Shown piece after piece: positions 1 to 64,000 of a stretch of 64,000 bases of DNA. Source of the DNA: Hydractinia symbiolongicarpus (lineage: Eukaryota; Cnidaria; Hydrozoa; Anthoathecata; Hydractiniidae); the NCBI RefSeq assembly GCF_029227915.1, contig NC_079878.1, forward strand, positions 19,778,001-19,842,000, in the 5' to 3' direction. Within the stretch, counting starts at the first letter, position 1. Every line of letters starts with the position of its first letter. The position numbers and the translations under genes are program-made. The notes below the pieces were generated by a model that saw nothing but the letters and a program-made list of their open reading frames with translations, searched no databases and had not been told where the DNA came from.

Positions 1-60
1 CGGAAACAAATTTTCATGCTATTAAAACAAAAAATACGATATTTTGCAAGCCCATAAAAA

Positions 61-212
61 TGTTTCCGTGTGTCCCCTCGTATAATTAATAGAACTTGCA
101 ACATTTTCTCCTAAAAGTTTTTGTTGCTGAAACAAAAAATTGGAATAATTCGTTTGTTTCAGCAACACAAAGTTGCAAGATAAAAAAATTCGATGAGGGG
201 CACAGTTAAACA
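61..212. repeat. Palindromic MITE-like element
   Basis: A nested inverted repeat. The outer arms read TGTGTCCCCTCG on the left and the complement of CGATGAGGGGCACA on the right. Middle arms are CTTGCAAC/GTTGCAAG, and inner arms are TTGTTGCTGAAACAAA and TTTGTTTCAGCAACA around a loop of about 18 bases. No coding capacity is credible. This is the form of a foldback or miniature inverted-repeat transposon. The family was not identified. Confidence 0.55.
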
Positions 213-380
213 TGATTTGTTACCGTGTCCCCATAGCTTTACACTGAATTTACAAAAAAATTACAGAAACCAAAATCGCAAACAACAGTTTCGTATTCTT
301 TTCTTTCCCGTAAATTGTTTACGCAACCACCTTCCAGCGTTTTTAACCTTTGAGGCCTGTAAATGAGGTTGCCAACTTAC

Positions 381-587
381 CCTATGACGTATAGCTGACA
401 TATCATCAAAAGTTAATATTTTGCTCTTTCGAAAATCTTCGCAAATCTTATTCTCCTGCGTCACTTGCCGTTTGATCAACTCAGCAGTAAGAACTGGTAG
501 ATGTATTTGTGTGGTTGTGATTCGTTGAGACACCCAACCGTTGTATCTTTTTCTTCCCTTGGCTTCGTGTCGAACAGAACTGTTCAT
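381..587 (-). CDS. First coding exon of an unidentified gene running off the left edge
   Basis: An ATG at 587 opens a 69-codon exon that ends at 381 in front of a strong donor (GTAAGT), phase 0. The peptide begins MNSSVRHEAKGRKRYNGW and continues as a basic, helix-prone sequence with no domain I recognise. A TATA box lies about 60 bases upstream, and no exon joins this one to the EF-hand gene on the same strand, so I treat it as a separate gene start. The rest of the gene lies beyond position 1 of the window; nothing convincing was seen in 1-380 apart from the repeat. Confidence 0.6.
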
Positions 588-646
588 TGATGTTTGTTGT
601 GTTTCTCGTAAGTTGTCGGATTTGTTGTTGCTCTAAATACGTGTTC

Positions 647-655
647 TTTTTATAA
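647..655 (-). promoter_or_regulatory. TATA box of the left-edge gene
   Basis: TATAAAA on the minus strand, about 60 bases upstream of the ATG at 587. This leaves room for a short 5' UTR with an A-rich ATG context. Supported by position and sequence only. Confidence 0.45.
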
Positions 656-1361
656 GCAGAACGGATATTAGCTCAGGCTCAGATAGGGAAATATTTTAAG
701 CATATGCTAAGTATATTGCTCAATGTACAAATGATATTTTCGCATTTTGCTAAAAACCTAAAAATTTAATCTAATCTATTTTACTTATATAACTTGCTCC
801 TAATAAACAACCCAAGCGTAATGTTTGAGACGGTAATTGTCTCGCTTATATACACCCTTGTTCCCAGTGTTTCACCTTTATGACAAACATGAAAATCAGG
901 GGACGAGAATGGGGTGAATTAACCTCGACCTCTCAAAATAATCATCTTTTAAAACAAAAAAGTAGCTACCTTTCTTTCCTGTTTTTCGTTGATGACGAAT
1001 TTTAATCGAATTTTTCCTCGCCCACCACAACTTGGAACTAACATATTTAGATTATCTGATATCTATAAAGAAAATGACTCGGTTAGCCAGTCATTTTAAA
1101 GAGAATTATCTTGCTAATATTTTAAACAGCTAGAAGTGAATTTAACCATCTTTTTGATAGATTTATCTACTTCGTTTTATTTACCAACCCACCAGATTAA
1201 AAGGACATGGGAACTAAAGTTGTTCTTACTTTGGAATTCTGTATTAGCTGTGGTGGAGCATCGTTTTCCGGAATCTAAGCAAGCAAATAAGATGTTTCTC
1301 TTAACAATTTAATTAGTTGTCGCTTATATAGAAAAATGATTTGCAGTTTACGCGAGATTTT
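656..1361. other. Intergenic region between the left-edge gene and the EF-hand gene
   Basis: No credible ORF, RNA gene or repeat was recognised. It presumably contains the 3' UTR of the EF-hand gene and the promoter of the left-edge gene. Confidence 0.5.
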
Positions 1362-4300
1362 TTATCGGATTATAAGAACTGTACATGCGCAATTGTAATT
1401 CCATTTGTTTATCAAAATACAGAATTTGTCCGGTGCAAAACATAAAAGAATCCGTACCGGTGCAAGTTTATCCGGTGTTATTTTCTTCTTTTTTATTGCG
1501 GCTTTCGAATTCACAAACAAAGCGTATGGTGGTTGAGCGTACGGACTTTTGTTATCAACCGACGATTCACGCAAACGATCTAAATGCCGTCGAATCTGTT
1601 GCTCAGAAAGCCCAATAAGTCGCGCGCCGTCTGCATAATGACGAATGACATGAGGCGCTTGCACTTTCTTGTATTTGCTGTGGTAGTAGCTGTATAAAAC
1701 ACACACATCAGTTACTTTTTTATGCAGGGAGACTTGCCTGCGATTGTGTCACCAGAGACAGAGGAAAGTTAAAAGAAGCAACTTCGTTCCCACTTTCCAC
1801 ATGTTCTATCTTTTTCAAGGAAAATAGCGGTCTGACGAGGAAAGCGACGGTTCTAATTTTCTTTTAGAAAAAATCGAATTACATTCTATTGTTTTATAAG
1901 AATATGCCTTATTACAATGGCTAGGCTGGTATTTCAGGTTGAAAATAATTAGGCCTATTGTTTAAAAGAATGTAGAAATAAGAATAATGAGTAACCTGGT
2001 TGGAATTTTGATATTTATATAAAAAAGCATACATATCACGATTCAAAGGTTCACACTTGACAATTTTTTAGCAAAAAAAATACAAGCTGGCGTATGGAAC
2101 AGAACAAAAGCAACAACTTAATGACGTAAACTATTCTGCACCGTAAGAAATTACTTTAGGGGCGAAAACAGAAAAAAAGACTGTGAACGAGTCTTGTGAG
2201 ATTTAAACATATTGTACGATTTCTACAGCAAATATTAATTCTTCCTTGTACGGATATTTTTTGTCCCCTTTTAGTACTTCCCCTTTACAGTTGTTTTCTA
2301 ATGAAGATTTCGTTATAGTGTAACATAGGTCTTACCCGACGATTTCATTGATAGAGTGCAAAGCGGATTTCTTCATGAATTGAGTGAGAGCATCGAATAA
2401 TAACACTTCTCGTTGCTTTCGTTCCTGGTCGTCAACAAACACTAAAAAAAAATTTCAAGGATCATTTTTGTGGAATGATGAGCTTTTTATGCTAAAATTA
2501 ATTTCCCTTTATCTTTATTGTTATTTATGGAAAGCCTAAGATCAAAAACGTAAGGTCTGGTATCTGTTTATCAAAATAGATTTAACATTTTACGATTTTT
2601 TTTCTTTGACTTTGCACATTTTTTTATCCTAACAATTTCCCGAATTTATAGATCTAAGTGCGCATGCCTGAATCACGCAAGCTAGCGCAAAAAAATTGAT
2701 CACCACCTTAAGTTCAAAGATTAAAAACTAGGCTCCTAATCCTTGAAGTTGATGTTCAGAGATTTGCAAGTTTTTGTATCGTTATTCAAATATCGTTAAT
2801 CAACTTTGCTTCCCACTCGACACCTATGCAGATAGCAAAAAACGACGAGAAAATCTATTTGAAGTAATTTCACTTAAATTCTACAAAGTAAGGTTAATAT
2901 AAAAAAGTCACGGCTGTATCACTTACTGACACTTTCAAGGAATCGTTCTGTGTTTGTCATCAGTTGTAAAAACTCTTCAAAATCAATCTCCCCATTTCCT
3001 GAGAATATATAAACGTAAAATATGTATAACCTTACTCCTCAGTTGTATTGTGCCAAGAAGTTATGTTGTTTGTAAAAAATACAAATCGCTACTTCGTAGT
3101 ATGCAAAACTTGTGTTTTAATTCAATTGGCGAAATTTACTAACATACAAGGAAGTTGCACGAAAGTCAGACAAGTTAGAAAAAACACAAGATCGTCGACT
3201 TAGTAATTAAATGACCTCTTTATATTATACTTGAAAAAGATACGCGTGTGTCAAAAATGTAGTGAAAAAAACAAAAAAGTGTTTTTTTTGGCAACGTGTA
3301 AGCCTAAACGTTTAAATCTTTAAAAACATATTATATAGTGGTTTGGCAATAATTCCTGATTTCTAAAAAAAAATTCGGCAAGAATAAGGGTGACCAAGGT
3401 TTCTAAATGTTACACGTTATGGGCTCCTTAGGCAAATGGCCTTAGCATAGAAAAGGAAAAGCCAATTGTTCGGATCGTTCGGATTATTCGCCTACCTATA
3501 CAAATTATTAGCTAGAAAATATTTTGATGTAACATAGGTTTAAAATAACTGGGAAATTTGCCACAAATGTGTACAAACAAAATACGGATATCATATAGAA
3601 GCAATCTACCGTCTTTATCCATGCTTGTCAATACATCGGCAATCTCTTCTGTTGAAAGGTGAATATCGGCTGACTTTAAAGCTTCGTCGAGCTCTTCTGC
3701 GTCTATGGTGCCTCCTCCGTTGCTGTCAAATAAGTCAAATACTTCACGAAATGCTAAAAAGAAAAAGAAAAGATACAATAAAACCTTCTTGGGAGGTTTA
3801 AAAACAGCAACAAACAGTTTGCTAAGGACTCGTTTTGTGCTATAAAATTTTCCCACAAATTGTGGTTTATCTCGCAACTCTCCAACCTAAGTAATATAAT
3901 CGGAAGGTTCCGTCTCAATACAAAAATCTAAAAAAGCCATGGTGATGAGGTTGCAATAACCCTTTTCCGTAGGGAAATATATCATTCCTGCCTTTTCCAC
4001 TTCTTTTCCTGGATGGAGGCAGGACACTAAATTTTTTTACAAACCTATTTTTTGATCTGCAGTGAGTACATCTTGACCTTTTCTTCCATTTAGTAAATTA
4101 TGTCGAATCGCATTTGCTTGCACAACAGATCTAACCCTATGAAGGTAAGTTATTTAAGAACTAAGTTGAACCCTTTAAAAAGTGGAAAAACGGCTATTTT
4201 AGTCAGATAATGCTTGAGGGGCGGGTGTTTATTATTTAAGTGTGCAAAAACCATATTTGCGAAAAAAAAAGATGCGAAATGTAAGTCATAAATTGAGGTA

Positions 4301-4511
4301 TTATAAGTCTTTTCGTTATTTCGCGGAAATTTACTTTCGCAACATTCTTCCTAAAATTCCTAAAAGTTTGCCAGATAAGAGAAAGAGAGAGGACAAGAGA
4401 ATTTGAAAAACACACTGCTTACTGTCTTAGACTCTCTTGGCTGGGATGCGGGATGAACAACGAACCCCTCCGACGCAGGTTGTTATTGAATGGCATCTCA
4501 AGCTTGTTCAT
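1362..4511 (-). CDS. EF-hand calcium-binding protein, complete six-exon gene
   Basis: The exons read 4511-4423, 4136-4045, 3753-3610, 2998-2927, 2441-2336 and 1689-1362. All have GT-AG borders and together make 831 nt, a 276-residue protein with no internal stop. Two canonical EF-hand loops are visible. The first is at about residues 70-81 (D-S-N-G-G-G-T-I-D-A-E-E) and the second at about 106-117 (D-K-D-G-N-G-E-I-D-F-E-E), each with acidic residues at loop positions 1, 3, 9 and 12 or close equivalents. This arrangement is centrin/calmodulin-like. The N-terminal 55 residues are basic, and the C-terminal 150 residues are helical and lysine/arginine-rich without a known domain. By family it should bind calcium and change partner binding; the partner is unknown. 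The last exon's 3' limit is simply the first stop codon, so the final 30 residues are less certain. Confidence 0.85.
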
Positions 4512-5859
4512 GGCGACAATGCTGTGTGGATTATTGTGGTGTATGTGCGTATGTGTGTGTCACTTTTGTGTCGGCTCACATCGCCACTTGTGTGGTCGAT
4601 GCTTATTTGACGTCAGTTTTGTTTACCAACATGACGTAATAAAATGACGTCACAATAACAACAATTGTGTATCTAACATTGTGTATGTGACATCAGTTCG
4701 ATCAAGATTTCTTCTATATTTCTTGAACAAAAACATTTGATATCCTTGGTTGAAAAATATTTCGGTAAAAAGAAACTTACTTTTACAATGAAAAACCTTT
4801 TTTTGATGATTTTTCGGTCAAAAAGATAGACATAATAATGCTGTCTTAATGCCGAGAACTTTATTGCTGACTTGGCTGACGGACAAAAAGACACACAGAT
4901 GGCGAGCATTATGATATAGGCTGATCTTTAGCTTGTTGATGAATCCACAGGTTCTACGTTGTACGTTTTAGTTTAAAGTTTTAATTTCTGACAGCGTTAA
5001 AGGAGCTACGAACCGGTTAAAATGCTCACATTCCGTTTATTCCCCGCACATATTAAAAATCCGACAAACGCGTTTTGCGCAATGAACAGACCAGCGCACT
5101 TTGCACTTTGTTTAATATTTTTTTCCGAAAGGTATATTACAAAGAAATATTTCAGGCAGATTCATTCTGGTTGAAAACATAACCAAAGCTGGAGAAGATA
5201 AAAATTCTAGATATATCTATATGTTCGAGTCTGTTAATTACATACATGCCGGAAAAATAGCCATTTTTGTTTTCCGCGCCATCGGCTCGACTTTCGTGTA
5301 AGTCACTTACGCCGAAAACCAACAGCCGTTCCGTAGCCCCTTTAATGTATTTATCATATATCTTATTTTATTCTTGATGTTTTTATTACACTAAGTATAC
5401 ACACATTACGTTATTTCAAAAGAAGAACCAATTTGTATTATTTGATTGGAGTCGAAATATAAAGCCATTATTAATATTATTATTATGATATTTTAACACG
5501 AAACCATTATATACGACGGCCCAATCAACTTTACATGTGACTTTGGCACTTTTTCGGCCATTTTATAAATTTGGTAAACAGCATTAACTTGCGAATTCTC
5601 TGCAGCCGGAAGTGCTTTGAAATGATTAGGTTAGGTAAGTAGGGTTTAAAATGCGCTAGTCGCATAAATAGCACATTTTGAGAGTGGGAATCTCACCTAT
5701 CTATAACTTAAGATCCTAAGTCCGCTGCAAACATTGTCAAATGAACTTTGACAAGCTCAAATTGGTGGATCTAGTATAGAAATCGTCTATAAACTACTTG
5801 TGGGGATGGACCTTAAAATTTGTTAACTTGTCTTCATTTATTTTGTCAGGGATCGCAGC
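4512..5859. other. Intergenic region upstream of the EF-hand gene
   Basis: No credible coding exon seen. Around 5200-5350 the sequence has TE-like patches (GTAAGTCACTTACG-type short palindrome), but no element boundary could be fixed. A short inverted patch rich in TTTCGC/GCGAAA at about 4260-4345, inside the EF-hand intron, may be a decayed MITE. Confidence 0.35.
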
Positions 5860-8593
5860 TTAAAGGTACTGTCCAGTAAAAATATATTAACAAAAAAGTA
5901 TTCTGAACTGAATTGCACTTTTCTTTTTTTTTGCGAAAATATAAGTGATTATATTTCTAAAGTTTTACAACTCGAATAACATTTCCTTTATGTTTACAAA
6001 TTTTTCATATCGCACGTTGTCGAAAGCAAATTTATACCGAAGCCATTCTACATGAAAGGGAGGCTAAAATAATATTTTTGTTGTGACGTAAGCGTTGGGT
6101 TCTCGGCGAATCAAAACATTGTAAATAGGAAATGATTGTTTTACTCTGAACAATATTACCAGATTAAATTTAATTTTTTTTTAATATTTTACCCCCTTTT
6201 TAAAAAAATGTAGCAATTTATGAATATTTAATTTCAAAGCATGCAACTCACTTTCAGAGATAGAACTTTATGTCCCTGTCCACACAAACAGAATGTCTGT
6301 CTCTACACAAATTAAAGTAGATTATTTTAAAGCTGCTTTATTTTTTGTGCCGATACTGAGACCAGACGCGGGTAAGATAATTTACGTAAAAGTATATCTA
6401 CGCAGACATCCGTTTGAGTGGCCGATGCTCAAACGCAGACAGCATCGTGCGATGATGAAATGAAAAAATCTGACGCGACATTACAAGTTAAAATCCTTGA
6501 CGAATCTGAATCATTTTTTGTAATATACCAAACTATCAACTGTTGTTGTCATATCGTACATATATCGTACTCCAGTAAACCGACCAGCAAAAGAAGAAAG
6601 TATAGAAAATACAAACGCGTTAAATAAATTTTATTTTTGGTAACTTTATACTTCCTCGCCAATTATAAACCTCGTTCCCAGTACCCCTATTCTATTACCA
6701 AAGCTACCTCAATTAGCGAACAAAAAGAAATACTTGGTTCGAGGTTATTCATATTTATACTTTTTATACCGTAATGCTTCGAATAAACGCCCATTAAACG
6801 CCCCCAGAAAAAAGATACCGCACGTGGATTAAAATTGTTTAAATAACACTTGGGGCATGAAGAAAAAACCCCAGTAAATTCGGACCTGCTATGGTTTCCA
6901 ATTATTTTGTCAAATGAAGAAATTATATACAATTAAATCCATGATAAAATGTCTGTTCCGCCTGTAAGTGCAGTTTTGCAGACTTGATTCATCCGTGCTC
7001 CGTCGGCGTTCACCTCCGCATAAGTTAAGAACCGCATGGCTGGATTTCTTGTGTAAGACCTGGTCACCAACGACGAAGGGGCCAGGCAAAAGAGATTCAT
7101 GTCTACGTAGTTCTTTTAACTAAGTCAGGAGTCGGTGAATTAGCTAGGATGGTTAGGTTGGCTATGAATAGGCTTGCTCGTGGATGAAAAGGACCAGGAC
7201 TATTCGATAATTCTGAGATCTAAAAGTGTCCGAACAAGACGGAAATCTATCAACGTTTTGTCCGACAAAAGTTCTAAACGAGCTAAGGACATGTCCGACC
7301 AAACTGGAAATGTGGCGGGCATTTTGTCTGACGAGACTCCAAAAATTATTTCGAGGGCTGCCATCGCACGCTATAAAATGGGATTTTATAGGTTGATTTT
7401 TAAAACTCAATATTTATTTTTCAGGCGTGCGATTAATTGCACGCCTGAAACGATTTACGCGTGTGCTACGGCGTGCGCGTGCGATCGCACGCTTCTCCTG
7501 AAAAAGACTGTTGTTTTTAATTTACAATCAAATATTCTCGTCGTCAACTTCATTTGTCCGAGAAAAATCAACTTCAGGTATTTCTTCACCTTCTTTGAAG
7601 CCAGTATACACCCCATTCGTACTTGGATATTTTTTACGTATCTTAGACACGACACAAGATGGTATAACCCGACGAACGCCTTTTCCCAAGTGGTTATGAA
7701 CAAACCAACAGAATTGGCGGTATGCCGCATATCGATAAGATCTAAAAATATCATCCTCAAATAAGATTGGAAATACTATGACAACAGAAATTTCAAGAGT
7801 GCTAGCGACTTACTTTTTTTTAAGTCCACGGCTTTCCCGATCGTGGAGAGCGACTAACGCTGTCCACAAAGTGTTCTTTAAAATCACAACCACGTTGAAA
7901 TCTTCGCGCTCTGTTTAGTATGCTCTGTTATACATTTCTTATCTAAAACACAATAGAAACCTTGTACCCAGGCGCTCATTTATAATACAACCAGTAGAAA
8001 AATGTGAGGTCAAATTATATAGGTACCGTAGCTGCAAGTATTTTATAGTGTCCACCTTGTTACAGCACAAACACTCAACAGCTGAAGGCATCCTCTCGCA
8101 CTTTTCACATAAGCACCAATCACTGACATCTATCTATGTGCGAGAAGCAGCGGGTGATTCTGGTGCGTCTGGTTCATCGTCATTATAAGAGGGAATTTGT
8201 TGTTTGTTATTGGGTCGTTCTGGCTCAAACTGAAATCCAATTATGTTTATATTTCTGCTTGTGAACATGATAGATAAACGTAAAAAAATTCTGTTAGGAA
8301 TATCATTAACTTTTTTTTCTTTATTTTTCTTTCTGCACGCGGCAGTCTCTACACGGGGGTAACCCAAAGAATACGTCATTGCATAAATTGCGCATATTAA
8401 TGTTTTTACCCAGTCCTTTTCCGCGTTCGAAGTTCAGTAAAGATGGCGATTGAGAATGGCATGGTCAAGTAAACAAATTCAGTTTAAACTTATGAAAGAC
8501 AATTTTGGTTGTATTTAAATACTTTTTTCTTTACTTTTGTGCCGAGATGTAACTAATATCAAGTTTTAATTTTTTACCGGACAGTACCTTTAA
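5860..8593. mobile_element. TTAA-flanked DNA transposon, Kolobok-like, 2,726 bp
   Basis: The element body is 5864-8589. Left terminus AGGTACTGTCCAGTAAAA and right terminus, read on the minus strand, AGGTACTGTCCGGTAAAA form terminal inverted repeats of about 20 bases. Each end is bordered by TTAA (5860-5863 and 8590-8593), the target duplication used by Kolobok and piggyBac elements. PiggyBac ends normally begin CCC, so a Kolobok-like assignment is preferred. On the plus strand around 6290-6490 there are decayed S-x-x-T-Q-T/QTQT-like peptides, as found in transposase regions of this group, but no intact transposase. The minus strand carries the ballast-domain pseudogene at 7528-8268. Confidence 0.7.
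7528..8268 (-). pseudogene. P2X7 C-terminal 'ballast'-like zinc domain gene inside the TTAA transposon (broken)
   Basis: Three exon-like blocks lie at 8268-about 8040, 7942-7814 and 7741-7528. Block 1 starts near MFTSRNINIIGFQFEPE, then has an acidic linker. After an in-frame TAG at 8134 it encodes SDWCLCEKCERMPSAVECLC, with the W-C-x-C-x2-C-x3-P spacing of the P2X7 intracellular ballast domain. Block 2 has C-I-T-E, then a frame break, then TLWTALVALHDRES. Block 3, joined by a good GTAAGT...TTTTAG intron, reads [20 protein letters not shown] and then [14 protein letters not shown] and G-V-Y-T-G-F, the hallmark C-terminal motif of that domain. Around 7905-7928 a 14-base near-tandem duplication (ACAGAGC repeated) accounts for the frameshift. 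The function of free-standing ballast proteins is unknown; in vertebrate P2X7 the domain is cytoplasmic and binds zinc and nucleotide. Confidence 0.75.
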
Positions 8594-9239
8594 GTTAGTT
8601 AATTTTCAAAACTTTTGCAGAAATATAAATTCAGGGTAATACATTTTCGCTAAATTAATCAACTACAGGTAGTACTGGTAGTCATGTAAATCGATCCTTT
8701 CTACTTAGCATTTAGCATGATAATAAGATTACCGTGTTTGCACGGCTTTCATAGCTCCAATTGCAGCTTTAAATGTAATATAACCCTCTTTACAGGACCT
8801 TCGTAGACAGCTGCACCATTAGAAACTGGAAAGGCTATCCTGGGTAAAAAATTTAAATTCAATAGTAATAAAGGTATATTTGACGCTAAAGAGTACTTCT
8901 TTAGGACAAAGGTTACATTGTTGATTTTTGTTTAATTTACAAGGATGGATCAAAGCTACACTGAGAGAAAATAAACAGTGTTAAAAACAACGCATTATGT
9001 TAATGTTTTGTCAAAAGATTTTCATTCAGACACCTCTTACGCTTACTCTGTACTGTTATTTATATGGAAAAATACAAACTCACAGATTGAAGATAAAGAT
9101 TGTTTCTCATTCTAAAACACTTATCATAATATCGCAACAACTTGATGAAGACTGTATTTAGCATAACATGAACTGTAAAACGTAACCGTGTTATGACTTC
9201 GGTAAGCTCATTTGAAAGTTTGTAAAAAAAAAGAAAGAC
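8594..9239. other. Downstream flank of TAB1
   Basis: No coding signal recognised; likely holds the TAB1 3' UTR. Confidence 0.4.
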
Positions 9240-12200
9240 TTAAATACCGAAATACTTTCCATCCAAAAATTGCGAAAAAACCACCCGTTCTCCGCCCATT
9301 TCGTCCACTTTCTTTAAAAACTCTGTGAAACTCACATGAGCTTTAATTCGTCCGTTTGCGTCTGTTTCCAAAGGTTCCGCAGGGCGGTTAAACAACTTAG
9401 TCCTATCTTGAACGGGTTCCATATCGGTATTTGCGGATGATTCCTGATTCTCTTTGTTTGAGTTGCTGGTAACACTAACTGATTTAATCGACTCGCTCGT
9501 TTTTGGGATCAACAGTGGAGCTTCCTTATCTGTTCTCGGCCGAAAAAATTCCCTTTGCTGCTGATCGGTAAAACCGCGGAACAATTGTGCGCCTGTATCA
9601 TCGTTACGCGGGGAGTAATTGTTCGTTTTCGAGTTTCCAGGCAAGGGTGTTTGTTGCTGCGGGTAGTATGCAGCCATAGATGGATTATTGTCAGCCTCTC
9701 CGTGAAAGTCTTGATTGTTTGTGACGGTCACAGTTAATGGTGACTGCATACGAATTTGAGAGTGTTGTTGTTGTATGGGTGAAGATGGGCTACCTCCCGC
9801 TGTTTGACGGTTAACATTGTCGTGTGGAATGCTTGGTAAAAACGCTCGTTGCACTGGCGGTTGTGGAATTATTAGAGGTGTCAATACAGCTGCCTTCTTA
9901 GCTTTAATACCAACGGAGCTAAAATTTTAAAACGTTTATATAAGAAAAAACAATCCGACCTTTAACAGATAGGGTTTTACATAGGTACCAATTATTGGGT
10001 GACAAAGTTATACTGTATCCACGGTAAGTTTTCGCGTACTGTCGAAGACGTTGAGTTTCAAAACACTCACACAAAAAATTGACGCGATCCACGCCAATTT
10101 GGATTTTTTCATTTTTCCACACACTAAAATATCGAGTAGATAACGAATGCGCTTTAGGCTCGATAATTAAAAGTACTTAAGACAAAAAGTGTCAGCAACT
10201 TCGTTTCCATATCTCTGTAAAAATGCTTAATTAGTCCACGTGGCATGCAAACATTCGTTCTCACTTATGCCGATGCGAAAAGTAAGAAAGCCTCGTGTTC
10301 AAGAACTTACGTGAACGGTACGATAGGCTTGCCAAGTTCAGCACTAAACAGTCGAACCAACAACGTCATGTCCTCTCGCTTGATACAAGTTTTATGCTGT
10401 GATTTTAAGTATTGTTCTGAATGCAAGAGACAAATTTGATCGACAACCGACTGTGCCACACCTTTAATTGTTGTCTGTTTCATAATACTTTCTCCAACCA
10501 TAAACGCAATGTTGTTGTTAACCTGAAAAAAGATTAAAACTCGTCCACAAGATTTAAACTGGTGAGCACAATCCTTACGATCTGATCCATCCATCTCGAC
10601 TATGCTTGCTCTTAAATAATCAAGTTTGATTTCTCGAGCAGTGAAAATTAACACTTTTTGTTTTAATGGAATGAATAAGACATTTTATGTAATCGAATTT
10701 GAATGAAATTGCTTGGGCTGGAATATTTTCTATTTTCTACAGGTTACCAAAAAAGTAACAAAAATACCTGCTCAGGAGGAGTTCCCGTAGCTTCCTGGTA
10801 AGCTTTATATACACCCTCCGACATCATGAACAAAAATTGCATCGAAGCATCAATTTGCTCTCCACCGTGTACGGAAGGTGTGGACAGAATTGGCTCTTCT
10901 TTAGCGGAACTATAGAAAAGACGTGTCTCTTACATTATACAATACTTTTGCTATTGTTGATCATTTGTTTTTCTGATTATGCTACTTTAACTTTTACACC
11001 AGAGTATGTACAAAGTCAAGGTACGAGGTAAATCCCCATAGCAAATTAGTTTAAAAAATTCCAAAAAATCCTCGTGAGATTCGACAGGTTAAAACCTAAA
11101 ACACATTCTACTCGGGTTCGGGTTACAATCCCATTAGGACCATCTTTCAAATACGAAAAACGAAGTCATAGCATTATGCACGTCATAACGCTGTGCCTTA
11201 CAGTGTTTGACGTAATACCTTAACTCAGCGATGTTTTTGTAGCCTCCTTTTAGAGCCCAATCTCCTAAACTTCGAGTAACAGTCAGCAAACCAGAAACTT
11301 GCAGTTTTTCGATATCCAATCCAAGTGAGTCCAATCGACGTAACTCGGAGTTGGATGATATAGTGTGGTCTGTACTTAACTGAAAGAAAAAAAGATTACA
11401 GAATAGGTTTTATCGTTAAAAAAGTGAAAAGAAAACATGTTTAAATCAAGTGGATATTGTTGACAAGTTAAAATAGGAACTTATTTTAATCTTAGTTGTA
11501 AAAGTATTTCATTGCTATTTTTATTCGTTTAAAAAGTCAAATAAGTTGCCAAGTTACCTATTAAAACCACATTCCCATAAGTTTAACATTCGGCCAAATT
11601 AAACTCCTACCTACACTTGCCTTTAATAAATTTAATAAAACAAAACACAATTTTACAATTTTTTAAATTGATATTTAATCAACAAATTACCTGCACTACA
11701 CCCTGCTCTCCACTGTTTTCGTCGAGACGACACAACACAGCTCTCGCGTCGCCAACATTTGCAACATACAGTCGTGATTTATGTATTAATGCGATGACTG
11801 CGGAGCATCCTCCCGATATTTGTACATCAAGTTCTTGGAGTCGTTGAAATAATGTGGGGAATCGCCGGAATGCTTCACCTTGATTCATACGCTATAAATA
11901 AAGTACGATAAACATGACACTATGAAAACAGTTCTTTTTTTATACCAACTGAATAAACAATATTAAAATGGCGCAACAAAAACAACAACAACAACAAAGA
12001 CAACAATAAACAAAATTAACACTATATAACAACAACAATAAACAACAACAAATTTGAACCTTCTATACATTACCTCAGGCATTTGTTCTTCCAAATTCAT
12101 TTTTTCCATAAGGGCGTCATTTATAAGATCATCCACGAAACCCTTTGCAACACCTTCAAACGCCTCTTGCAGCTTGGCACATACTTCCCGATCTGCGTAA

Positions 12201-14347
12201 TCATCTGTGAAATCATAACAAACGGTATTTCATGCTGTATGCAAGTTAAATTAAGGTAAACCTAGTAAAGTCATTTTTTAAACGTGAAAACAAACCTATA
12301 ATGTATGAGCGTTACAAATTCATGTAATTTCAAATAATTTAACTCTATACAATGCTATTAAATTTTATAACCACTTAATCATAAAAAATACTGTACGAAT
12401 TATTGCAAACCTTTCAGTTGTCCTAGTAAAAGCTCGGCCGGTAATTTTTGTACTGCAAACTCAGCAACCTTGAATCCACCGTGTCCGTCAATAATCCCAT
12501 ACAAATAGCAGTCGTCAGGACATTGGAAATGAAAGCTACGATCTTCGTAATCAGATACTTCTCCACGGTCGCCACCAGCTCGGTATAAATGATTGGTTTG
12601 ATACCCAACACCACTTTGCTTACAAACTGGAAGATCATCAGTCCAATTGTACAATGCTCCAACCAGCTATATGTGCAAAGGATTTTGTTTTTCATTACAC
12701 CATACAAGTAAACATCATAAAAAATTATAAGATGTACTTAGTGTACGAAAAAACAACTAAATACTTTTTCTGTCACATTGTAGAACAAATTTTCGTTAAC
12801 AAGTACATAAATACTTTTATAATGTTGTCTTTAGAAGGAAAAATGAAAAAAAAATGCTTTATGCAGAAGAAGTGTAATTTACCATAACATAAATTAAATT
12901 GTACGGTTTTTGGCTACTGTGAAAATTTCTCAAAAGACTAAGCTAGCTAGGTAACCAGCTAGCTAGCTTAGTTTTTTGAGAAATTTTGATGAGTATAATC
13001 TTTGTGAATTTAAGTAACCAGCTAGCTGCAGAAGATAATTCCGAAAATTTTGTGGTGATTTTGGTGCAGAAAAGTTTGTTCCTTTAAAGTAGTTGCTAAA
13101 CATTTGTAAAACTTAGTCACAAAAATCTTTTCACTTTTCACGGTCAAAATTTTATTTTGCTTTCATTAAACAAGAAATGCAAGTATCTGATTTAAAGTTA
13201 AATTAGCTAAAAGATAGATAGATAGATGTGCATATTTTACATGGCTAGCCTCACAAATATCGAGTCTATTATTTCCAAGAGGGGCCATAACTTAGATGGA
13301 GAGTCCTAGAGTATTTAATGCTCATTTTGAGCGACGCAGACCCAATTAGCTCTACTAGACAACTCCCCGCAACATCCAACGGCCCACACAGTGTGCCATC
13401 TTCCCAATTTCCCTCACATGGCTTGGGTTAACCTGGGGCTATGGTAACATTCACTCGCCCATGTTGAATCGCCGTCAAGAGGAATCGAACCCCGGTCTCC
13501 CGCACAGAGTACGAGAGCTATAACCACCTAAAAATGCACAATGTCAGGTTAAAATTAGGAAAACAAAGATTTTATAAGAAATTTACCCTCTATTCATGAG
13601 TGCACATAAATGTACATCAAAATTAAAATCTTCAAAAAGAAATCTTAAGGTATTTGTAACATTAGTATTAAACAAAAAAGAAGTTGTTTCCCAAATACAT
13701 TATTTTTCCTTGATTCAAGTCCCCTATTAAAATTCCAACCATTTGGCCAATGAGTAACATAGTGCAATGTCAAAATACTTTGTTGTTTGCCGTTTGTTGC
13801 AAGAGCTCTTATTAAGGATAAATTTGGTTGCAAGTAATGTAAGTAATGTATCAGTTGGTTGAGTTTACTTCAGATAAAAGCTAGGATTTCATATGAATGT
13901 GTTTTGAACTAATCCAAAAGAAGTCAATAAAATGTGAACAATTCACAATCTAATCTATTCAAGAATAATATCAAGAAGAATATATAATAAATTTTTTAGC
14001 TATCATCTTTATAATACTTCATATAATAACTATATCAAGTTTAAGTGAATGGTGTATGGAAACCTTCCTCAACTAAAACAACAAAGCTTACGTTCACTGC
14101 ATGTTAAAACTAGGTGGTTAAAAAACTTTAAAGCATGAAATTTTGTATGCATGTAGTTTAGCTATTAATTGTACATATGATACAGCATAAATTAATTAGT
14201 TTTGTTCAGGTGTGCATGACTGGGCTGATTGTTAAGATTAGGGGGTGGTAATTCATGTTTGCTTCTGACAGGCTTTAGAAATTCTACTCGTCCAAAATAA
14301 CAACTTAAAAAGGAGTAGCAAACCTGGGAATGGTTCTTCATCGACAT
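9240..14347 (-). CDS. TAB1: TAB1 (TAK1-binding protein 1) orthologue, complete eight-exon gene
   Basis: The exons read 14347-14324, 12666-12411, 12204-12074, 11891-11691, 11379-11219, 10909-10768, 10522-10311 and 9918-9240, giving 1,806 nt and 601 residues (vertebrate TAB1 is about 500). A PP2C/PPM-fold domain spans residues about 15-375. It is followed by a low-complexity Q/N/S/P-rich linker of about 190 residues and a C-terminal GRIKAHVSFTEFLKKV that matches the TAK1-binding tail. Diagnostic TAB1 matches include NWTDDLPVC, AELLLGQL, the KEEPILSTPSVHG block, MSEGVYKA and REDMTLLVR. TAB1 binds and activates the kinase TAK1 (MAP3K7) upstream of NF-kB and p38/JNK. Unlike vertebrate TAB1, which is a pseudophosphatase, this protein keeps E49-D50, D68-G-H-G-G72, V-G-D-A-R and T-R-S-L-G-D. 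It has S-E-G where active PP2C has S-D-G, and E-D where PP2C has D-N. Exon 1 (MSMKNHSQ) is the least certain part; the other joins are well supported by frame and similarity. Confidence 0.92.
11955..12060. repeat. CAA-rich microsatellite in a TAB1 intron
   Basis: Imperfect CAA/ACAACA repeats within the intron between exons 3 and 4 of TAB1. Confidence 0.7.
12922..12986. repeat. Near-perfect intronic hairpin
   Basis: Arms of about 28 bases, AAATTTCTCAAAAGACTAAG followed by CTAGCTAG on the left and its complement on the right, with one mismatch and a loop of about 8 bases. Located in TAB1 intron 1. It is foldback or MITE-like and no gene is associated. Confidence 0.7.
13298..13530 (-). mobile_element. 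tRNA-derived SINE in TAB1 intron 1
   Basis: Read on the minus strand, the head is tRNA-like: GGTGGTTATAGCTCTCGTAC with an A-box-like start, then GGGGTTCGATTCCTC, a clear B box. It is followed by a non-tRNA body of about 170 bases. The A box is imperfect and there is no clean acceptor stem, so this is a SINE rather than a tRNA gene. Ends are approximate. Confidence 0.6.
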
Positions 14348-15014
14348 ATTTGAGCTAGATATAAAATTCAATAGTTAGAAACAACGACACAACAAACATT
14401 TCCTCATCTTGCGTTTGCAGTTTTTGTTTTTCCCCAATGTTTTGCGAGTTTGCTTTATGACCAAAAGTTCATCTGATGCAAAATCGTCATTTCAGTTTTT
14501 CATGCGAAGCCTGGGGTGCGCAAGGCTTTCACATGTCTGGTACACAAGTGGATTTCCACTCAAAAGCAAAACTGATCGGAAGTGAACATTAAAAATACTT
14601 AAATTTAATTGATAATCTGCTGATCATTTTTTTATTTTGTTTTGTTTTTATTGTTGCCCACCTGTCCGCAGAAAAGTCGGAATCATTGCAACTGTTAGTT
14701 TGGATTGGGGGAGATCCACCTTATTGCAGACCAATCCGTGCAAGCACAAGAGACATGCTTTTTCGGTTTAAAGTGTTCCAAAAACGGATTGCTTTTGACC
14801 TGATTCGGTCCAATCCAATCCGTTCCAGATGAGGGGAAACGAAATGTTTGGCGAAGTTGTGAAAGTCACTTCGGCTGGCATTACTATGTTCGGCAATTGT
14901 CTAACCTTACTCTATCTGTTCTTGTCACGTATTCTAGTAACGTGAATTCTTTAACGGTTCTTTTAAATGGAAATGGACATCTTCCCACGCGTGTTTGTTT
15001 GATTTATTCTTTCA
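14348..15014. other. Upstream flank of TAB1
   Basis: Probable promoter region and 5' UTR of TAB1; no TATA box or repeat was recognised with confidence. Confidence 0.35.
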
Positions 15015-16120
15015 TCACACGGCCATTCTCTTAGGGATGGTAAGGCGTAAGTTTTTGTTTCTAAGCATTGCATAATTTTCACACAAGTTAGACAAGTCAA
15101 TAACCAATAAATACTCATGACGTCCACTTAAAGCGTTCGAATGTAGAAGGTTAATGCTGATTAGGTCTACAGGAGCTGCTAAATCGAACGATTTTATAGG
15201 GATATAATGGTCAAATATTGGTCTTTGTTGTTGAACACAAGCTCGCACTTAAGGTAAAGTACCTATCACTTTTCAATTCCGAAGAAATTCTTTCATTTGC
15301 TAGTTCAACGACACGATCTCCAACTAGATGATCCACGTTCACGTCTGATGTGTTACATACCAGGGTTCAAAGTTTCAAAGACAAAACTAACTGCCCGGAT
15401 TCGCTTGGATAAACACGGTAAAGAACACTTGTCTCTACAACGAGATTCTTCCATTTTCTAAGTAATGGTTTTACATATACAGCTTCTCTTTTATTACCTT
15501 TACTTGAAAGATCTAGTTGTGATTACTTTAGCGTAGTTATTCTACTAATTCAGGTGTTGTTCTTTTGTGCCCCAACAATATGTGATATTTTCCTCAAGTC
15601 ATCAAAGTGTGTGGTAACAGCATTGATCAATATAGTCAATAAAGTTTCACTATATTCTTGCTGGTTTAGTCGAAGTTTGCCATCTTGCATCTGGTGCAAG
15701 GCACGACCCAAATTTTATCTCTGATTTTCTTTTATCAGGTTTGAAAAAGTTTGTAAAGGATCAGAGAAAATATTAAGCCTAGTAGACTCCGAAACTGTCT
15801 TAGTTGTCCTCTCAACTCTTGCTGTCACACTGACTAAGTACTTAGGGTGAATTGTGTAACCGTCACCTGAAGTTAATCTTCCCAAATAAGAAAGTTTCTT
15901 CTAAACAGTTCACATTTTTTTCTTTTAGACCTTACATCATACTTATGCAATCGTTGAAATGCCATTTAAAAAAATGAGATATGGCTTTCAAAATCAGAAA
16001 AATACGCCATCCAGTTACGATATCACCCAAAACATTTCTCTGTGAAACGCTATAAGTAAGCTAGTGCGTTCTTTAAACTAAATGGAATACACTCCCACTC
16101 TAATAAACTTCATGAAGTAA
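15015..16120 (-). pseudogene. Gypsy-type retrotransposon relic: integrase and reverse-transcriptase fragments
   Basis: At 15248-15015 the minus strand encodes PVDLISINLLHSNALSG and HEYLLVIDLSNLCENYA, matching the integrase core start (a D in -DLISI- and a degenerate VIVD-like segment). Around 16110-16020 it encodes IPFSLKNALAYL and RFTEKCFG, matching the reverse-transcriptase segment normally reading P-F-G-L-x-N-A-P-A. Multiple stops and frameshifts separate the pieces. The order RT then integrase on the minus strand is right for Gypsy. The upstream RT fragment at 17592-17789 probably belongs to the same old insertion. No function is expected. Confidence 0.6.
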
Positions 16121-16669
16121 CAAAAACTGTGTACTAACCCTAACGAAAAAAAACAAATACTACAAACGTTGTATCCTTAGATTAATTATAGCATCAAAGG
16201 TATTTAACAGGTGTAATTTCGTAAAATATATAAGATCAGTTTTTTTTCTACGCTACGGTTTCTTCATTTCTGATGATTCGGTTGATGAAAGGTTTTTTCC
16301 TTGGTTTAACCACTTCACTACAGATCTCGATTTCTAACTATTCTGATGTACATGATTGGCGGCTGTTTTCTTTTATCCTTTAGTATTTTACCACATCGCT
16401 ATCATCTTCGTCTTTGTCTTGTTCAATTATAAAGTTTATATCATCACATTCTTTGTCTTCTGAATATATTTTTTGTGATTCGTAATCATATGAATATAAT
16501 GATGTAACGAAGTTCTTCATTTTTTGATGTGTAATGAAACTTGTACTTTTAAACGTTAACATTAGAGGAATTTCTAACCCCCCCCTCCCCCCCCTGATAG
16601 ATGGGTGAGAAAGAAATCTATTGAATCTATTCTATCAAATGTATTGTCAAAAATGATTTGGGATGTTCA
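16121..16669. other. Non-coding stretch between the Gypsy relic and the duplicated unit
   Basis: Contains a C-run (about 16578-16598) and a 60-codon acidic minus-strand ORF (16380-16562) without recognisable similarity. No feature can be supported. Confidence 0.3.
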
Positions 16670-16671
16670 GA

Positions 16672-17276
16672 ATGTTCCCATCAGCAAAACGCAAGGGAAC
16701 AACAGGAAAGGTTAAAGCATCACCTCAGTTTCTCGCTAAAGAGAAATTTACGTTTCAGCGAGCGATATCAGCTGCCATCTTGGAACATGACATCCCAACA
16801 TCACTGGTTATAGATCTAGATTAAACACCGCTGAGCTATGTTCCTCCAGGAAATTACACCTTTAGTTTTAAAAGTGAAAAGAATGTTCCCATCAAAGGAG
16901 TCGATGATAAAATGAAGATAACAGTAACTTATGTCAACAACGCAGCTTTTCTAAATTACTAAAATATCGAAACATTCTTCGTGATTTTTAACATTAAATC
17001 ATGAGATCGTTGACGTCTGGAAGGGCATTTTCCGCCAATTTAGAGATGCAAAATTTGAAAATTTCCACTATATTAAGCGAAATTCATATATGTTATTTTT
17101 CTATATTGTGGTTACGGCACTGTAGTGTAAATAAAGCTGCTAAAGCTTTTATTCAAAGTTTGTACGATGAATGGTTTTCAGATCAAGTGACAATTCTGTT
17201 AAAACAAGGCATTGATCTTGCGGATGTAAAGATTTCCTCAAAGTTGTCAGTTAAAAATCCGTTTAGAAGGATGTAA
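16672..17276 (+). pseudogene. DDE_1-family transposase relic, copy 1
   Basis: The reading starts MFPSAKRKGTTGKVKASPQF, continues FTFQRAISAAILEHDIPTSL and V-I-D-L-D, and then hits TAA where related transposases read Q-T-P-L. After the stop it resumes TPLSYVPPG and VPIKGVDDK. The core is deleted, and the C-terminal part at 17001-17276 reads VNKAAKAFIQ, EWFSDQV and LKQGID-ADVKISSKL. These blocks belong to the CENP-B/Tigger-like DDE_1 transposases common in cnidarian genomes. Nonfunctional. Confidence 0.75.
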
Positions 17277-17591
17277 ATTCTGTCAGAAGTAAAAGGAATT
17301 GTTCCTTAAATGCTTGTTACTGTTTTTTCTTGAAAATCCCTCCAAAAAGCATAAAAGCTTGCTCATGCTTGTGATTAAATTGAGTTTTATTGCTTCGATA
17401 AGTTCGAATTCTGAAGGAGGGAAAGGCAAATATTAGGTCAAAATAAATTCCAAGTCAGTGAGGTTTTGAGTCCTTGGCATGAAATTTCAATAAATTTTTT
17501 TGTAAAAGGACCAGTTGGTTGCCTATAAAATTTTATCAGCAGAGTATAACCTAGATGAGTTTTCGAGATATATATGTAAATTTTTAAAATA

Positions 17592-17789
17592 TTAGAAAAT
17601 TTGTTTTTGGACAAATTTATTCGTCGGACAAAACTTTACTTGGGACAAAATTTTTCGTCGGACATAATTTTCGTCACTAAGAAAAAATTTCTTCACTTTG
17701 TCCGACAAAGTTTTGTCCCATAAGGTATTTGTATTTAGCTCACGGTAGTCGCAACACAGCCTAAGCATCCCATCCTCTTGACCATTCAC
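17592..17789 (-). pseudogene. Gypsy reverse-transcriptase fragment, copy 1
   Basis: MNGQEDGMLRLCCDYRELNT matches the RT motif normally reading K-D-G-x-x-R-x-C-x-D-Y-R-x-L-N. Only this block remains. It overlaps an inverted repeat (about 17600-17720) with TGGGACAAAA arms that looks like a MITE inserted beside it. Confidence 0.6.
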
Positions 17790-17884
17790 GGCTGGTTTTG
17801 AGTATGAGAACTACGACCGATTTTCATTGAACCGTCCGAAAGCAAATTTTAGCCCGAATCAAAAAAACATCCGTGGGCAAAAAT

Positions 17885-17924
17885 CTCGGCGTGCAAGTTT
17901 AAAATTTTAAACTTGCACGCCGAG
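17885..17924. repeat. Perfect 40-bp palindrome
   Basis: The left arm is CTCGGCGTGCAAGTTTAAAA and the right arm is its exact complement, with no loop. In the second duplicate the palindrome is cut four bases before its end by the left LTR of the Gypsy element; the missing bases and downstream sequence resume at about 23278. Confidence 0.95.
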
Positions 17925-18596
17925 CATTTTTCACGCTAATAAAAATAGACCAATTAAAATGCATCTCAAGAGTTTTCGAAGAAACATCAATACGAAGCTT
18001 CGAGATTCACTATTTGTTTCTCTGTCTTTAACAAAATTAAGTTTTTTCTTCTAAGTAAAACCTATATCTCACAGCAGCCGTGTTTCGTTACATTTACTTT
18101 CACGCTTCCAATCCAATGGTTGGAATTGAAATAAAGAGTATCATCACACTAGGAACCTTCGCTGTAACCTCGTTCCCAAGAACTTTAACTCTTCTTTATT
18201 TTATATACTCAGTTAACAAACATATGTTAACGAAGTGGGTTTGTAAAAAAAAACAAACACATAAACCATTTTTTTCATTTTTCACAGTAACTCGCATTTT
18301 TGCCAGAAGGGAACAAAAGAATCGTTTTAGGTATGAGCGAGGTCACTTTATTAGTTTCCTGTTTTTAAATTTTAGTTCATTTGAAAAAAACGTTCTCTGT
18401 GCGGTATAAATGCTTATAAAATTTTAAATCATTTATTTAGCCAAGGGATATGAGAGATAAATAATTAGGCAAGTGTAGATATATGTTATACATTCAAAAA
18501 ATGCTCTGTTAAACTAATTTCAAGAGTTAACAAAAGCGAAAATGAAAGAAGGCAAAAAATGATTTTACGTGCAAGTGTCAATAGCAGTTTGGTAAT
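17921..18596. repeat. Duplicated segment A+C, copy 1
   Basis: Positions 17921-18150 match 23278-23503 (segment A), and about 18152-18594 match 24758-25197 (segment C), nearly base for base. In the second copy, 1.25 kb (segment B) separates A from C. Together with the 1,251-bp unit this is one tandem duplication. Copy 1 lacks both segment B and the Gypsy insertion. Confidence 0.85.
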
Positions 18597-18598
18597 GA

Positions 18599-19203
18599 AT
18601 GTTCCCATCAGCAAAACGCAAGGGAACAACAGGAAAGGTTAAAGCATCACCTCTGTTTCTCGCTAAAGAGAAATTTACGTTTCAGCGAGCGATATCAGCT
18701 GCCATCTTGGAACATGACATCCCAACATCACTGGTTATAGATCTAGATTAAACACCGCTGAGCTATGTTCCTCCAGGAAATTACACCTTTAGTTTTAAAA
18801 GTGAAAAGAATGTTCCCATCAAAGGAGTCGATGATAAAATGAAGATAACAGTAACTTATGTCAACAACGCAGCTTTTCTAAATTACTAAAATATCGAAAC
18901 ATTCTTCGTGATTTTTAACATTAAATCATGAGATCGTTGACGTCTGGAAAGGCATTTTCCGCCAATTTAGAGATGCAAAATTTGAAAATTTCCACTATAT
19001 TAAGCGAAATTCATATATGTTATTTTTCTATATTGTGGTTACGGCACTGTAGTGTAAATAAAGCTGCTAAAGCTTTTATTCAAAGTTTGTACGATGAATG
19101 GTTTTCAGATCAAGTGACAATTCTGTTAAAACAAGGCATTGATCCTGCGGATGTAAAGATTTCCTCAAAGTTGTCAGTTAAAAATCCGTTTAGAAGGATG
19201 TAA
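18599..19203 (+). pseudogene. DDE_1-family transposase relic, copy 2
   Basis: Same deleted transposase as copy 1 with the same premature TAA, so it was already dead before the duplication. Confidence 0.75.
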
Positions 19204-19518
19204 ATTCTGTCAGAAGTAAAAGGAATTGTTCCTTAAATGCTTGTTACTGTTTTTTCTTGAAAATCCCTCCAAAAAGCATAAAAGCTTGCTCATGCTTGTG
19301 ATTAAATTGAGTTTTATTGCTTCGATAAGTTCGAATTCTGAAGGAGGGAAAGGCAAATATTAGGTCAAAATAAATTCCAAGTCAGTGAGGTTTTGAGTCC
19401 TTGGCATGAAATTTCAATAAATTTTTTTGTAAAAGGACCAGTTGGTTGCCTATAAAATTTTATCAGCAGAGTATAACCTAGATGAGTTTTCGAGATATAT
19501 ATGTAAATTTTTAAAATA

Positions 19519-19716
19519 TTAGAAAATTTGCTTTTGGACAAATTTATTCGTCGGACAAAACTTTACTTGGGACAAAATTTTTCGTCGGACATAATTTTCG
19601 TCACTAAGAAAAAATTTCTTCACTTTGTCCGACAAAGTTTTGTCCCATAAGGTATTTGTATTTAGCTCACGGTAGTCGCAACACAGCCTAAGCATCCCAT
19701 CCTCTTGACCATTCAC
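19519..19716 (-). pseudogene. Gypsy reverse-transcriptase fragment, copy 2
   Basis: Same 65-residue block as 17592-17789, duplicated with the surrounding unit. Confidence 0.6.
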
Positions 19717-19847
19717 GGCTGGTTTTGAGTATGAGAACTACGACCGATTTTCATTGAACCGTCCGAAAGCAAATTTTAGCCCGAATCAAAAAAACATCCG
19801 TGGGCAAAAATCTCGGCGTGCAAGTTTAAAATTTTAAACTTGCACGC

Positions 19848-20014
19848 TGTAATATATTTTACTAGGTATATATCGGATGCCGTGAGTTTCGGCTCGCTCT
19901 CTAAACACGATCCAAGATGGTGTCACAGCATCTGATATCAGACTTTATGTTTATATGTGATTAGCTCCTTTTATCAGAAGAATACTTTTTATCTGATGAT
20001 AGATAACTACTACA
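19848..20014 (+). repeat. 5' LTR of the Gypsy element
   Basis: Begins TG and ends CA, about 167 bp. Its first 38 bases recur inside gag (20803-20840), and its first 34 or so recur at the truncated 3' LTR (23247-23281). Confidence 0.75.
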
Positions 20015-20227
20015 AATTGGCGACGAGGATTCCAAGAACTCATGGAGAGGTATATTTCATAATTACAAAGCAATCTCGCGTGAAACAAGACGTGTGAATT
20101 TTCGAATCAAAACAACAAATTTTGTTGACTCTTACTGTGCGAAAGGAAACTTTGCTAGGCTGTCCTTTGTAATTTCAAGCGATAGTTATACTTGTGCGCG
20201 CGCTCTGAGCATTTCTGTGCAGCTAGC

Positions 20228-23011
20228 ATGTCCGTTTTGCAACTTCCAGCCATACCACCCTTTGACCCAAATGGAGAACCGACTTCAGTTGGTCAACGAT
20301 GGACGAAATGGCAGACCAGTCTTAAATACTACATACTAGCAAGTGGAGTTAGGGATGATGAAAGAAAGAGGGCAATTTTACTCCACATGATTGGACCTAA
20401 TTGCCAGGAAATATTTGAAACTTTCTCTGATCCTGGAACAACATTTGAAGAAGCCCTCCATAAATTTGATGAACATTTTTCAGTCAAAAAGAACATACCT
20501 TTCGAAAGGCATAAATTTCACCAAGCCTCACAACAAGTAGGGGAAAGTACGGATCAATTCATTACCCGTCTACGACAACTTTCCTTATATTGTGAATATG
20601 GATCAGAAACTGACAATGAAATCCGAGACATGGTCATAGCAAAAACATCGAATATTAAATTCCGCAAACGTTTACTTATGGAAACTGATTTGAATCTCCA
20701 GAAAACACAGGACCTTGGACGACTTTTTGAATCTGCAGAACACCAAAACAAAGAAATAGCTAATGGTAAACAAACAACAATAACTTCGAGAAAAAGAGGG
20801 ATTGTAATATATTTTACTAGGTATATATCGGATGCCGTGAAACATGACACTGAAGAAGAAAGCTCTGAACAAATCAACAAACTACATGGGCGTAGACCAC
20901 CTCATCGTAGCCATAGGAAACACAATGCACCACCACATCGGAACAACCCAACCAAATCATTCAACAAACCAGAATGTGGTCGCTGTGGTATGAAGAACCA
21001 CAAAAGTCATGAATGTCGGAGATCAAGAGATAAAACATGTAACAAATGTGGTATTAAAGGACATTTTGCAAAAATGTGCCGCACCAAAAATAAACAGCAA
21101 GTTCATCAAACCAACCATGAAAACTCTGATGACGAAGATGAGGATATCTACCTATACAAGATGAACACTACGAAGTCAAATAACTTCCCCGTTCTAGTAA
21201 ACAATAGCGAAATGACTGCTATCATTGATTCTGGAAGCACAACAAATATCATCGATTTTCGAACCTATAAACGCTTATTCAGCAACATCCAGCTTCAGAA
21301 ATCCAATGCCCGAATCTACCCATACAATGCTACTAAGAAGCTCCCAATCACTGGTACCTTCAAAGCTACAGTTGCAGCAAATCACCATAAAATACTAGCA
21401 AAATTCTACGTAATACCTGGTCAAGGAGGCAATTTACTTGGTCACAAAACAGCTGAGCAGCTAGATCTATTACGAATTGGACCAGCTACAACACCCATCA
21501 ACCATAGAACATTCCAGTTAGGTAGCAGAAGTCTGTCAAAAGGCATACCAGTATCAACAGAACAAGTCCTCAACAAAAACAACAAGGTATTCAAAGGAAT
21601 GGGAAAACTTAACAACTTCAAACAGAAACTCCATATTGATCCAGATGTCACCCCCATCCAGCAACCAACTAGGAGACTGCCGTTTCACACCAGAAAGAAA
21701 GTTGAAGCAGAGCTCGATAGACTGCTGAAATTAGATATCATTGAGCCAGTTAATGGACCAACTTCGTGGGTTTCACCAATTGTCGCAGTACCTAAGAAAA
21801 ATGGCAAAATTAGATTGTGTGTGGACATGCGCAGAGCAAACACTGCCATTATCAGAGAGAAGCATCCTATTCCAAAACTGGAAGAAATCCTACCATTATT
21901 AAATGGAGCCACTGTCTTCTCAAAAATTGACCTGCGAGAAGGCTACCATCAAATTGAGTTAGCCGAAGAAAGCAGAAACATTACTGCCTTCATTACCCAT
22001 AAAGGAATTTTCAGATACAAGCGTCTCATATATGGTATTTCAAGTGCCTTTGAACATTTTCAGAAAAATATTGAAATGGTAATTGCTGATTGTGAAGGGG
22101 CAAAGAACATCTCTGATGATATTTTTATCTGGGGAAAAACACAAGCTGAGCATGACCGCAATCTCGATAAGGTTCTTCGTAATCTTTCTGAGAATGGCCT
22201 GCGTGTCAACCCAGAAAAATGTGAGTTTAGCAAGAATAAAATTTTATTTAGTGGATATACTCTCACAACAGATGGCATATCTCCAGACCCTTCCAAAGTC
22301 ACTGCAGTCAACAAATTCAAAACACCAACAACATCGACAGAAGTCAGATCCTTTCTTGGTCTAGTAAATTATTGCAGTCAGTTCATCAAAGACTACAGTA
22401 CATTATCAGCTCCACTGAGGAAACTCACCAAGAAAAATACACCATTCATATGGACAGATGATCTTCCTGACGTTAGTCAACTTGTGAAAAGCAACAGTGA
22501 ATTGGATATAGAAGTAAACAAGAATGATGAAAAGCACAAACAGAAATCCAAGGAAAACACCGACCAGAACCGCAAGGCAAAAACTGTCACTTTTGAAGTC
22601 GGACAAAAGGTATTGTTGAAAAATCTTACCGACAACAAAAACAAACTTTCACCGCCCTGGTTAAAGGAAGTCTTCACCATCATTAAAGTATACAAACGAA
22701 GCATCATGGTTCGAAACAAGGAAGGAAAAACGTTTCTACGAGCAAACGGACACGCGAAACTGTATAGATCTGCGAAGGGTAAGCAATCGAGTGTTTCTAA
22801 CGCGCGAAACAGGGCAGACCCTTGTACCTGCTCAAGCAATGCGAATTTTGATGAGAACCAACAATCTAAACCGAATGATGGCCATAACAAAGAAGAAGAT
22901 CTATACGAAAAGAAAAACCACAAGAACGGTGCAAAAACCTACCCGAAACGACAAAGAAAAACTACAGAGCGTTACGTCATCATCAATCCGAAGCGCAAGA
23001 AGAAGACTTAG
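20228..23011 (+). CDS. Gypsy gag-protease-reverse transcriptase polyprotein with in-frame loss of RNase H/integrase
   Basis: The start chosen is ATG at 20228 (MSVLQLPAIPPFDPNGEP), giving 927 residues; the frame is open further upstream without an ATG. In order it encodes a gag region, two CCHC zinc knuckles (C-G-R-C-G-M-K-N-H-K-S-H-E-C and C-N-K-C-G-I-K-G-H-F-A-K-M-C), a protease with A-I-I-D-S-G-S-T, and a reverse transcriptase. The RT has P-K-K-N-G-K-I-R-L-C-V-D, F-S-K-I-D-L-R-E-G-Y-H and N-I-S-D-D-I-F-I, where ISDD replaces the usual YxDD, as seen in related elements. After T-P-F-I-W-T-D-D the frame jumps straight to a post-integrase tail (VGQKVLLKN, LSPPWLKEVF, RNKEGKTFLRANG). RNase H and integrase are therefore lost by an in-frame deletion. 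A 66-bp copy of the element's own 3' end lies in frame within gag (20775-20840). Confidence 0.9.
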   Translation: MSVLQLPAIPPFDPNGEPTSVGQRWTKWQTSLKYYILASGVRDDERKRAILLHMIGPNCQEIFETFSDPGTTFEEALHKFDEHFSVKKNIPFERHKFHQASQQVGESTDQFITRLRQLSLYCEYGSETDNEIRDMVIAKTSNIKFRKRLLMETDLNLQKTQDLGRLFESAEHQNKEIANGKQTTITSRKRGIVIYFTRYISDAVKHDTEEESSEQINKLHGRRPPHRSHRKHNAPPHRNNPTKSFNKPECGRCGMKNHKSHECRRSRDKTCNKCGIKGHFAKMCRTKNKQQVHQTNHENSDDEDEDIYLYKMNTTKSNNFPVLVNNSEMTAIIDSGSTTNIIDFRTYKRLFSNIQLQKSNARIYPYNATKKLPITGTFKATVAANHHKILAKFYVIPGQGGNLLGHKTAEQLDLLRIGPATTPINHRTFQLGSRSLSKGIPVSTEQVLNKNNKVFKGMGKLNNFKQKLHIDPDVTPIQQPTRRLPFHTRKKVEAELDRLLKLDIIEPVNGPTSWVSPIVAVPKKNGKIRLCVDMRRANTAIIREKHPIPKLEEILPLLNGATVFSKIDLREGYHQIELAEESRNITAFITHKGIFRYKRLIYGISSAFEHFQKNIEMVIADCEGAKNISDDIFIWGKTQAEHDRNLDKVLRNLSENGLRVNPEKCEFSKNKILFSGYTLTTDGISPDPSKVTAVNKFKTPTTSTEVRSFLGLVNYCSQFIKDYSTLSAPLRKLTKKNTPFIWTDDLPDVSQLVKSNSELDIEVNKNDEKHKQKSKENTDQNRKAKTVTFEVGQKVLLKNLTDNKNKLSPPWLKEVFTIIKVYKRSIMVRNKEGKTFLRANGHAKLYRSAKGKQSSVSNARNRADPCTCSSNANFDENQQSKPNDGHNKEEDLYEKKNHKNGAKTYPKRQRKTTERYVIINPKRKKKT

Positions 23012-23246
23012 AGAAAAAATAAGAACGATAACAAGATAATGATAACAAGAACGATAATGATAAACGATGTATATATATAGCAGACGAACGATACGATGTA
23101 TATAGTAAAAGACCGATGTGTATAGCTGAAGAACAAAAACGTTTTATGTACGTGCAGAGGAACTGAGTTGAAAAGCAAATATGTGAACATGTTATAAAAC
23201 AAACAATCAAGAAATCAACAACAATAACTTCGAGAAAAAGAGGGAT
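23012..23246 (+). other. Gypsy 3' untranslated region with polypurine tract
   Basis: AT-rich tail with tandem GATAACAAGA and CGATGTATATA motifs, ending in the purine tract next to the truncated LTR. Confidence 0.6.
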
Positions 23247-23277
23247 TGTAATATATTTTACTAGGTATATATCGGAT

Positions 23278-23503
23278 GCCGAGCATTTTTCACGCTAATA
23301 AAAATAGACCAATTAAAATGCATCTCAAGAGTTTTCGAAGAAACATCAATACGAAGCTTCGAGATTCACTATTTGTTTCTCTGTCTTTAACAAAATTAAG
23401 TTTTTTCTTCTAAGTAAAACCTATATCTCACAGCAGCCGTGTTTGGTTACATTTACTTTCACGCTTCCAATCCAATGGTTGGAATTGAAATAAAGAGTAT
23501 CTC
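23278..23503. repeat. Duplicated segment A, copy 2
   Basis: Matches 17921-18150 nearly perfectly. It resumes the host sequence cut by the Gypsy insertion. Confidence 0.9.
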
Positions 23504-24757
23504 TCGATCAGCGGAAAACATCCGCTCACCCGTTCACATTTCGTTGAATTAAGATCAGCCCTCAAAGTAAATGATCCGCCGCTTATTAAACAAGTATTAA
23601 GTCTAACTGTTAGTACATTCCATTGTTTCAGATAGGTGTGATATTTTTTGGAATACAATGGAGAAACTTCTCTTTAGGTCTTTTTTTACTTTAACTTCCA
23701 GAGTTGTTTTTCATATAGCGTTTGAAGAAGATTGACAAAAACAAATACCTTTGTAGAAGTTAGATGGCATAAGATTTCTTCGAGAATTTAAAAAATGTTG
23801 CTGCTAGCGTTATATTTGACGAAAGCGTTATAACCGTTGAAACCGACAGTTGGATACTGGATCCCGAGAAATGGTACTTCAACTAAACATCGAATATCTT
23901 TATTTTGTTATATCCGACCCAGCGATACGTAGCCATCTAATGGAATATTGGTGCTACTTCCTAGTGTGATAATGGATTAAGCATTGACTTCCAATTACAT
24001 CAACTACTTGCATTTTCCCTGTAATGCTTGTTAGATTGTTATTGTAGCTGCTGCCCTGACAATAACAACAGAATCTTCAAAGTATTTGATTTCACTATGT
24101 TATTCACCAAAAAGTTGTTTTACGAAACGAACTGATAAATTATTACAGAACGCATCAGCACAGCATGTAATACAAAGTCGGGCGGTATTGCAAAATAAGT
24201 TACAAAACGCGGTACAACAAAGTGCGCTCCTGAAATGTTCCTTATTTTTGATCATTTACGACCCCATTCTTGGTATGACGCTTCCCCTTTCTTTAATCCC
24301 AACCCTTCTAAGAAAACAAACAAACAATGCTATTAAAGGAAAATACTTTGATCAAAAGAATAAGGTGTTACCCTAACGAAACTCTCGCGGTTATTATTCT
24401 TACACATCTAGTCATTTTAACCTTAACTATGTCGAAGTGGCACGTCCCCAGAAAGATTGCTTAAAAAGTGTTTTAAAGAAGAAAATGCAAATAAACACCC
24501 TATTTTTTGTATCCTAACCAGCCTGCGTGTCTGTTTTTACTTTTTACTTGGTAGCTTGGTTCCCCTTGTCTCTTCGCCCCTGAGCCGTTATTAATGAGTG
24601 GCTCCTTCACCGCTAATAAAAAGGTGCCCTGAGGGAGTTGTTGCCCTGGGTGGTAAGTTAGACGAGTGTTTCCATGTTCAAGTTGCACGCACATATTTTC
24701 AGTTACCATGGCATCTGTGAATGCAACTTAAACATGAACAGTAGTACATCATATTAG
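23504..24757. other. Segment B, present only in copy 2
   Basis: A 1.25-kb stretch missing from copy 1. It has a 69-codon minus-strand ORF (24500-24709) with a plausible amino-acid composition (QLEHGNTRLTYHPGQQLPQG) but no recognised family. It was either deleted from copy 1 or inserted in copy 2. Confidence 0.4.
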
Positions 24758-25197
24758 CACCTTCGCTGTAACCTCGTTCCCAAGAACTTTAACTCTTCTT
24801 TATTTTATATACTCAGTTAACAAACATATGTTAACGAAGTGGGTTTGTAAAAAAAACAAACACATAAACCATTTTTTTCATTTTTCACAGTAACTCGCAT
24901 TTTTGCCAGAAGGGAACAAAAGAATCGTTTTAGGTATGAGCGAGGTCACTTTATTAGTTTCCTGTTTTTAAATTTTAGTTCATTTGAAAAAAACGTTCTC
25001 TGTGCGGTATGAATGCTTTTAAAATTTTAAATCATTTATTTAGCCAAGGGATATGAGAGATAAATAATTAGGCAAGTGTAGATATATGTTATACATTCAA
25101 AAAATGCTCTGTTAAACTAATTTCAAGAGTTAACAAAAGCGAAAATGAAAGAAGGCAAAAAATGATTTTACGTGCAAGTGTCAATAGCAGTTTGGTA
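24758..25197. repeat. Duplicated segment C, copy 2
   Basis: Matches about 18152-18594 with very few differences. The match ends at GGTAA, where copy 1 jumps to the second 1,251-bp unit. Confidence 0.9.
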
Positions 25198-25489
25198 AAG
25201 TTTTTATAGTTCGTGATATTTTGAAGACAGACTTTTTTTGTTTTTATTAACTTGACACTTGACACTTTTATTTTGCAACGTTCACTTAGTTGCATATTTC
25301 TTTATATATTAGAAAGCGATTTGGAGAAAGTGCAGTATTTATCTGTTCAATCGTATTTGGATTTAAAAACAAGTTTAAAGCTATTTTGCGATGCTTGTAA
25401 TTTGAGTGTTTTTATAACAGCGATTGTATTATGTGTTTTGTTTTTTGCAGTAGTGGTGAACTTGAATAAAATTGTATAATACGTGCTGG

Positions 25490-28400
25490 ATTTTTTTTCA
25501 CTCTGGATCACTTCATTTACCAGTTACAGCCTGGTGCAATTGAGTTGAACAGGTTTATGCTAAGCAGATACAGGTAAGTACAATATTCCACATCGATGTA
25601 GCGATTGGTATTGCAGGAAATTGTCGAAAGGAATAACATTAATATTTTTTAAATAAAGAAACAAAAAAACATTATAGATTTCTATATGTAATATTTACTA
25701 ATGTTTTAATAACATGTTAAGGTAAACCAACACAATCAACGACATCATGTTTTATTTATAAAAAAAAACACATCCATAAGGAGGTATTTATCACTCGCAT
25801 TGTTTTTAAAAACCAAACTAAATATTGGGATTGTCAAAAAAGAAAGAGAGAGAAAGAATAATTGACTTCATGTGATATAGTTATTAAAAGATTAATACTT
25901 ATGCGTTGCAGCTTTTTTTAGGTAGCGGTCTGTTTTTTATATACCGGGCTCGGGCACAAAAAAGAAAATTGTTGTTGAAAAGGGTGCAGTGGTTCTTTCA
26001 CATTAAAAAGTAATGAAAAATGTGCAGTGTTGTAAAAAAGTGAATATTGAAATAAAGAATATACAGCCTTTTGAAAGATAATACGATTAACATGAAAGAA
26101 CATGAAATACTTTTGTCACGTCGATACTCAAAAAACTCAAGTGTAGGATTTCTATTTAGTAATAATTCACAAAAAGTGGTCAAAAAGAGGGCTTTTCATG
26201 CCCAACTTGAAATAAGATGAAACAAAACATTTGTAAAAAAAAAAACACATCATCATAGAAAAAACCTATTTCATGCCACTAGTTACAGCAACAAATTAAA
26301 GAACTAACTAAAACATTTAGTAAAAACAACCCAAAAAATTTGTGTGGTCGTTTTTGTTTCTCTTTAAGGTAATAATTTGTTTTAACCAGGTTCACCACCT
26401 ACGCCAACGGAATATGGGCAATAAATGCGGAAAACAAGACAAGTATGCCGTCGACAACTCAGTTGAGACAATAAAAGATTATTGCAGAGAACTACCATTC
26501 TTGAAATTCTTTGGTCAAACCAATATGGAAGGTGAGGTAAGTTGTTAGCCTTCGAAGTGTTGCATTTGATTAGTTACAAGAATGAAATAACAGAACAGTT
26601 GAAACGGGGTAGTATGGTTTGTGTATATATACTTGAGGTGGTAGCTTGCACTTTGTCGCGAGCAAAAATTAGATGCATCGATAACATTGTGTTCATTTAA
26701 ACTTCTAAAGATGTAAAGAGAAATCTTTGGATCGCAGAAAATTAATGTTTGACGTTGACGTGATTTTTTGACATGTTAATTTCTAATTCGCTTTGCTTAA
26801 ACGAAATTAACCTTATTTATTTTCCCATAGCCAGACCTGACAGAATAAAAACAAGTTGTTTGAGAAGAGGAGTCATCTTACCTTGTACTCAAAAGTAGGG
26901 GTTGTTGGTCGTATTACTTATCGTATTAAAACCTTCTATCTTAGAAACTAAGAATTTCATATCATATTAAAAACCTAATGCTTTTGAGACTGAAAGTAAG
27001 GAGTTGAGATCATCTTGCACGTATCCATCTTTGGCTGATTCCGATTTCAAACGCCCATGTCGTTTGAATAGCTTGTCTGCTACTCCGCCATTTGCAGCCG
27101 CTGTTGCACAACCGGATCTAAGGCTATGTAGGCCAGCTTTTTCCTTTTCTCAGAGTTTTATTCAGGTTAGATTTTTGTCACAGTAACTGCTCTAAAAATA
27201 AACTCCTCTGAACTCTCGTCCGTTAATTTTGTAAGTTCTAAGTACACTTTTAGATTTTTGACTGGACATAATTCGTTTCCCGTTTTGCTAATAAAAATCC
27301 AATTTCCTTCTCTGTACACGTCAGTTTTGGACTTTTCTATGAACAGTTTCATGTAAGATTCACAAATTGATATATCACAACGTCTAAGACCGGCTATCTC
27401 GGAAAACCTCAGACACCCTGCAGAGCCAATTAAGCATATTGCTAATGTCGTCATATTGTAAATGTTTTTTCTCTGCGAAAGTTTTGTGTGCAATAACTTT
27501 AAATGTTCAATTGTAATAGGTTGTTTTCTATTTTTCATGGTCGAAATGATTCGTTTAGAAGCCTCAAGCATTTCAGTAACAATAGGATTTTCACATGGGT
27601 TTTCGTACCCTCCGAGAAGATGAAAAAACTTTATAGCATAATAAGCACCTTCAAATTTTTGACAAAGACCAACCGGACTGAACTCCGCTTAATATAAACA
27701 ACGCAATAGTGGTTGATTTGGCTGGCGTAACTGACACTTTAAAAGACTTAAACCAGCGTTCCCAAAGGTAGAACGACGATTGATATTTCTTCAGGGTATT
27801 CTCCTCTCTACAAGTGCTCTTAATCAAATTCCCAGTGGACCAGTACTCATACTCTGTGGTCCCAGCGGACTCATTTTGCCCTGTGGCATTTTTAGCCGAA
27901 ATCCAAATTGACGGCTAGTATTGGCGAAACGAATTTTTCGCTGTAAAGAAATACTTTTTATTTTTTCCCTGTATTACACATACTTTTGGTTCACCTAAAA
28001 CCAAAAATAAGCTGAAGGCCAATAAGGTAACACAATTACACTTTCACATTTCGAAGTTTTCATGCTTTTTAACACTTTTCCTACAAGACTTGTTGGAGGT
28101 ACTATGTAGTTGTTTTCGCTTTTCCAAACATAATTTAGCGCATTTACTCCTTCTGTATTGGAACAATAAAATTTTGAATAAAACCGACATATCTTTTTGT
28201 TGCCGTTGTCAGAAAATCTGTCAACAGTAAAAGGACCCCACAGTTGGTTCAAATTGCTCTTCTTTTACTTGCCAGTCATCGTGATCTATCATACGACTAA
28301 GAGTGTCAGCAAATCTTAAATGTTCCCTTGGAACCCAGTTTACCGATATGTCAATTCTATTTCTCCTACATATATAAAATATATTTTCAGCAATAATTTG

Positions 28401-31400
28401 AAAATCATTTTTTCGGCTTCCCGCGTTTACAATTTTTGACCCTACAAAATTATCCGTTTTCCATAGAATTTTCTGTTTATTCAAAATGCTTTTTAAAGAC
28501 TCCAGTGAGTATTCTATAGTTTTTAATTCCCTCCAAATGGAGCTTTTTTCTTGTTCTTCTTGCATTAACTGTCTAAATGCAATTCCCTGTTGACTTTCAT
28601 GCATGGCATGAGCTGCCATCCCAGTTGAGCTAGCATCGGAATTTACAACAATCGTTTTTGTAGAATTATCGTACAGTTTGCTTATGTTATATTTTGACAG
28701 ATTATTTTTCCAAAAGAATAGTTCTTTAATCGCATGGGGGGGGGGGGTACTTAGCTATATTTAGCGTAGCATCCCAGGCGAATGCCTGCTCAATGATAGA
28801 ATATAACCTTCTTGTTTTTAGTTGTGTAATTGCCCCATTACAATTTTCATAGATATAATTTTACCACACAGCTGTGAAAGTTTTCTCGTGTAAAGGTAGG
28901 CATATATATAATATTGTTTATCAAGTTTTTCGCTGAAACCATTCTTTTTTCTGGTATGTACCACTCTATTTTTTCCAAATCTACCGAGACACCTAACCAT
29001 TTTAACTGCTGTTTAGGATCCCACACTGATTATCCTGCATTTTCTACAAAACCTGACAGTTGTAAAGATTTTTGAACAAATAGGACATCTTGTTTTGCTT
29101 TTTTATAATTCTTATCAATGCCAAAACCATTGTCAATAAATATCGCAATTTTGATCATAATTTCTCTCCAATATTTTATAAAAACTCTCATTGTTTTTGT
29201 AATAATAAACGGGGCCGGAGAAAGCCCGAACGGTAATACTGTAAAAACAAAGTATCTTTCCTTTCCTCCTATGACCCATGAAAACCCCAAGAATTTCTGA
29301 TATTCTTCTGAAATATCAATGTGATGGTAGCCCTGCTTTATATCGAACTTAAAACATGTACCCTTGTGCAGTTAGAAATTCCCTTAACATCTTCCAATCC
29401 TTAAACTTAACTTTTCTTTGTAAATGTGCTGGTTTACATACCTTAAATCAAAAATTAGTCTATTTTTTCCTCCTTTGATACTGACTGAAAGGGGATTTAC
29501 AACATTTGGTGCAGAAGACACTTCCTTAATTCGACCTGTATCAAGAAGCTCTTGTACCGCTTTATTGACGAATTCCGAATTTTTTTAGCGGATTGATTAT
29601 TAGAAAAAGTTTGTTTCTGTAGTGTCGTGAAAAAGGGAATAGTATAGCCTTCCTTGATAATTTTGGGAATAGTCGTATTACAGCCGATGGTTTGCCAATA
29701 TTTTAAGTTTTCCTTAAGCCTACCCTTAACTCTAGTTCCAGCCGTATTTCTACTTAGACAAAATTTGTACGTTGCCTCATCTCTTACATTGTTATCAAAA
29801 TTTAAACACTTATCTATTGTCTTTTCTTTAGACTTGCTTACGGCCGATAACGTTTGGGCAGTCTTTCGTCCAGTGGCCAGTCTTGCCACAACCGAAGCAC
29901 ATTGATCTTGCACTTTGGAATCTGTACGCTGATTGGGAAGAATATGGTGTGTTATGGTTGCCGATACTCCCAGACGGTTGAGATGGTTCTCTTGAAAATG
30001 CAAATCTTTGTGATTGGAAATGGTTTGGCATAGGTGGACAGGATATCAGGACATTAGTTGGGTGTGCATAGGGATGAAAAGTGGAGGGTAGAAGGACTTT
30101 GGCTTTACCTTTGCTTTCTTTTTTGCCAGTGCTTTTGACTCAGTCGATTTTATCCGTTTTTCGTCATCTGAATCGCTTGCTAATTCATCAGATAAGTACT
30201 CTTCTACAGTGACCCATCCTGCTGGTGATCTATCCGCCATTTTTATTAGCTTGTTTCACTTCGTGATTTCGAGTTTTATTCCTGCTAAACGTTTTGTTGA
30301 TCTTGATACAGAACCTTCTTTGATAAGGTCGATAACATCTTCCAAATCTTCCGCTAATTTTTGGTTAAATTGGAATTGGATTTGGTTACCTTGTCTCGAC
30401 GATTCTGGTTTAGCTGAAACCTTCATGTTTTTCGGTGTACTCTGTTGTTGCAGTTTTGTTTCGAATCCTATTTCTGTTCGATAAACCTTTTGTCCAGGTA
30501 GCTTCTGATTAGGTCAAATTGTTCCATTTCGTTTAGTGTTTGCGGGGCATATTGGCTGTTAATAACAGGTTCTTCCATGTTATTATTAGAAGTTTCGTCC
30601 ATTTTTAATGCAATTGCGTGACCTTGAATACTTGAAAGCTAATCGACGTGTGATTGAATTTTCTGAAAATCCACCCTTTTGCTTAAAATCACGTGACAAC
30701 GTGATACCGAGGTTTTTACTGTAGGCCTGTTCTACACCGAAAATAAATTCTAATATTTTAAGTCATTGATGATGGAATGACAATTTTTTTGGTTATTTAA
30801 AAACGTTGAAATAACATGGGCAATTGTTCTTATTCAGAAAAATGATGTCAGCTCGACTAAAAACGTGTCGAATTTGGGATCATATTTATCCTTATTGGAC
30901 GAATTCTTGAGAGGGTTAAAGAACGTTGAAGATTTTACAGGAGAAGAGGAAAAGTTTGTTCAACTTTTAAGCTCGGTTTCAACCAAAAGAAAAAAAGAAG
31001 GTGAAACCACTAAAACGTGTTTCAAACGATTGAAAATTCAAAGCAAAAGATTTTCCACAATATACAGGAAACGTGGAGGTACGTGGTTACACTTGGTTTT
31101 TTGTTAAGTCTTTGATTCTTTTACGAAACTTTAAATTTAAAACGTATATACGGCCTGTTTTTTAATCAACACGTGGTCAGCGTCTCGAAACTTGAGACGC
31201 GATTTGTGGCTCTTAAATCAAGACCTCGACGGTTCATATTTGGTACTGTTAGATAGCTTAATTCATCCTCTTTCTGCAATATGTCCATCACTTTTATTGA
31301 CATCTTAGTCCCTAGGAGTTATGGCGGTCCAACTGTTGGGTAGCTAGTTTCTGCCAAATTTTGTGTGAATATTTGAGGGACCCATTCTAAACAACCTCAA

Positions 31401-33169
31401 ACGAGTACAAACACTGGGCATGAGATTGCTATGTTCCACAAAAAGGTGCATCTCTATGTTATTCTGTCATTAGTTGTCTGTCAATCAAAAAACGTATTAA
31501 TGAAATGTATCATATATATGGATACTGAAATTGTTTAACCTGGATTTTCTTTAAGAAGAAAACGTAACGGAGACATATTTCACAGTGATACATTATTTTC
31601 ATTTCTAAAGACATTCTACTGTGACAAAAACATGAGTGCTGCTCCTTTGAACAAAATATTGAGTGAGAAAATTTTACTTCTTAATTTCTACATGTTTCTT
31701 AAAAAATGCGCAAATTCGTTGTCCCGGAGCCAAATATTTCCTCTTTTAGTATAAGATTACCATGATTAAGTTTCATTTTAATGTTGACAAAATTTGCCGA
31801 AAGTAGTGAGGACAATTTGTCAACATTACAAACGATTTGTCAAAATTACAAACGAAAACAAAAAACCTTTATAAATGCACAAAATATTGCACAAATAAGC
31901 AAGGTCGCAGTGATATACAGTATTCAGGATCCTGTTTACGCTGGTTTGGGCACAATATTGACTTATTTTTTTGTTCTAGTTATATCTGAAAAGTGCGAAC
32001 ATCAAAAATATTGGGGTACAAGACAACAATTGCTTGCTGGTAAAGTGATTGCTGATTGGTTGGAAACTAAATATGGTTGTCTTGATCCCATATTTGGAGT
32101 TTTAATGAACCCAACAGCAGGTGGGTCACTAGATTAGGGAGATGAACAATCCCTTGCTCACCTTTATCATCTTTCATTGGTTTGCTAAAATGATTCAAGG
32201 TTTTCTCTTTAACCGATTGAAAATAAGATAATCGAACTTCATTAAAAAAAGTTTTTGAGAACTCATTTCGCGCATAAATTATTACCGGGAGTACTAAAAT
32301 CGTTTTCCATGAAAATTACAGGTAATGTCTTTTCAAGGTAGTAAACGCGTGTATAAAAAAAAAAAATCTGCATTAGTTCTAAGCATAGTATTAGATAATA
32401 TTAAAATAAAAAAGTTTAACTGGGTTGGTCGGGCTGGAATCAGCTTGCATGATTCATGATGAAAATATAAACGTTTTCTCAGCCCGGGTTAAAACATCGG
32501 TACATGAAAAGTTTTTTGTTCCAGATGCAGAAATTCATCTAAAAAAAATTATTTTCAACATGGCTATAAGTAAAATATATTTGTTAATAACAGTTTTATC
32601 TTTCATATTTTTGTTATAAACGCCTACAAAAAAACATGTGGTTTAATCATATGCTCTGCCAGGATCTCCAGTTAAAAAAACCAGATCCCGGTAAGCCGAG
32701 TTGACTCGCTTCCCATATGACAAATTGTTGATATGTATGAGAATTTGTTATTAGGCCGATTTCAAACAGAAAAACCGGACCAGCCGGGTTGTTCAGGCTT
32801 ATATAAACTCACTGTTGAACAAGTGTTTTGTTATTTCATAAATTTCAATAAATTTCATAACTTTCATTCTTTAATTTTATTTATTGTTTTTGAAATTTAG
32901 GTAGAGTTGGTCCGGGTGATTCATGCTGGATACATAATATGCTAAACGATGACACGGGTTACATGGCGTACCATTCAGTTGTTCATGACGGCTTTGGTTA
33001 TTTGTATACCTTTCATAAAATTGGTCCTGGTTATGACTACATGTGTACAGACACGTTAGACGATGATAACCCGATGGCTGGTCAGATTGATGGAATTAAG
33101 TTCTGGAGAGAGACACTGAAAGAAATTGAAACGAAACTGAATGTTCTGAAAAAGTGGAAAAGTTTATGA
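25490..33169 (+). CDS. Multi-exon host gene of unknown function, possibly N-myristoylated
   Basis: A probable non-coding exon ends at 25572 (ACAG|GTAAGT). The coding start is ATG 26414. Exon 26414-26536 encodes [20 protein letters not shown] and so on (41 codons, phase 0). Exon 30838-31078 or 31082 begins [20 protein letters not shown] and is helical and lysine-rich. A later exon around 31804-32120 encodes [18 protein letters not shown], then [20 protein letters not shown]. The last exon, 32901-33169, reads [20 protein letters not shown], then [20 protein letters not shown] and PGYDY before the stop. The 32120/32901 join is clean (NPTA-G|G-RVGPGD). The join between 31078 and about 31804 does not fit in phase with the strongest sites, so an exon may be missed or two genes may be present. 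The N-terminal Met-Gly with Cys5 suggests myristoylation and palmitoylation. The C-terminal H/D/G-rich domain is not one I can name. Confidence 0.6.
26950..27571 (-). pseudogene. DIRS tyrosine recombinase
   Basis: The N-terminal block reads [19 protein letters not shown], then [19 protein letters not shown], holding the first catalytic Arg. After a frame break at about 27170-27130 the C-terminal block reads [25 protein letters not shown] and KDGYVQDDL. It supplies the H-x-x-R, the second H and the nucleophilic Tyr. The catalytic set R, H-x-x-R, H, Y is therefore preserved although the frame is broken. Confidence 0.75.
27995..28619 (-). pseudogene. DIRS RNase H and linker region
   Basis: Reads [17 protein letters not shown], then [11 protein letters not shown], then [18 protein letters not shown]-like [10 protein letters not shown]...D. 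These are the E/D/D signatures of the RNase H of YR retroelements, followed by a W-G-P-F-T-V-D-R-F block ([11 protein letters not shown]) typical of this region. Confidence 0.65.
28990..29800 (-). pseudogene. DIRS reverse-transcriptase region
   Basis: [20 protein letters not shown] then [10 protein letters not shown] open the RT region. [20 protein letters not shown] and FGLSPAPF follow, with the catalytic loop reading [10 protein letters not shown], where D-N replaces D-D. The N in place of the second D would inactivate it. Frameshifts are present. Confidence 0.7.
29828..30602 (-). pseudogene. DIRS gag region
   Basis: Starts near [17 protein letters not shown] at about 30602, then [20 protein letters not shown], then [20 protein letters not shown] with an acidic DSDDEKR stretch. 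It ends with a single zinc knuckle, [14 protein letters not shown]. Several frame breaks separate these blocks. Confidence 0.65.
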
Positions 33170-34609
33170 CTCGCCGACATATGATGCTCAGTAAAAAAGG
33201 AGGGGTGTGGCTGTGACGTAAAGTTTAATGAGATGTAAATATGCTTTGACTATTGGAATTCACATTGATTCACCTTGTTAAAACTGAACTTAAACAAACG
33301 ATTACTTGTTAAAACTATTTTGGATGGTGGAGATAAAAAAATATTGTTGTTTTAAAAATCTCCAAGATTTACTACTTATGTTTTGAATAAAGATAATCAA
33401 GTTTTTTTCGTTCATACACGCTTCACTTCACGCTGCGTTACCGCCCACTTCGATACTCCCATAATTTTTATACTCTAAGTCAAAGACACATTGTGCTTTC
33501 ATATGTGCACTTCTGCATAGAAAGATTCAAACTTAGGCTATGTAGAAGTAGAAGCTAAAATAAATAGAATCTCCAAAATTTCCTGTCAAGATTTTAGGAT
33601 CTCTTGGAAATCAATGTTAAAATTTTTTTTCAAATTTCCATGTAAATTTTTATAATTTTGTAAATAGGTAAAATGTAGAATATAACACATGTTTTTAATT
33701 GCCACAAAACCGGAAAAGTCAGTTTTGTTGCAATGAAATTCTTTATTTCAATTTCTTTATTTCATTTTAAAAGTATAAAGCAGGGTTAAGTCTGTTAGAG
33801 TTAAAATTTGACCACACATTCCAACACAAGCTTGTTACGCTGTATCACTGCTTATCAGCTGGGCTAGTGTGGGGTTTGGACTGCAAACCTTTTGACCTAT
33901 TCTAGAATAATAAAATTTTTTTTATGTTTGATCAAACTTAACTTATAGACATAAACATGATAAACTAATCAAACACTTTACATTTAAAAAGAAATAACGA
34001 AACCGGAAGAAAAGATTAGCCGAAAATAATTGCAATAAAACCATTGACCGTAGTACGTGCAGTGTTAGCGCAATTAGAATGCTATTTCATGGAAATACAA
34101 CCTAATGCTGTCATGGTAGAGAGGCAATTTATATTTTTTGACGACTTATAAATAGTCACGAAAATTCTGCTGCATACAAAGCAATACGGAATGCTTCCTT
34201 GTTTCTCTTCACAGCAAGTTTTTTAATAACGTCACTGTTTCAATTTGCCGTGCGTCACAAGATTAATTCTCCGAATTTTCACAAAATTCTGGTTATTGTT
34301 CCGTTCACGAAAGAAATTGGAACAGCGAAATAAAAAATCATGTCGAATACGTTGGTATCAGCTGTATATTTTCATGAATGCTGTGAGTTTCAGTGTTTAT
34401 CTAATGAAAAATGTTAGATGTCAGAAACACCGCTGGCGATCATGGTAGACAAAGGAAACATTTAAAAAGCTTAGCTAGAAATTTCGTTGAATAGTATTCA
34501 TAGATTCGAAATGCTTGGAGTAGATGTAATTAAATAAGGCCTTCAGTTATTTATTTAAAATACCAGGGCGACTAATAAAAAGGATTTCTTTGTTTTGACG
34601 AGTTAAAAA
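33170..34609. other. Intergenic region before the secreted-peptide cluster
   Basis: No convincing exon or repeat recognised. It presumably holds the 3' UTR of the preceding gene. Confidence 0.35.
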
Positions 34610-34765
34610 ATGATATCAAAATATCAAAATATGATGTGCTTATTTCTGTTTTTGATGTTTTCATCTAAAGCTCCATACAGTCGTTGCATTTCTCAGAAAT
34701 GCACCGGATGTTATCAACAAACAATTAATGAAACACAGCAGCCCGTAATTACAGATTGTAATTAG
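34610..34765 (+). CDS. Small secreted cysteine-containing peptide (51 aa), hypothetical
   Basis: The ORF starts at ATG 34610, with in-frame Mets at codons 8 and 9. MISKYQNMMCLFLFLMFSSK gives a short polar start and a hydrophobic core ending near S-S-K-A, typical of a signal peptide. The mature part would begin about APYSRCISQKCTGC and end ITDCN, with cysteines spaced C-x4-C-x2-C and one near the C-terminus, and an N-E-T glycosylation site. No known family was recognised. It is too short for default gene callers. It could be a chance ORF or one exon of a longer gene. Confidence 0.4.
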   Translation: MISKYQNMMCLFLFLMFSSKAPYSRCISQKCTGCYQQTINETQQPVITDCN

Positions 34766-34970
34766 AAGATGACATTCTTTATATGACTAGATGATCATTT
34801 AAAAATTTAACACGGAAATATATATGATGAAATAGAGTTTAAAAGTTTTTAATACAAACATCATTGAATCTTAGCGAAAAACATAATACCTATTCTCTTA
34901 AAATTTAAACCAATTCTGAAAACAGATTTTCTCGTTACCCTTAGTAGCAAGGATAATGCAGTGTTACCTT

Positions 34971-35168
34971 CTAATAAGTTCTTCTTCCCTTTCCTGCACA
35001 CTTTAAATGTTGTATTGTCTGCCTATTTGGAACCAATTTCTGACTGCAACACTGCTTGTGTGGTGAACAAAGCCAATTGAGGCAAAGCCGTATGTGTTTT
35101 TGACGGTTAAAGGAGCCAACTAAAAGAACAAATAACATTACTAATGCTTTCGTCATTATTATTTCCAT
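34971..35168 (-). CDS. Small secreted cysteine-containing basic peptide (65 aa), hypothetical
   Basis: ATG at 35168. MEIIMTKALVMLFVLLVGS is a textbook signal peptide. The mature part is basic with cysteines spaced C-x4-C-x5-CC-x15-C (LCLNWLCSPHKQCCS, then C-A-G-K-G-R-R-T-Y at the end). A TATA-like ATATAAG lies about 75 bases upstream on the minus strand. Small basic disulfide-rich secreted peptides in cnidarians include antimicrobial peptides, venom peptides and signalling ligands; the sequence does not decide between them. The odd number of mature cysteines (five) could mean dimerisation or an incomplete model. Confidence 0.45.
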   Translation of the reverse strand: MEIIMTKALVMLFVLLVGSFNRQKHIRLCLNWLCSPHKQCCSQKLVPNRQTIQHLKCAGKGRRTY

Positions 35169-35682
35169 GCATTACAAACTCTTTTGTTAACAACTGAAAC
35201 CAGACTCCGTGGCCAGAAATTGCTTATATTTGCACAATGTACAATGCGTTGTAAGAAAAGAATGATCCCACGAAGCTTTCGTCTGTAAAAGATTTCATTG
35301 CATCTAATTAATTAAATACAGTAGTAGTTCTTTTACGAAATTGATACATCGGGACACTATGCACTTTGCCTAAGCTGACAACAAAAACCGTTACGCAGTT
35401 CCGGCGCAATTCTGAAAGTTTAGAAACTAATCACATCAAGGGTAAAAGTGTGTCGTTTAGGGTAAATTTTATTTTGAAATTGTTTTTTCTGTTTTGTTGA
35501 TCACGACGATAGAACTTTTAAATCCTTATGAAATAGGATTACTATCATTCCTAAATTAAGATTTTGTTTTTGACCTTCATAGCCCATGTAATTCTTTCCC
35601 GCTTGTTTGACGTGATCCTAAAGCGTCCTGCATAGCATTATATTGCTAGCCGTTCTTACCATTTACTAATGGCACATGAGGT

Positions 35683-36024
35683 TTGCAGGATTACACGAAA
35701 ATAATATTTGAGTTTAATGTTTTGAAAAGGCCTTCTTCGTTTGTTCTGGCTATTAAGACTTACGGAGACGTCTCCTCAGTATGTTATAAAAGTGAAAAAG
35801 TTCGATGCGCCAAGTCAAATTGTTTTAAAACTTCTGGGAAGTCTATGAAGATAAGTCGTGTACTTATGTTTTATTTTATCAGTTTTAAAAGGCATTACCA
35901 CTTGCACAAGAACTTCTTTGCTAGCTTCAATATACAACTTTTAGTGTTAACAAATTTATCTATTTTACAAGTAACGAGAGTATCAAGACTGGATCAATGT
36001 CACCAGCAGCCATATGGGATATAG
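35683..36024 (+). CDS. Possible exon of unknown gene
   Basis: After an acceptor-like TTTGCAG at about 35689 the frame is open to 36024. It begins DYTKIIFEFNVLKRPSSFVL, with cysteines in SVCYKSEKVRCAKSNCF. No in-frame ATG opens it, so it would be an internal or terminal exon of an unrecognised gene. Weak evidence. Confidence 0.2.
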   Translation: MQDYTKIIFEFNVLKRPSSFVLAIKTYGDVSSVCYKSEKVRCAKSNCFKTSGKSMKISRVLMFYFISFKRHYHLHKNFFASFNIQLLVLTNLSILQVTRVSRLDQCHQQPYGI

Positions 36025-36325
36025 TTTTGATCAACGGCAGCCCTTTTTTCGACTTTTAATGTCATTATCTCCGATGACAATCTACTCAAAAGTGACCGAA
36101 TACTGTTGATTTAAAAACCACAACTATCTAAATCAAACAGTTCTGTAAATGACCACCCCCCCCCCTTGGGACTTATTTAACAAAATAAATTTTACGTGAA
36201 GCTGTTTACACGAAAACGAGACTTGCTTTAGAGTGTGATTTCTTTTTTTGGGTCACATTTGTCATACATTTTTAGTTTCCACCGAAACTATCTAATAAAA
36301 ATAAAATAAATAATCGAAACCACTT

Positions 36326-36472
36326 TTAATCCACATAAATCTGCTTCCCATCATCTCTATTTCCTTCAACAAGCATTTCCCATTGATCAGCGTCTGCAGT
36401 TTCCTCACTAGTAAGAGCGAATGGGTTTCTCTCTTTGTTGTTGAATACCTCCACTTGCATGACAAATTTCAT
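36326..36472 (-). CDS. Short acidic ORF, unknown (48 aa)
   Basis: ATG at 36472 opens MKFVMQVEVFNNKERNPFAL, continuing TSEETADADQWEMLVEGNRD and D-G-K-Q-I-Y-V-D before TAA. The composition looks coding and the C-terminus is acidic. It lies just downstream of the inverted gene fragment at 36551-36768, on the same strand. It may be a short gene, a last exon or chance. Confidence 0.25.
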   Translation of the reverse strand: MKFVMQVEVFNNKERNPFALTSEETADADQWEMLVEGNRDDGKQIYVD

Positions 36473-36550
36473 TTGGTTTAATGGATGGCATCACCATTAA
36501 GATTAGTTAATAATATGTATGCTTTGAATGACTTGCCAATAGTTTGTAAT

Positions 36551-36768
36551 TTTTTTTTTCAAATTAAGAAGGTCAGCCTATATCGATAAGAAAACAAAGC
36601 ATGTATTTCAAATTCCAAGACAATTCAAACATTTTGAAAACATTTTAAACAACTTACAAACGTCATTTGTAATCGATTTATATCAGCAATTGTTGTTTGA
36701 GTTATCACAGCTAGTTTATTGACAATCACTGCCTCACCACAACGTTGGCTAATCGTTGTGCGAACCAA
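36551..36768 (-). pseudogene. Inverted partial copy of the cytokine-like gene (exon 2, intron 2, start of exon 3)
   Basis: The minus strand matches about 39200-39415 of the plus strand at roughly 90-95% by eye, through exon 2 (QRCGEAVIVNKLAVITQTTI and on), the GTAAGT donor, intron 2, the acceptor and the start of exon 3. The 5' break falls inside the signal-peptide exon and exon 3 decays after about 10 codons. Intron sequence is copied, so this is a DNA-level inverted duplication and not a processed copy. Confidence 0.85.
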
Positions 36769-36772
36769 CAGA

Positions 36773-38910
36773 ACAAAAAAAAATGTAAAAAATTATAAGC
36801 CTAAAGTCAAAGTTGAGTTTAATGATTAACGTCGGCCGTCAGAGTATTCTTTTTTAAGTAATTGCACAGCAGTTATGGAATGATATAGCTATATAAATCC
36901 TTTTAAAACAAAAACAAGTGACTTTTGTAATCCGCATGGCAACACCTGTCATAATCTTCATTTTTTCCTTATTGGGAAATTTTCATAGCAGGTAGTTAAA
37001 TTAAAATTTCACAAAAATAAAGTAAAAGATTTTGGTTGCGATACAGTATAATACAGTTCGCTGATCACTGTTACGTGATAAACATCGAGAGAAAAAAGCC
37101 CGAGTAGAAGATAACGATTACAATATTTAAATTATTTTAGGTGACAGCTAATTTCATTGAATTTAAATTGACATACTTCCCATGTAACAACTCACTTGCT
37201 GATGTACACAGTCTTCACATTTCTGAAGTAATACACCCCCATCCCTCACGTAGACTGAAGCCTGTCAACCAATTGTTTCTCCCTTGCTTTATTTATGCCT
37301 CCTGTAAGCATTGTAAGTGTCAGATCTTCTCAGTTTTTTTGTTTTTGATTTTTCAGCTCCTAAAAAGTCATTAATGGTTTTGCAAGTTACTGAAATGATG
37401 GCATAACAGAACGAAAGACTGCTCACATTGCATTTTTTTTCATATAAACGATTGCTGAAGATAATCGTTTGATATACAATACATAGAAGGACAAAATGAT
37501 AAACTTCCTGAACGTACGTATAAATCTTGAAAACTCTTGAGAGCGGTACAAAAAGCGGTACAAAATTATTTTTTTTTAACATTTTAATTAATTTGTGATG
37601 TAAAGTAACAAAGAGATAAAAACTCGTTGAGCATTTTTGTTACATTCTTCGTACTGTTTTTTTACGGATTCTTAGAAATGGAAATGTAGAAGCACAACTT
37701 TCAATAAAAGTTAACTTGAAATTGTTTCTAAAATAAAGTCGTTTTCTGATATTTTTTTTTGTTCTAACGCACGTGGTTTTCAGCAAATAATTTCCACTAA
37801 AATTTTAGTATTCTATTTATAAAACATCTCTTTTGTCACTTGTATTTTCGTTGTATATTTAGCCATAGTAATGAGATAATTTTTTTCTTTTATAACAACA
37901 AAATTTATAATGCTCTTAACTAAATGATATTCTTAGAATGTTATACCAAAATCCTTGGCCAGACCAGTGCTGGAAATGAATAAACGGAAGTTAATTCCTA
38001 AAAAAATTTCATATCATATGAGATAGATAAAATTCAAGGAAAGAAATATAACACCAGGAAGGAAATAAGTCTATTTGGAACCTTTATTTTTAATTAATTA
38101 TAAGGAGTATGTATTTAAATAGAATTCGTCTCTTTTTGCCTTTGACTTCTAAAATTATTTGCCCCGTTCCCTGACTTACTAGGTTCCGGGTCAGTCCCAC
38201 TTCTTAAACCGTTTTAAAATATTTCCTTTTCGTATTTATTTTTTTATATTGTACAAATGAGAACAAGAATTGAAAGACGTCCAATTTTGTTACTTGTCTC
38301 TAAGTTAAAAATTTTCCCCGTTGAAATTTAAACCAGAACTAAAAGCTCTCGCGTTGAAAATAATATTAATAACTAGTCGTACGCCCGTACTAAACACACA
38401 CCCTTTCTCCACTTGCGGTTTCTACTTTACAAACAGCAGGTGTTTAATATAGACTGTTAGCCTGTACTTACTTCGGACATCAGAATTTCGCCATTTTAAA
38501 TATTGCTCTTTCGTGTATCTTTAGCACGAAATATTCCTCGTGACAGACAGACAACCGACATTATTACAGAAATGGGTGACAGAATGACCTGACAGAAACA
38601 AGTAAATCTGACAAGAAGAACTTTTAAAGCAAAATGTATTAATGATAATTGAGAAGAATAAAAAACTGCGGGTCGGATTTGTATAGCTAATGAAAAATCA
38701 ATGATGCAGCTAGCCGGCAGTAGCGTTTTCTACTACGTCACTGGGAAATTATTTGAATATATGACAACTTCGCTGTTTGACGAAAATTAAATAATTATGT
38801 CAAAAGTGTGTCTGCAATATTTCCATGAAACTGATTGCCTTTGAAAGCAAACAAAAGCAGCCTAAATTTTAAAGGGGATATTTCTCTGAAGCCCTATTAC
38901 GTCACAGTAA
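36773..38910. other. Spacer between the inverted fragment and the cytokine-like gene
   Basis: AT-rich. A plus-strand ORF at 37141-37374 follows an acceptor-like ATTTTAG but has no recognised similarity. No other feature can be supported. Confidence 0.3.
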
Positions 38911-38919
38911 CAATTTCCC

Positions 38920-38927
38920 TATAAATA
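38920..38927 (+). promoter_or_regulatory. TATA box of the cytokine-like gene
   Basis: CTATAAATA lies about 85 bases upstream of the ATG at 39011, following a GTCACAGTAAC stretch. The predicted start site is near 38950. Confidence 0.6.
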
Positions 38928-39010
38928 CTGCAGCGAAGGTAACGTTCCTCACATTTTGATTTGAACGATCAAAATTATCTACCTGTTCACAAGTAGCAGA
39001 ATTAGAAAGA

Positions 39011-40237
39011 ATGAAGATAGTAATTGGTATGCCATGCTTTATTATTTTAAAGGTGCTTCGTCATCGGGATTACTTCGGCACATGTTGATGGATTTATCCG
39101 CTGTGAAAGTTACCAGGAAAACCTTCTTGGAAGGGATTTATTTCTTTGGTTGCAAGAATTAATCATATGATTTTTATAATTTTAGGTATGCTTATTGCGG
39201 TGTTGGTTCGCACAACAATTAGTCAACGTTGTGGTGAGGCAGTGATTGTCAATAAACTAGCTGTGATAACTCAAACAACAATTGCTGATATAAATCGATT
39301 CCAAATGACATTTGTAAGTCTTTTAAAATGTTTTCACTTGTTTGGATTGTCTCGGAATTTGAAATACATGCTTTGTTTTCTTATCGATTTAGGCTAACCT
39401 TCTCAATTCGAAAAAACAAAAAAATTGCAATATTCGTCTGTGCAATTACTACAGTAAAGCACGACTATGGGCAGGAAAGTTTAATCCTTTTCGAAAGAGT
39501 GTAAGTACTTTCAAATTAAAAACATTTCATTGATAATAGGAAAATATTTTTTTTAAAATTAAAAGTATCAATGTTTTTGTATCTAGATGGTAGAGGTGTT
39601 ATCCCTCAGCGTCTATGCGTTCAAACAGTACTTAATCACTCTTGAGCAGATTATCAACAAAGATAAGAGCATTAAAGGACGAAAGAATGTTCTGTCTCTG
39701 ATCAAAGCAATACGCAATCGAGTTGCTGGTGACATCAAGGAATACTCTGCCACAATACAGGTAGGTTACTGTAGTTGTCGCAACCACAAAACTTCTCTGA
39801 GCGTAACATATGGTAGTAACCATTACCATTGTTTGTGCTTTGTTTAAACAATGTGTTGAGTCATTGGATTTTTTGTCGAACTGTGGTAAAATTCGTAAGC
39901 TTGTATATCAATATCAGCAATGTTATCAGCACAAAGCGCCTTCAATTTCCATCTGTTTTCCTAGAAATTGGAAACTGCACCATGTGATCATCCAAAGTCA
40001 AATCTTAAATTGACCTCTGTCTTAGTACCAACCTATCCTGATCCTAAACCACCAAGTTGTATTTGCAAGTCAATCAGCAAAGATCATCAGCTGTATAATA
40101 TCGTCAGCGACCTTTCATACCTGTATTTGACGTACTATACGTACTACAGATGCTTGTTTTCGCGGATAACACGGCCCGATAGCAAGAACTTTCTCTGTCC
40201 GTTTTCGGATAAGGTCAATCGATTCATTAAGAATTAA
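39011..40237 (+). CDS. Secreted helical-bundle protein, candidate class I (IL-6/G-CSF-like) cytokine
   Basis: Five exons: 39011-39026, 39186-39313, 39393-39500, 39587-39760 and 39965-40237. They total 699 nt and encode 232 residues, all with GT-AG borders and no internal stop. The signal peptide MKIVIGMLIAVLVRTTIS is split by intron 1. The mature chain starts QRCGEAVIVNKL. Four helix-prone stretches are visible: about 22-52 (VIVNKLAVITQTTIADINRF), 85-112 (MVEVLSLSVYAFKQYLITLE), 118-142 (NVLSLIKAIRNRVAGDIKEY) and 182-208 (QLYNIVSDLSYLYLTYYTYY). About nine cysteines lie mainly between helices and at the ends. The intron phases are 1, 0, 0, 0. As I recall it, human IL6 has 19, 191, 114 and 147 coding bases in exons 1-4, giving the same phases and a first intron inside the signal peptide. 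Sequence identity to any cytokine is not evident, so identity rests on architecture. Other secreted helical proteins remain possible. A partial inverted copy lies 2.4 kb upstream. Confidence 0.85.
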
Positions 40238-41144
40238 AGTAAAGATTTGTTGTCACAAAAAGTTGTTTATATAAATATTTTTATTTATTATTTTATTTTA
40301 TATTTATTATGCACCAGTTTATCAAAAAAATTCTGCGGAATGAAAAAAAAAACACTTGTCTGTTTAATGTAAAGGTTGTGAAAATAACAATTTTAAATTG
40401 TGCAGATTCAGAAGAAAATCGTTTAGATATACATGTTAGTTGTCGAGGAAGTGGGTTGAAGGTCGCGGAGCTCCATTTTCTCCCCTTAAATGTTGATCCT
40501 AACAGTTTAAAGTCATTAAACCATCCTTAAAATGGTGTAAATTGTCATCGCGTACTGGTCCGAATATGAAATCATACAAACTCAATATATTAAATAAATA
40601 CAGCGTTTTTACAAAGTTTCGTAATAAACCGGAAGATATGGCAACAGAAAGTAAAACGATGATATCTCTACATCCTCAAGTGAGATTTAAAATGATGGTA
40701 TTTTTATTGCTGATGCTATTCCTAGTAACGTCACATAAAACATATTGATGTCATCTGTATGTCTCATAGTATTCATTACTATATAATAATACCTTGTCAG
40801 TTATTTAAGGAGAAAAAGACGTTTTTTGTATAATGAAATGTACTCCTAAAGTACTTCTGTAATTGAGTCTGCGTTATTGAAGTGATATTAATACACTTTG
40901 GTTTTGTTAAGAAGGAGAAATGAAACTAATTTTATATTTTCCTTAATTCGAATTTGAAATTAAGGAGTTCGCTTAACTTCAATAAAAAATGTTTTTTCCA
41001 TAAACCTGAACTACTGTGTAAACATATAATTTGTTCAGAAAGTTGTTTCTGTGAATAGATTTATAGATTGATCGTCGCTTTTCTTTTTGGATTTATTTGC
41101 AACTCTTAATTCTTGAAAGCATTGCCGCGTGTCAATATTGCTCT
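40238..41144. other. Downstream flank of the cytokine-like gene
   Basis: Probable 3' UTR and intergenic sequence. Two plus-strand ORFs (40309-40530 and 40542-40748) have no recognised similarity; the second ends in a hydrophobic segment. Confidence 0.3.
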
Positions 41145-41425
41145 TTAAGGGAGATTTTCACGAAGCGAATCGAACGGCGGATTCGATGACGAATTCGCGT
41201 TTTAATTTTCACCACAAAATAAATTAGGCGCCAAATTCATTGTTTACATTAGTTAACCGCGTTCTGATTGGTCAAAAACTAGCAGCCAAACCTTTAGCCG
41301 CGAAAAAGTAGGAACTGTTTCTACTTTTCGAAAGCGAATATTTAAATGCAAAATCAAAACAAACAAAACTGCGCATGCTCAGATACAATTTGCCGTTCAA
41401 TTCGCTTGGTGAAAATCCCCCTTTA
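41145..41425. mobile_element. MITE with about 30-bp inverted ends and TTA target duplication
   Basis: The body is 41148-41422. The left end is AGGGAGATTTTCACGAAGCG. The right end, read on the minus strand, is AGGGGGATTTTCACCAAGCG, and the similarity continues through GAAC. TTA borders both sides (41145-41147 and 41423-41425), consistent with a PIF/Harbinger-type non-autonomous element. No ORF. Confidence 0.8.
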
Positions 41426-42151
41426 GAAATGAAATGTCTCGTCCAATATATTATGGCCTGTAGACAGACTAGAATATATCTAATAGATATCTAATAGTGC
41501 TTTAAAGAGCTGAATATTGATAAACATCCCTTCAAAATTGTCAATAGCTAGCCATACAAAGTAACGTTATTTTTTAAAGAATTTAGCATATAGCATAATA
41601 CTATTGTTAGAAAGCTGTAAATACTACAAATGCAAAAAATCTATTTTGTATTCGTTTCAAAAAAATAAAAACTTTGCTAAATCTTGTTTTACTGACGTTA
41701 ATTTTTTTTTCTGCTTATGAAATTTATTCATGGTGACATTGATGACAACAAAATATAAATGCAAACAATAATCTGCCATTATAATTTGTTTATGTATGCA
41801 CTACTACTTTAAATGAAATGGTTGTTTTCATAGGTGTATATTCATAAAAAAACATATTGGCGGCAAAAGATAATGTACAGATATGCTTGAATGTAAATTA
41901 TTTTTAAACGTAATTATAGGCCAATAACTTTTTTATGTATTTTATTTCTCAATCTTGCTTTTAATACGTGTCTGCAAAACTGCTTTACACATAGCTATCC
42001 AAAATAATAAAACATTAAATATATACTCTAGAAAAATATAGAGATTTGCAGTTTGAAACTCTTTTGATACGAAACACACAAAAAGGACACCCTTTCGTAA
42101 TCCACGTCGGTACTCGGCAATTGCTGAGGCGAATGTCAACATGTTAAGTCA
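41426..42151. other. AT-rich intergenic stretch
   Basis: No supported feature. Confidence 0.3.
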
Positions 42152-42159
42152 GTGTTTTC

Positions 42160-43118
42160 AACTTCAAAGTTGGACTGTTCTCAGAATGTTGCTATAACAC
42201 CAAAGTATGAGGTTCATGTTCAAAGCATGTTCAAAAATTTTTATGAATATATTAATTCTAGGCATCAGAATATTAAATTCACGTTTGAAGAAGAATGTGA
42301 TAAGGTTTTGCCATTCTTGGACGTTTGCGTCATGCGTGAAGGTGATTCTTTTGTCACCAACGTATATAGGAAACCAATATTTAGTGGAGTTTATACTAAC
42401 TTTTTTTTTTTTGGAATATAAACACGGCTTGATTTTTTCTTTACTTTATCGTTGTTACCATCTGTGTTCAGATCTTAATAAATTTCATGTAGAAATATCT
42501 CAGTTGAAGACTATTCTTGGAAGGAATGGATACCCTTCAAAGGTTTTTGAATTCTGTCTCAGAATTTTCAAGAGCAGAAATTACGAACCGAAGGAACAAG
42601 TGTCCCTTGCTCCTAAGAAAGAGTTAGTCCTTGTTTTACCTTTTTTAGGAAAGATTACCTTACAAATTAGAACACGTTTGCACCGTTTGTTTAAGCAGAA
42701 ACTGGCACATTGTAATGTTAAACTTATATTTTTTTCTAAAAGGAGGCTACGTAGCTGCTTTGCCTTTAAGGACAGAATACCCGAATCGTTACGCTCCGGC
42801 CTCGTTTACTGTTTTAAGTGTAGTGGCTGCAACGCCACTTATTATGGCAAAACAAAACGCCATTTTAAAGTCCGTATGTCTGAGCATTTAGGTATTTCTG
42901 CACTTACAGGTAAACGCGTTAAACTTGGTCCCCAGGCCAGTGCCGTTCTCGAACATTTAATGTTTTGTAATTACTCTCCAGCATCGTTTCACAACTTCTC
43001 AGTACTTGCGGAAGAGTCTAAAGATTTTAAACTTACTCTGATGGAGAGCTTATTAATTGAGCGTGACCGTCCCATTTTAAATAACACGGTAAAATCTATG
43101 CCTTTAGAATTATTATAA
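42160..43118 (+). pseudogene. Penelope-like retroelement, 3' part with GIY-YIG endonuclease, frameshifted
   Basis: The first block ends the reverse transcriptase: NFYEYINSRHQNIKFTFEEE, LPFLDVCVMREG and VTNVYRKPIFSGVYT. A T-run at about 42402-42412 shifts the frame. The second block continues to 43118 and ends in a GIY-YIG-type domain: GLVYCFKCSGCNATYYGKTK, F-K-V-R-M-S-E-H and MESLLIERDRPILN. The RT-plus-GIY-YIG pairing defines Penelope-like elements. The 5' end is missing. Confidence 0.85.
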
Positions 43119-43581
43119 TAGCTCTATTTTCTTCCTATTATATCCTATTATGTTTAGTATTTTATCTCTAACTTGTAAAATAAAATTTAGAAGCAGTGTG
43201 AACATGCCAACCTGGGCGTTGGCGAAAGCTTGCTGCAAGATATATTTGGATATGTCGTAGATTTTGTCGTTCTTATTTTTTAGTATGAGGTTCAGTCAGC
43301 ATTTTTTAGGTAAACAGTTTACCTTGCATTGTGCAATAGTTAAGCCAGTTCAGTTTCGGTACCATTACCACATCAGCGATAATACTAAGCACGACCTGTT
43401 CTTTGTTGATTACGTGATAAGAGATATCACCGCGAAGTATAATATTAATGACGAAGATATTTGGATTCGACGCAATACAAAAACAAGCGCGCTTTTAGTC
43501 TGTACCAGAATTTAGTGGATGACTTTAATTTACGTATCATTGCGTGTTCTCGCTATTGCGCAGCTAAGCTACCATTTTGCG
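43119..43581. other. Sequence after the Penelope-like fragment
   Basis: A plus-strand ORF (43264-43515) of unknown nature; no supported function. Confidence 0.25.
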
Positions 43582-43582
43582 T

Positions 43583-43617
<35 letters not shown>
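43582..43617. repeat. (GACA)n microsatellite
   Basis: About nine GACA units. Confidence 0.95.
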
Positions 43618-44096
43618 CTATGCGGGTATTATAATATAGATTATTTATTTTATTTCAATATATACAATATTAAAGTCGATTTAAATTAGCCTTAATAGGC
43701 TTTTATATATTTTATTTTATTTTTATTTATATCTAAATTTTAAAATGTTTTACTATTGTACATTATCGACTATAAATAAATGAATTGATTGATTGATTTA
43801 TTAATGGATTGATTCGCTTGATCCGATGGAAAAGCGTGTGTAATCACTCTTTTTTTTCTTTCTTTTTGAGATACCCGTTCTGGTTATCCAAGTTCAACGA
43901 AAAGTAAGTTCTTTCCTTTCGAATATTTCTATTTTGTTTTCATTCCAACGCGGTATAATAGTTGAGCGTGAAGGCTTGGGTGGATGTAAAACTCAACAAC
44001 AATTGAACCTCGTAATTTACGATAAGAGGAAAAGTTGAAAAATGACACTTGTTCCGAGTCATTATCATCTTATGAATACCGTGTTAGAAACACCCG

Positions 44097-44345
44097 GTGT
44101 ATTTAGTTGCGCAATTGACAGTTTTATTGAGGTGTTTTTCTAATGTGTTTGAGTTCTCCAATGAACTGGAAAGTGCTATGTTTTTGTCTGTTTGTTCTTT
44201 CGAAGTTATCTGTGAAGCGTGTGAAGATCAATATAAAAGTTCTGTTAATTCTTTTATTCAATATGTCTTGCGCTCCGCAGGAGAAGCACCAGAAAACTTA
44301 AGTAAATATTGGCCAGCACATTTAGATCACAAATTTTTCGACTAA
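44097..44345 (+). CDS. Possible terminal exon of unknown gene
   Basis: The open frame reads CFSNVFEFSNELESAMFLSV and then CEDQYKSSVNSFIQYVLRSA before the stop. An upstream exon-like patch with a good GTAAGT donor ends at about 43902. No family recognised; could be a host exon or a TE remnant. Confidence 0.25.
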   Translation: MYLVAQLTVLLRCFSNVFEFSNELESAMFLSVCSFEVICEACEDQYKSSVNSFIQYVLRSAGEAPENLSKYWPAHLDHKFFD

Positions 44346-44416
44346 TGAGGTTACATGTAATGTACGCGAACAAAGGTTGAATGTTCGAAGTTATATTGTT
44401 AATCTAAGCAAAGCAA

Positions 44417-46381
44417 ATGAAGAAGACTAATCAAGATGTTGTAGGTGAGAAGTGTATACGTAATGATGAAGGTGTTTTGGCTAGCACAGAGGAGGAGAAA
44501 AGGGTAGCTTGGAAGAATCATTATCAGAGGTTGCTTAACACTGAGTTTGATTGGGACGAGGATAATTTGTCTGATGATGATGTTGTAGAAGGGCCAGCTA
44601 TGCAGATCAAGACAGAACGGGTAGTGGAGAATATTAGGAAATTAAAGATTGGCAAGGCTGCAGGAGTATCAGGTATTGTTGCAGAGATGGTAAAAGCATC
44701 TGGGTATATTGGGGTTGAGCTTATTACATGTCTTGCCAACCAGATTATAAAGGATGGTGCTATTCCGAGTGAGTGGCAGTCGAGTGTAACAGTGAATTGT
44801 TTAAGGGCAAGGGTGATGCATTAGAAAGGGGTAACTATAGAGGTTGATCAAGTAATGAAAGTTATTGAAAGAGTGATTGATAAGTTACTTAGAGAAAGAA
44901 TAGATAAGATGCAATTTGGTTTTTTTCCTGGGCGTGGTACTACAGATGCAATTTTTTTAATCAGACAGCTTCAGGAAAAGTATTTAGGAAAGAGAAAGAA
45001 TCTCCATTTTGCCTTTGTAGATTTAGAGAAAGCTTTTGATAGATTGCCACGTAAAGTTATTTGGTGGGCTATGAGAAAATTAGGTGTGGATGAGTGGCTA
45101 GTTACGATAGTACAGTCTATGTACAGCAATGCTAGAAGTCGTGTCAGGGTTAACGATTCACTTAGTGATGAATTTAGTGTAAATGTTGGTGTACATCAGG
45201 GTTCTGTACTTAGTCCTTTGTTGTTTGTTCTAGTCTTAGAAGCGCTGTCGATGGAGTTCAGAACAGGTTGTCCATGGGAGTTATTGTATGTAGATGATTT
45301 GGTTCTCATAGCAGAGTCGATGGAAGAATTAGTTAAAAAGTTTGAGAAGTGGAAGAAACGACTAGAAGAGAAAGGGCTAAAGGTAAACACAGCAAAGTCT
45401 AAAGTCATGATTAGTAGCATTGCAGCCAAGTGTGACCTTGTAGTTGGAAAGTGGCCTTGTGGAGTTTGCAGGAAAGGGGTTGGTAGTAACTCAATTTTTT
45501 GTCAGACTTGCAAGCATTGGGTACATAAGAAGTGCAGTAGTATTAGTGGAAGGTTAAGAGCTGACATTCAGTTTGTATGCAAGCGTTGCAAAGGTGAGAT
45601 TATAGAGAATGAAGTATTTCCAGCTTTAATGATGTACAACAGTGGCTGGTTAGAGATAGTTGAGAACTTCTGTTACTTAGGTGATATGTTGGGCAGTGAA
45701 GGGGGTGTTGGAAGAAGTGTTACTTGCAGGATAGGTTCTGCTTGGAAAAAGTTCAGAGAGTTACTTCCTTTGTTGACTAGCAGAGTCCTGTCAATTGAGG
45801 TAAAAGGTAGGTTGTATGAGGTCTGTGTAAGAAATGTTATGTTGTACGGTAGTGAGACATGGGCAGTGAAGCAGGAAGATCTTGACCGTTTAGAAAGGAA
45901 TGATATGAGAATGGTTAGGTGGATGTGTAACGCCAGTCTGAGAGACAGAAAGAGTTCAGATGAGCTAAGAAGCAGGCTAAGTCTCCGTAGAATTAAAGAT
46001 GTTATCCAGATAAGAAGATTGAATTGGCTGGGGCACTTGGAAAGAATGGAGGAGGATAATTGGGTAAGAAAGTGTAGAGACTTGATAGTTCCTGGGGCAA
46101 AGCCCAGAGGCAGACCGAGAAAGACTTGGCAGGAGGTTATAAGGACAGACTTGATACAGAGGAAGTTGAGTTTAGATCTAACACAGTCTAGATCAGATTG
46201 GAAGAGGGTCATTAATATACCCCGTCCAACCCATGCTCTCGATAGTCCAATAATATACAAAAATAATTACTTATTAGATTTCAAAAAATGTGAAACAACT
46301 GAGAAGAGCAAAGTGAAAAAACTTAGTTCAAAATATTTGATTTTTTTTCGAAATTATGACCTAATTATGCTTGTTGTCTGA
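44417..46381 (+). pseudogene. Non-LTR retrotransposon (LINE) ORF with PHD-type finger, 5'-truncated and frameshifted
   Basis: The first block (44417-44824) ends in a frame break near 44795. A short stop-containing gap follows, and the second block (44855-46381, 508 codons) is open. RT motifs are FGFFPGRGTTDAIFLIRQLQ, F-V-D-L-E-K-A-F-D, GVHQGSVLSPLLFVLVLEAL and L-L-Y-V-D-D-L-V-L. Following the RT is a zinc finger of PHD type, C-x2-C...C-x2-C...H...C...C-x2-C (CGVCRKGVG, FCQTCKHWVHKKC, FVCKRCKGE). The C-terminal region carries WLGHLERMEEDNWVRK and RGRPRKTW, typical of LINE tails. The endonuclease region is absent. Confidence 0.85.
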
Positions 46382-46734
46382 CTTAAAATTCAGCTGGCTC
46401 TCAAAAAAGCTAATAAAACAAAAATCATGTTTTTCTAAAGTCAACAAAAAAACATGAGAATGTAAAAGTGTCACACACGTCACCACTTCGTTCCTTTTCA
46501 AACATCGATGATTTTCGAAAGTTTCATTTTTTACCATCAACCAAGTTTTGCTTTGCATTTGATAGCAAAGTTTCATAAAAAAAAAAAAAAATTGAAAACG
46601 GCCAATGTTCTATTTTTAAGGAGGTCTGGCCAGATATTAAAGGGAATTGTTGTGCAAAGTGGATACGTGACAAAGTAAACCCAAAAAACTTCAGTGTTGA
46701 AAACAATATGATACATTAACCTTTACCAAAAAAG

Positions 46735-48385
46735 TTGGCTGGTGTAACTCAGATGGAAGAAATGTTAATATCCAGGGCGTTTCCAGTGATGAATGTTTAC
46801 TGCAAGCCTCGGGCATATAAAGGGCATCTTATACCATTCCCATCTCATGTAAAGAAAATTTCAGATGTCCTTTCAAATCATGTTTCTGATCTTCCAATTA
46901 TACCGTTTGTTTCCAATGAAAATAATTACCGATCTAAGGATTTTAGAGTTGGACGTAAAAAAGTTCTTACTGCTTTAAGGTGTTTGGCGCAATAAAACCC
47001 CTTATATCATAATGCTATCCTTGATAAAAGCAGAGCATTGCAATTTCCTGAAGATGACATCATCACTACACTGCATGATGTGAGTATTAGTAGTATGCAT
47101 GAGCTTTCAGGGAATGATATTCCTGTAGACACAGGTCAGAAGCAAGACTGGGACTGATATGCTGGGAGAATGTTCCTTGAGTGAGTTTGGTACTAATTAT
47201 ATTGCTACTATGGCTTTCCCTACATTATTTTCAGATGACCAAGGCGACCCAACACCCTTGTCAATAGTTCGTCTAATATCTGCAAATGATACTGAATCAT
47301 TTTCACTCAAGTTGAAACATTTGCTTTAATTTGCTGAGGTGGTTTAGGGAAAATGGTAATCTCGGTTTGCTGCACATCCAAGATTTGTTTATTGGGCATT
47401 TAATATGTTGTACAAGAAACGTATATTAAGTAAAGGTGATTTGTATATTAAACGGAATCCTGTTGATTTGGATTTCACTTTAGAAGAATTCTAAGATTGG
47501 CTAATAATGCAACCAGTACCAGTTTAATGTCAAAGATACCTTATTATACCAAGAAAATAACCGGTTTCAATTTATAATGGAACAGAGTTCGGCAGGAACT
47601 TCATGCTACACTACGGCAGGTTGGAGTACCTACAATTATTTTCGCACTTTTAATGGCAGAATACCACAGGCCAGAACTGTCAGAACTGCTTGGACTTTTG
47701 GGCACCAATACTAGTGAAGAAATTAGAACTGCAATCATTGACAATCTTCACTTGATTGATTGGTTTGTTACTGAAAGAACTTTCGTGAAATCGTGACTGT
47801 ATTATTATCTAGGTGCTTTCTGGCCTTCTTTTACATATGAATTCACCGTACTTCAAAGATCTATCCATTATCACGGCCTTCCAAAATTGATAAATGATCC
47901 AGGTTTGGTAGAGTTAACCAATTTTGCACTAGAAGGTTCTTGAGTTCGAAAAATAATGTGTAACATCTACCAGATCTACCAGATGACGATCGTCTTCTTC
48001 TAGATTATGACATTGAGTTAGGTCGATTTGTAGAACAAATAGTTTGCAACTATGTTGATTGATTAATTACTACTATTAATCCAGAGGACTCTGTTTATTC
48101 TAAACCTCAAACTCATACCTGTTAAATCTCTTTTGCTGACATATTAGGAAATGAATTACATGACTAGATTATTCCAACTTGACCAACTCTGTGCAGAAAC
48201 ATGTATGTAATTCACGTTATTGTCTCAAAGGTAAGGATGGTCTCTGTAGATTCAAGTTCCCTTATTATATATGTTCAAAGACGAAGTTGGACTTCAAAAA
48301 AGTGAACACTAAGGATGGATTTTTGAGGTACAAGGCAGAGGTATGGTGGCCTAGCGTTACCACGATAAATTTTACAGAAAAATAA
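46735..48385 (+). pseudogene. Helitron-like Rep/helicase protein relic
   Basis: Opens with MEEMLISRAFPVMNVYCKPR and DFRVGRKKVLTALRCLAQ, the N-terminal region found in eukaryotic Helitron proteins. It continues with AAHPRFVYWAFNMLYKKRIL, then a degenerate Rep-like block (PELSELLGLLGTN, then SIHYHGLPKLINDPG, related to the H-x-H-G replicase motif), then VQKHVCNSRYCLKGKDGLCR with FKFPYY. Many stops and frameshifts. No Helitron ends (TC...CTRR) were located. Confidence 0.65.
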
Positions 48386-49139
48386 TTTAATAACTTAACT
48401 TGAAATGAAATAAAATAAAATAAAATGAGAGGAAATATACAGATAAAAAAATAAAAATAAAAACAACAAAATGTAATTGAAATCAATATTGTCAATTACC
48501 GAATACAACGCTAAAATTTGAAATTCTATTGTATTTTTTCCCGCTCTTAAGAAGAAGTAATTATTCCAATATATGGATAATTGTCAAATGTTGTTTTGAT
48601 GTATTACCTTTTCCGTCTCCGCATGTTAAAATTGCATGAAATAGTTTAGGTCAAAGGTACGGTAAAAAATCATCAATGATAATACAACGATTGGCAAGCA
48701 AGGCTTCTGTTAAAGCGATGAAATATGAGCGTATTGAGCCTCAAGAATTTGTGACGCACCTATTTGATGAAATAACGCTCAATAATATTAAAGCTGCATG
48801 CTATCATCATTTCAAGAACGTTTGACACACTAAGATATGGTGTGTGATGTACTTGCTTCCAAAAATGGCCCTTCGTTTCGCGAAAGTTAAAGAAAATGAT
48901 GACATACCATATTCTGCAAAACGACCAAAAATATCAGACAGAATGCCATTCTCGGTATAATGTCTGTTTCTTCAATGCTTAATCCTGGAAAAGCTATCAG
49001 CAAAACAACAAATGCAACAGAAGCTTTTTAGTTGTTGGAATTTTGCATTGACTCACTGTCCCGAGAAAACTGTAGAAACACTCTGCCGCAAAGCTGTGCA
49101 TAGCATTTCCTTGCCAAGAATTTAACATATCAATTCAGC
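48386..49139. other. Degenerate sequence downstream of the Helitron relic
   Basis: Contains an AAATA-rich patch (48410-48470) and short open pieces such as ERIEPQEFVTHLFDEITLNN that may still belong to the Helitron protein. Not assigned. Confidence 0.3.
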
Positions 49140-49439
49140 GAGTGCACTGTTGGGAAGTCATTTTGGACATTTGCGTGTACAGAACTGGAAATAACTAAAA
49201 ATGGTAAATCTGTTGTAATTGAGGATTTCATTTCTGAGTTTTTTCCCAAGTATGTGAATAATGATGGAATTGCTGCCGAAATTAAAGAAGAAGATCTCGA
49301 TTTTGAAGAGAGAGTTCAAAAAGCAGAAGCATTAGCTGAATTTTCATTTATAAAATCACACATGGAACTGATATTATTAGACATTCAAGGAGCTGAATAC
49401 TTACTGTACCGACCTTTTTTGTATTTGGTAACACTATAA
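49140..49439 (+). pseudogene. Alpha-kinase (MHCK/eEF2K-type) domain fragment
   Basis: Reads SVVIEDFISEFFPKYVNNDG, then an acidic stretch with RVQKAEALAEFSFIKS, then LILLDIQGAEY. The pattern V-x-E-x-F-I...K-Y-x-N-N-x-G...A-x-A-x-F-S-x-x-x-S...L-L-x-D-x-Q-G is that of the C-terminal half of alpha-kinase domains, where the D-x-Q-G segment lies near the ATP site. A frame break near 49200 and the missing N-lobe make it a pseudogene or exon remnant. Confidence 0.5.
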
Positions 49440-49729
49440 TAGGATTAACGCCCGGGGTTTACCTGTGAGTGTGTAATATTCTACATTTTGGTCCACCGAG
49501 CCGGATCCACCTTTGTTAATGGGTCAATATTTGTTAAAATAGTTTATATTACTTTCTCAACATTCGTTCTCACGTTAACCGCAGATTCGATACGTGATTC
49601 CAAAGATTTTTGAAGCTTGGAGGGTTATTATATTTACGCACTTCAACGCACGTTGTGTTTGCGTTCTGGTAATGGTTAGTTATCGTTAAAATTTAAAATA
49701 AAATAGGTACTTGGAGATCTAGAAAAGAA
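49440..49729. other. Spacer between alpha-kinase fragment and BEL relic
   Basis: No supported feature. Confidence 0.3.
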
Positions 49730-52462
49730 AATCCGTAAAAGAAATAATTTAGTTGCAACAGTTAAGAAACTTTTTGCAGGTACGATCAAGAAATCATATT
49801 TAGACTATACTGGCGAAGGAGCAGATTAAGATATGCTGCATGCTTCCTTAGACACAGTAAAGAATAAACTAGCAAAGGTAATAATTTTAGATGATGAGCT
49901 TTAATTTTTAATTGATGATATGACGCAAGCACAAAGTCACACTGAAAAGTCATTCAACGATCATATATACATTAGGAGGAGTGTTAAGGTGCTTGACAGG
50001 TTTTCAGAAAAGAAAGGAAAAGATCTCAATGACGAAAGTACTTGTAAGTGTTGCCTCATCCTCTTTTTCTGGTAGTGTTAAGTTACTTAAAATGGAAATT
50101 CATAAATTTTTGGTGAACCCTACTGAGTGGAACACTTTCATTGATTCGTTTAAAGCTGCAGCTCACATAAATGAGAGTCTTTCTGATATAGAAAGGATGA
50201 ATTATTTTATAAATTTGCTTAAGGGTGATGCTGCACATACCCTAACAGGCCTAAAATTATCAAATCTAAACAACAAAATTGCCAACTTGCTTAAGGAGCG
50301 TTTTGGTGATGTATCGATAAAGTTAAGCCTCTTCGTCTCCTGTATGACCAGGTTGAGGCACATTCGTTCTTTAAACAATTTGGAATCGAAACAAAGAACT
50401 TTGGACTTATGTTGGTACCGGTGTTATTAGCAAAATTACCAAATGAATTCAAGTTAATAATTTTACGACAATTTGGGAAAGATAAATTGGATATTGATAA
50501 ATTCATTGAGGCTTACAAAAATGAACTTGAAGTACGTGAAAGAATAAATTAGACAGGGAATGGAAGTGGAGTCGACCGATCGTTTTCCATTAAAGTAATG
50601 TTTGTTGACCAGGGGAGAGATATGAATCTCTCCAAAGTTTTCAGTGAAGGGTAAAGATGGCAATCAGAGCATTTACATCAATGCATTGGTGAATGACTTT
50701 TGTCATCCTGTTGAGGATCAAAATATTCGTTTAGACACTTCAGTTTATGATCATTTACAAAATTTGGATCTAGCTGATGACAATCCCCAAGATTTACCTT
50801 CAGAAATTGATATAATAATAGGTGATGATTATTACTGGGAGTGTTTCAATAGCTCGATAATCAAAGGCAAAACAAGTGGTCCAATTGCTACATCTTCTAA
50901 ATTGGGGTACATTTTAAGTGGTCCAATCACCACTAAAGGAAGTGGTTCAAGTTCAGTAAATTTTGTTGATAAACATGTTTTTCGTGTACAATGTGACTTT
51001 AATGTTGAAAACAAAAAGCTTCAAAACCCTGTAAAATCCCTTTGGCAAACAGAGGCTGCTGAAATAGATTTCGCTAATTCACTAGTGATTGAAAATTTTC
51101 AAGAAAATATTGACTTTGTTAACTCAAAATATTAAGTCAGGTTGCCATTCAAAGGAGTCTCATGAACCATTGGGAGATCATTATGCTGTAAGTTTGAAAC
51201 GTTTGAAGGGATTGATGGGAAAGTTTGCTAAGGACAGTGAGTTATTAGAAGAGTACGACAGGATCATTAATGAACGGGTAAATTTAGGGATTGCGGAGAA
51301 AGCTCCAGAAAGCTACCAGTAATTAGGGAAAATAGTGCTACTACAAAGTTACGCATAGTGCTTGATGGATCAGCTACTGATAGTGGTGGTCCCACATTGA
51401 ATGTATAAATCCAGGGTCATCATTAACTCCCTCACTCTATGGTGTTATATTACGACTTCATGCTGGAAATGTTGCAGTTGTGGCTGATATAGAAAAGGCA
51501 TTTTTGCAAATTAGTCTGAAACCTGAAGATAGGAACTATGTGAGATTTTTATGGTTCAAGGATATTGATAATTTAGATTTTAAGAATTTTGAAAACAATG
51601 AGATTGTGGAGTATTGTTTACGCCGTGTGCTTTTTCAGATCTCCTCCTCCCCATTTTTACTGATTGGAACTTTGATCCATTATGTATTAAGGCACCAACT
51701 GAATTTATTAAGAAACTGTTATTGTCTCTCCATGTTGATGACTTAAATAGTACTGCAGATTCTGCAACAGAAGGTTTTGATTTTAAACACTAAGCAAAAA
51801 ATTGTCTTATAAACGGCGGATTTTATTTAAGAATGTTCAAAACTAACTCGAATAAACTTCGAAAAATGATTATGGAATTTTTTTTAAAAGATGTTGTGAC
51901 TGATTCAAAGCAAGACAAAATTCTTGGAATCAATTCAGTAACCGTTTGATACTTGACTTTTCTAAGGGTCAACAAAGAAATGTAATGTAACAAATTGCTT
52001 CAATCTATGATCCAATCGATATCATTAATCCTATTATTGTCACAATGAAAATTTTGTTTCAGTACATGTGTTTGTCTAAAGTAGATTGGGATGAGCCTCT
52101 TAAGAAAGACCTTTGTCACGGGTGAAAAAATATTTTTGTCACCTGTGATGACAGTAAACATAAAACAGTAAACATTGATCGCCTTTATTGTTATAAGTTT
52201 CCTGTAGTCAATTGAAATGCATGCCTTTTCTAATGCTTCTAAACGGGCCTATACGGTACCTGTATATATCTGACGTTTCAGGACGTTTCTAACAATATAA
52301 CAAAAAAAATAGTTACTGTTAAGTCTTGAGTGAATTCTACGCGTAATTACACCATACCTAGATTGGAGTTGCAAGGAGCCCTGTTGATGTTATATAATTT
52401 AAAAGATGTTTATGATATTTCTAAAGTAGTAGCTTGGACTGACTCTACAGTTGATCAAATCG
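49730..52462 (+). pseudogene. BEL/Pao retrotransposon relic, part 1 (gag, protease/linker, RT, start of RNase H)
   Basis: Gag block at about 49981-50430: KMEIHKFLVNPTEWNTFIDS, then ERMNYFINLLKGDAAHTLTG and LLKERFGD. The region before RT (50644-51135) has IDIIIGDDYYWECFNSSIIK and SKLGYILSGP, a hallmark of BEL/Pao. RT (about 51200-51750) has EYDRIINERVNLGIAEKAPE and VADIEKAFLQISLKPEDRNY with FLWFKD. RNase H starts at about 52330-52462 with IPRLELQGALLMLYNLKDVY and VVAWTDSTV. It is full of stops and frameshifts and stops abruptly near 52462; the sequence resumes at 56885. Confidence 0.8.
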
Positions 52463-53117
52463 CGTATACGCGAGTTGTTTGATATAGTAAGCGATTGTCG
52501 TGTCGACATTTTTGCATTGCTTTCCCTCATTCTTTGCGCGCAAATCCAAGTTTTAAGTCCGACTTGACCCCGCGACCCAGCGCTACAGCTGTGTGCGTAT
52601 TCATAGTTATATGACTAGGCGTATCTTGATATTCGTTAAATTGGCAAAAAAAATAAAGACTGTGTTATGCATTTGATCACAAATATTGTTATAGACTGTT
52701 ATTTTAATATTATTTGATGAGCTATGCTGGATTCTCCTTCAAATTCTCATGTTTTTAACAAGGCGGATTTTGTTCAACTAAACCGAGCTAAGGCTTCTTT
52801 CGAGGGGCCGAGTTCAAGGACGCCATATTTGTTATACTCCGGCTTCTTTACTTTACCAAGCTGCGAACCGTTGGGGTGGTATAATTAACTGTCTAAATTT
52901 CAGTTCTATCAATGTTTAAGATATTCTCTTCATTGTGTCTGTGTTTTCGCCTATTAAGATGAAAATCACCAAAACAAAACAATTTCAAGATTTTAGCTAG
53001 CTAACATAGATTTTAAGGCAGCATCCTCCTCCTAAAGTCAGCTAGCTGACTAGCCTTATTTATTCTTTTTATTTTAAAGTTTGGTATATTATTATTTATT
53101 TTTATGTTGGGGTTGTC
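52463..53117. other. Insert interrupting the BEL relic, left part
   Basis: No coding similarity recognised. Start of a 4.4-kb block (52463-56884) that splits the BEL element. Confidence 0.3.
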
Positions 53118-53432
53118 GCTCTAGCTTTAAATATTCAATGAATAATTTACTCATCAAAAACGATGTCATATTAGTTTTCGAAGCCATGAATCACATTGCT
53201 CCTGATTACATGCTCTCAAAATTCCTTTTGGCAAAAAAATGTCATAATCATCAAACAAGAGGAGCTTCAAAAAAAAGGTTCACACTTCCCTTGGTCAACA
53301 CTGAATTTGGCAAAACAAGCTTTCCCATTTGAGCTGCAAAAGTGTGGAATAATCTTCCAGACCAAGTGACGTGTGATGGAAGTCTGCTTTCGTTTAAGAC
53401 TTCCATCTCTAATGTATTTGGCAAATTCTAAT
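53118..53432 (+). pseudogene. 3' tail of a CR1/L2-like LINE
   Basis: Reads VFEAMNHIAPDYMLSKFLLA, then KKRFTLPLVNTEFGKTSFPI, a stop, AAKVWNNLPDQVTCD and LLSFKTSISNVFGKF. This is the widely shared C-terminal motif of such LINEs. It is followed by an ATT microsatellite, as often seen at LINE 3' ends. Confidence 0.7.
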
Positions 53433-53587
53433 GGAGATCACTTTTTAACTTTTGTTTTTTATTCTTTTTCTTTTCAATTTTCACAGATTATAAATGTTAC
53501 TATGTTTGATTGAGCTAAGGCAGTCTAAGGTTTATCGTTTTTTTGTTTCTTTTTTGATCTAGTGGGGCCCTCTGGGCTAGCCACATT

Positions 53588-53642
53588 AACTATTTATTAT
53601 TATTATTATTATTATTGTTATTATTATTATTATTATTATTAT
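53588..53642. repeat. (ATT)n microsatellite
   Basis: About 18 ATT units with one G interruption. Confidence 0.95.
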
Positions 53643-55054
53643 CTCTTTAGCTACTTCTGGGCTAAAAGTAGCCAAATGCAGTTTGGGCTAGCTACGACAA
53701 AATTCTTAATCAATATTTATGTTAAATGTAATTAGTAGGTAGCGACACCTTTTATTAGTGTCATGAAAATTTACTCCCAAAATAGAATTTCTACGTGATT
53801 TTTTTAGCTGGACAGGGTAACGACAGGCTGTTTTTCCTGTATTCTTATTTAAACCGAAATTGCAATAAAATTTTTTTGAAAAGGATAAATTACGTCTAAA
53901 CACATTGACGACACAGTTTATCCGTACTAAGCGCTTAGTCCAATGTTAATTATGGCTGTTTCCTAAGTTTCTGTTTATCCGTTACGATGTTTTTTTTTCA
54001 AAAAAGGGTATTATGCTTACATGGATATGTGTCATTGTTTGCCTGTACTAATCCCTGAGCCCGGAATAATATTCATCTTTGAACTTTTGGCGGGAACACT
54101 CTCTAAAAAATAAAAAAGGTTGGCCAATTATAACAGGGTAGCAATGAGTTGTAAACTGTGTTTTTATTTCAGCTAAAGTTGTGAAAAGTTATTTTTTGAA
54201 AAATATATTACACCAGAAAGACCATAATGTTGTGTGCCTATTTTTTTTCAAATTATATTACACCGGAAACACCATAATTTTCTGTGCCTCACTCAATTTA
54301 TGACATACTATACTAAAGGGTTTCATCTGAGTTTGTGGCACAGTTTACACCTCTTATTAATCGCTCTTCCAGTCGTTCAACGCCAGGTAACACAGTTCTT
54401 GTGGCTTAACCCGGCGTTTCGACTCCGGGATTCCCGGCTAGTCTAAATAATAATACCATGGAATCGCATTTTGGATTTAGTCTCTATTGTTAATTCTAAA
54501 CCAATGAACCTTTTTGTTTCTTTCTTCTTCTTCTATTATTTCTTTTTTTGTTTTTAAACTTGTAAGATCTAACTTTATGGTCAAATCTGAGATATCTTAA
54601 ACTTGATAAAGATTTTTTAGTCATGTCACAGGTATAATAACACATTTTCGAAATATCACTACACCACAAGCAATAATATTTAATAAATTGATTGCTAAAA
54701 CGTCTTCGTTTCTTTCTTATAAATGTTAAGTGTAGTGCTGTATTGTTAAAGTATTAATTTTCATAAATCACGGTTTGGACATTTGTACTACATGAAACAT
54801 TTTGCAAGTTCCAGATAATACCACGGGATAATACCTATTTATTTCAAATAACGGAACAACATTGTAGAAGTTCTGTACAAAACAGGCTACTGGCGACCTA
54901 GGTATAGAGAACAAAATTACACACGAACAAGAATCCGAAATCTTTTAGCCTGCAAGGGCTTTTCATTATTTTTTAAGCCTATCAGGACGCTTTTAGAAAA
55001 CTATTTTATATAAACTTAAGAATTGTTTGTCCTACGAGCAGCATCAACTGTAAG
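53643..55054. other. Non-coding repeat-rich stretch
   Basis: Contains a local duplication of about 45 bases (about 54195-54240 and 54255-54295, sharing TATATTACACC-G/A-GAAA-ACCATAAT). No gene supported. Confidence 0.4.
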
Positions 55055-56118
55055 CCCGTAGGCTACCGTAAATCAACCTGGAAAGAGATCAGGGTACTTT
55101 GTTTTGTTTAATTTTAGTGCAGGAATTTAAGGACCTAAACGCAAAGAATAATAGACTGGCGAAAGTGAGAATCATGCAAGTATTTGTGATCTTCATGAAG
55201 ATGATAATGAATAACTTTTTAGACTTTTTACATTTTTACTGTACTATATTTTACAAGATCATTTATTTACAGCTACATGCTTTTTTTATGAGAACTGTTT
55301 TTTTTTTCAGCCTCAATATTATACCCTTCTATTAAAGTTACTATGTACACTGTTCACGCATTCTGTTGGCTATGGGACTTTACCTTCACAAAAGAAATCT
55401 CTGAAATTTTCTCTGACTGTCTTTGCATCTCACAAACATTTGTTTTACCCATTGAACGCTCCAAGGAATCTGAAATTTGGCAAACGAAACCGAGACGATT
55501 GGATCGGTGCTTCCTATAACCATAAATAACACCGCAGCCTTTTCGAAATTGGCGCGAGACACTTTTCAACAAATATGTCGATGTATAATTGATGGGGATT
55601 ATAACCAGATTTTGTCATTTATGTTCGAAGAATATGTGGAGTTACTTGATGATCGAGTTGTACCTTTTCTTTCTGGCTTTTTTAACATACAACAACAAGA
55701 TATAGATCAAAACAAAGAACTAGCTGCCACAAAGTTGTTATCGATGCTGTTTACTGATTGTTCTGTTGATGATATATGTCCTATCGCTTTAGCAGAAAAG
55801 TGGAATAGAATGCAGCACTACTGCTGAAACCAAGAGTTTTTAAACAGCAAATTACAGACTTCGAAGAGTAACCTCTAGCACCCACCTCAATGGCAAATAT
55901 ATGTGGCAACCACGCATTATACTGCGTATATTCAACTAGCGGAGAATATATATAGCTTTTTGGAGTGCCAAGATTCAATTAGGATGACGTGCTTAGAACA
56001 GTTTGAATATATTACAATATCAGGTCTTAAAGAGGTGATGGCTATATGACCTGGAAAAACCCGTCGCTAAGTCTGCTAAAATGACCCAGTCACCCGTAGG
56101 CTACCGTAAATCAACCTG
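55055..56118 (+). mobile_element. Inserted gene-fragment copy flanked by 26-bp direct repeats
   Basis: The insert, 55081-56092 (1,012 bp), matches about 61207-62232 at roughly 95% by eye. It is bordered by an exact 26-bp direct repeat starting CCCGTAGGCTACCGTAAATC at 55055-55080 and 56093-56118. The source at 61.2 kb continues beyond both ends and lacks these repeats, so this copy inserted here and duplicated its target. No poly(A) tail is visible. Confidence 0.8.
55477..55827 (+). CDS. Unknown ORF, copy in the inserted fragment (116 aa)
   Basis: Encodes ETETIGSVLPITINNTAAFS, then RDTFQQICRCIIDGDYNQIL, then VVPFLSGFFNIQQQDIDQNK and CSVDDICPIALAEKW. The paralogue at 61618-61968 keeps the frame with about 11 residue changes. 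That suggests coding constraint or recent copying. No family recognised. It follows a MADF-type gene in the source locus and may be its downstream exon. Confidence 0.4.
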   Translation: MANETETIGSVLPITINNTAAFSKLARDTFQQICRCIIDGDYNQILSFMFEEYVELLDDRVVPFLSGFFNIQQQDIDQNKELAATKLLSMLFTDCSVDDICPIALAEKWNRMQHYC

Positions 56119-56884
56119 TCATGCTTAATGAACGATTACAAGTCTGCCCTATTGAAATGTTTACGCGTCCTTCCGTTTTACCCACCTAGATAAAAACAAA
56201 TTTTGTGTCTGTTCATGTGGAAAATGTTTCAGTGCCAAGTAGGGACGCATGTCGGCATGTTAATTAAATAATTCCAATCTGATTATAATGGTCAAATAAA
56301 GCGTGTACATGTTGTCAGCGACTTTGAGAACATGCTCGACATGTTAGGAAAAACGTTCCCTTATTCAAATGTCAGGAAAGCTGAGTTTGATTATGTTTCT
56401 AAACCTGATAATTTCAATGGTTGTAGGAAACAGTAAATAATGTCCAGCAAATTCAAGGCCAAATTTTGGCTCGAAACTCTGACTTGATATGAACTAACAG
56501 AATAGAATGTGTTTGCGTTCATACCGCCATCACGAAGATGCTCAACGAGATCTCCGTGGGCGGGAAAACCTTTATAAACAGAACAAAATTATAGTAACAG
56601 TTTCCTATCCGCCGATACCTCGCCTAGAAACCTTTCTATCGAGTTACGTCACGGCCAAATTGACGGCTGCCAGAAAAGTCCACACTGGTACATTGTCTGT
56701 GATATAGCGTCATACTTTTCTCTTTGCTACTTTTAGTATTCATGCAGCCAGTGAAAGAACACTGGCACGCGATTTGTTTATATGCGCAGCATTTCTTGTT
56801 AATTATTGGATAATAAACAAACAGAAGAAATATGAAATGTTTATTCAGAACAGATTTGATCAAATTAGGCAAATTAGAAATTAG
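56119..56884. other. Right part of the insert splitting the BEL relic
   Basis: An unassigned stretch; no feature supported. Confidence 0.3.
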
Positions 56885-57600
56885 AAATAAAGACAGAATT
56901 ACTTTTAGTACGTTCTAGTAAAAATCCTGCTGATATTGTTACTAGAGGATGTAAAGCTTCTGATTTACAGAATAAGGATTTATGGGCCTAAGTTTTTGAG
57001 TGTGTCTGATTGTTCTGAAAAATTTTCATGCTTTGAGAATGTAACTAAAACATTTTCTGGTAGTAACAGTGCCTTAAATTCCGTTGTTGATAATACCATT
57101 GTTGACACCCGTCTTTAATGTGAAAACAAGTCTGGTGTGTGAACAATTAAATGTTATTAGTGGTGGCACGCGTTTTCTTAGTGATCCCACAGTACAAATA
57201 GAGAAGATTATTGACATTAAAAAATTCAGTTCGTTGAAGAAAGTGGTATTCATTACAGCATATGTGTTGCATTTTGTAAGAAAATCGAAGTTACGTGCAC
57301 TAAATAAAAATGTGGGAGAAACTGTCTGGGACATGGGTCCGAAGATAAAAATAAGCATGCGGCTGAAGAACCCGTATTGTTACGGCATGCTGCCGAAAAA
57401 ACCGTGTTGTTGGGGTATGCTGCCGAAGAACCCGTTTTGTTGGGGCATGCTGCCGAAGAACCCGTATTGTTGGGGCCTGGGGTCGAAGAAACCGGATATT
57501 TATCATCAGATGAGTTAGAACATTCTTTAAATATTTTGATCACGTCTGCACAAAGGACGTTATATCTCACAAAAACTTTGTTAGTTGGAAAAAGAACTTA
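56885..57600 (+). pseudogene. BEL/Pao relic, part 2 (RNase H end to integrase linker)
   Basis: Resumes with LLLVRSSKNPADIVTRGCKA and LQNKDLW, the N-P-A-D-x-x-T-R-G motif that ends the RNase H region in BEL/Pao. It continues with IIDIKKFSSLKKVVFITAYV, a ten-residue repeat block, and YLSSDELEHSLNILITSAQ. It continues part 1 across a 4.4-kb interruption. Confidence 0.75.
57355..57484 (+). repeat. 30-bp coding minisatellite in the BEL relic
   Basis: Four to five units of GGCATGCTGCCGAAGAACCC plus ten more bases. In the BEL frame each unit encodes H-A-A-E-E-P-V-L-L-G or a close variant. Confidence 0.85.
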
Positions 57601-58219
57601 AACATTTTCATACATGATGAAGGAATGTTTAGGCGTAGAGGGTGAATTGACAACGCTCCACTACATTACAACACTAAATTTCCGATTTTATTATACACGA
57701 ACTCATATTTATCTTATAACGAACGATATATTTTTAGCTAAACAAACTTTAGTTAAATTTATGAAAATTACAAAGTGCACGCACAATGATAAACTCGACC
57801 AGTTAAGTCTTAAAATTTAAATTCTAGAGGTTTTGCTCCACTAAAGAATACAGTGGAATCCCTCTAAAGCGGACACCATTGGTGCAAAAAAAAGTGTCCG
57901 CTTTAGAGGGATGTCCGCTTTATAGGAAGTTGACCAAAAAATTAGTTTTAGACCTAATTTTGACCAAAAAAGCTTTTTTTGTAGTACTGGCGGGTATCAT
58001 GGGGTGACTTGCAACACTAAGGTAGACGGCAACATCAATAGATTTAGCTTATCGAGCAAAGAACCCAAGTTGGCTGTGTAAAGTAAGTTTAGCAGCTCAA
58101 ATTTGTCGGTGTTGCAACCAACCTTTAAGTGTTGCTAAGGTTATAAACTAAGAAACCAAGTTATATTACGAAGATATATTTCATTTATCTTATAGGTCTT
58201 TCAATACACGTTTTTCTCC

Positions 58220-59827
58220 CTATTTGAAATAATCTTTGATTGAGGATTGTTTTCTATTTTGAAGCTGAAGTTCCTCAATCTTTTTCGTAATGGTTGACAA
58301 CATTTCTTGGCATGTATCATCAAAAATAGTAGATCGCTTAATTTTATCAAGCATAGTGATTAGCTCGGTGAAACCAAGCATTTCTTCTTCAACCACGTCT
58401 TCACTCTCATCATCATCCTCGGAAATCTCTTCGACCTGACATGCCATCTCTGGATTTTCAATTGCGTTAATGCTAGCTTCTCGGATTTGATGTCGCCAAT
58501 TTATTTCTAATTCGTTAATTCTTGGCTCCGAAGCTGGAACATCGGCGTCAAAATCGATGTATTCTGCAGCAGACATATCTTCAGTTAATTCCTTCACCAG
58601 AGCTTCAAATTCCAAGTCATCTTCTTGATCTTCCATCAATTCACTTTCTCCTTGAACTACGCCACATTTCTCGAAACAATTTTTGATGGTCAAGTTGGGT
58701 ACTTCTTTCCACGCATCTTGAACCCATTGAATAGCCATAAGTATGTCTACGCTCTTGATAATTTCAGTTGCAGATTTATTCTCCTGGATCCTTGCAAGCA
58801 CGTATTTGACCAGTCTTTTTCTGTACTTCACCTTGAAGTTTTGGATGATCCCCGCATCGAGTGGTTGAAGCCTTGAAGTTGTGTTCTTCGGTAAGAAAAT
58901 GATTTTGATTTGTGAAAACTGGCCTATCATTGACTCCGGATGACAGGTGGCGTTGTCCAGAAAAAGAATAACTTTTCTGTCCTCAAATAAAAGTTTTCTG
59001 TTAAAACGTGCCAGTACAGTTTCCATTACTTGAGATGTCATCCAAGATTTAGGATTTGAAAAGTAGTGAACGTTAGCTGGACGCGATGGATCTTTCAATT
59101 TTTTAAAACAACGCGGGACTTTACTCTTCCAGATAACAACAGGCTGGTCGATCTTTTCCCCAGCTGCATTTACAAAAAAAGCGACAGTTAATCTAAGCTT
59201 TGACTTTTTCCCACCTTTTGCTTGTTTTCCTTTTTCCACTAACCCTTTGGCCGGTAGAGCTTTAAAAAAACAGCCAGAATCGTCCATGTTCCAAATATTT
59301 TCTAGTGAATAACCTTCAACCAATTCTTTGATCCTCTCCATCCAGGAAGTAACCGTTTCTGTAGAAACGTCACCAGCTTCACCAACAATACGACGTTCTT
59401 TGACGGAATATGTTGTTTTCCAACGATCCAACCAACCGTCAGAGGCGGAGAAATTATCAAAATCGCTGTTCTGAAGTTTTTCCTTAATTTCCAACGCCTC
59501 CTCTTTAAGCATTACACCATTAGGGTAGATGTTAGAAGCGCAACATCTTTTGTACCATTCGAATAAGATCTCATTTATCTTGTGATACTTGCCATGGCGG
59601 TTACGTTTTTTTGTTTTCTCACGAAAAATTTCATGTTGTTCACGAATTTTCTTTTCGTCTCTTAAAATATTTGCTGCGGCTGTCTTTCCAATCTTGTAAA
59701 TGTCTGCTAGTTTTCTACATCCAAGTTCTGGATTTTTTTTGGCGAAATCCAAAGACTTGATCTTATCATCTAATGATAAAGTTTTCTTCGCTAGTTTACC
59801 AGCAAGCTGCTGCTTCGACATTGCCAT
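58220..59827 (-). CDS. Tigger/pogo-type transposase, full length, with C-terminal PIP box
   Basis: 535 residues with no stop, from ATG at 59827. An N-terminal CENP-B-type helix-turn-helix lies at about 15-60 (SLDDKIKSLDFAKKNPELGC). A second HTH is at about 78-150 (KINEILFEWYKRCCASNIYP, then DGWLDRWKTTYSVKERRIVG). The DDE_1 catalytic domain spans about 175-385. Its carboxylates appear as D182 in N-M-D-D-S-G, D291 in F-L-D-N-A-T-C-H and D324 in L-Q-P-L-D-A-G-I, a DD32D spacing expected of pogo elements. An acidic tail follows, with coiled-coil-like ends. The last residues, Q527-S-S-I-K-D-Y-F534, fit the PCNA-binding consensus Q-x-x-I-x-x-aromatic-aromatic. All catalytic features are present, so it may be active. 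Cut-and-paste transposition at TA is the expected role. Confidence 0.95.
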   Translation of the reverse strand: MAMSKQQLAGKLAKKTLSLDDKIKSLDFAKKNPELGCRKLADIYKIGKTAAANILRDEKKIREQHEIFREKTKKRNRHGKYHKINEILFEWYKRCCASNIYPNGVMLKEEALEIKEKLQNSDFDNFSASDGWLDRWKTTYSVKERRIVGEAGDVSTETVTSWMERIKELVEGYSLENIWNMDDSGCFFKALPAKGLVEKGKQAKGGKKSKLRLTVAFFVNAAGEKIDQPVVIWKSKVPRCFKKLKDPSRPANVHYFSNPKSWMTSQVMETVLARFNRKLLFEDRKVILFLDNATCHPESMIGQFSQIKIIFLPKNTTSRLQPLDAGIIQNFKVKYRKRLVKYVLARIQENKSATEIIKSVDILMAIQWVQDAWKEVPNLTIKNCFEKCGVVQGESELMEDQEDDLEFEALVKELTEDMSAAEYIDFDADVPASEPRINELEINWRHQIREASINAIENPEMACQVEEISEDDDESEDVVEEEMLGFTELITMLDKIKRSTIFDDTCQEMLSTITKKIEELQLQNRKQSSIKDYFK

Positions 59828-59832
59828 GTTGA

Positions 59833-60411
59833 ATGTGCATTAGAAATTCAAAATTCGAAATTCTTTCCAGTTTAAAATTTTACGCTGCAATGTCTTCACG
59901 ATTCGAATGCTATTTTAAAGTTGAAGAAGCTGAAGAGAACACAGATATGTCGAACGTTCAACTAAATGAGATACTTCTCAAAAACATTGACCAACAGATT
60001 GAGATTATCCTTATAAAACAGAAAGAATATCGCTTCGACTCGTTTATCCGTGGATACCTTGCTTACATGGACATATGGAGCCCAAAAGTCGGAGAAGAGA
60101 ATTTTTGTTTAAAAGCGGAAGAAGATAACGAACATGACAAGTTTGCTGTAGCTGTTACAGATGACGATAAAGTAGTTGGGCACGTCCCTAAAAACCTTAG
60201 CAAACTATTCAACAAATTCATGTCGCTTCCTAACTGTACCATCGGATGTAAAGTGACTGGGAAGCGAGTGAACCGTGGTGCTGGCTACGGACTAGAAATT
60301 CCTGCCCAGTACCAATTAATTGGTGTTGAAAAGGCAGTTGAGTGGGCCGAGAAAAATATAAGGAAAGTGTTGGACTCGGTAAATAACAAAACTCAAAGAT
60401 GTACTAAGTAA
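59833..60411 (+). CDS. HIRAN-like domain protein carried by the Tigger element
   Basis: Open from ATG 59833 (192 aa). The likelier start is ATG 59890 (MSSRFECYFKVEEAEENTDM, 173 aa), because a splice-acceptor-like TTCTTTCCAG lies just before it. The HIRAN-like region is about 65-160 of the longer form: FDSFIRGYLAYMDIWSPKVG, E-E-N-F-C-L-K-A-E-E-D-N-E-H-D-K-F-A-V-A-V, VVGHVPKNLSKLFNKF, CKVTGKRVNRGAGYGLEIP. HIRAN domains, as in HLTF, hold 3' ends of single-stranded DNA. It lies head to head with the transposase, five bases apart from the first ATG or 62 from the second, within the same terminal inverted repeats. A role in transposition or repair is inference. Confidence 0.8.
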   Translation: MCIRNSKFEILSSLKFYAAMSSRFECYFKVEEAEENTDMSNVQLNEILLKNIDQQIEIILIKQKEYRFDSFIRGYLAYMDIWSPKVGEENFCLKAEEDNEHDKFAVAVTDDDKVVGHVPKNLSKLFNKFMSLPNCTIGCKVTGKRVNRGAGYGLEIPAQYQLIGVEKAVEWAEKNIRKVLDSVNNKTQRCTK

Positions 60412-60671
60412 AATGGTTTAAATTTTAAGAAAAAGTGACATTTCATCTCGTTATTTTTCCATTGTCCGCTTTATAGGGAGTGTTTATAAGGGAAACTGTC
60501 ATTTGGTGCAAAGATTTTTGTCCGCTTTATAGAGTGTCCGCTTTATAATCGTCCGCTTTATAGAGATTTTTTTATCAGAGTTTGACCTAAATTCTGCCGG
60601 TGCAAAATTTTTGTCCGCTTTAGAGGGCTGTCCGCTTTATAGGGTGTCCGCTTTAGGGGGATTCCACTGTA

Positions 60672-61343
60672 TGCTCATATAAAAGAATACAATTCTTCCT
60701 TTTCATAGTCAAGGTTTATTTTTGCATGCGTTTTTGTTACAAATTTTAAATCAATTTTATCTTTCACAGCCAAAGAAATACAAGCTCAATGGACAAAACT
60801 TAGGGAAAATTATCCAAAGTGCATGAAGCGACGAGAAAAGCCAACTAGGTCTAGAGCTGGATTAAAAAATCTTCCAACATGCCGATATTATTAGGAGTTA
60901 GAGTTTATAAGCGATACAGTAACGAATAGAGCTACAACCAGCAACGTACAAGGCATATTTACACCACCAGAATCTCCTAGTTTACATGGCCAAGAGACTA
61001 CATCTGAAAGCATGCCAACTTATGCAAATGAATTTACATCACCAGTTCTTTGCTCTGGTACTCGGAAATCACCTGGTTTTTCTGTGTTAACTACTCGAAC
61101 TAGCACCATAACAAGCATTCAAAAAACTTAAATGATATTGACCGCTTGTTAATGGCTTCCATCCAACGTGACTTAACACAAGTAAAAACATGGCAGCCAA
61201 AGGAGAAGGAAAGAGATCAGGGTACTTTGTTTTGTTTAAGTTTAGTGCAGGAATTCAAGGACCTAACAGCAAAGAATAATAGACTGGCGAGAGTGAGAAT
61301 CATGCAAGTATTTTGTGATCCTAATGAAGATGATAATGAATGA
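60672..61343 (+). pseudogene. MADF (Myb/SANT-like) domain gene, Harbinger-associated type, partly broken
   Basis: After an acceptor-like TTTCACAG at about 60770 the frame reads AKEIQAQWTKLRENYPKCMK, then RREKPTRSRAG, a MADF-like motif, then a stop in CRYY. A serine/threonine-rich linker follows (TTSNVQGIFTPPESPS). From 61146 it continues SIQRDLTQVKTWQPKEKERD, then SLVQEFKDLTAKNNRLARVR and a stop. The shape fits the second (DNA-binding) gene of PIF/Harbinger transposons. The 3' part was the source of the copy at 55.1 kb. Confidence 0.5.
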
Positions 61344-62232
61344 CATTACTTTTTAGACTTTTTACATTTTTACTTTACTATATTTTACAAGATTATTTAT
61401 TTACAGCTACATGCTTTTTTTATGAGAACTGTTTTTTTGTCAGCCTCAATATTATGCCCTTCTATTAAAGTTATTATGTACACTGTTCACGCATTCTGTT
61501 GGCCATATGGGACTTGTCATTTACCTTCACAAAAAAAATCTCTAAAATTCACTCTGACTGTCTTTGCATCTCACAAACATTTGTTTTACCCAATGAACGC
61601 TCCAAGGAATCTGAAATTTGGGAAACGAAACTGAGACGATTGGATCGGTGCTTCCTATAACCATAAATAACACCACAGCCTTTTCAAAATTAACGCGAGA
61701 CACTTTTCAACAAATATGTCGATGTATAATTGATGGAGATTTTAACCAGATTTTGTCATTTATGTTCGAAGAATATGTGCAGTTACTTGATGATCGAGTT
61801 GTACCTTTTCTTTCTGGCTTTTTTAACATACAACAACAAGGTATAGATCAAAACAAAAAACTAGCTGCCACAAGGTTGTTATCGATGCTGTTTACTGATT
61901 GTTCTGTTGATGATATATGTCCTATCGCTTTAGCAGAAAAGCGGAATAGAATGCAGCACTGCTGCTGAAACCAAGAGTTTTTAAACAGCAAATTACAGAC
62001 TTCGAAGAGTAACCTCTAGCACCCACCTCAATGGCAAATATATGTGGCAACCACGCATTATACTGCGTATATTCAACTAGCGGAGAATATATATAGCTTT
62101 TTGGAGTGCCAAGATTCAATTAGGATGAAGTGCTTAGAACAGTTTGAATATATCACAATATCAGGTCTTAAAGAGGTGATGGCTATATGACCTGGAAAAA
62201 CCCGTCGCTTAAGTCTGCTAAAATGACCCAGT
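61207..62232 (+). repeat. Source copy of the 1-kb segment duplicated at 55081-56092
   Basis: Matches the inserted copy along its whole length; it continues upstream into the MADF gene and downstream past 62232. Confidence 0.85.
61618..61968 (+). CDS. Unknown ORF, source copy (116 aa)
   Basis: Paralogue of 55477-55827, with the same length and stop. It begins just after CTGAAATTTGG and encodes RDTFQQICRCIIDGDFNQIL. It could be a downstream exon of the MADF gene. No domain recognised. Confidence 0.4.
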   Translation: MGNETETIGSVLPITINNTTAFSKLTRDTFQQICRCIIDGDFNQILSFMFEEYVQLLDDRVVPFLSGFFNIQQQGIDQNKKLAATRLLSMLFTDCSVDDICPIALAEKRNRMQHCC

Positions 62233-64000
62233 CACTGGTAAGGTGCATGAGACCTGTTGGTTTTGATCAGCCAGATGTGTAGGTACCTGCCTTGACAAAG
62301 TGTCCTTTGCGAACACGCTGTTTAGTGGAAGATATTACTTGGAAATGGGATTTTTTGAAATGAAGAGGAAGCGAGCGAAGGACAGAATCATGCCTGAAAG
62401 TAAATCTGTTTTGCGACAGGGCGACCTCACAGGCTCCTAAGACATGTGTCGTTGTGCGCACGTCTTTTCTGCATAGAAATCAAGAGGATTCTGACAAAAT
62501 TTTCCAGCGCTTTAAATTACTAGGAAAACAGACAGGCAAATCCTTTATGTCAAGTCTGACTTTTATTGCTACTTACTACTATGGTGCGTTCGAGTAGACA
62601 ATGACTAAGAAGATGCGAATGTGCAAAATGATATAAAGTAGCATTATCAGGATACAAAAGTACTAAGCCTAAAATCAATTATTAAATATGCTGCGTGATT
62701 TTATATAGAAGCCTGCATATTACAAATGTAAAAAAACTATGCACGTCCAGTATAATGCAAAAGCTGTAGTGGAGCTTCTATTATTGTTTAATTTTTATAA
62801 GTTTCTCGTCTAGCTTTTCATATTCAGTGTTCATGATGTTATGGAGGAAAGAAAATAATTTACAAAAAGGTGGCTACAGAAAATGCCTTTAGAAGCATAA
62901 TTTTCCCTTTTTAAGGAATTAATTAAAAAATAAAAATAAATAAAAATCAAAACGACACAACACATGTTAAAAGATGAATAGAACTTTAATCAAGGTCTAG
63001 CTGGGTCACCCAAGAGGTCCGCGGACGGTCATCAGCAGAAACTAGACATCCCTATCTTCCCAAAGTAAAATTTAACCGTTTTCTGTTCACCTTTGCTATT
63101 CTTTGTTTTTGTAACTCAGATAATAATCAGAACAGTTACAATCATCTGTGACAAATGTTGTTAATAGAACTAACAAAATTATGGAGTATGTGAACAAGAG
63201 AAAAATAACTTATCCCGAGATTACTAAAATGAGCGTTGTATCATAAACCATATAGCATATTAGACCTTAACATCACACAAACCCTGCCACATTTGGAGCA
63301 CTTGTGTAAAGCGCTACCTACTACCTACTACACCCCCAAAAATTGGCGAAGCGCAACCAACTGCCACAGTAAAAACACCTGATAATGCAAAGACTTATCC
63401 CAAAATACAATGTTCGAAATGACATAACCGTGTAGAAATATCCAGAAATGTATTGATAGACGTGAACTTAGCACAACTTTGCCACAGTTTATGCTCTAGT
63501 GTAACGCTACCAACCATCACAATCTGAACTATCAATACAACTACATACATTTTAAGCAAGAGAATTCAGAAAAGAGAACATATTCATTATTTTTTTTACT
63601 TTTTAACTTCGTTACTCCCTTAAGACAAGACCATGTGTAATCAAACGACTGGGGTAATAAGTGGAGTCGTCACTCTTAAAAAACAAGACCTAGTGCAATA
63701 AAACCCTCTTGCTGACTCATTTTAGTTAAAGTTCTCTTACATCAGCTCTTCTAAAAAGAAAACCTATGACTCCTGACTGTTAATAAGGCAGTCATAACAG
63801 AAAACTACTGCTCTAACGTTGCAATGTACCCACCTGTGAACCTTTTGGTTGCAGGCTATGGTTGCAGGCTATGGTTGCCGCAATGGTTGATAATAGCTCT
63901 TAATTAAAATTTTTTACGACATTCTACTTCTCCATCTACGGTAAAAGGTATGGAAATGGTACCAGGGTAAGCGGTAATACGGGAGGTCATTTTTGACAGA
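62233..64000. other. Right-end non-coding region
   Basis: No credible gene. Two imperfect copies of a short motif (TGCCACA...TGTAAAGCGCTACC near 63287 and TGCCACA...TGTAACGCTACC near 63480) suggest a diverged tandem repeat of about 200 bp. GGTTGCAGGCTAT is repeated twice near 63850. Confidence 0.4.

Follow-up and report, generated by a model that had tools for sequence, protein, structure and literature searches.

Gene layouts of helical cytokines

The coding exon lengths of IL-6, EPO and GH1 give intron phases of 1-0-0-0, and in the human IL-6, EPO and GH genes introns fall where helix A ends, where B begins and where C ends. The IL-6/G-CSF family also carries a PROSITE-type signature, C-x9-C-x6-GL-x2-[FY]-x3-L. 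A review describes an up-up-down-down topology with long loops (PMC7378365), and carp G-CSF genes reportedly have the same five-exon, four-intron organisation as their counterparts in man and mouse (PMC6389648). For the class II genes IFNL2 and IFNL3, a very short first exon, a phase-1 intron and phase 0 thereafter have been described (PMC2654155); a phase-1 first intron is therefore no mark of class I alone. Gene features can nevertheless guide discovery: zebrafish interferon-upsilon was reportedly found via its exon number, intron phase, leader and helices, with all phases zero (PMC8863823).

On the receptor side, the occurrence of CRLF3 reportedly begins with placozoans and cnidarians (PMC12409108). 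A BLAST-based survey from 2026 traces IL-6R as far as molluscs and contradicts itself on JAK in coelenterates. The same survey places IL-6 family cytokines in vertebrates only, BLAST being blind to very divergent ligands (PMC13203501).

A gene modelled with five exons in Hydractinia symbiolongicarpus

Within the window (the whole 64,000-nucleotide stretch of DNA analysed here), positions 39011-40237 of the plus strand can be read as five exons with GT-AG borders at 4/4 introns, phases 1-0-0-0 and a product of 232 residues plus a stop. This gene model, put forward by a sequence-only reading, is present in the DNA as described:

39011-39026, plus strand: putative exon 1, optional; start of the signal peptide, ending in phase 1
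39167-39187, plus strand: alternative in-frame start (ATG 39167), which would make intron 1 unnecessary
39186-39313, plus strand: exon 2; remainder of the signal peptide, C21 and putative helix A
39393-39500, plus strand: exon 3; last part of putative helix A, then the A-B loop with C60 and C65
39587-39760, plus strand: exon 4; two putative helices, B and C, with a short turn between them; equal to residues 1-58 of LOC130640673
39965-40237, plus strand: exon 5; a loop rich in Pro and Cys (C149, C174, C176), then putative helix D with C205, followed by C220 and the stop; also equal to LOC130640673

In exons 4 and 5 the sequence coincides fully with LOC130640673, an uncharacterized NCBI entry of this hydrozoan. 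This identity shows that the gene exists, and its exon 4-5 join agrees with that of NCBI. The two are the same, real gene, so far unnamed, and the cnidarian origin earlier assigned to it is correct. The NCBI model encodes 148 residues, begins at the first Met of exon 4 and is without exons 1-3. The latter exons are thus putative, with support from the sequence of this locus.

The upstream exons and the choice of start

Upstream exons were assessed with 150 dinucleotide shuffles of the 687 bases 5′ of exon 4, the last 20 bases being kept. A spliced extension into exon 4 of at least 70 residues with a hydrophobic start is found in the real sequence and in 0/150 shuffles; of the chains in the real sequence the script prints just the longest, and this starts at ATG 39167 and is not the chain that includes exon 1.

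Three start codons are available. Besides the ATG of exon 1, an in-frame ATG at 39167 makes the first intron dispensable by reading directly into exon 2 (MIFIILGMLIAV...); the third is at 39188. Left unspliced, ATG 39011 opens a reading frame of 25 residues only. The ATG of exon 1 is the likelier start, because it is the most upstream of the three with a good context (GAAAGAATGAA). The phase-1 first intron depends on the model. That this intron splits the signal peptide holds in the five-exon model, but ATG 39167 bypasses it and makes it optional. As for the proposed signal peptide, a signal-like hydrophobic leader, judged by eye, follows from each of the starts at 39011, 39167 and 39188.

A decayed inverted copy

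Further evidence on the upstream exons comes from a second feature of the locus, defined by alignment and partly by eye:

35997-36961, minus strand: decayed inverted partial copy, head to head with the gene

Positions 36770-36550 of this copy run from exon 2 (minus its 5′ end) through intron 2 into the beginning of exon 3, and are 92.8% identical to the gene. Across exon 2, 116/127 aligned bases match, the copy being without the 5′ end and acceptor; within the conserved tract exon 2 differs at four sites, three of them silent (by eye). Exon 3 is represented by its acceptor and first ~28 bases only. The exon 4 remnant (36107-35997) shows 72% identity; its frame is broken and contains a stop. 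An exon-1-like ATG followed by GT can be seen by eye at 36961 (11/16 identical in MAFFT), while the exon-2 acceptor, the remainder of exon 3 and exon 5 are unrecognisable in the MAFFT alignment of the copy. The copy retains the exon-2 donor, the intron-2 acceptor and an open frame over most of exon 2. The comparison fits a coding exon 2 and a real exon 2-3 join, but falls short of proof.

The tract of ~220 bp that is 92.8% identical has sharp edges, and the exon-4 remnant is just 72% identical. Taken together, this looks like the product of gene conversion between the inverted copies.

Were the NCBI model correct, the product would be a 148-residue protein without a signal peptide, either intracellular or functionless, and exons 1-3 would be relics or parts of another transcript. 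The exact start of the NCBI protein at exon 4 agrees with such an arrangement. We nevertheless consider it very doubtful, as no shuffle produced a comparable upstream chain, the inverted copy retains splice sites and most of the open frame around exon 2, and the cysteines of exon 5 would fit an extracellular protein.

Family and homologue searches

Eight cysteines, earlier described as several, lie at positions 21, 60, 65, 149, 174, 176, 205 and 220 of the 232-residue product. All eight belong to the mature part, which is highly basic (pI 9.8; 35 K+R versus 14 D+E; net charge ~+21) and contains no N-glycosylation sequon.

A Pfam profile search of the protein returned 0 families at E up to 10, in a setting where 6/6 human control proteins matched their own families, and the NCBIfam and PDB-sequence searches likewise gave no match at E up to 10. 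Homologue searches, which depend on shared exact words so that distant relatives could escape, found nothing beyond the gene's own entry, LOC130640673. The IL-6/G-CSF signature, with its two cysteines, is absent from the protein and was found in the IL-6 and G-CSF controls; the EPO/TPO and GH signatures are also absent, and the EPO and GH controls do contain them. Neither the Pfam profile nor the PROSITE signature therefore backs the assignment to IL-6/G-CSF that was first proposed.

Pairwise scores against human IL-6, G-CSF, GH, LIF and leptin were non-significant in both local and global alignment. Only EPO reached a nominal level (local alignment, z 2.75 and p 0.024; global alignment, z 3.45 and p 0.008; both uncorrected), and correction for the 12 tests brings this to p ~0.1. 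The local EPO alignment runs in order from the A-B loop through helix C. Reversed IL-6 and LIF outscored the real proteins in both alignment modes. A likeness to helix B of IL-6 (SVYAFKQYL / GLLEFEVYL) requires a loosened motif that also occurs in 8% of shuffles; its FxxxL core lies 12 residues past intron 3, compared with 14 in IL-6.

Predicted structure and intron placement

If the protein is a helical bundle, helix A would run from exon 2 into exon 3, B and C would lie in exon 4 and D in exon 5. AlphaFold2, run without an alignment on exons 4-5, places helices at residues 2-25, 32-61, 96-127 and 140-147 (mean pLDDT 53), the exon 5 helix at 96-127, putative helix D, having block pLDDT values of 39-57. 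The isolated exon-2 peptide is drawn as a single helix over residues 2-41 of 42 (pLDDT 83), a weak result in that isolated peptides are readily drawn helical and this one includes the leader. Four amphipathic helical stretches had been proposed. The folded pieces are indeed predicted to be helical, although by simple propensities strand is preferred to helix in the windows that correspond to A, B and D. Amphipathicity, by contrast, is not borne out, as the hydrophobic moments of the four putative helices are all non-significant against their own shuffles (p = 0.18, 0.15, 0.29 and 0.36). Foldseek with the weak exon 4-5 model (pLDDT 53) gave 0 matches at E 0.001, and one prolactin row at E 7.9; structure comparison of this model was altogether uninformative.

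The putative connections comprise ~27-31 residues between A and B (end of A by eye), 6 between B and C, and a Pro/Cys stretch of 34 between C and D. In the five-exon model, introns 2, 3 and 4 fall within 6 residues of the putative A end, B start and C end. The probability that three random introns would lie so close to these borders is 0.0013, with the A and B borders set by eye and the tolerance chosen post hoc. The 1-0-0-0 pattern, intron 1 being model-dependent, would point to long-chain class I cytokines generally, because it is common to IL-6, EPO and GH. The IL-6/G-CSF-like layout and phases noted earlier are thus present in the model, but belong equally to EPO and GH and include an optional first intron.

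With IL-6/G-CSF/MGF (PF00489, PF16647) the gene shares a start of the secretion type, the five coding exons and 1-0-0-0 phases of the model, the location of putative helices B and C within exon 4 and FxxxL in helix B, but its protein is without a profile match or the full two-cysteine signature. EPO/TPO (PF00758) and GH (PF00103) have the phases and the intron-to-helix placement in common with it, and EPO the nominal pairwise score; here too, profile match and signatures are missing from the protein. The Unpaired ligands of Domeless in Drosophila would be comparable as secreted invertebrate ligands, but the whole Pfam scan of the protein yielded 0 families.

A possible class I cytokine

As a guess, the cytokine idea is fair and testable, plausible but unproven. 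It sees in the protein a diverged member of the long-chain class I four-helix cytokines, with up-up-down-down topology, that would dimerise a cytokine receptor, perhaps a cnidarian one of the CRLF3 or gp130/Domeless type, and signal through JAK-STAT. The predicted connections, long between A and B and between C and D and short between B and C, would permit this topology, and the intron-to-helix placement, with its post hoc borders, the phases, the position of the FxxxL core and the nominal, in-order EPO alignment all argue in the same direction. So do the reported presence in cnidarians of CRLF3 (PMC12409108), a receptor whose endogenous ligands had not been identified as of 2021 according to one account (PMC8063046), and the precedent of interferon-upsilon (PMC8863823). 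Against it stand the empty Pfam, NCBIfam and PDB searches, the three absent signatures, the non-significance of five of six human cytokines together with the corrected EPO value, and the higher scores of reversed IL-6 and LIF. The frequency of the loosened helix-B motif in shuffles, the lack of significant amphipathicity, the Foldseek result from a partial model and the optional phase-1 intron weigh on the same side, as does the restriction of IL-6 family cytokines to vertebrates in the BLAST-based survey (PMC13203501). On balance we judge a class I cytokine unlikely. The fuller proposition, that this is the first non-bilaterian long-chain class I helical cytokine, with the ancestral five-exon layout of IL-6, EPO and GH, and a candidate CRLF3 ligand, is less likely again.

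A probable secreted orphan protein

We favour, as probable but far from assured, a secreted, basic, disulfide-stapled and mainly helical orphan protein outside described families that acts as a soluble effector or short-range ligand. This reading is preferred because of the exon chain and its 0/150 shuffles, the LOC130640673 entry, the basic eight-cysteine composition, the predicted helices, the absence of a family and the lack of any homologue beyond that entry in searches for shared exact words. The product would be a strongly basic, mainly alpha-helical protein of ~214 mature residues, presumably secreted and held together by disulfides. We speculate that it acts extracellularly, whether as a soluble effector or as a ligand of short range, and that it may bind acidic partners such as matrix, glycans, or microbial or cell surfaces. 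Counting against such an orphan are the NCBI model, which omits exons 1-3, the propensities, with strand preferred over much of putative helices A, B and D, and the helix and intron order resembling that of class I, which on this view would be coincidence.

One special case of the orphan protein, covered by the same estimate, would be a cationic secreted host-defence protein of the antimicrobial type in hydrozoans. Its pI of 9.8, net charge of ~+21, eight cysteines and signal-like start are what such a protein might have. However, no Pfam family matches, the protein exceeds the length of typical antimicrobial peptides, and some cytokines are also basic, making this special case improbable.

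Should the product be no more than an orphan secreted protein, it would join many others. Should it be a class I cytokine, the ligand side of JAK-STAT signalling would predate bilaterians, and a test ligand for CRLF3 would become available.

Surrounding DNA

A Pfam scan of the window's ORFs shows that the gene is embedded in transposon-rich DNA. Retroelement-like sequences comprise 20186-23011 (plus strand; RVT_1 and a sub-threshold PNMA match), 28221-28754 (minus strand; a sub-threshold RNase H-like piece) and 49924-50430 (plus strand; DUF1759). A 306-residue ORF at 42198-43118 (plus strand) has no Pfam match at E 0.001 and by eye resembles the GIY-YIG-type tail of a Penelope-like element. 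The reverse transcriptase ORF at 44825-46381 (plus strand; RVT_1) has a PHD finger match just 3′ of its RT core. At 58220-59839 on the minus strand, a 539-residue stop-to-stop ORF encodes a Tc5/pogo-type transposase (DDE_1, HTH_Tnp_Tc5), and a divergent HIRAN-domain ORF at 59833-60411 (plus strand) overlaps it by 7 bases.
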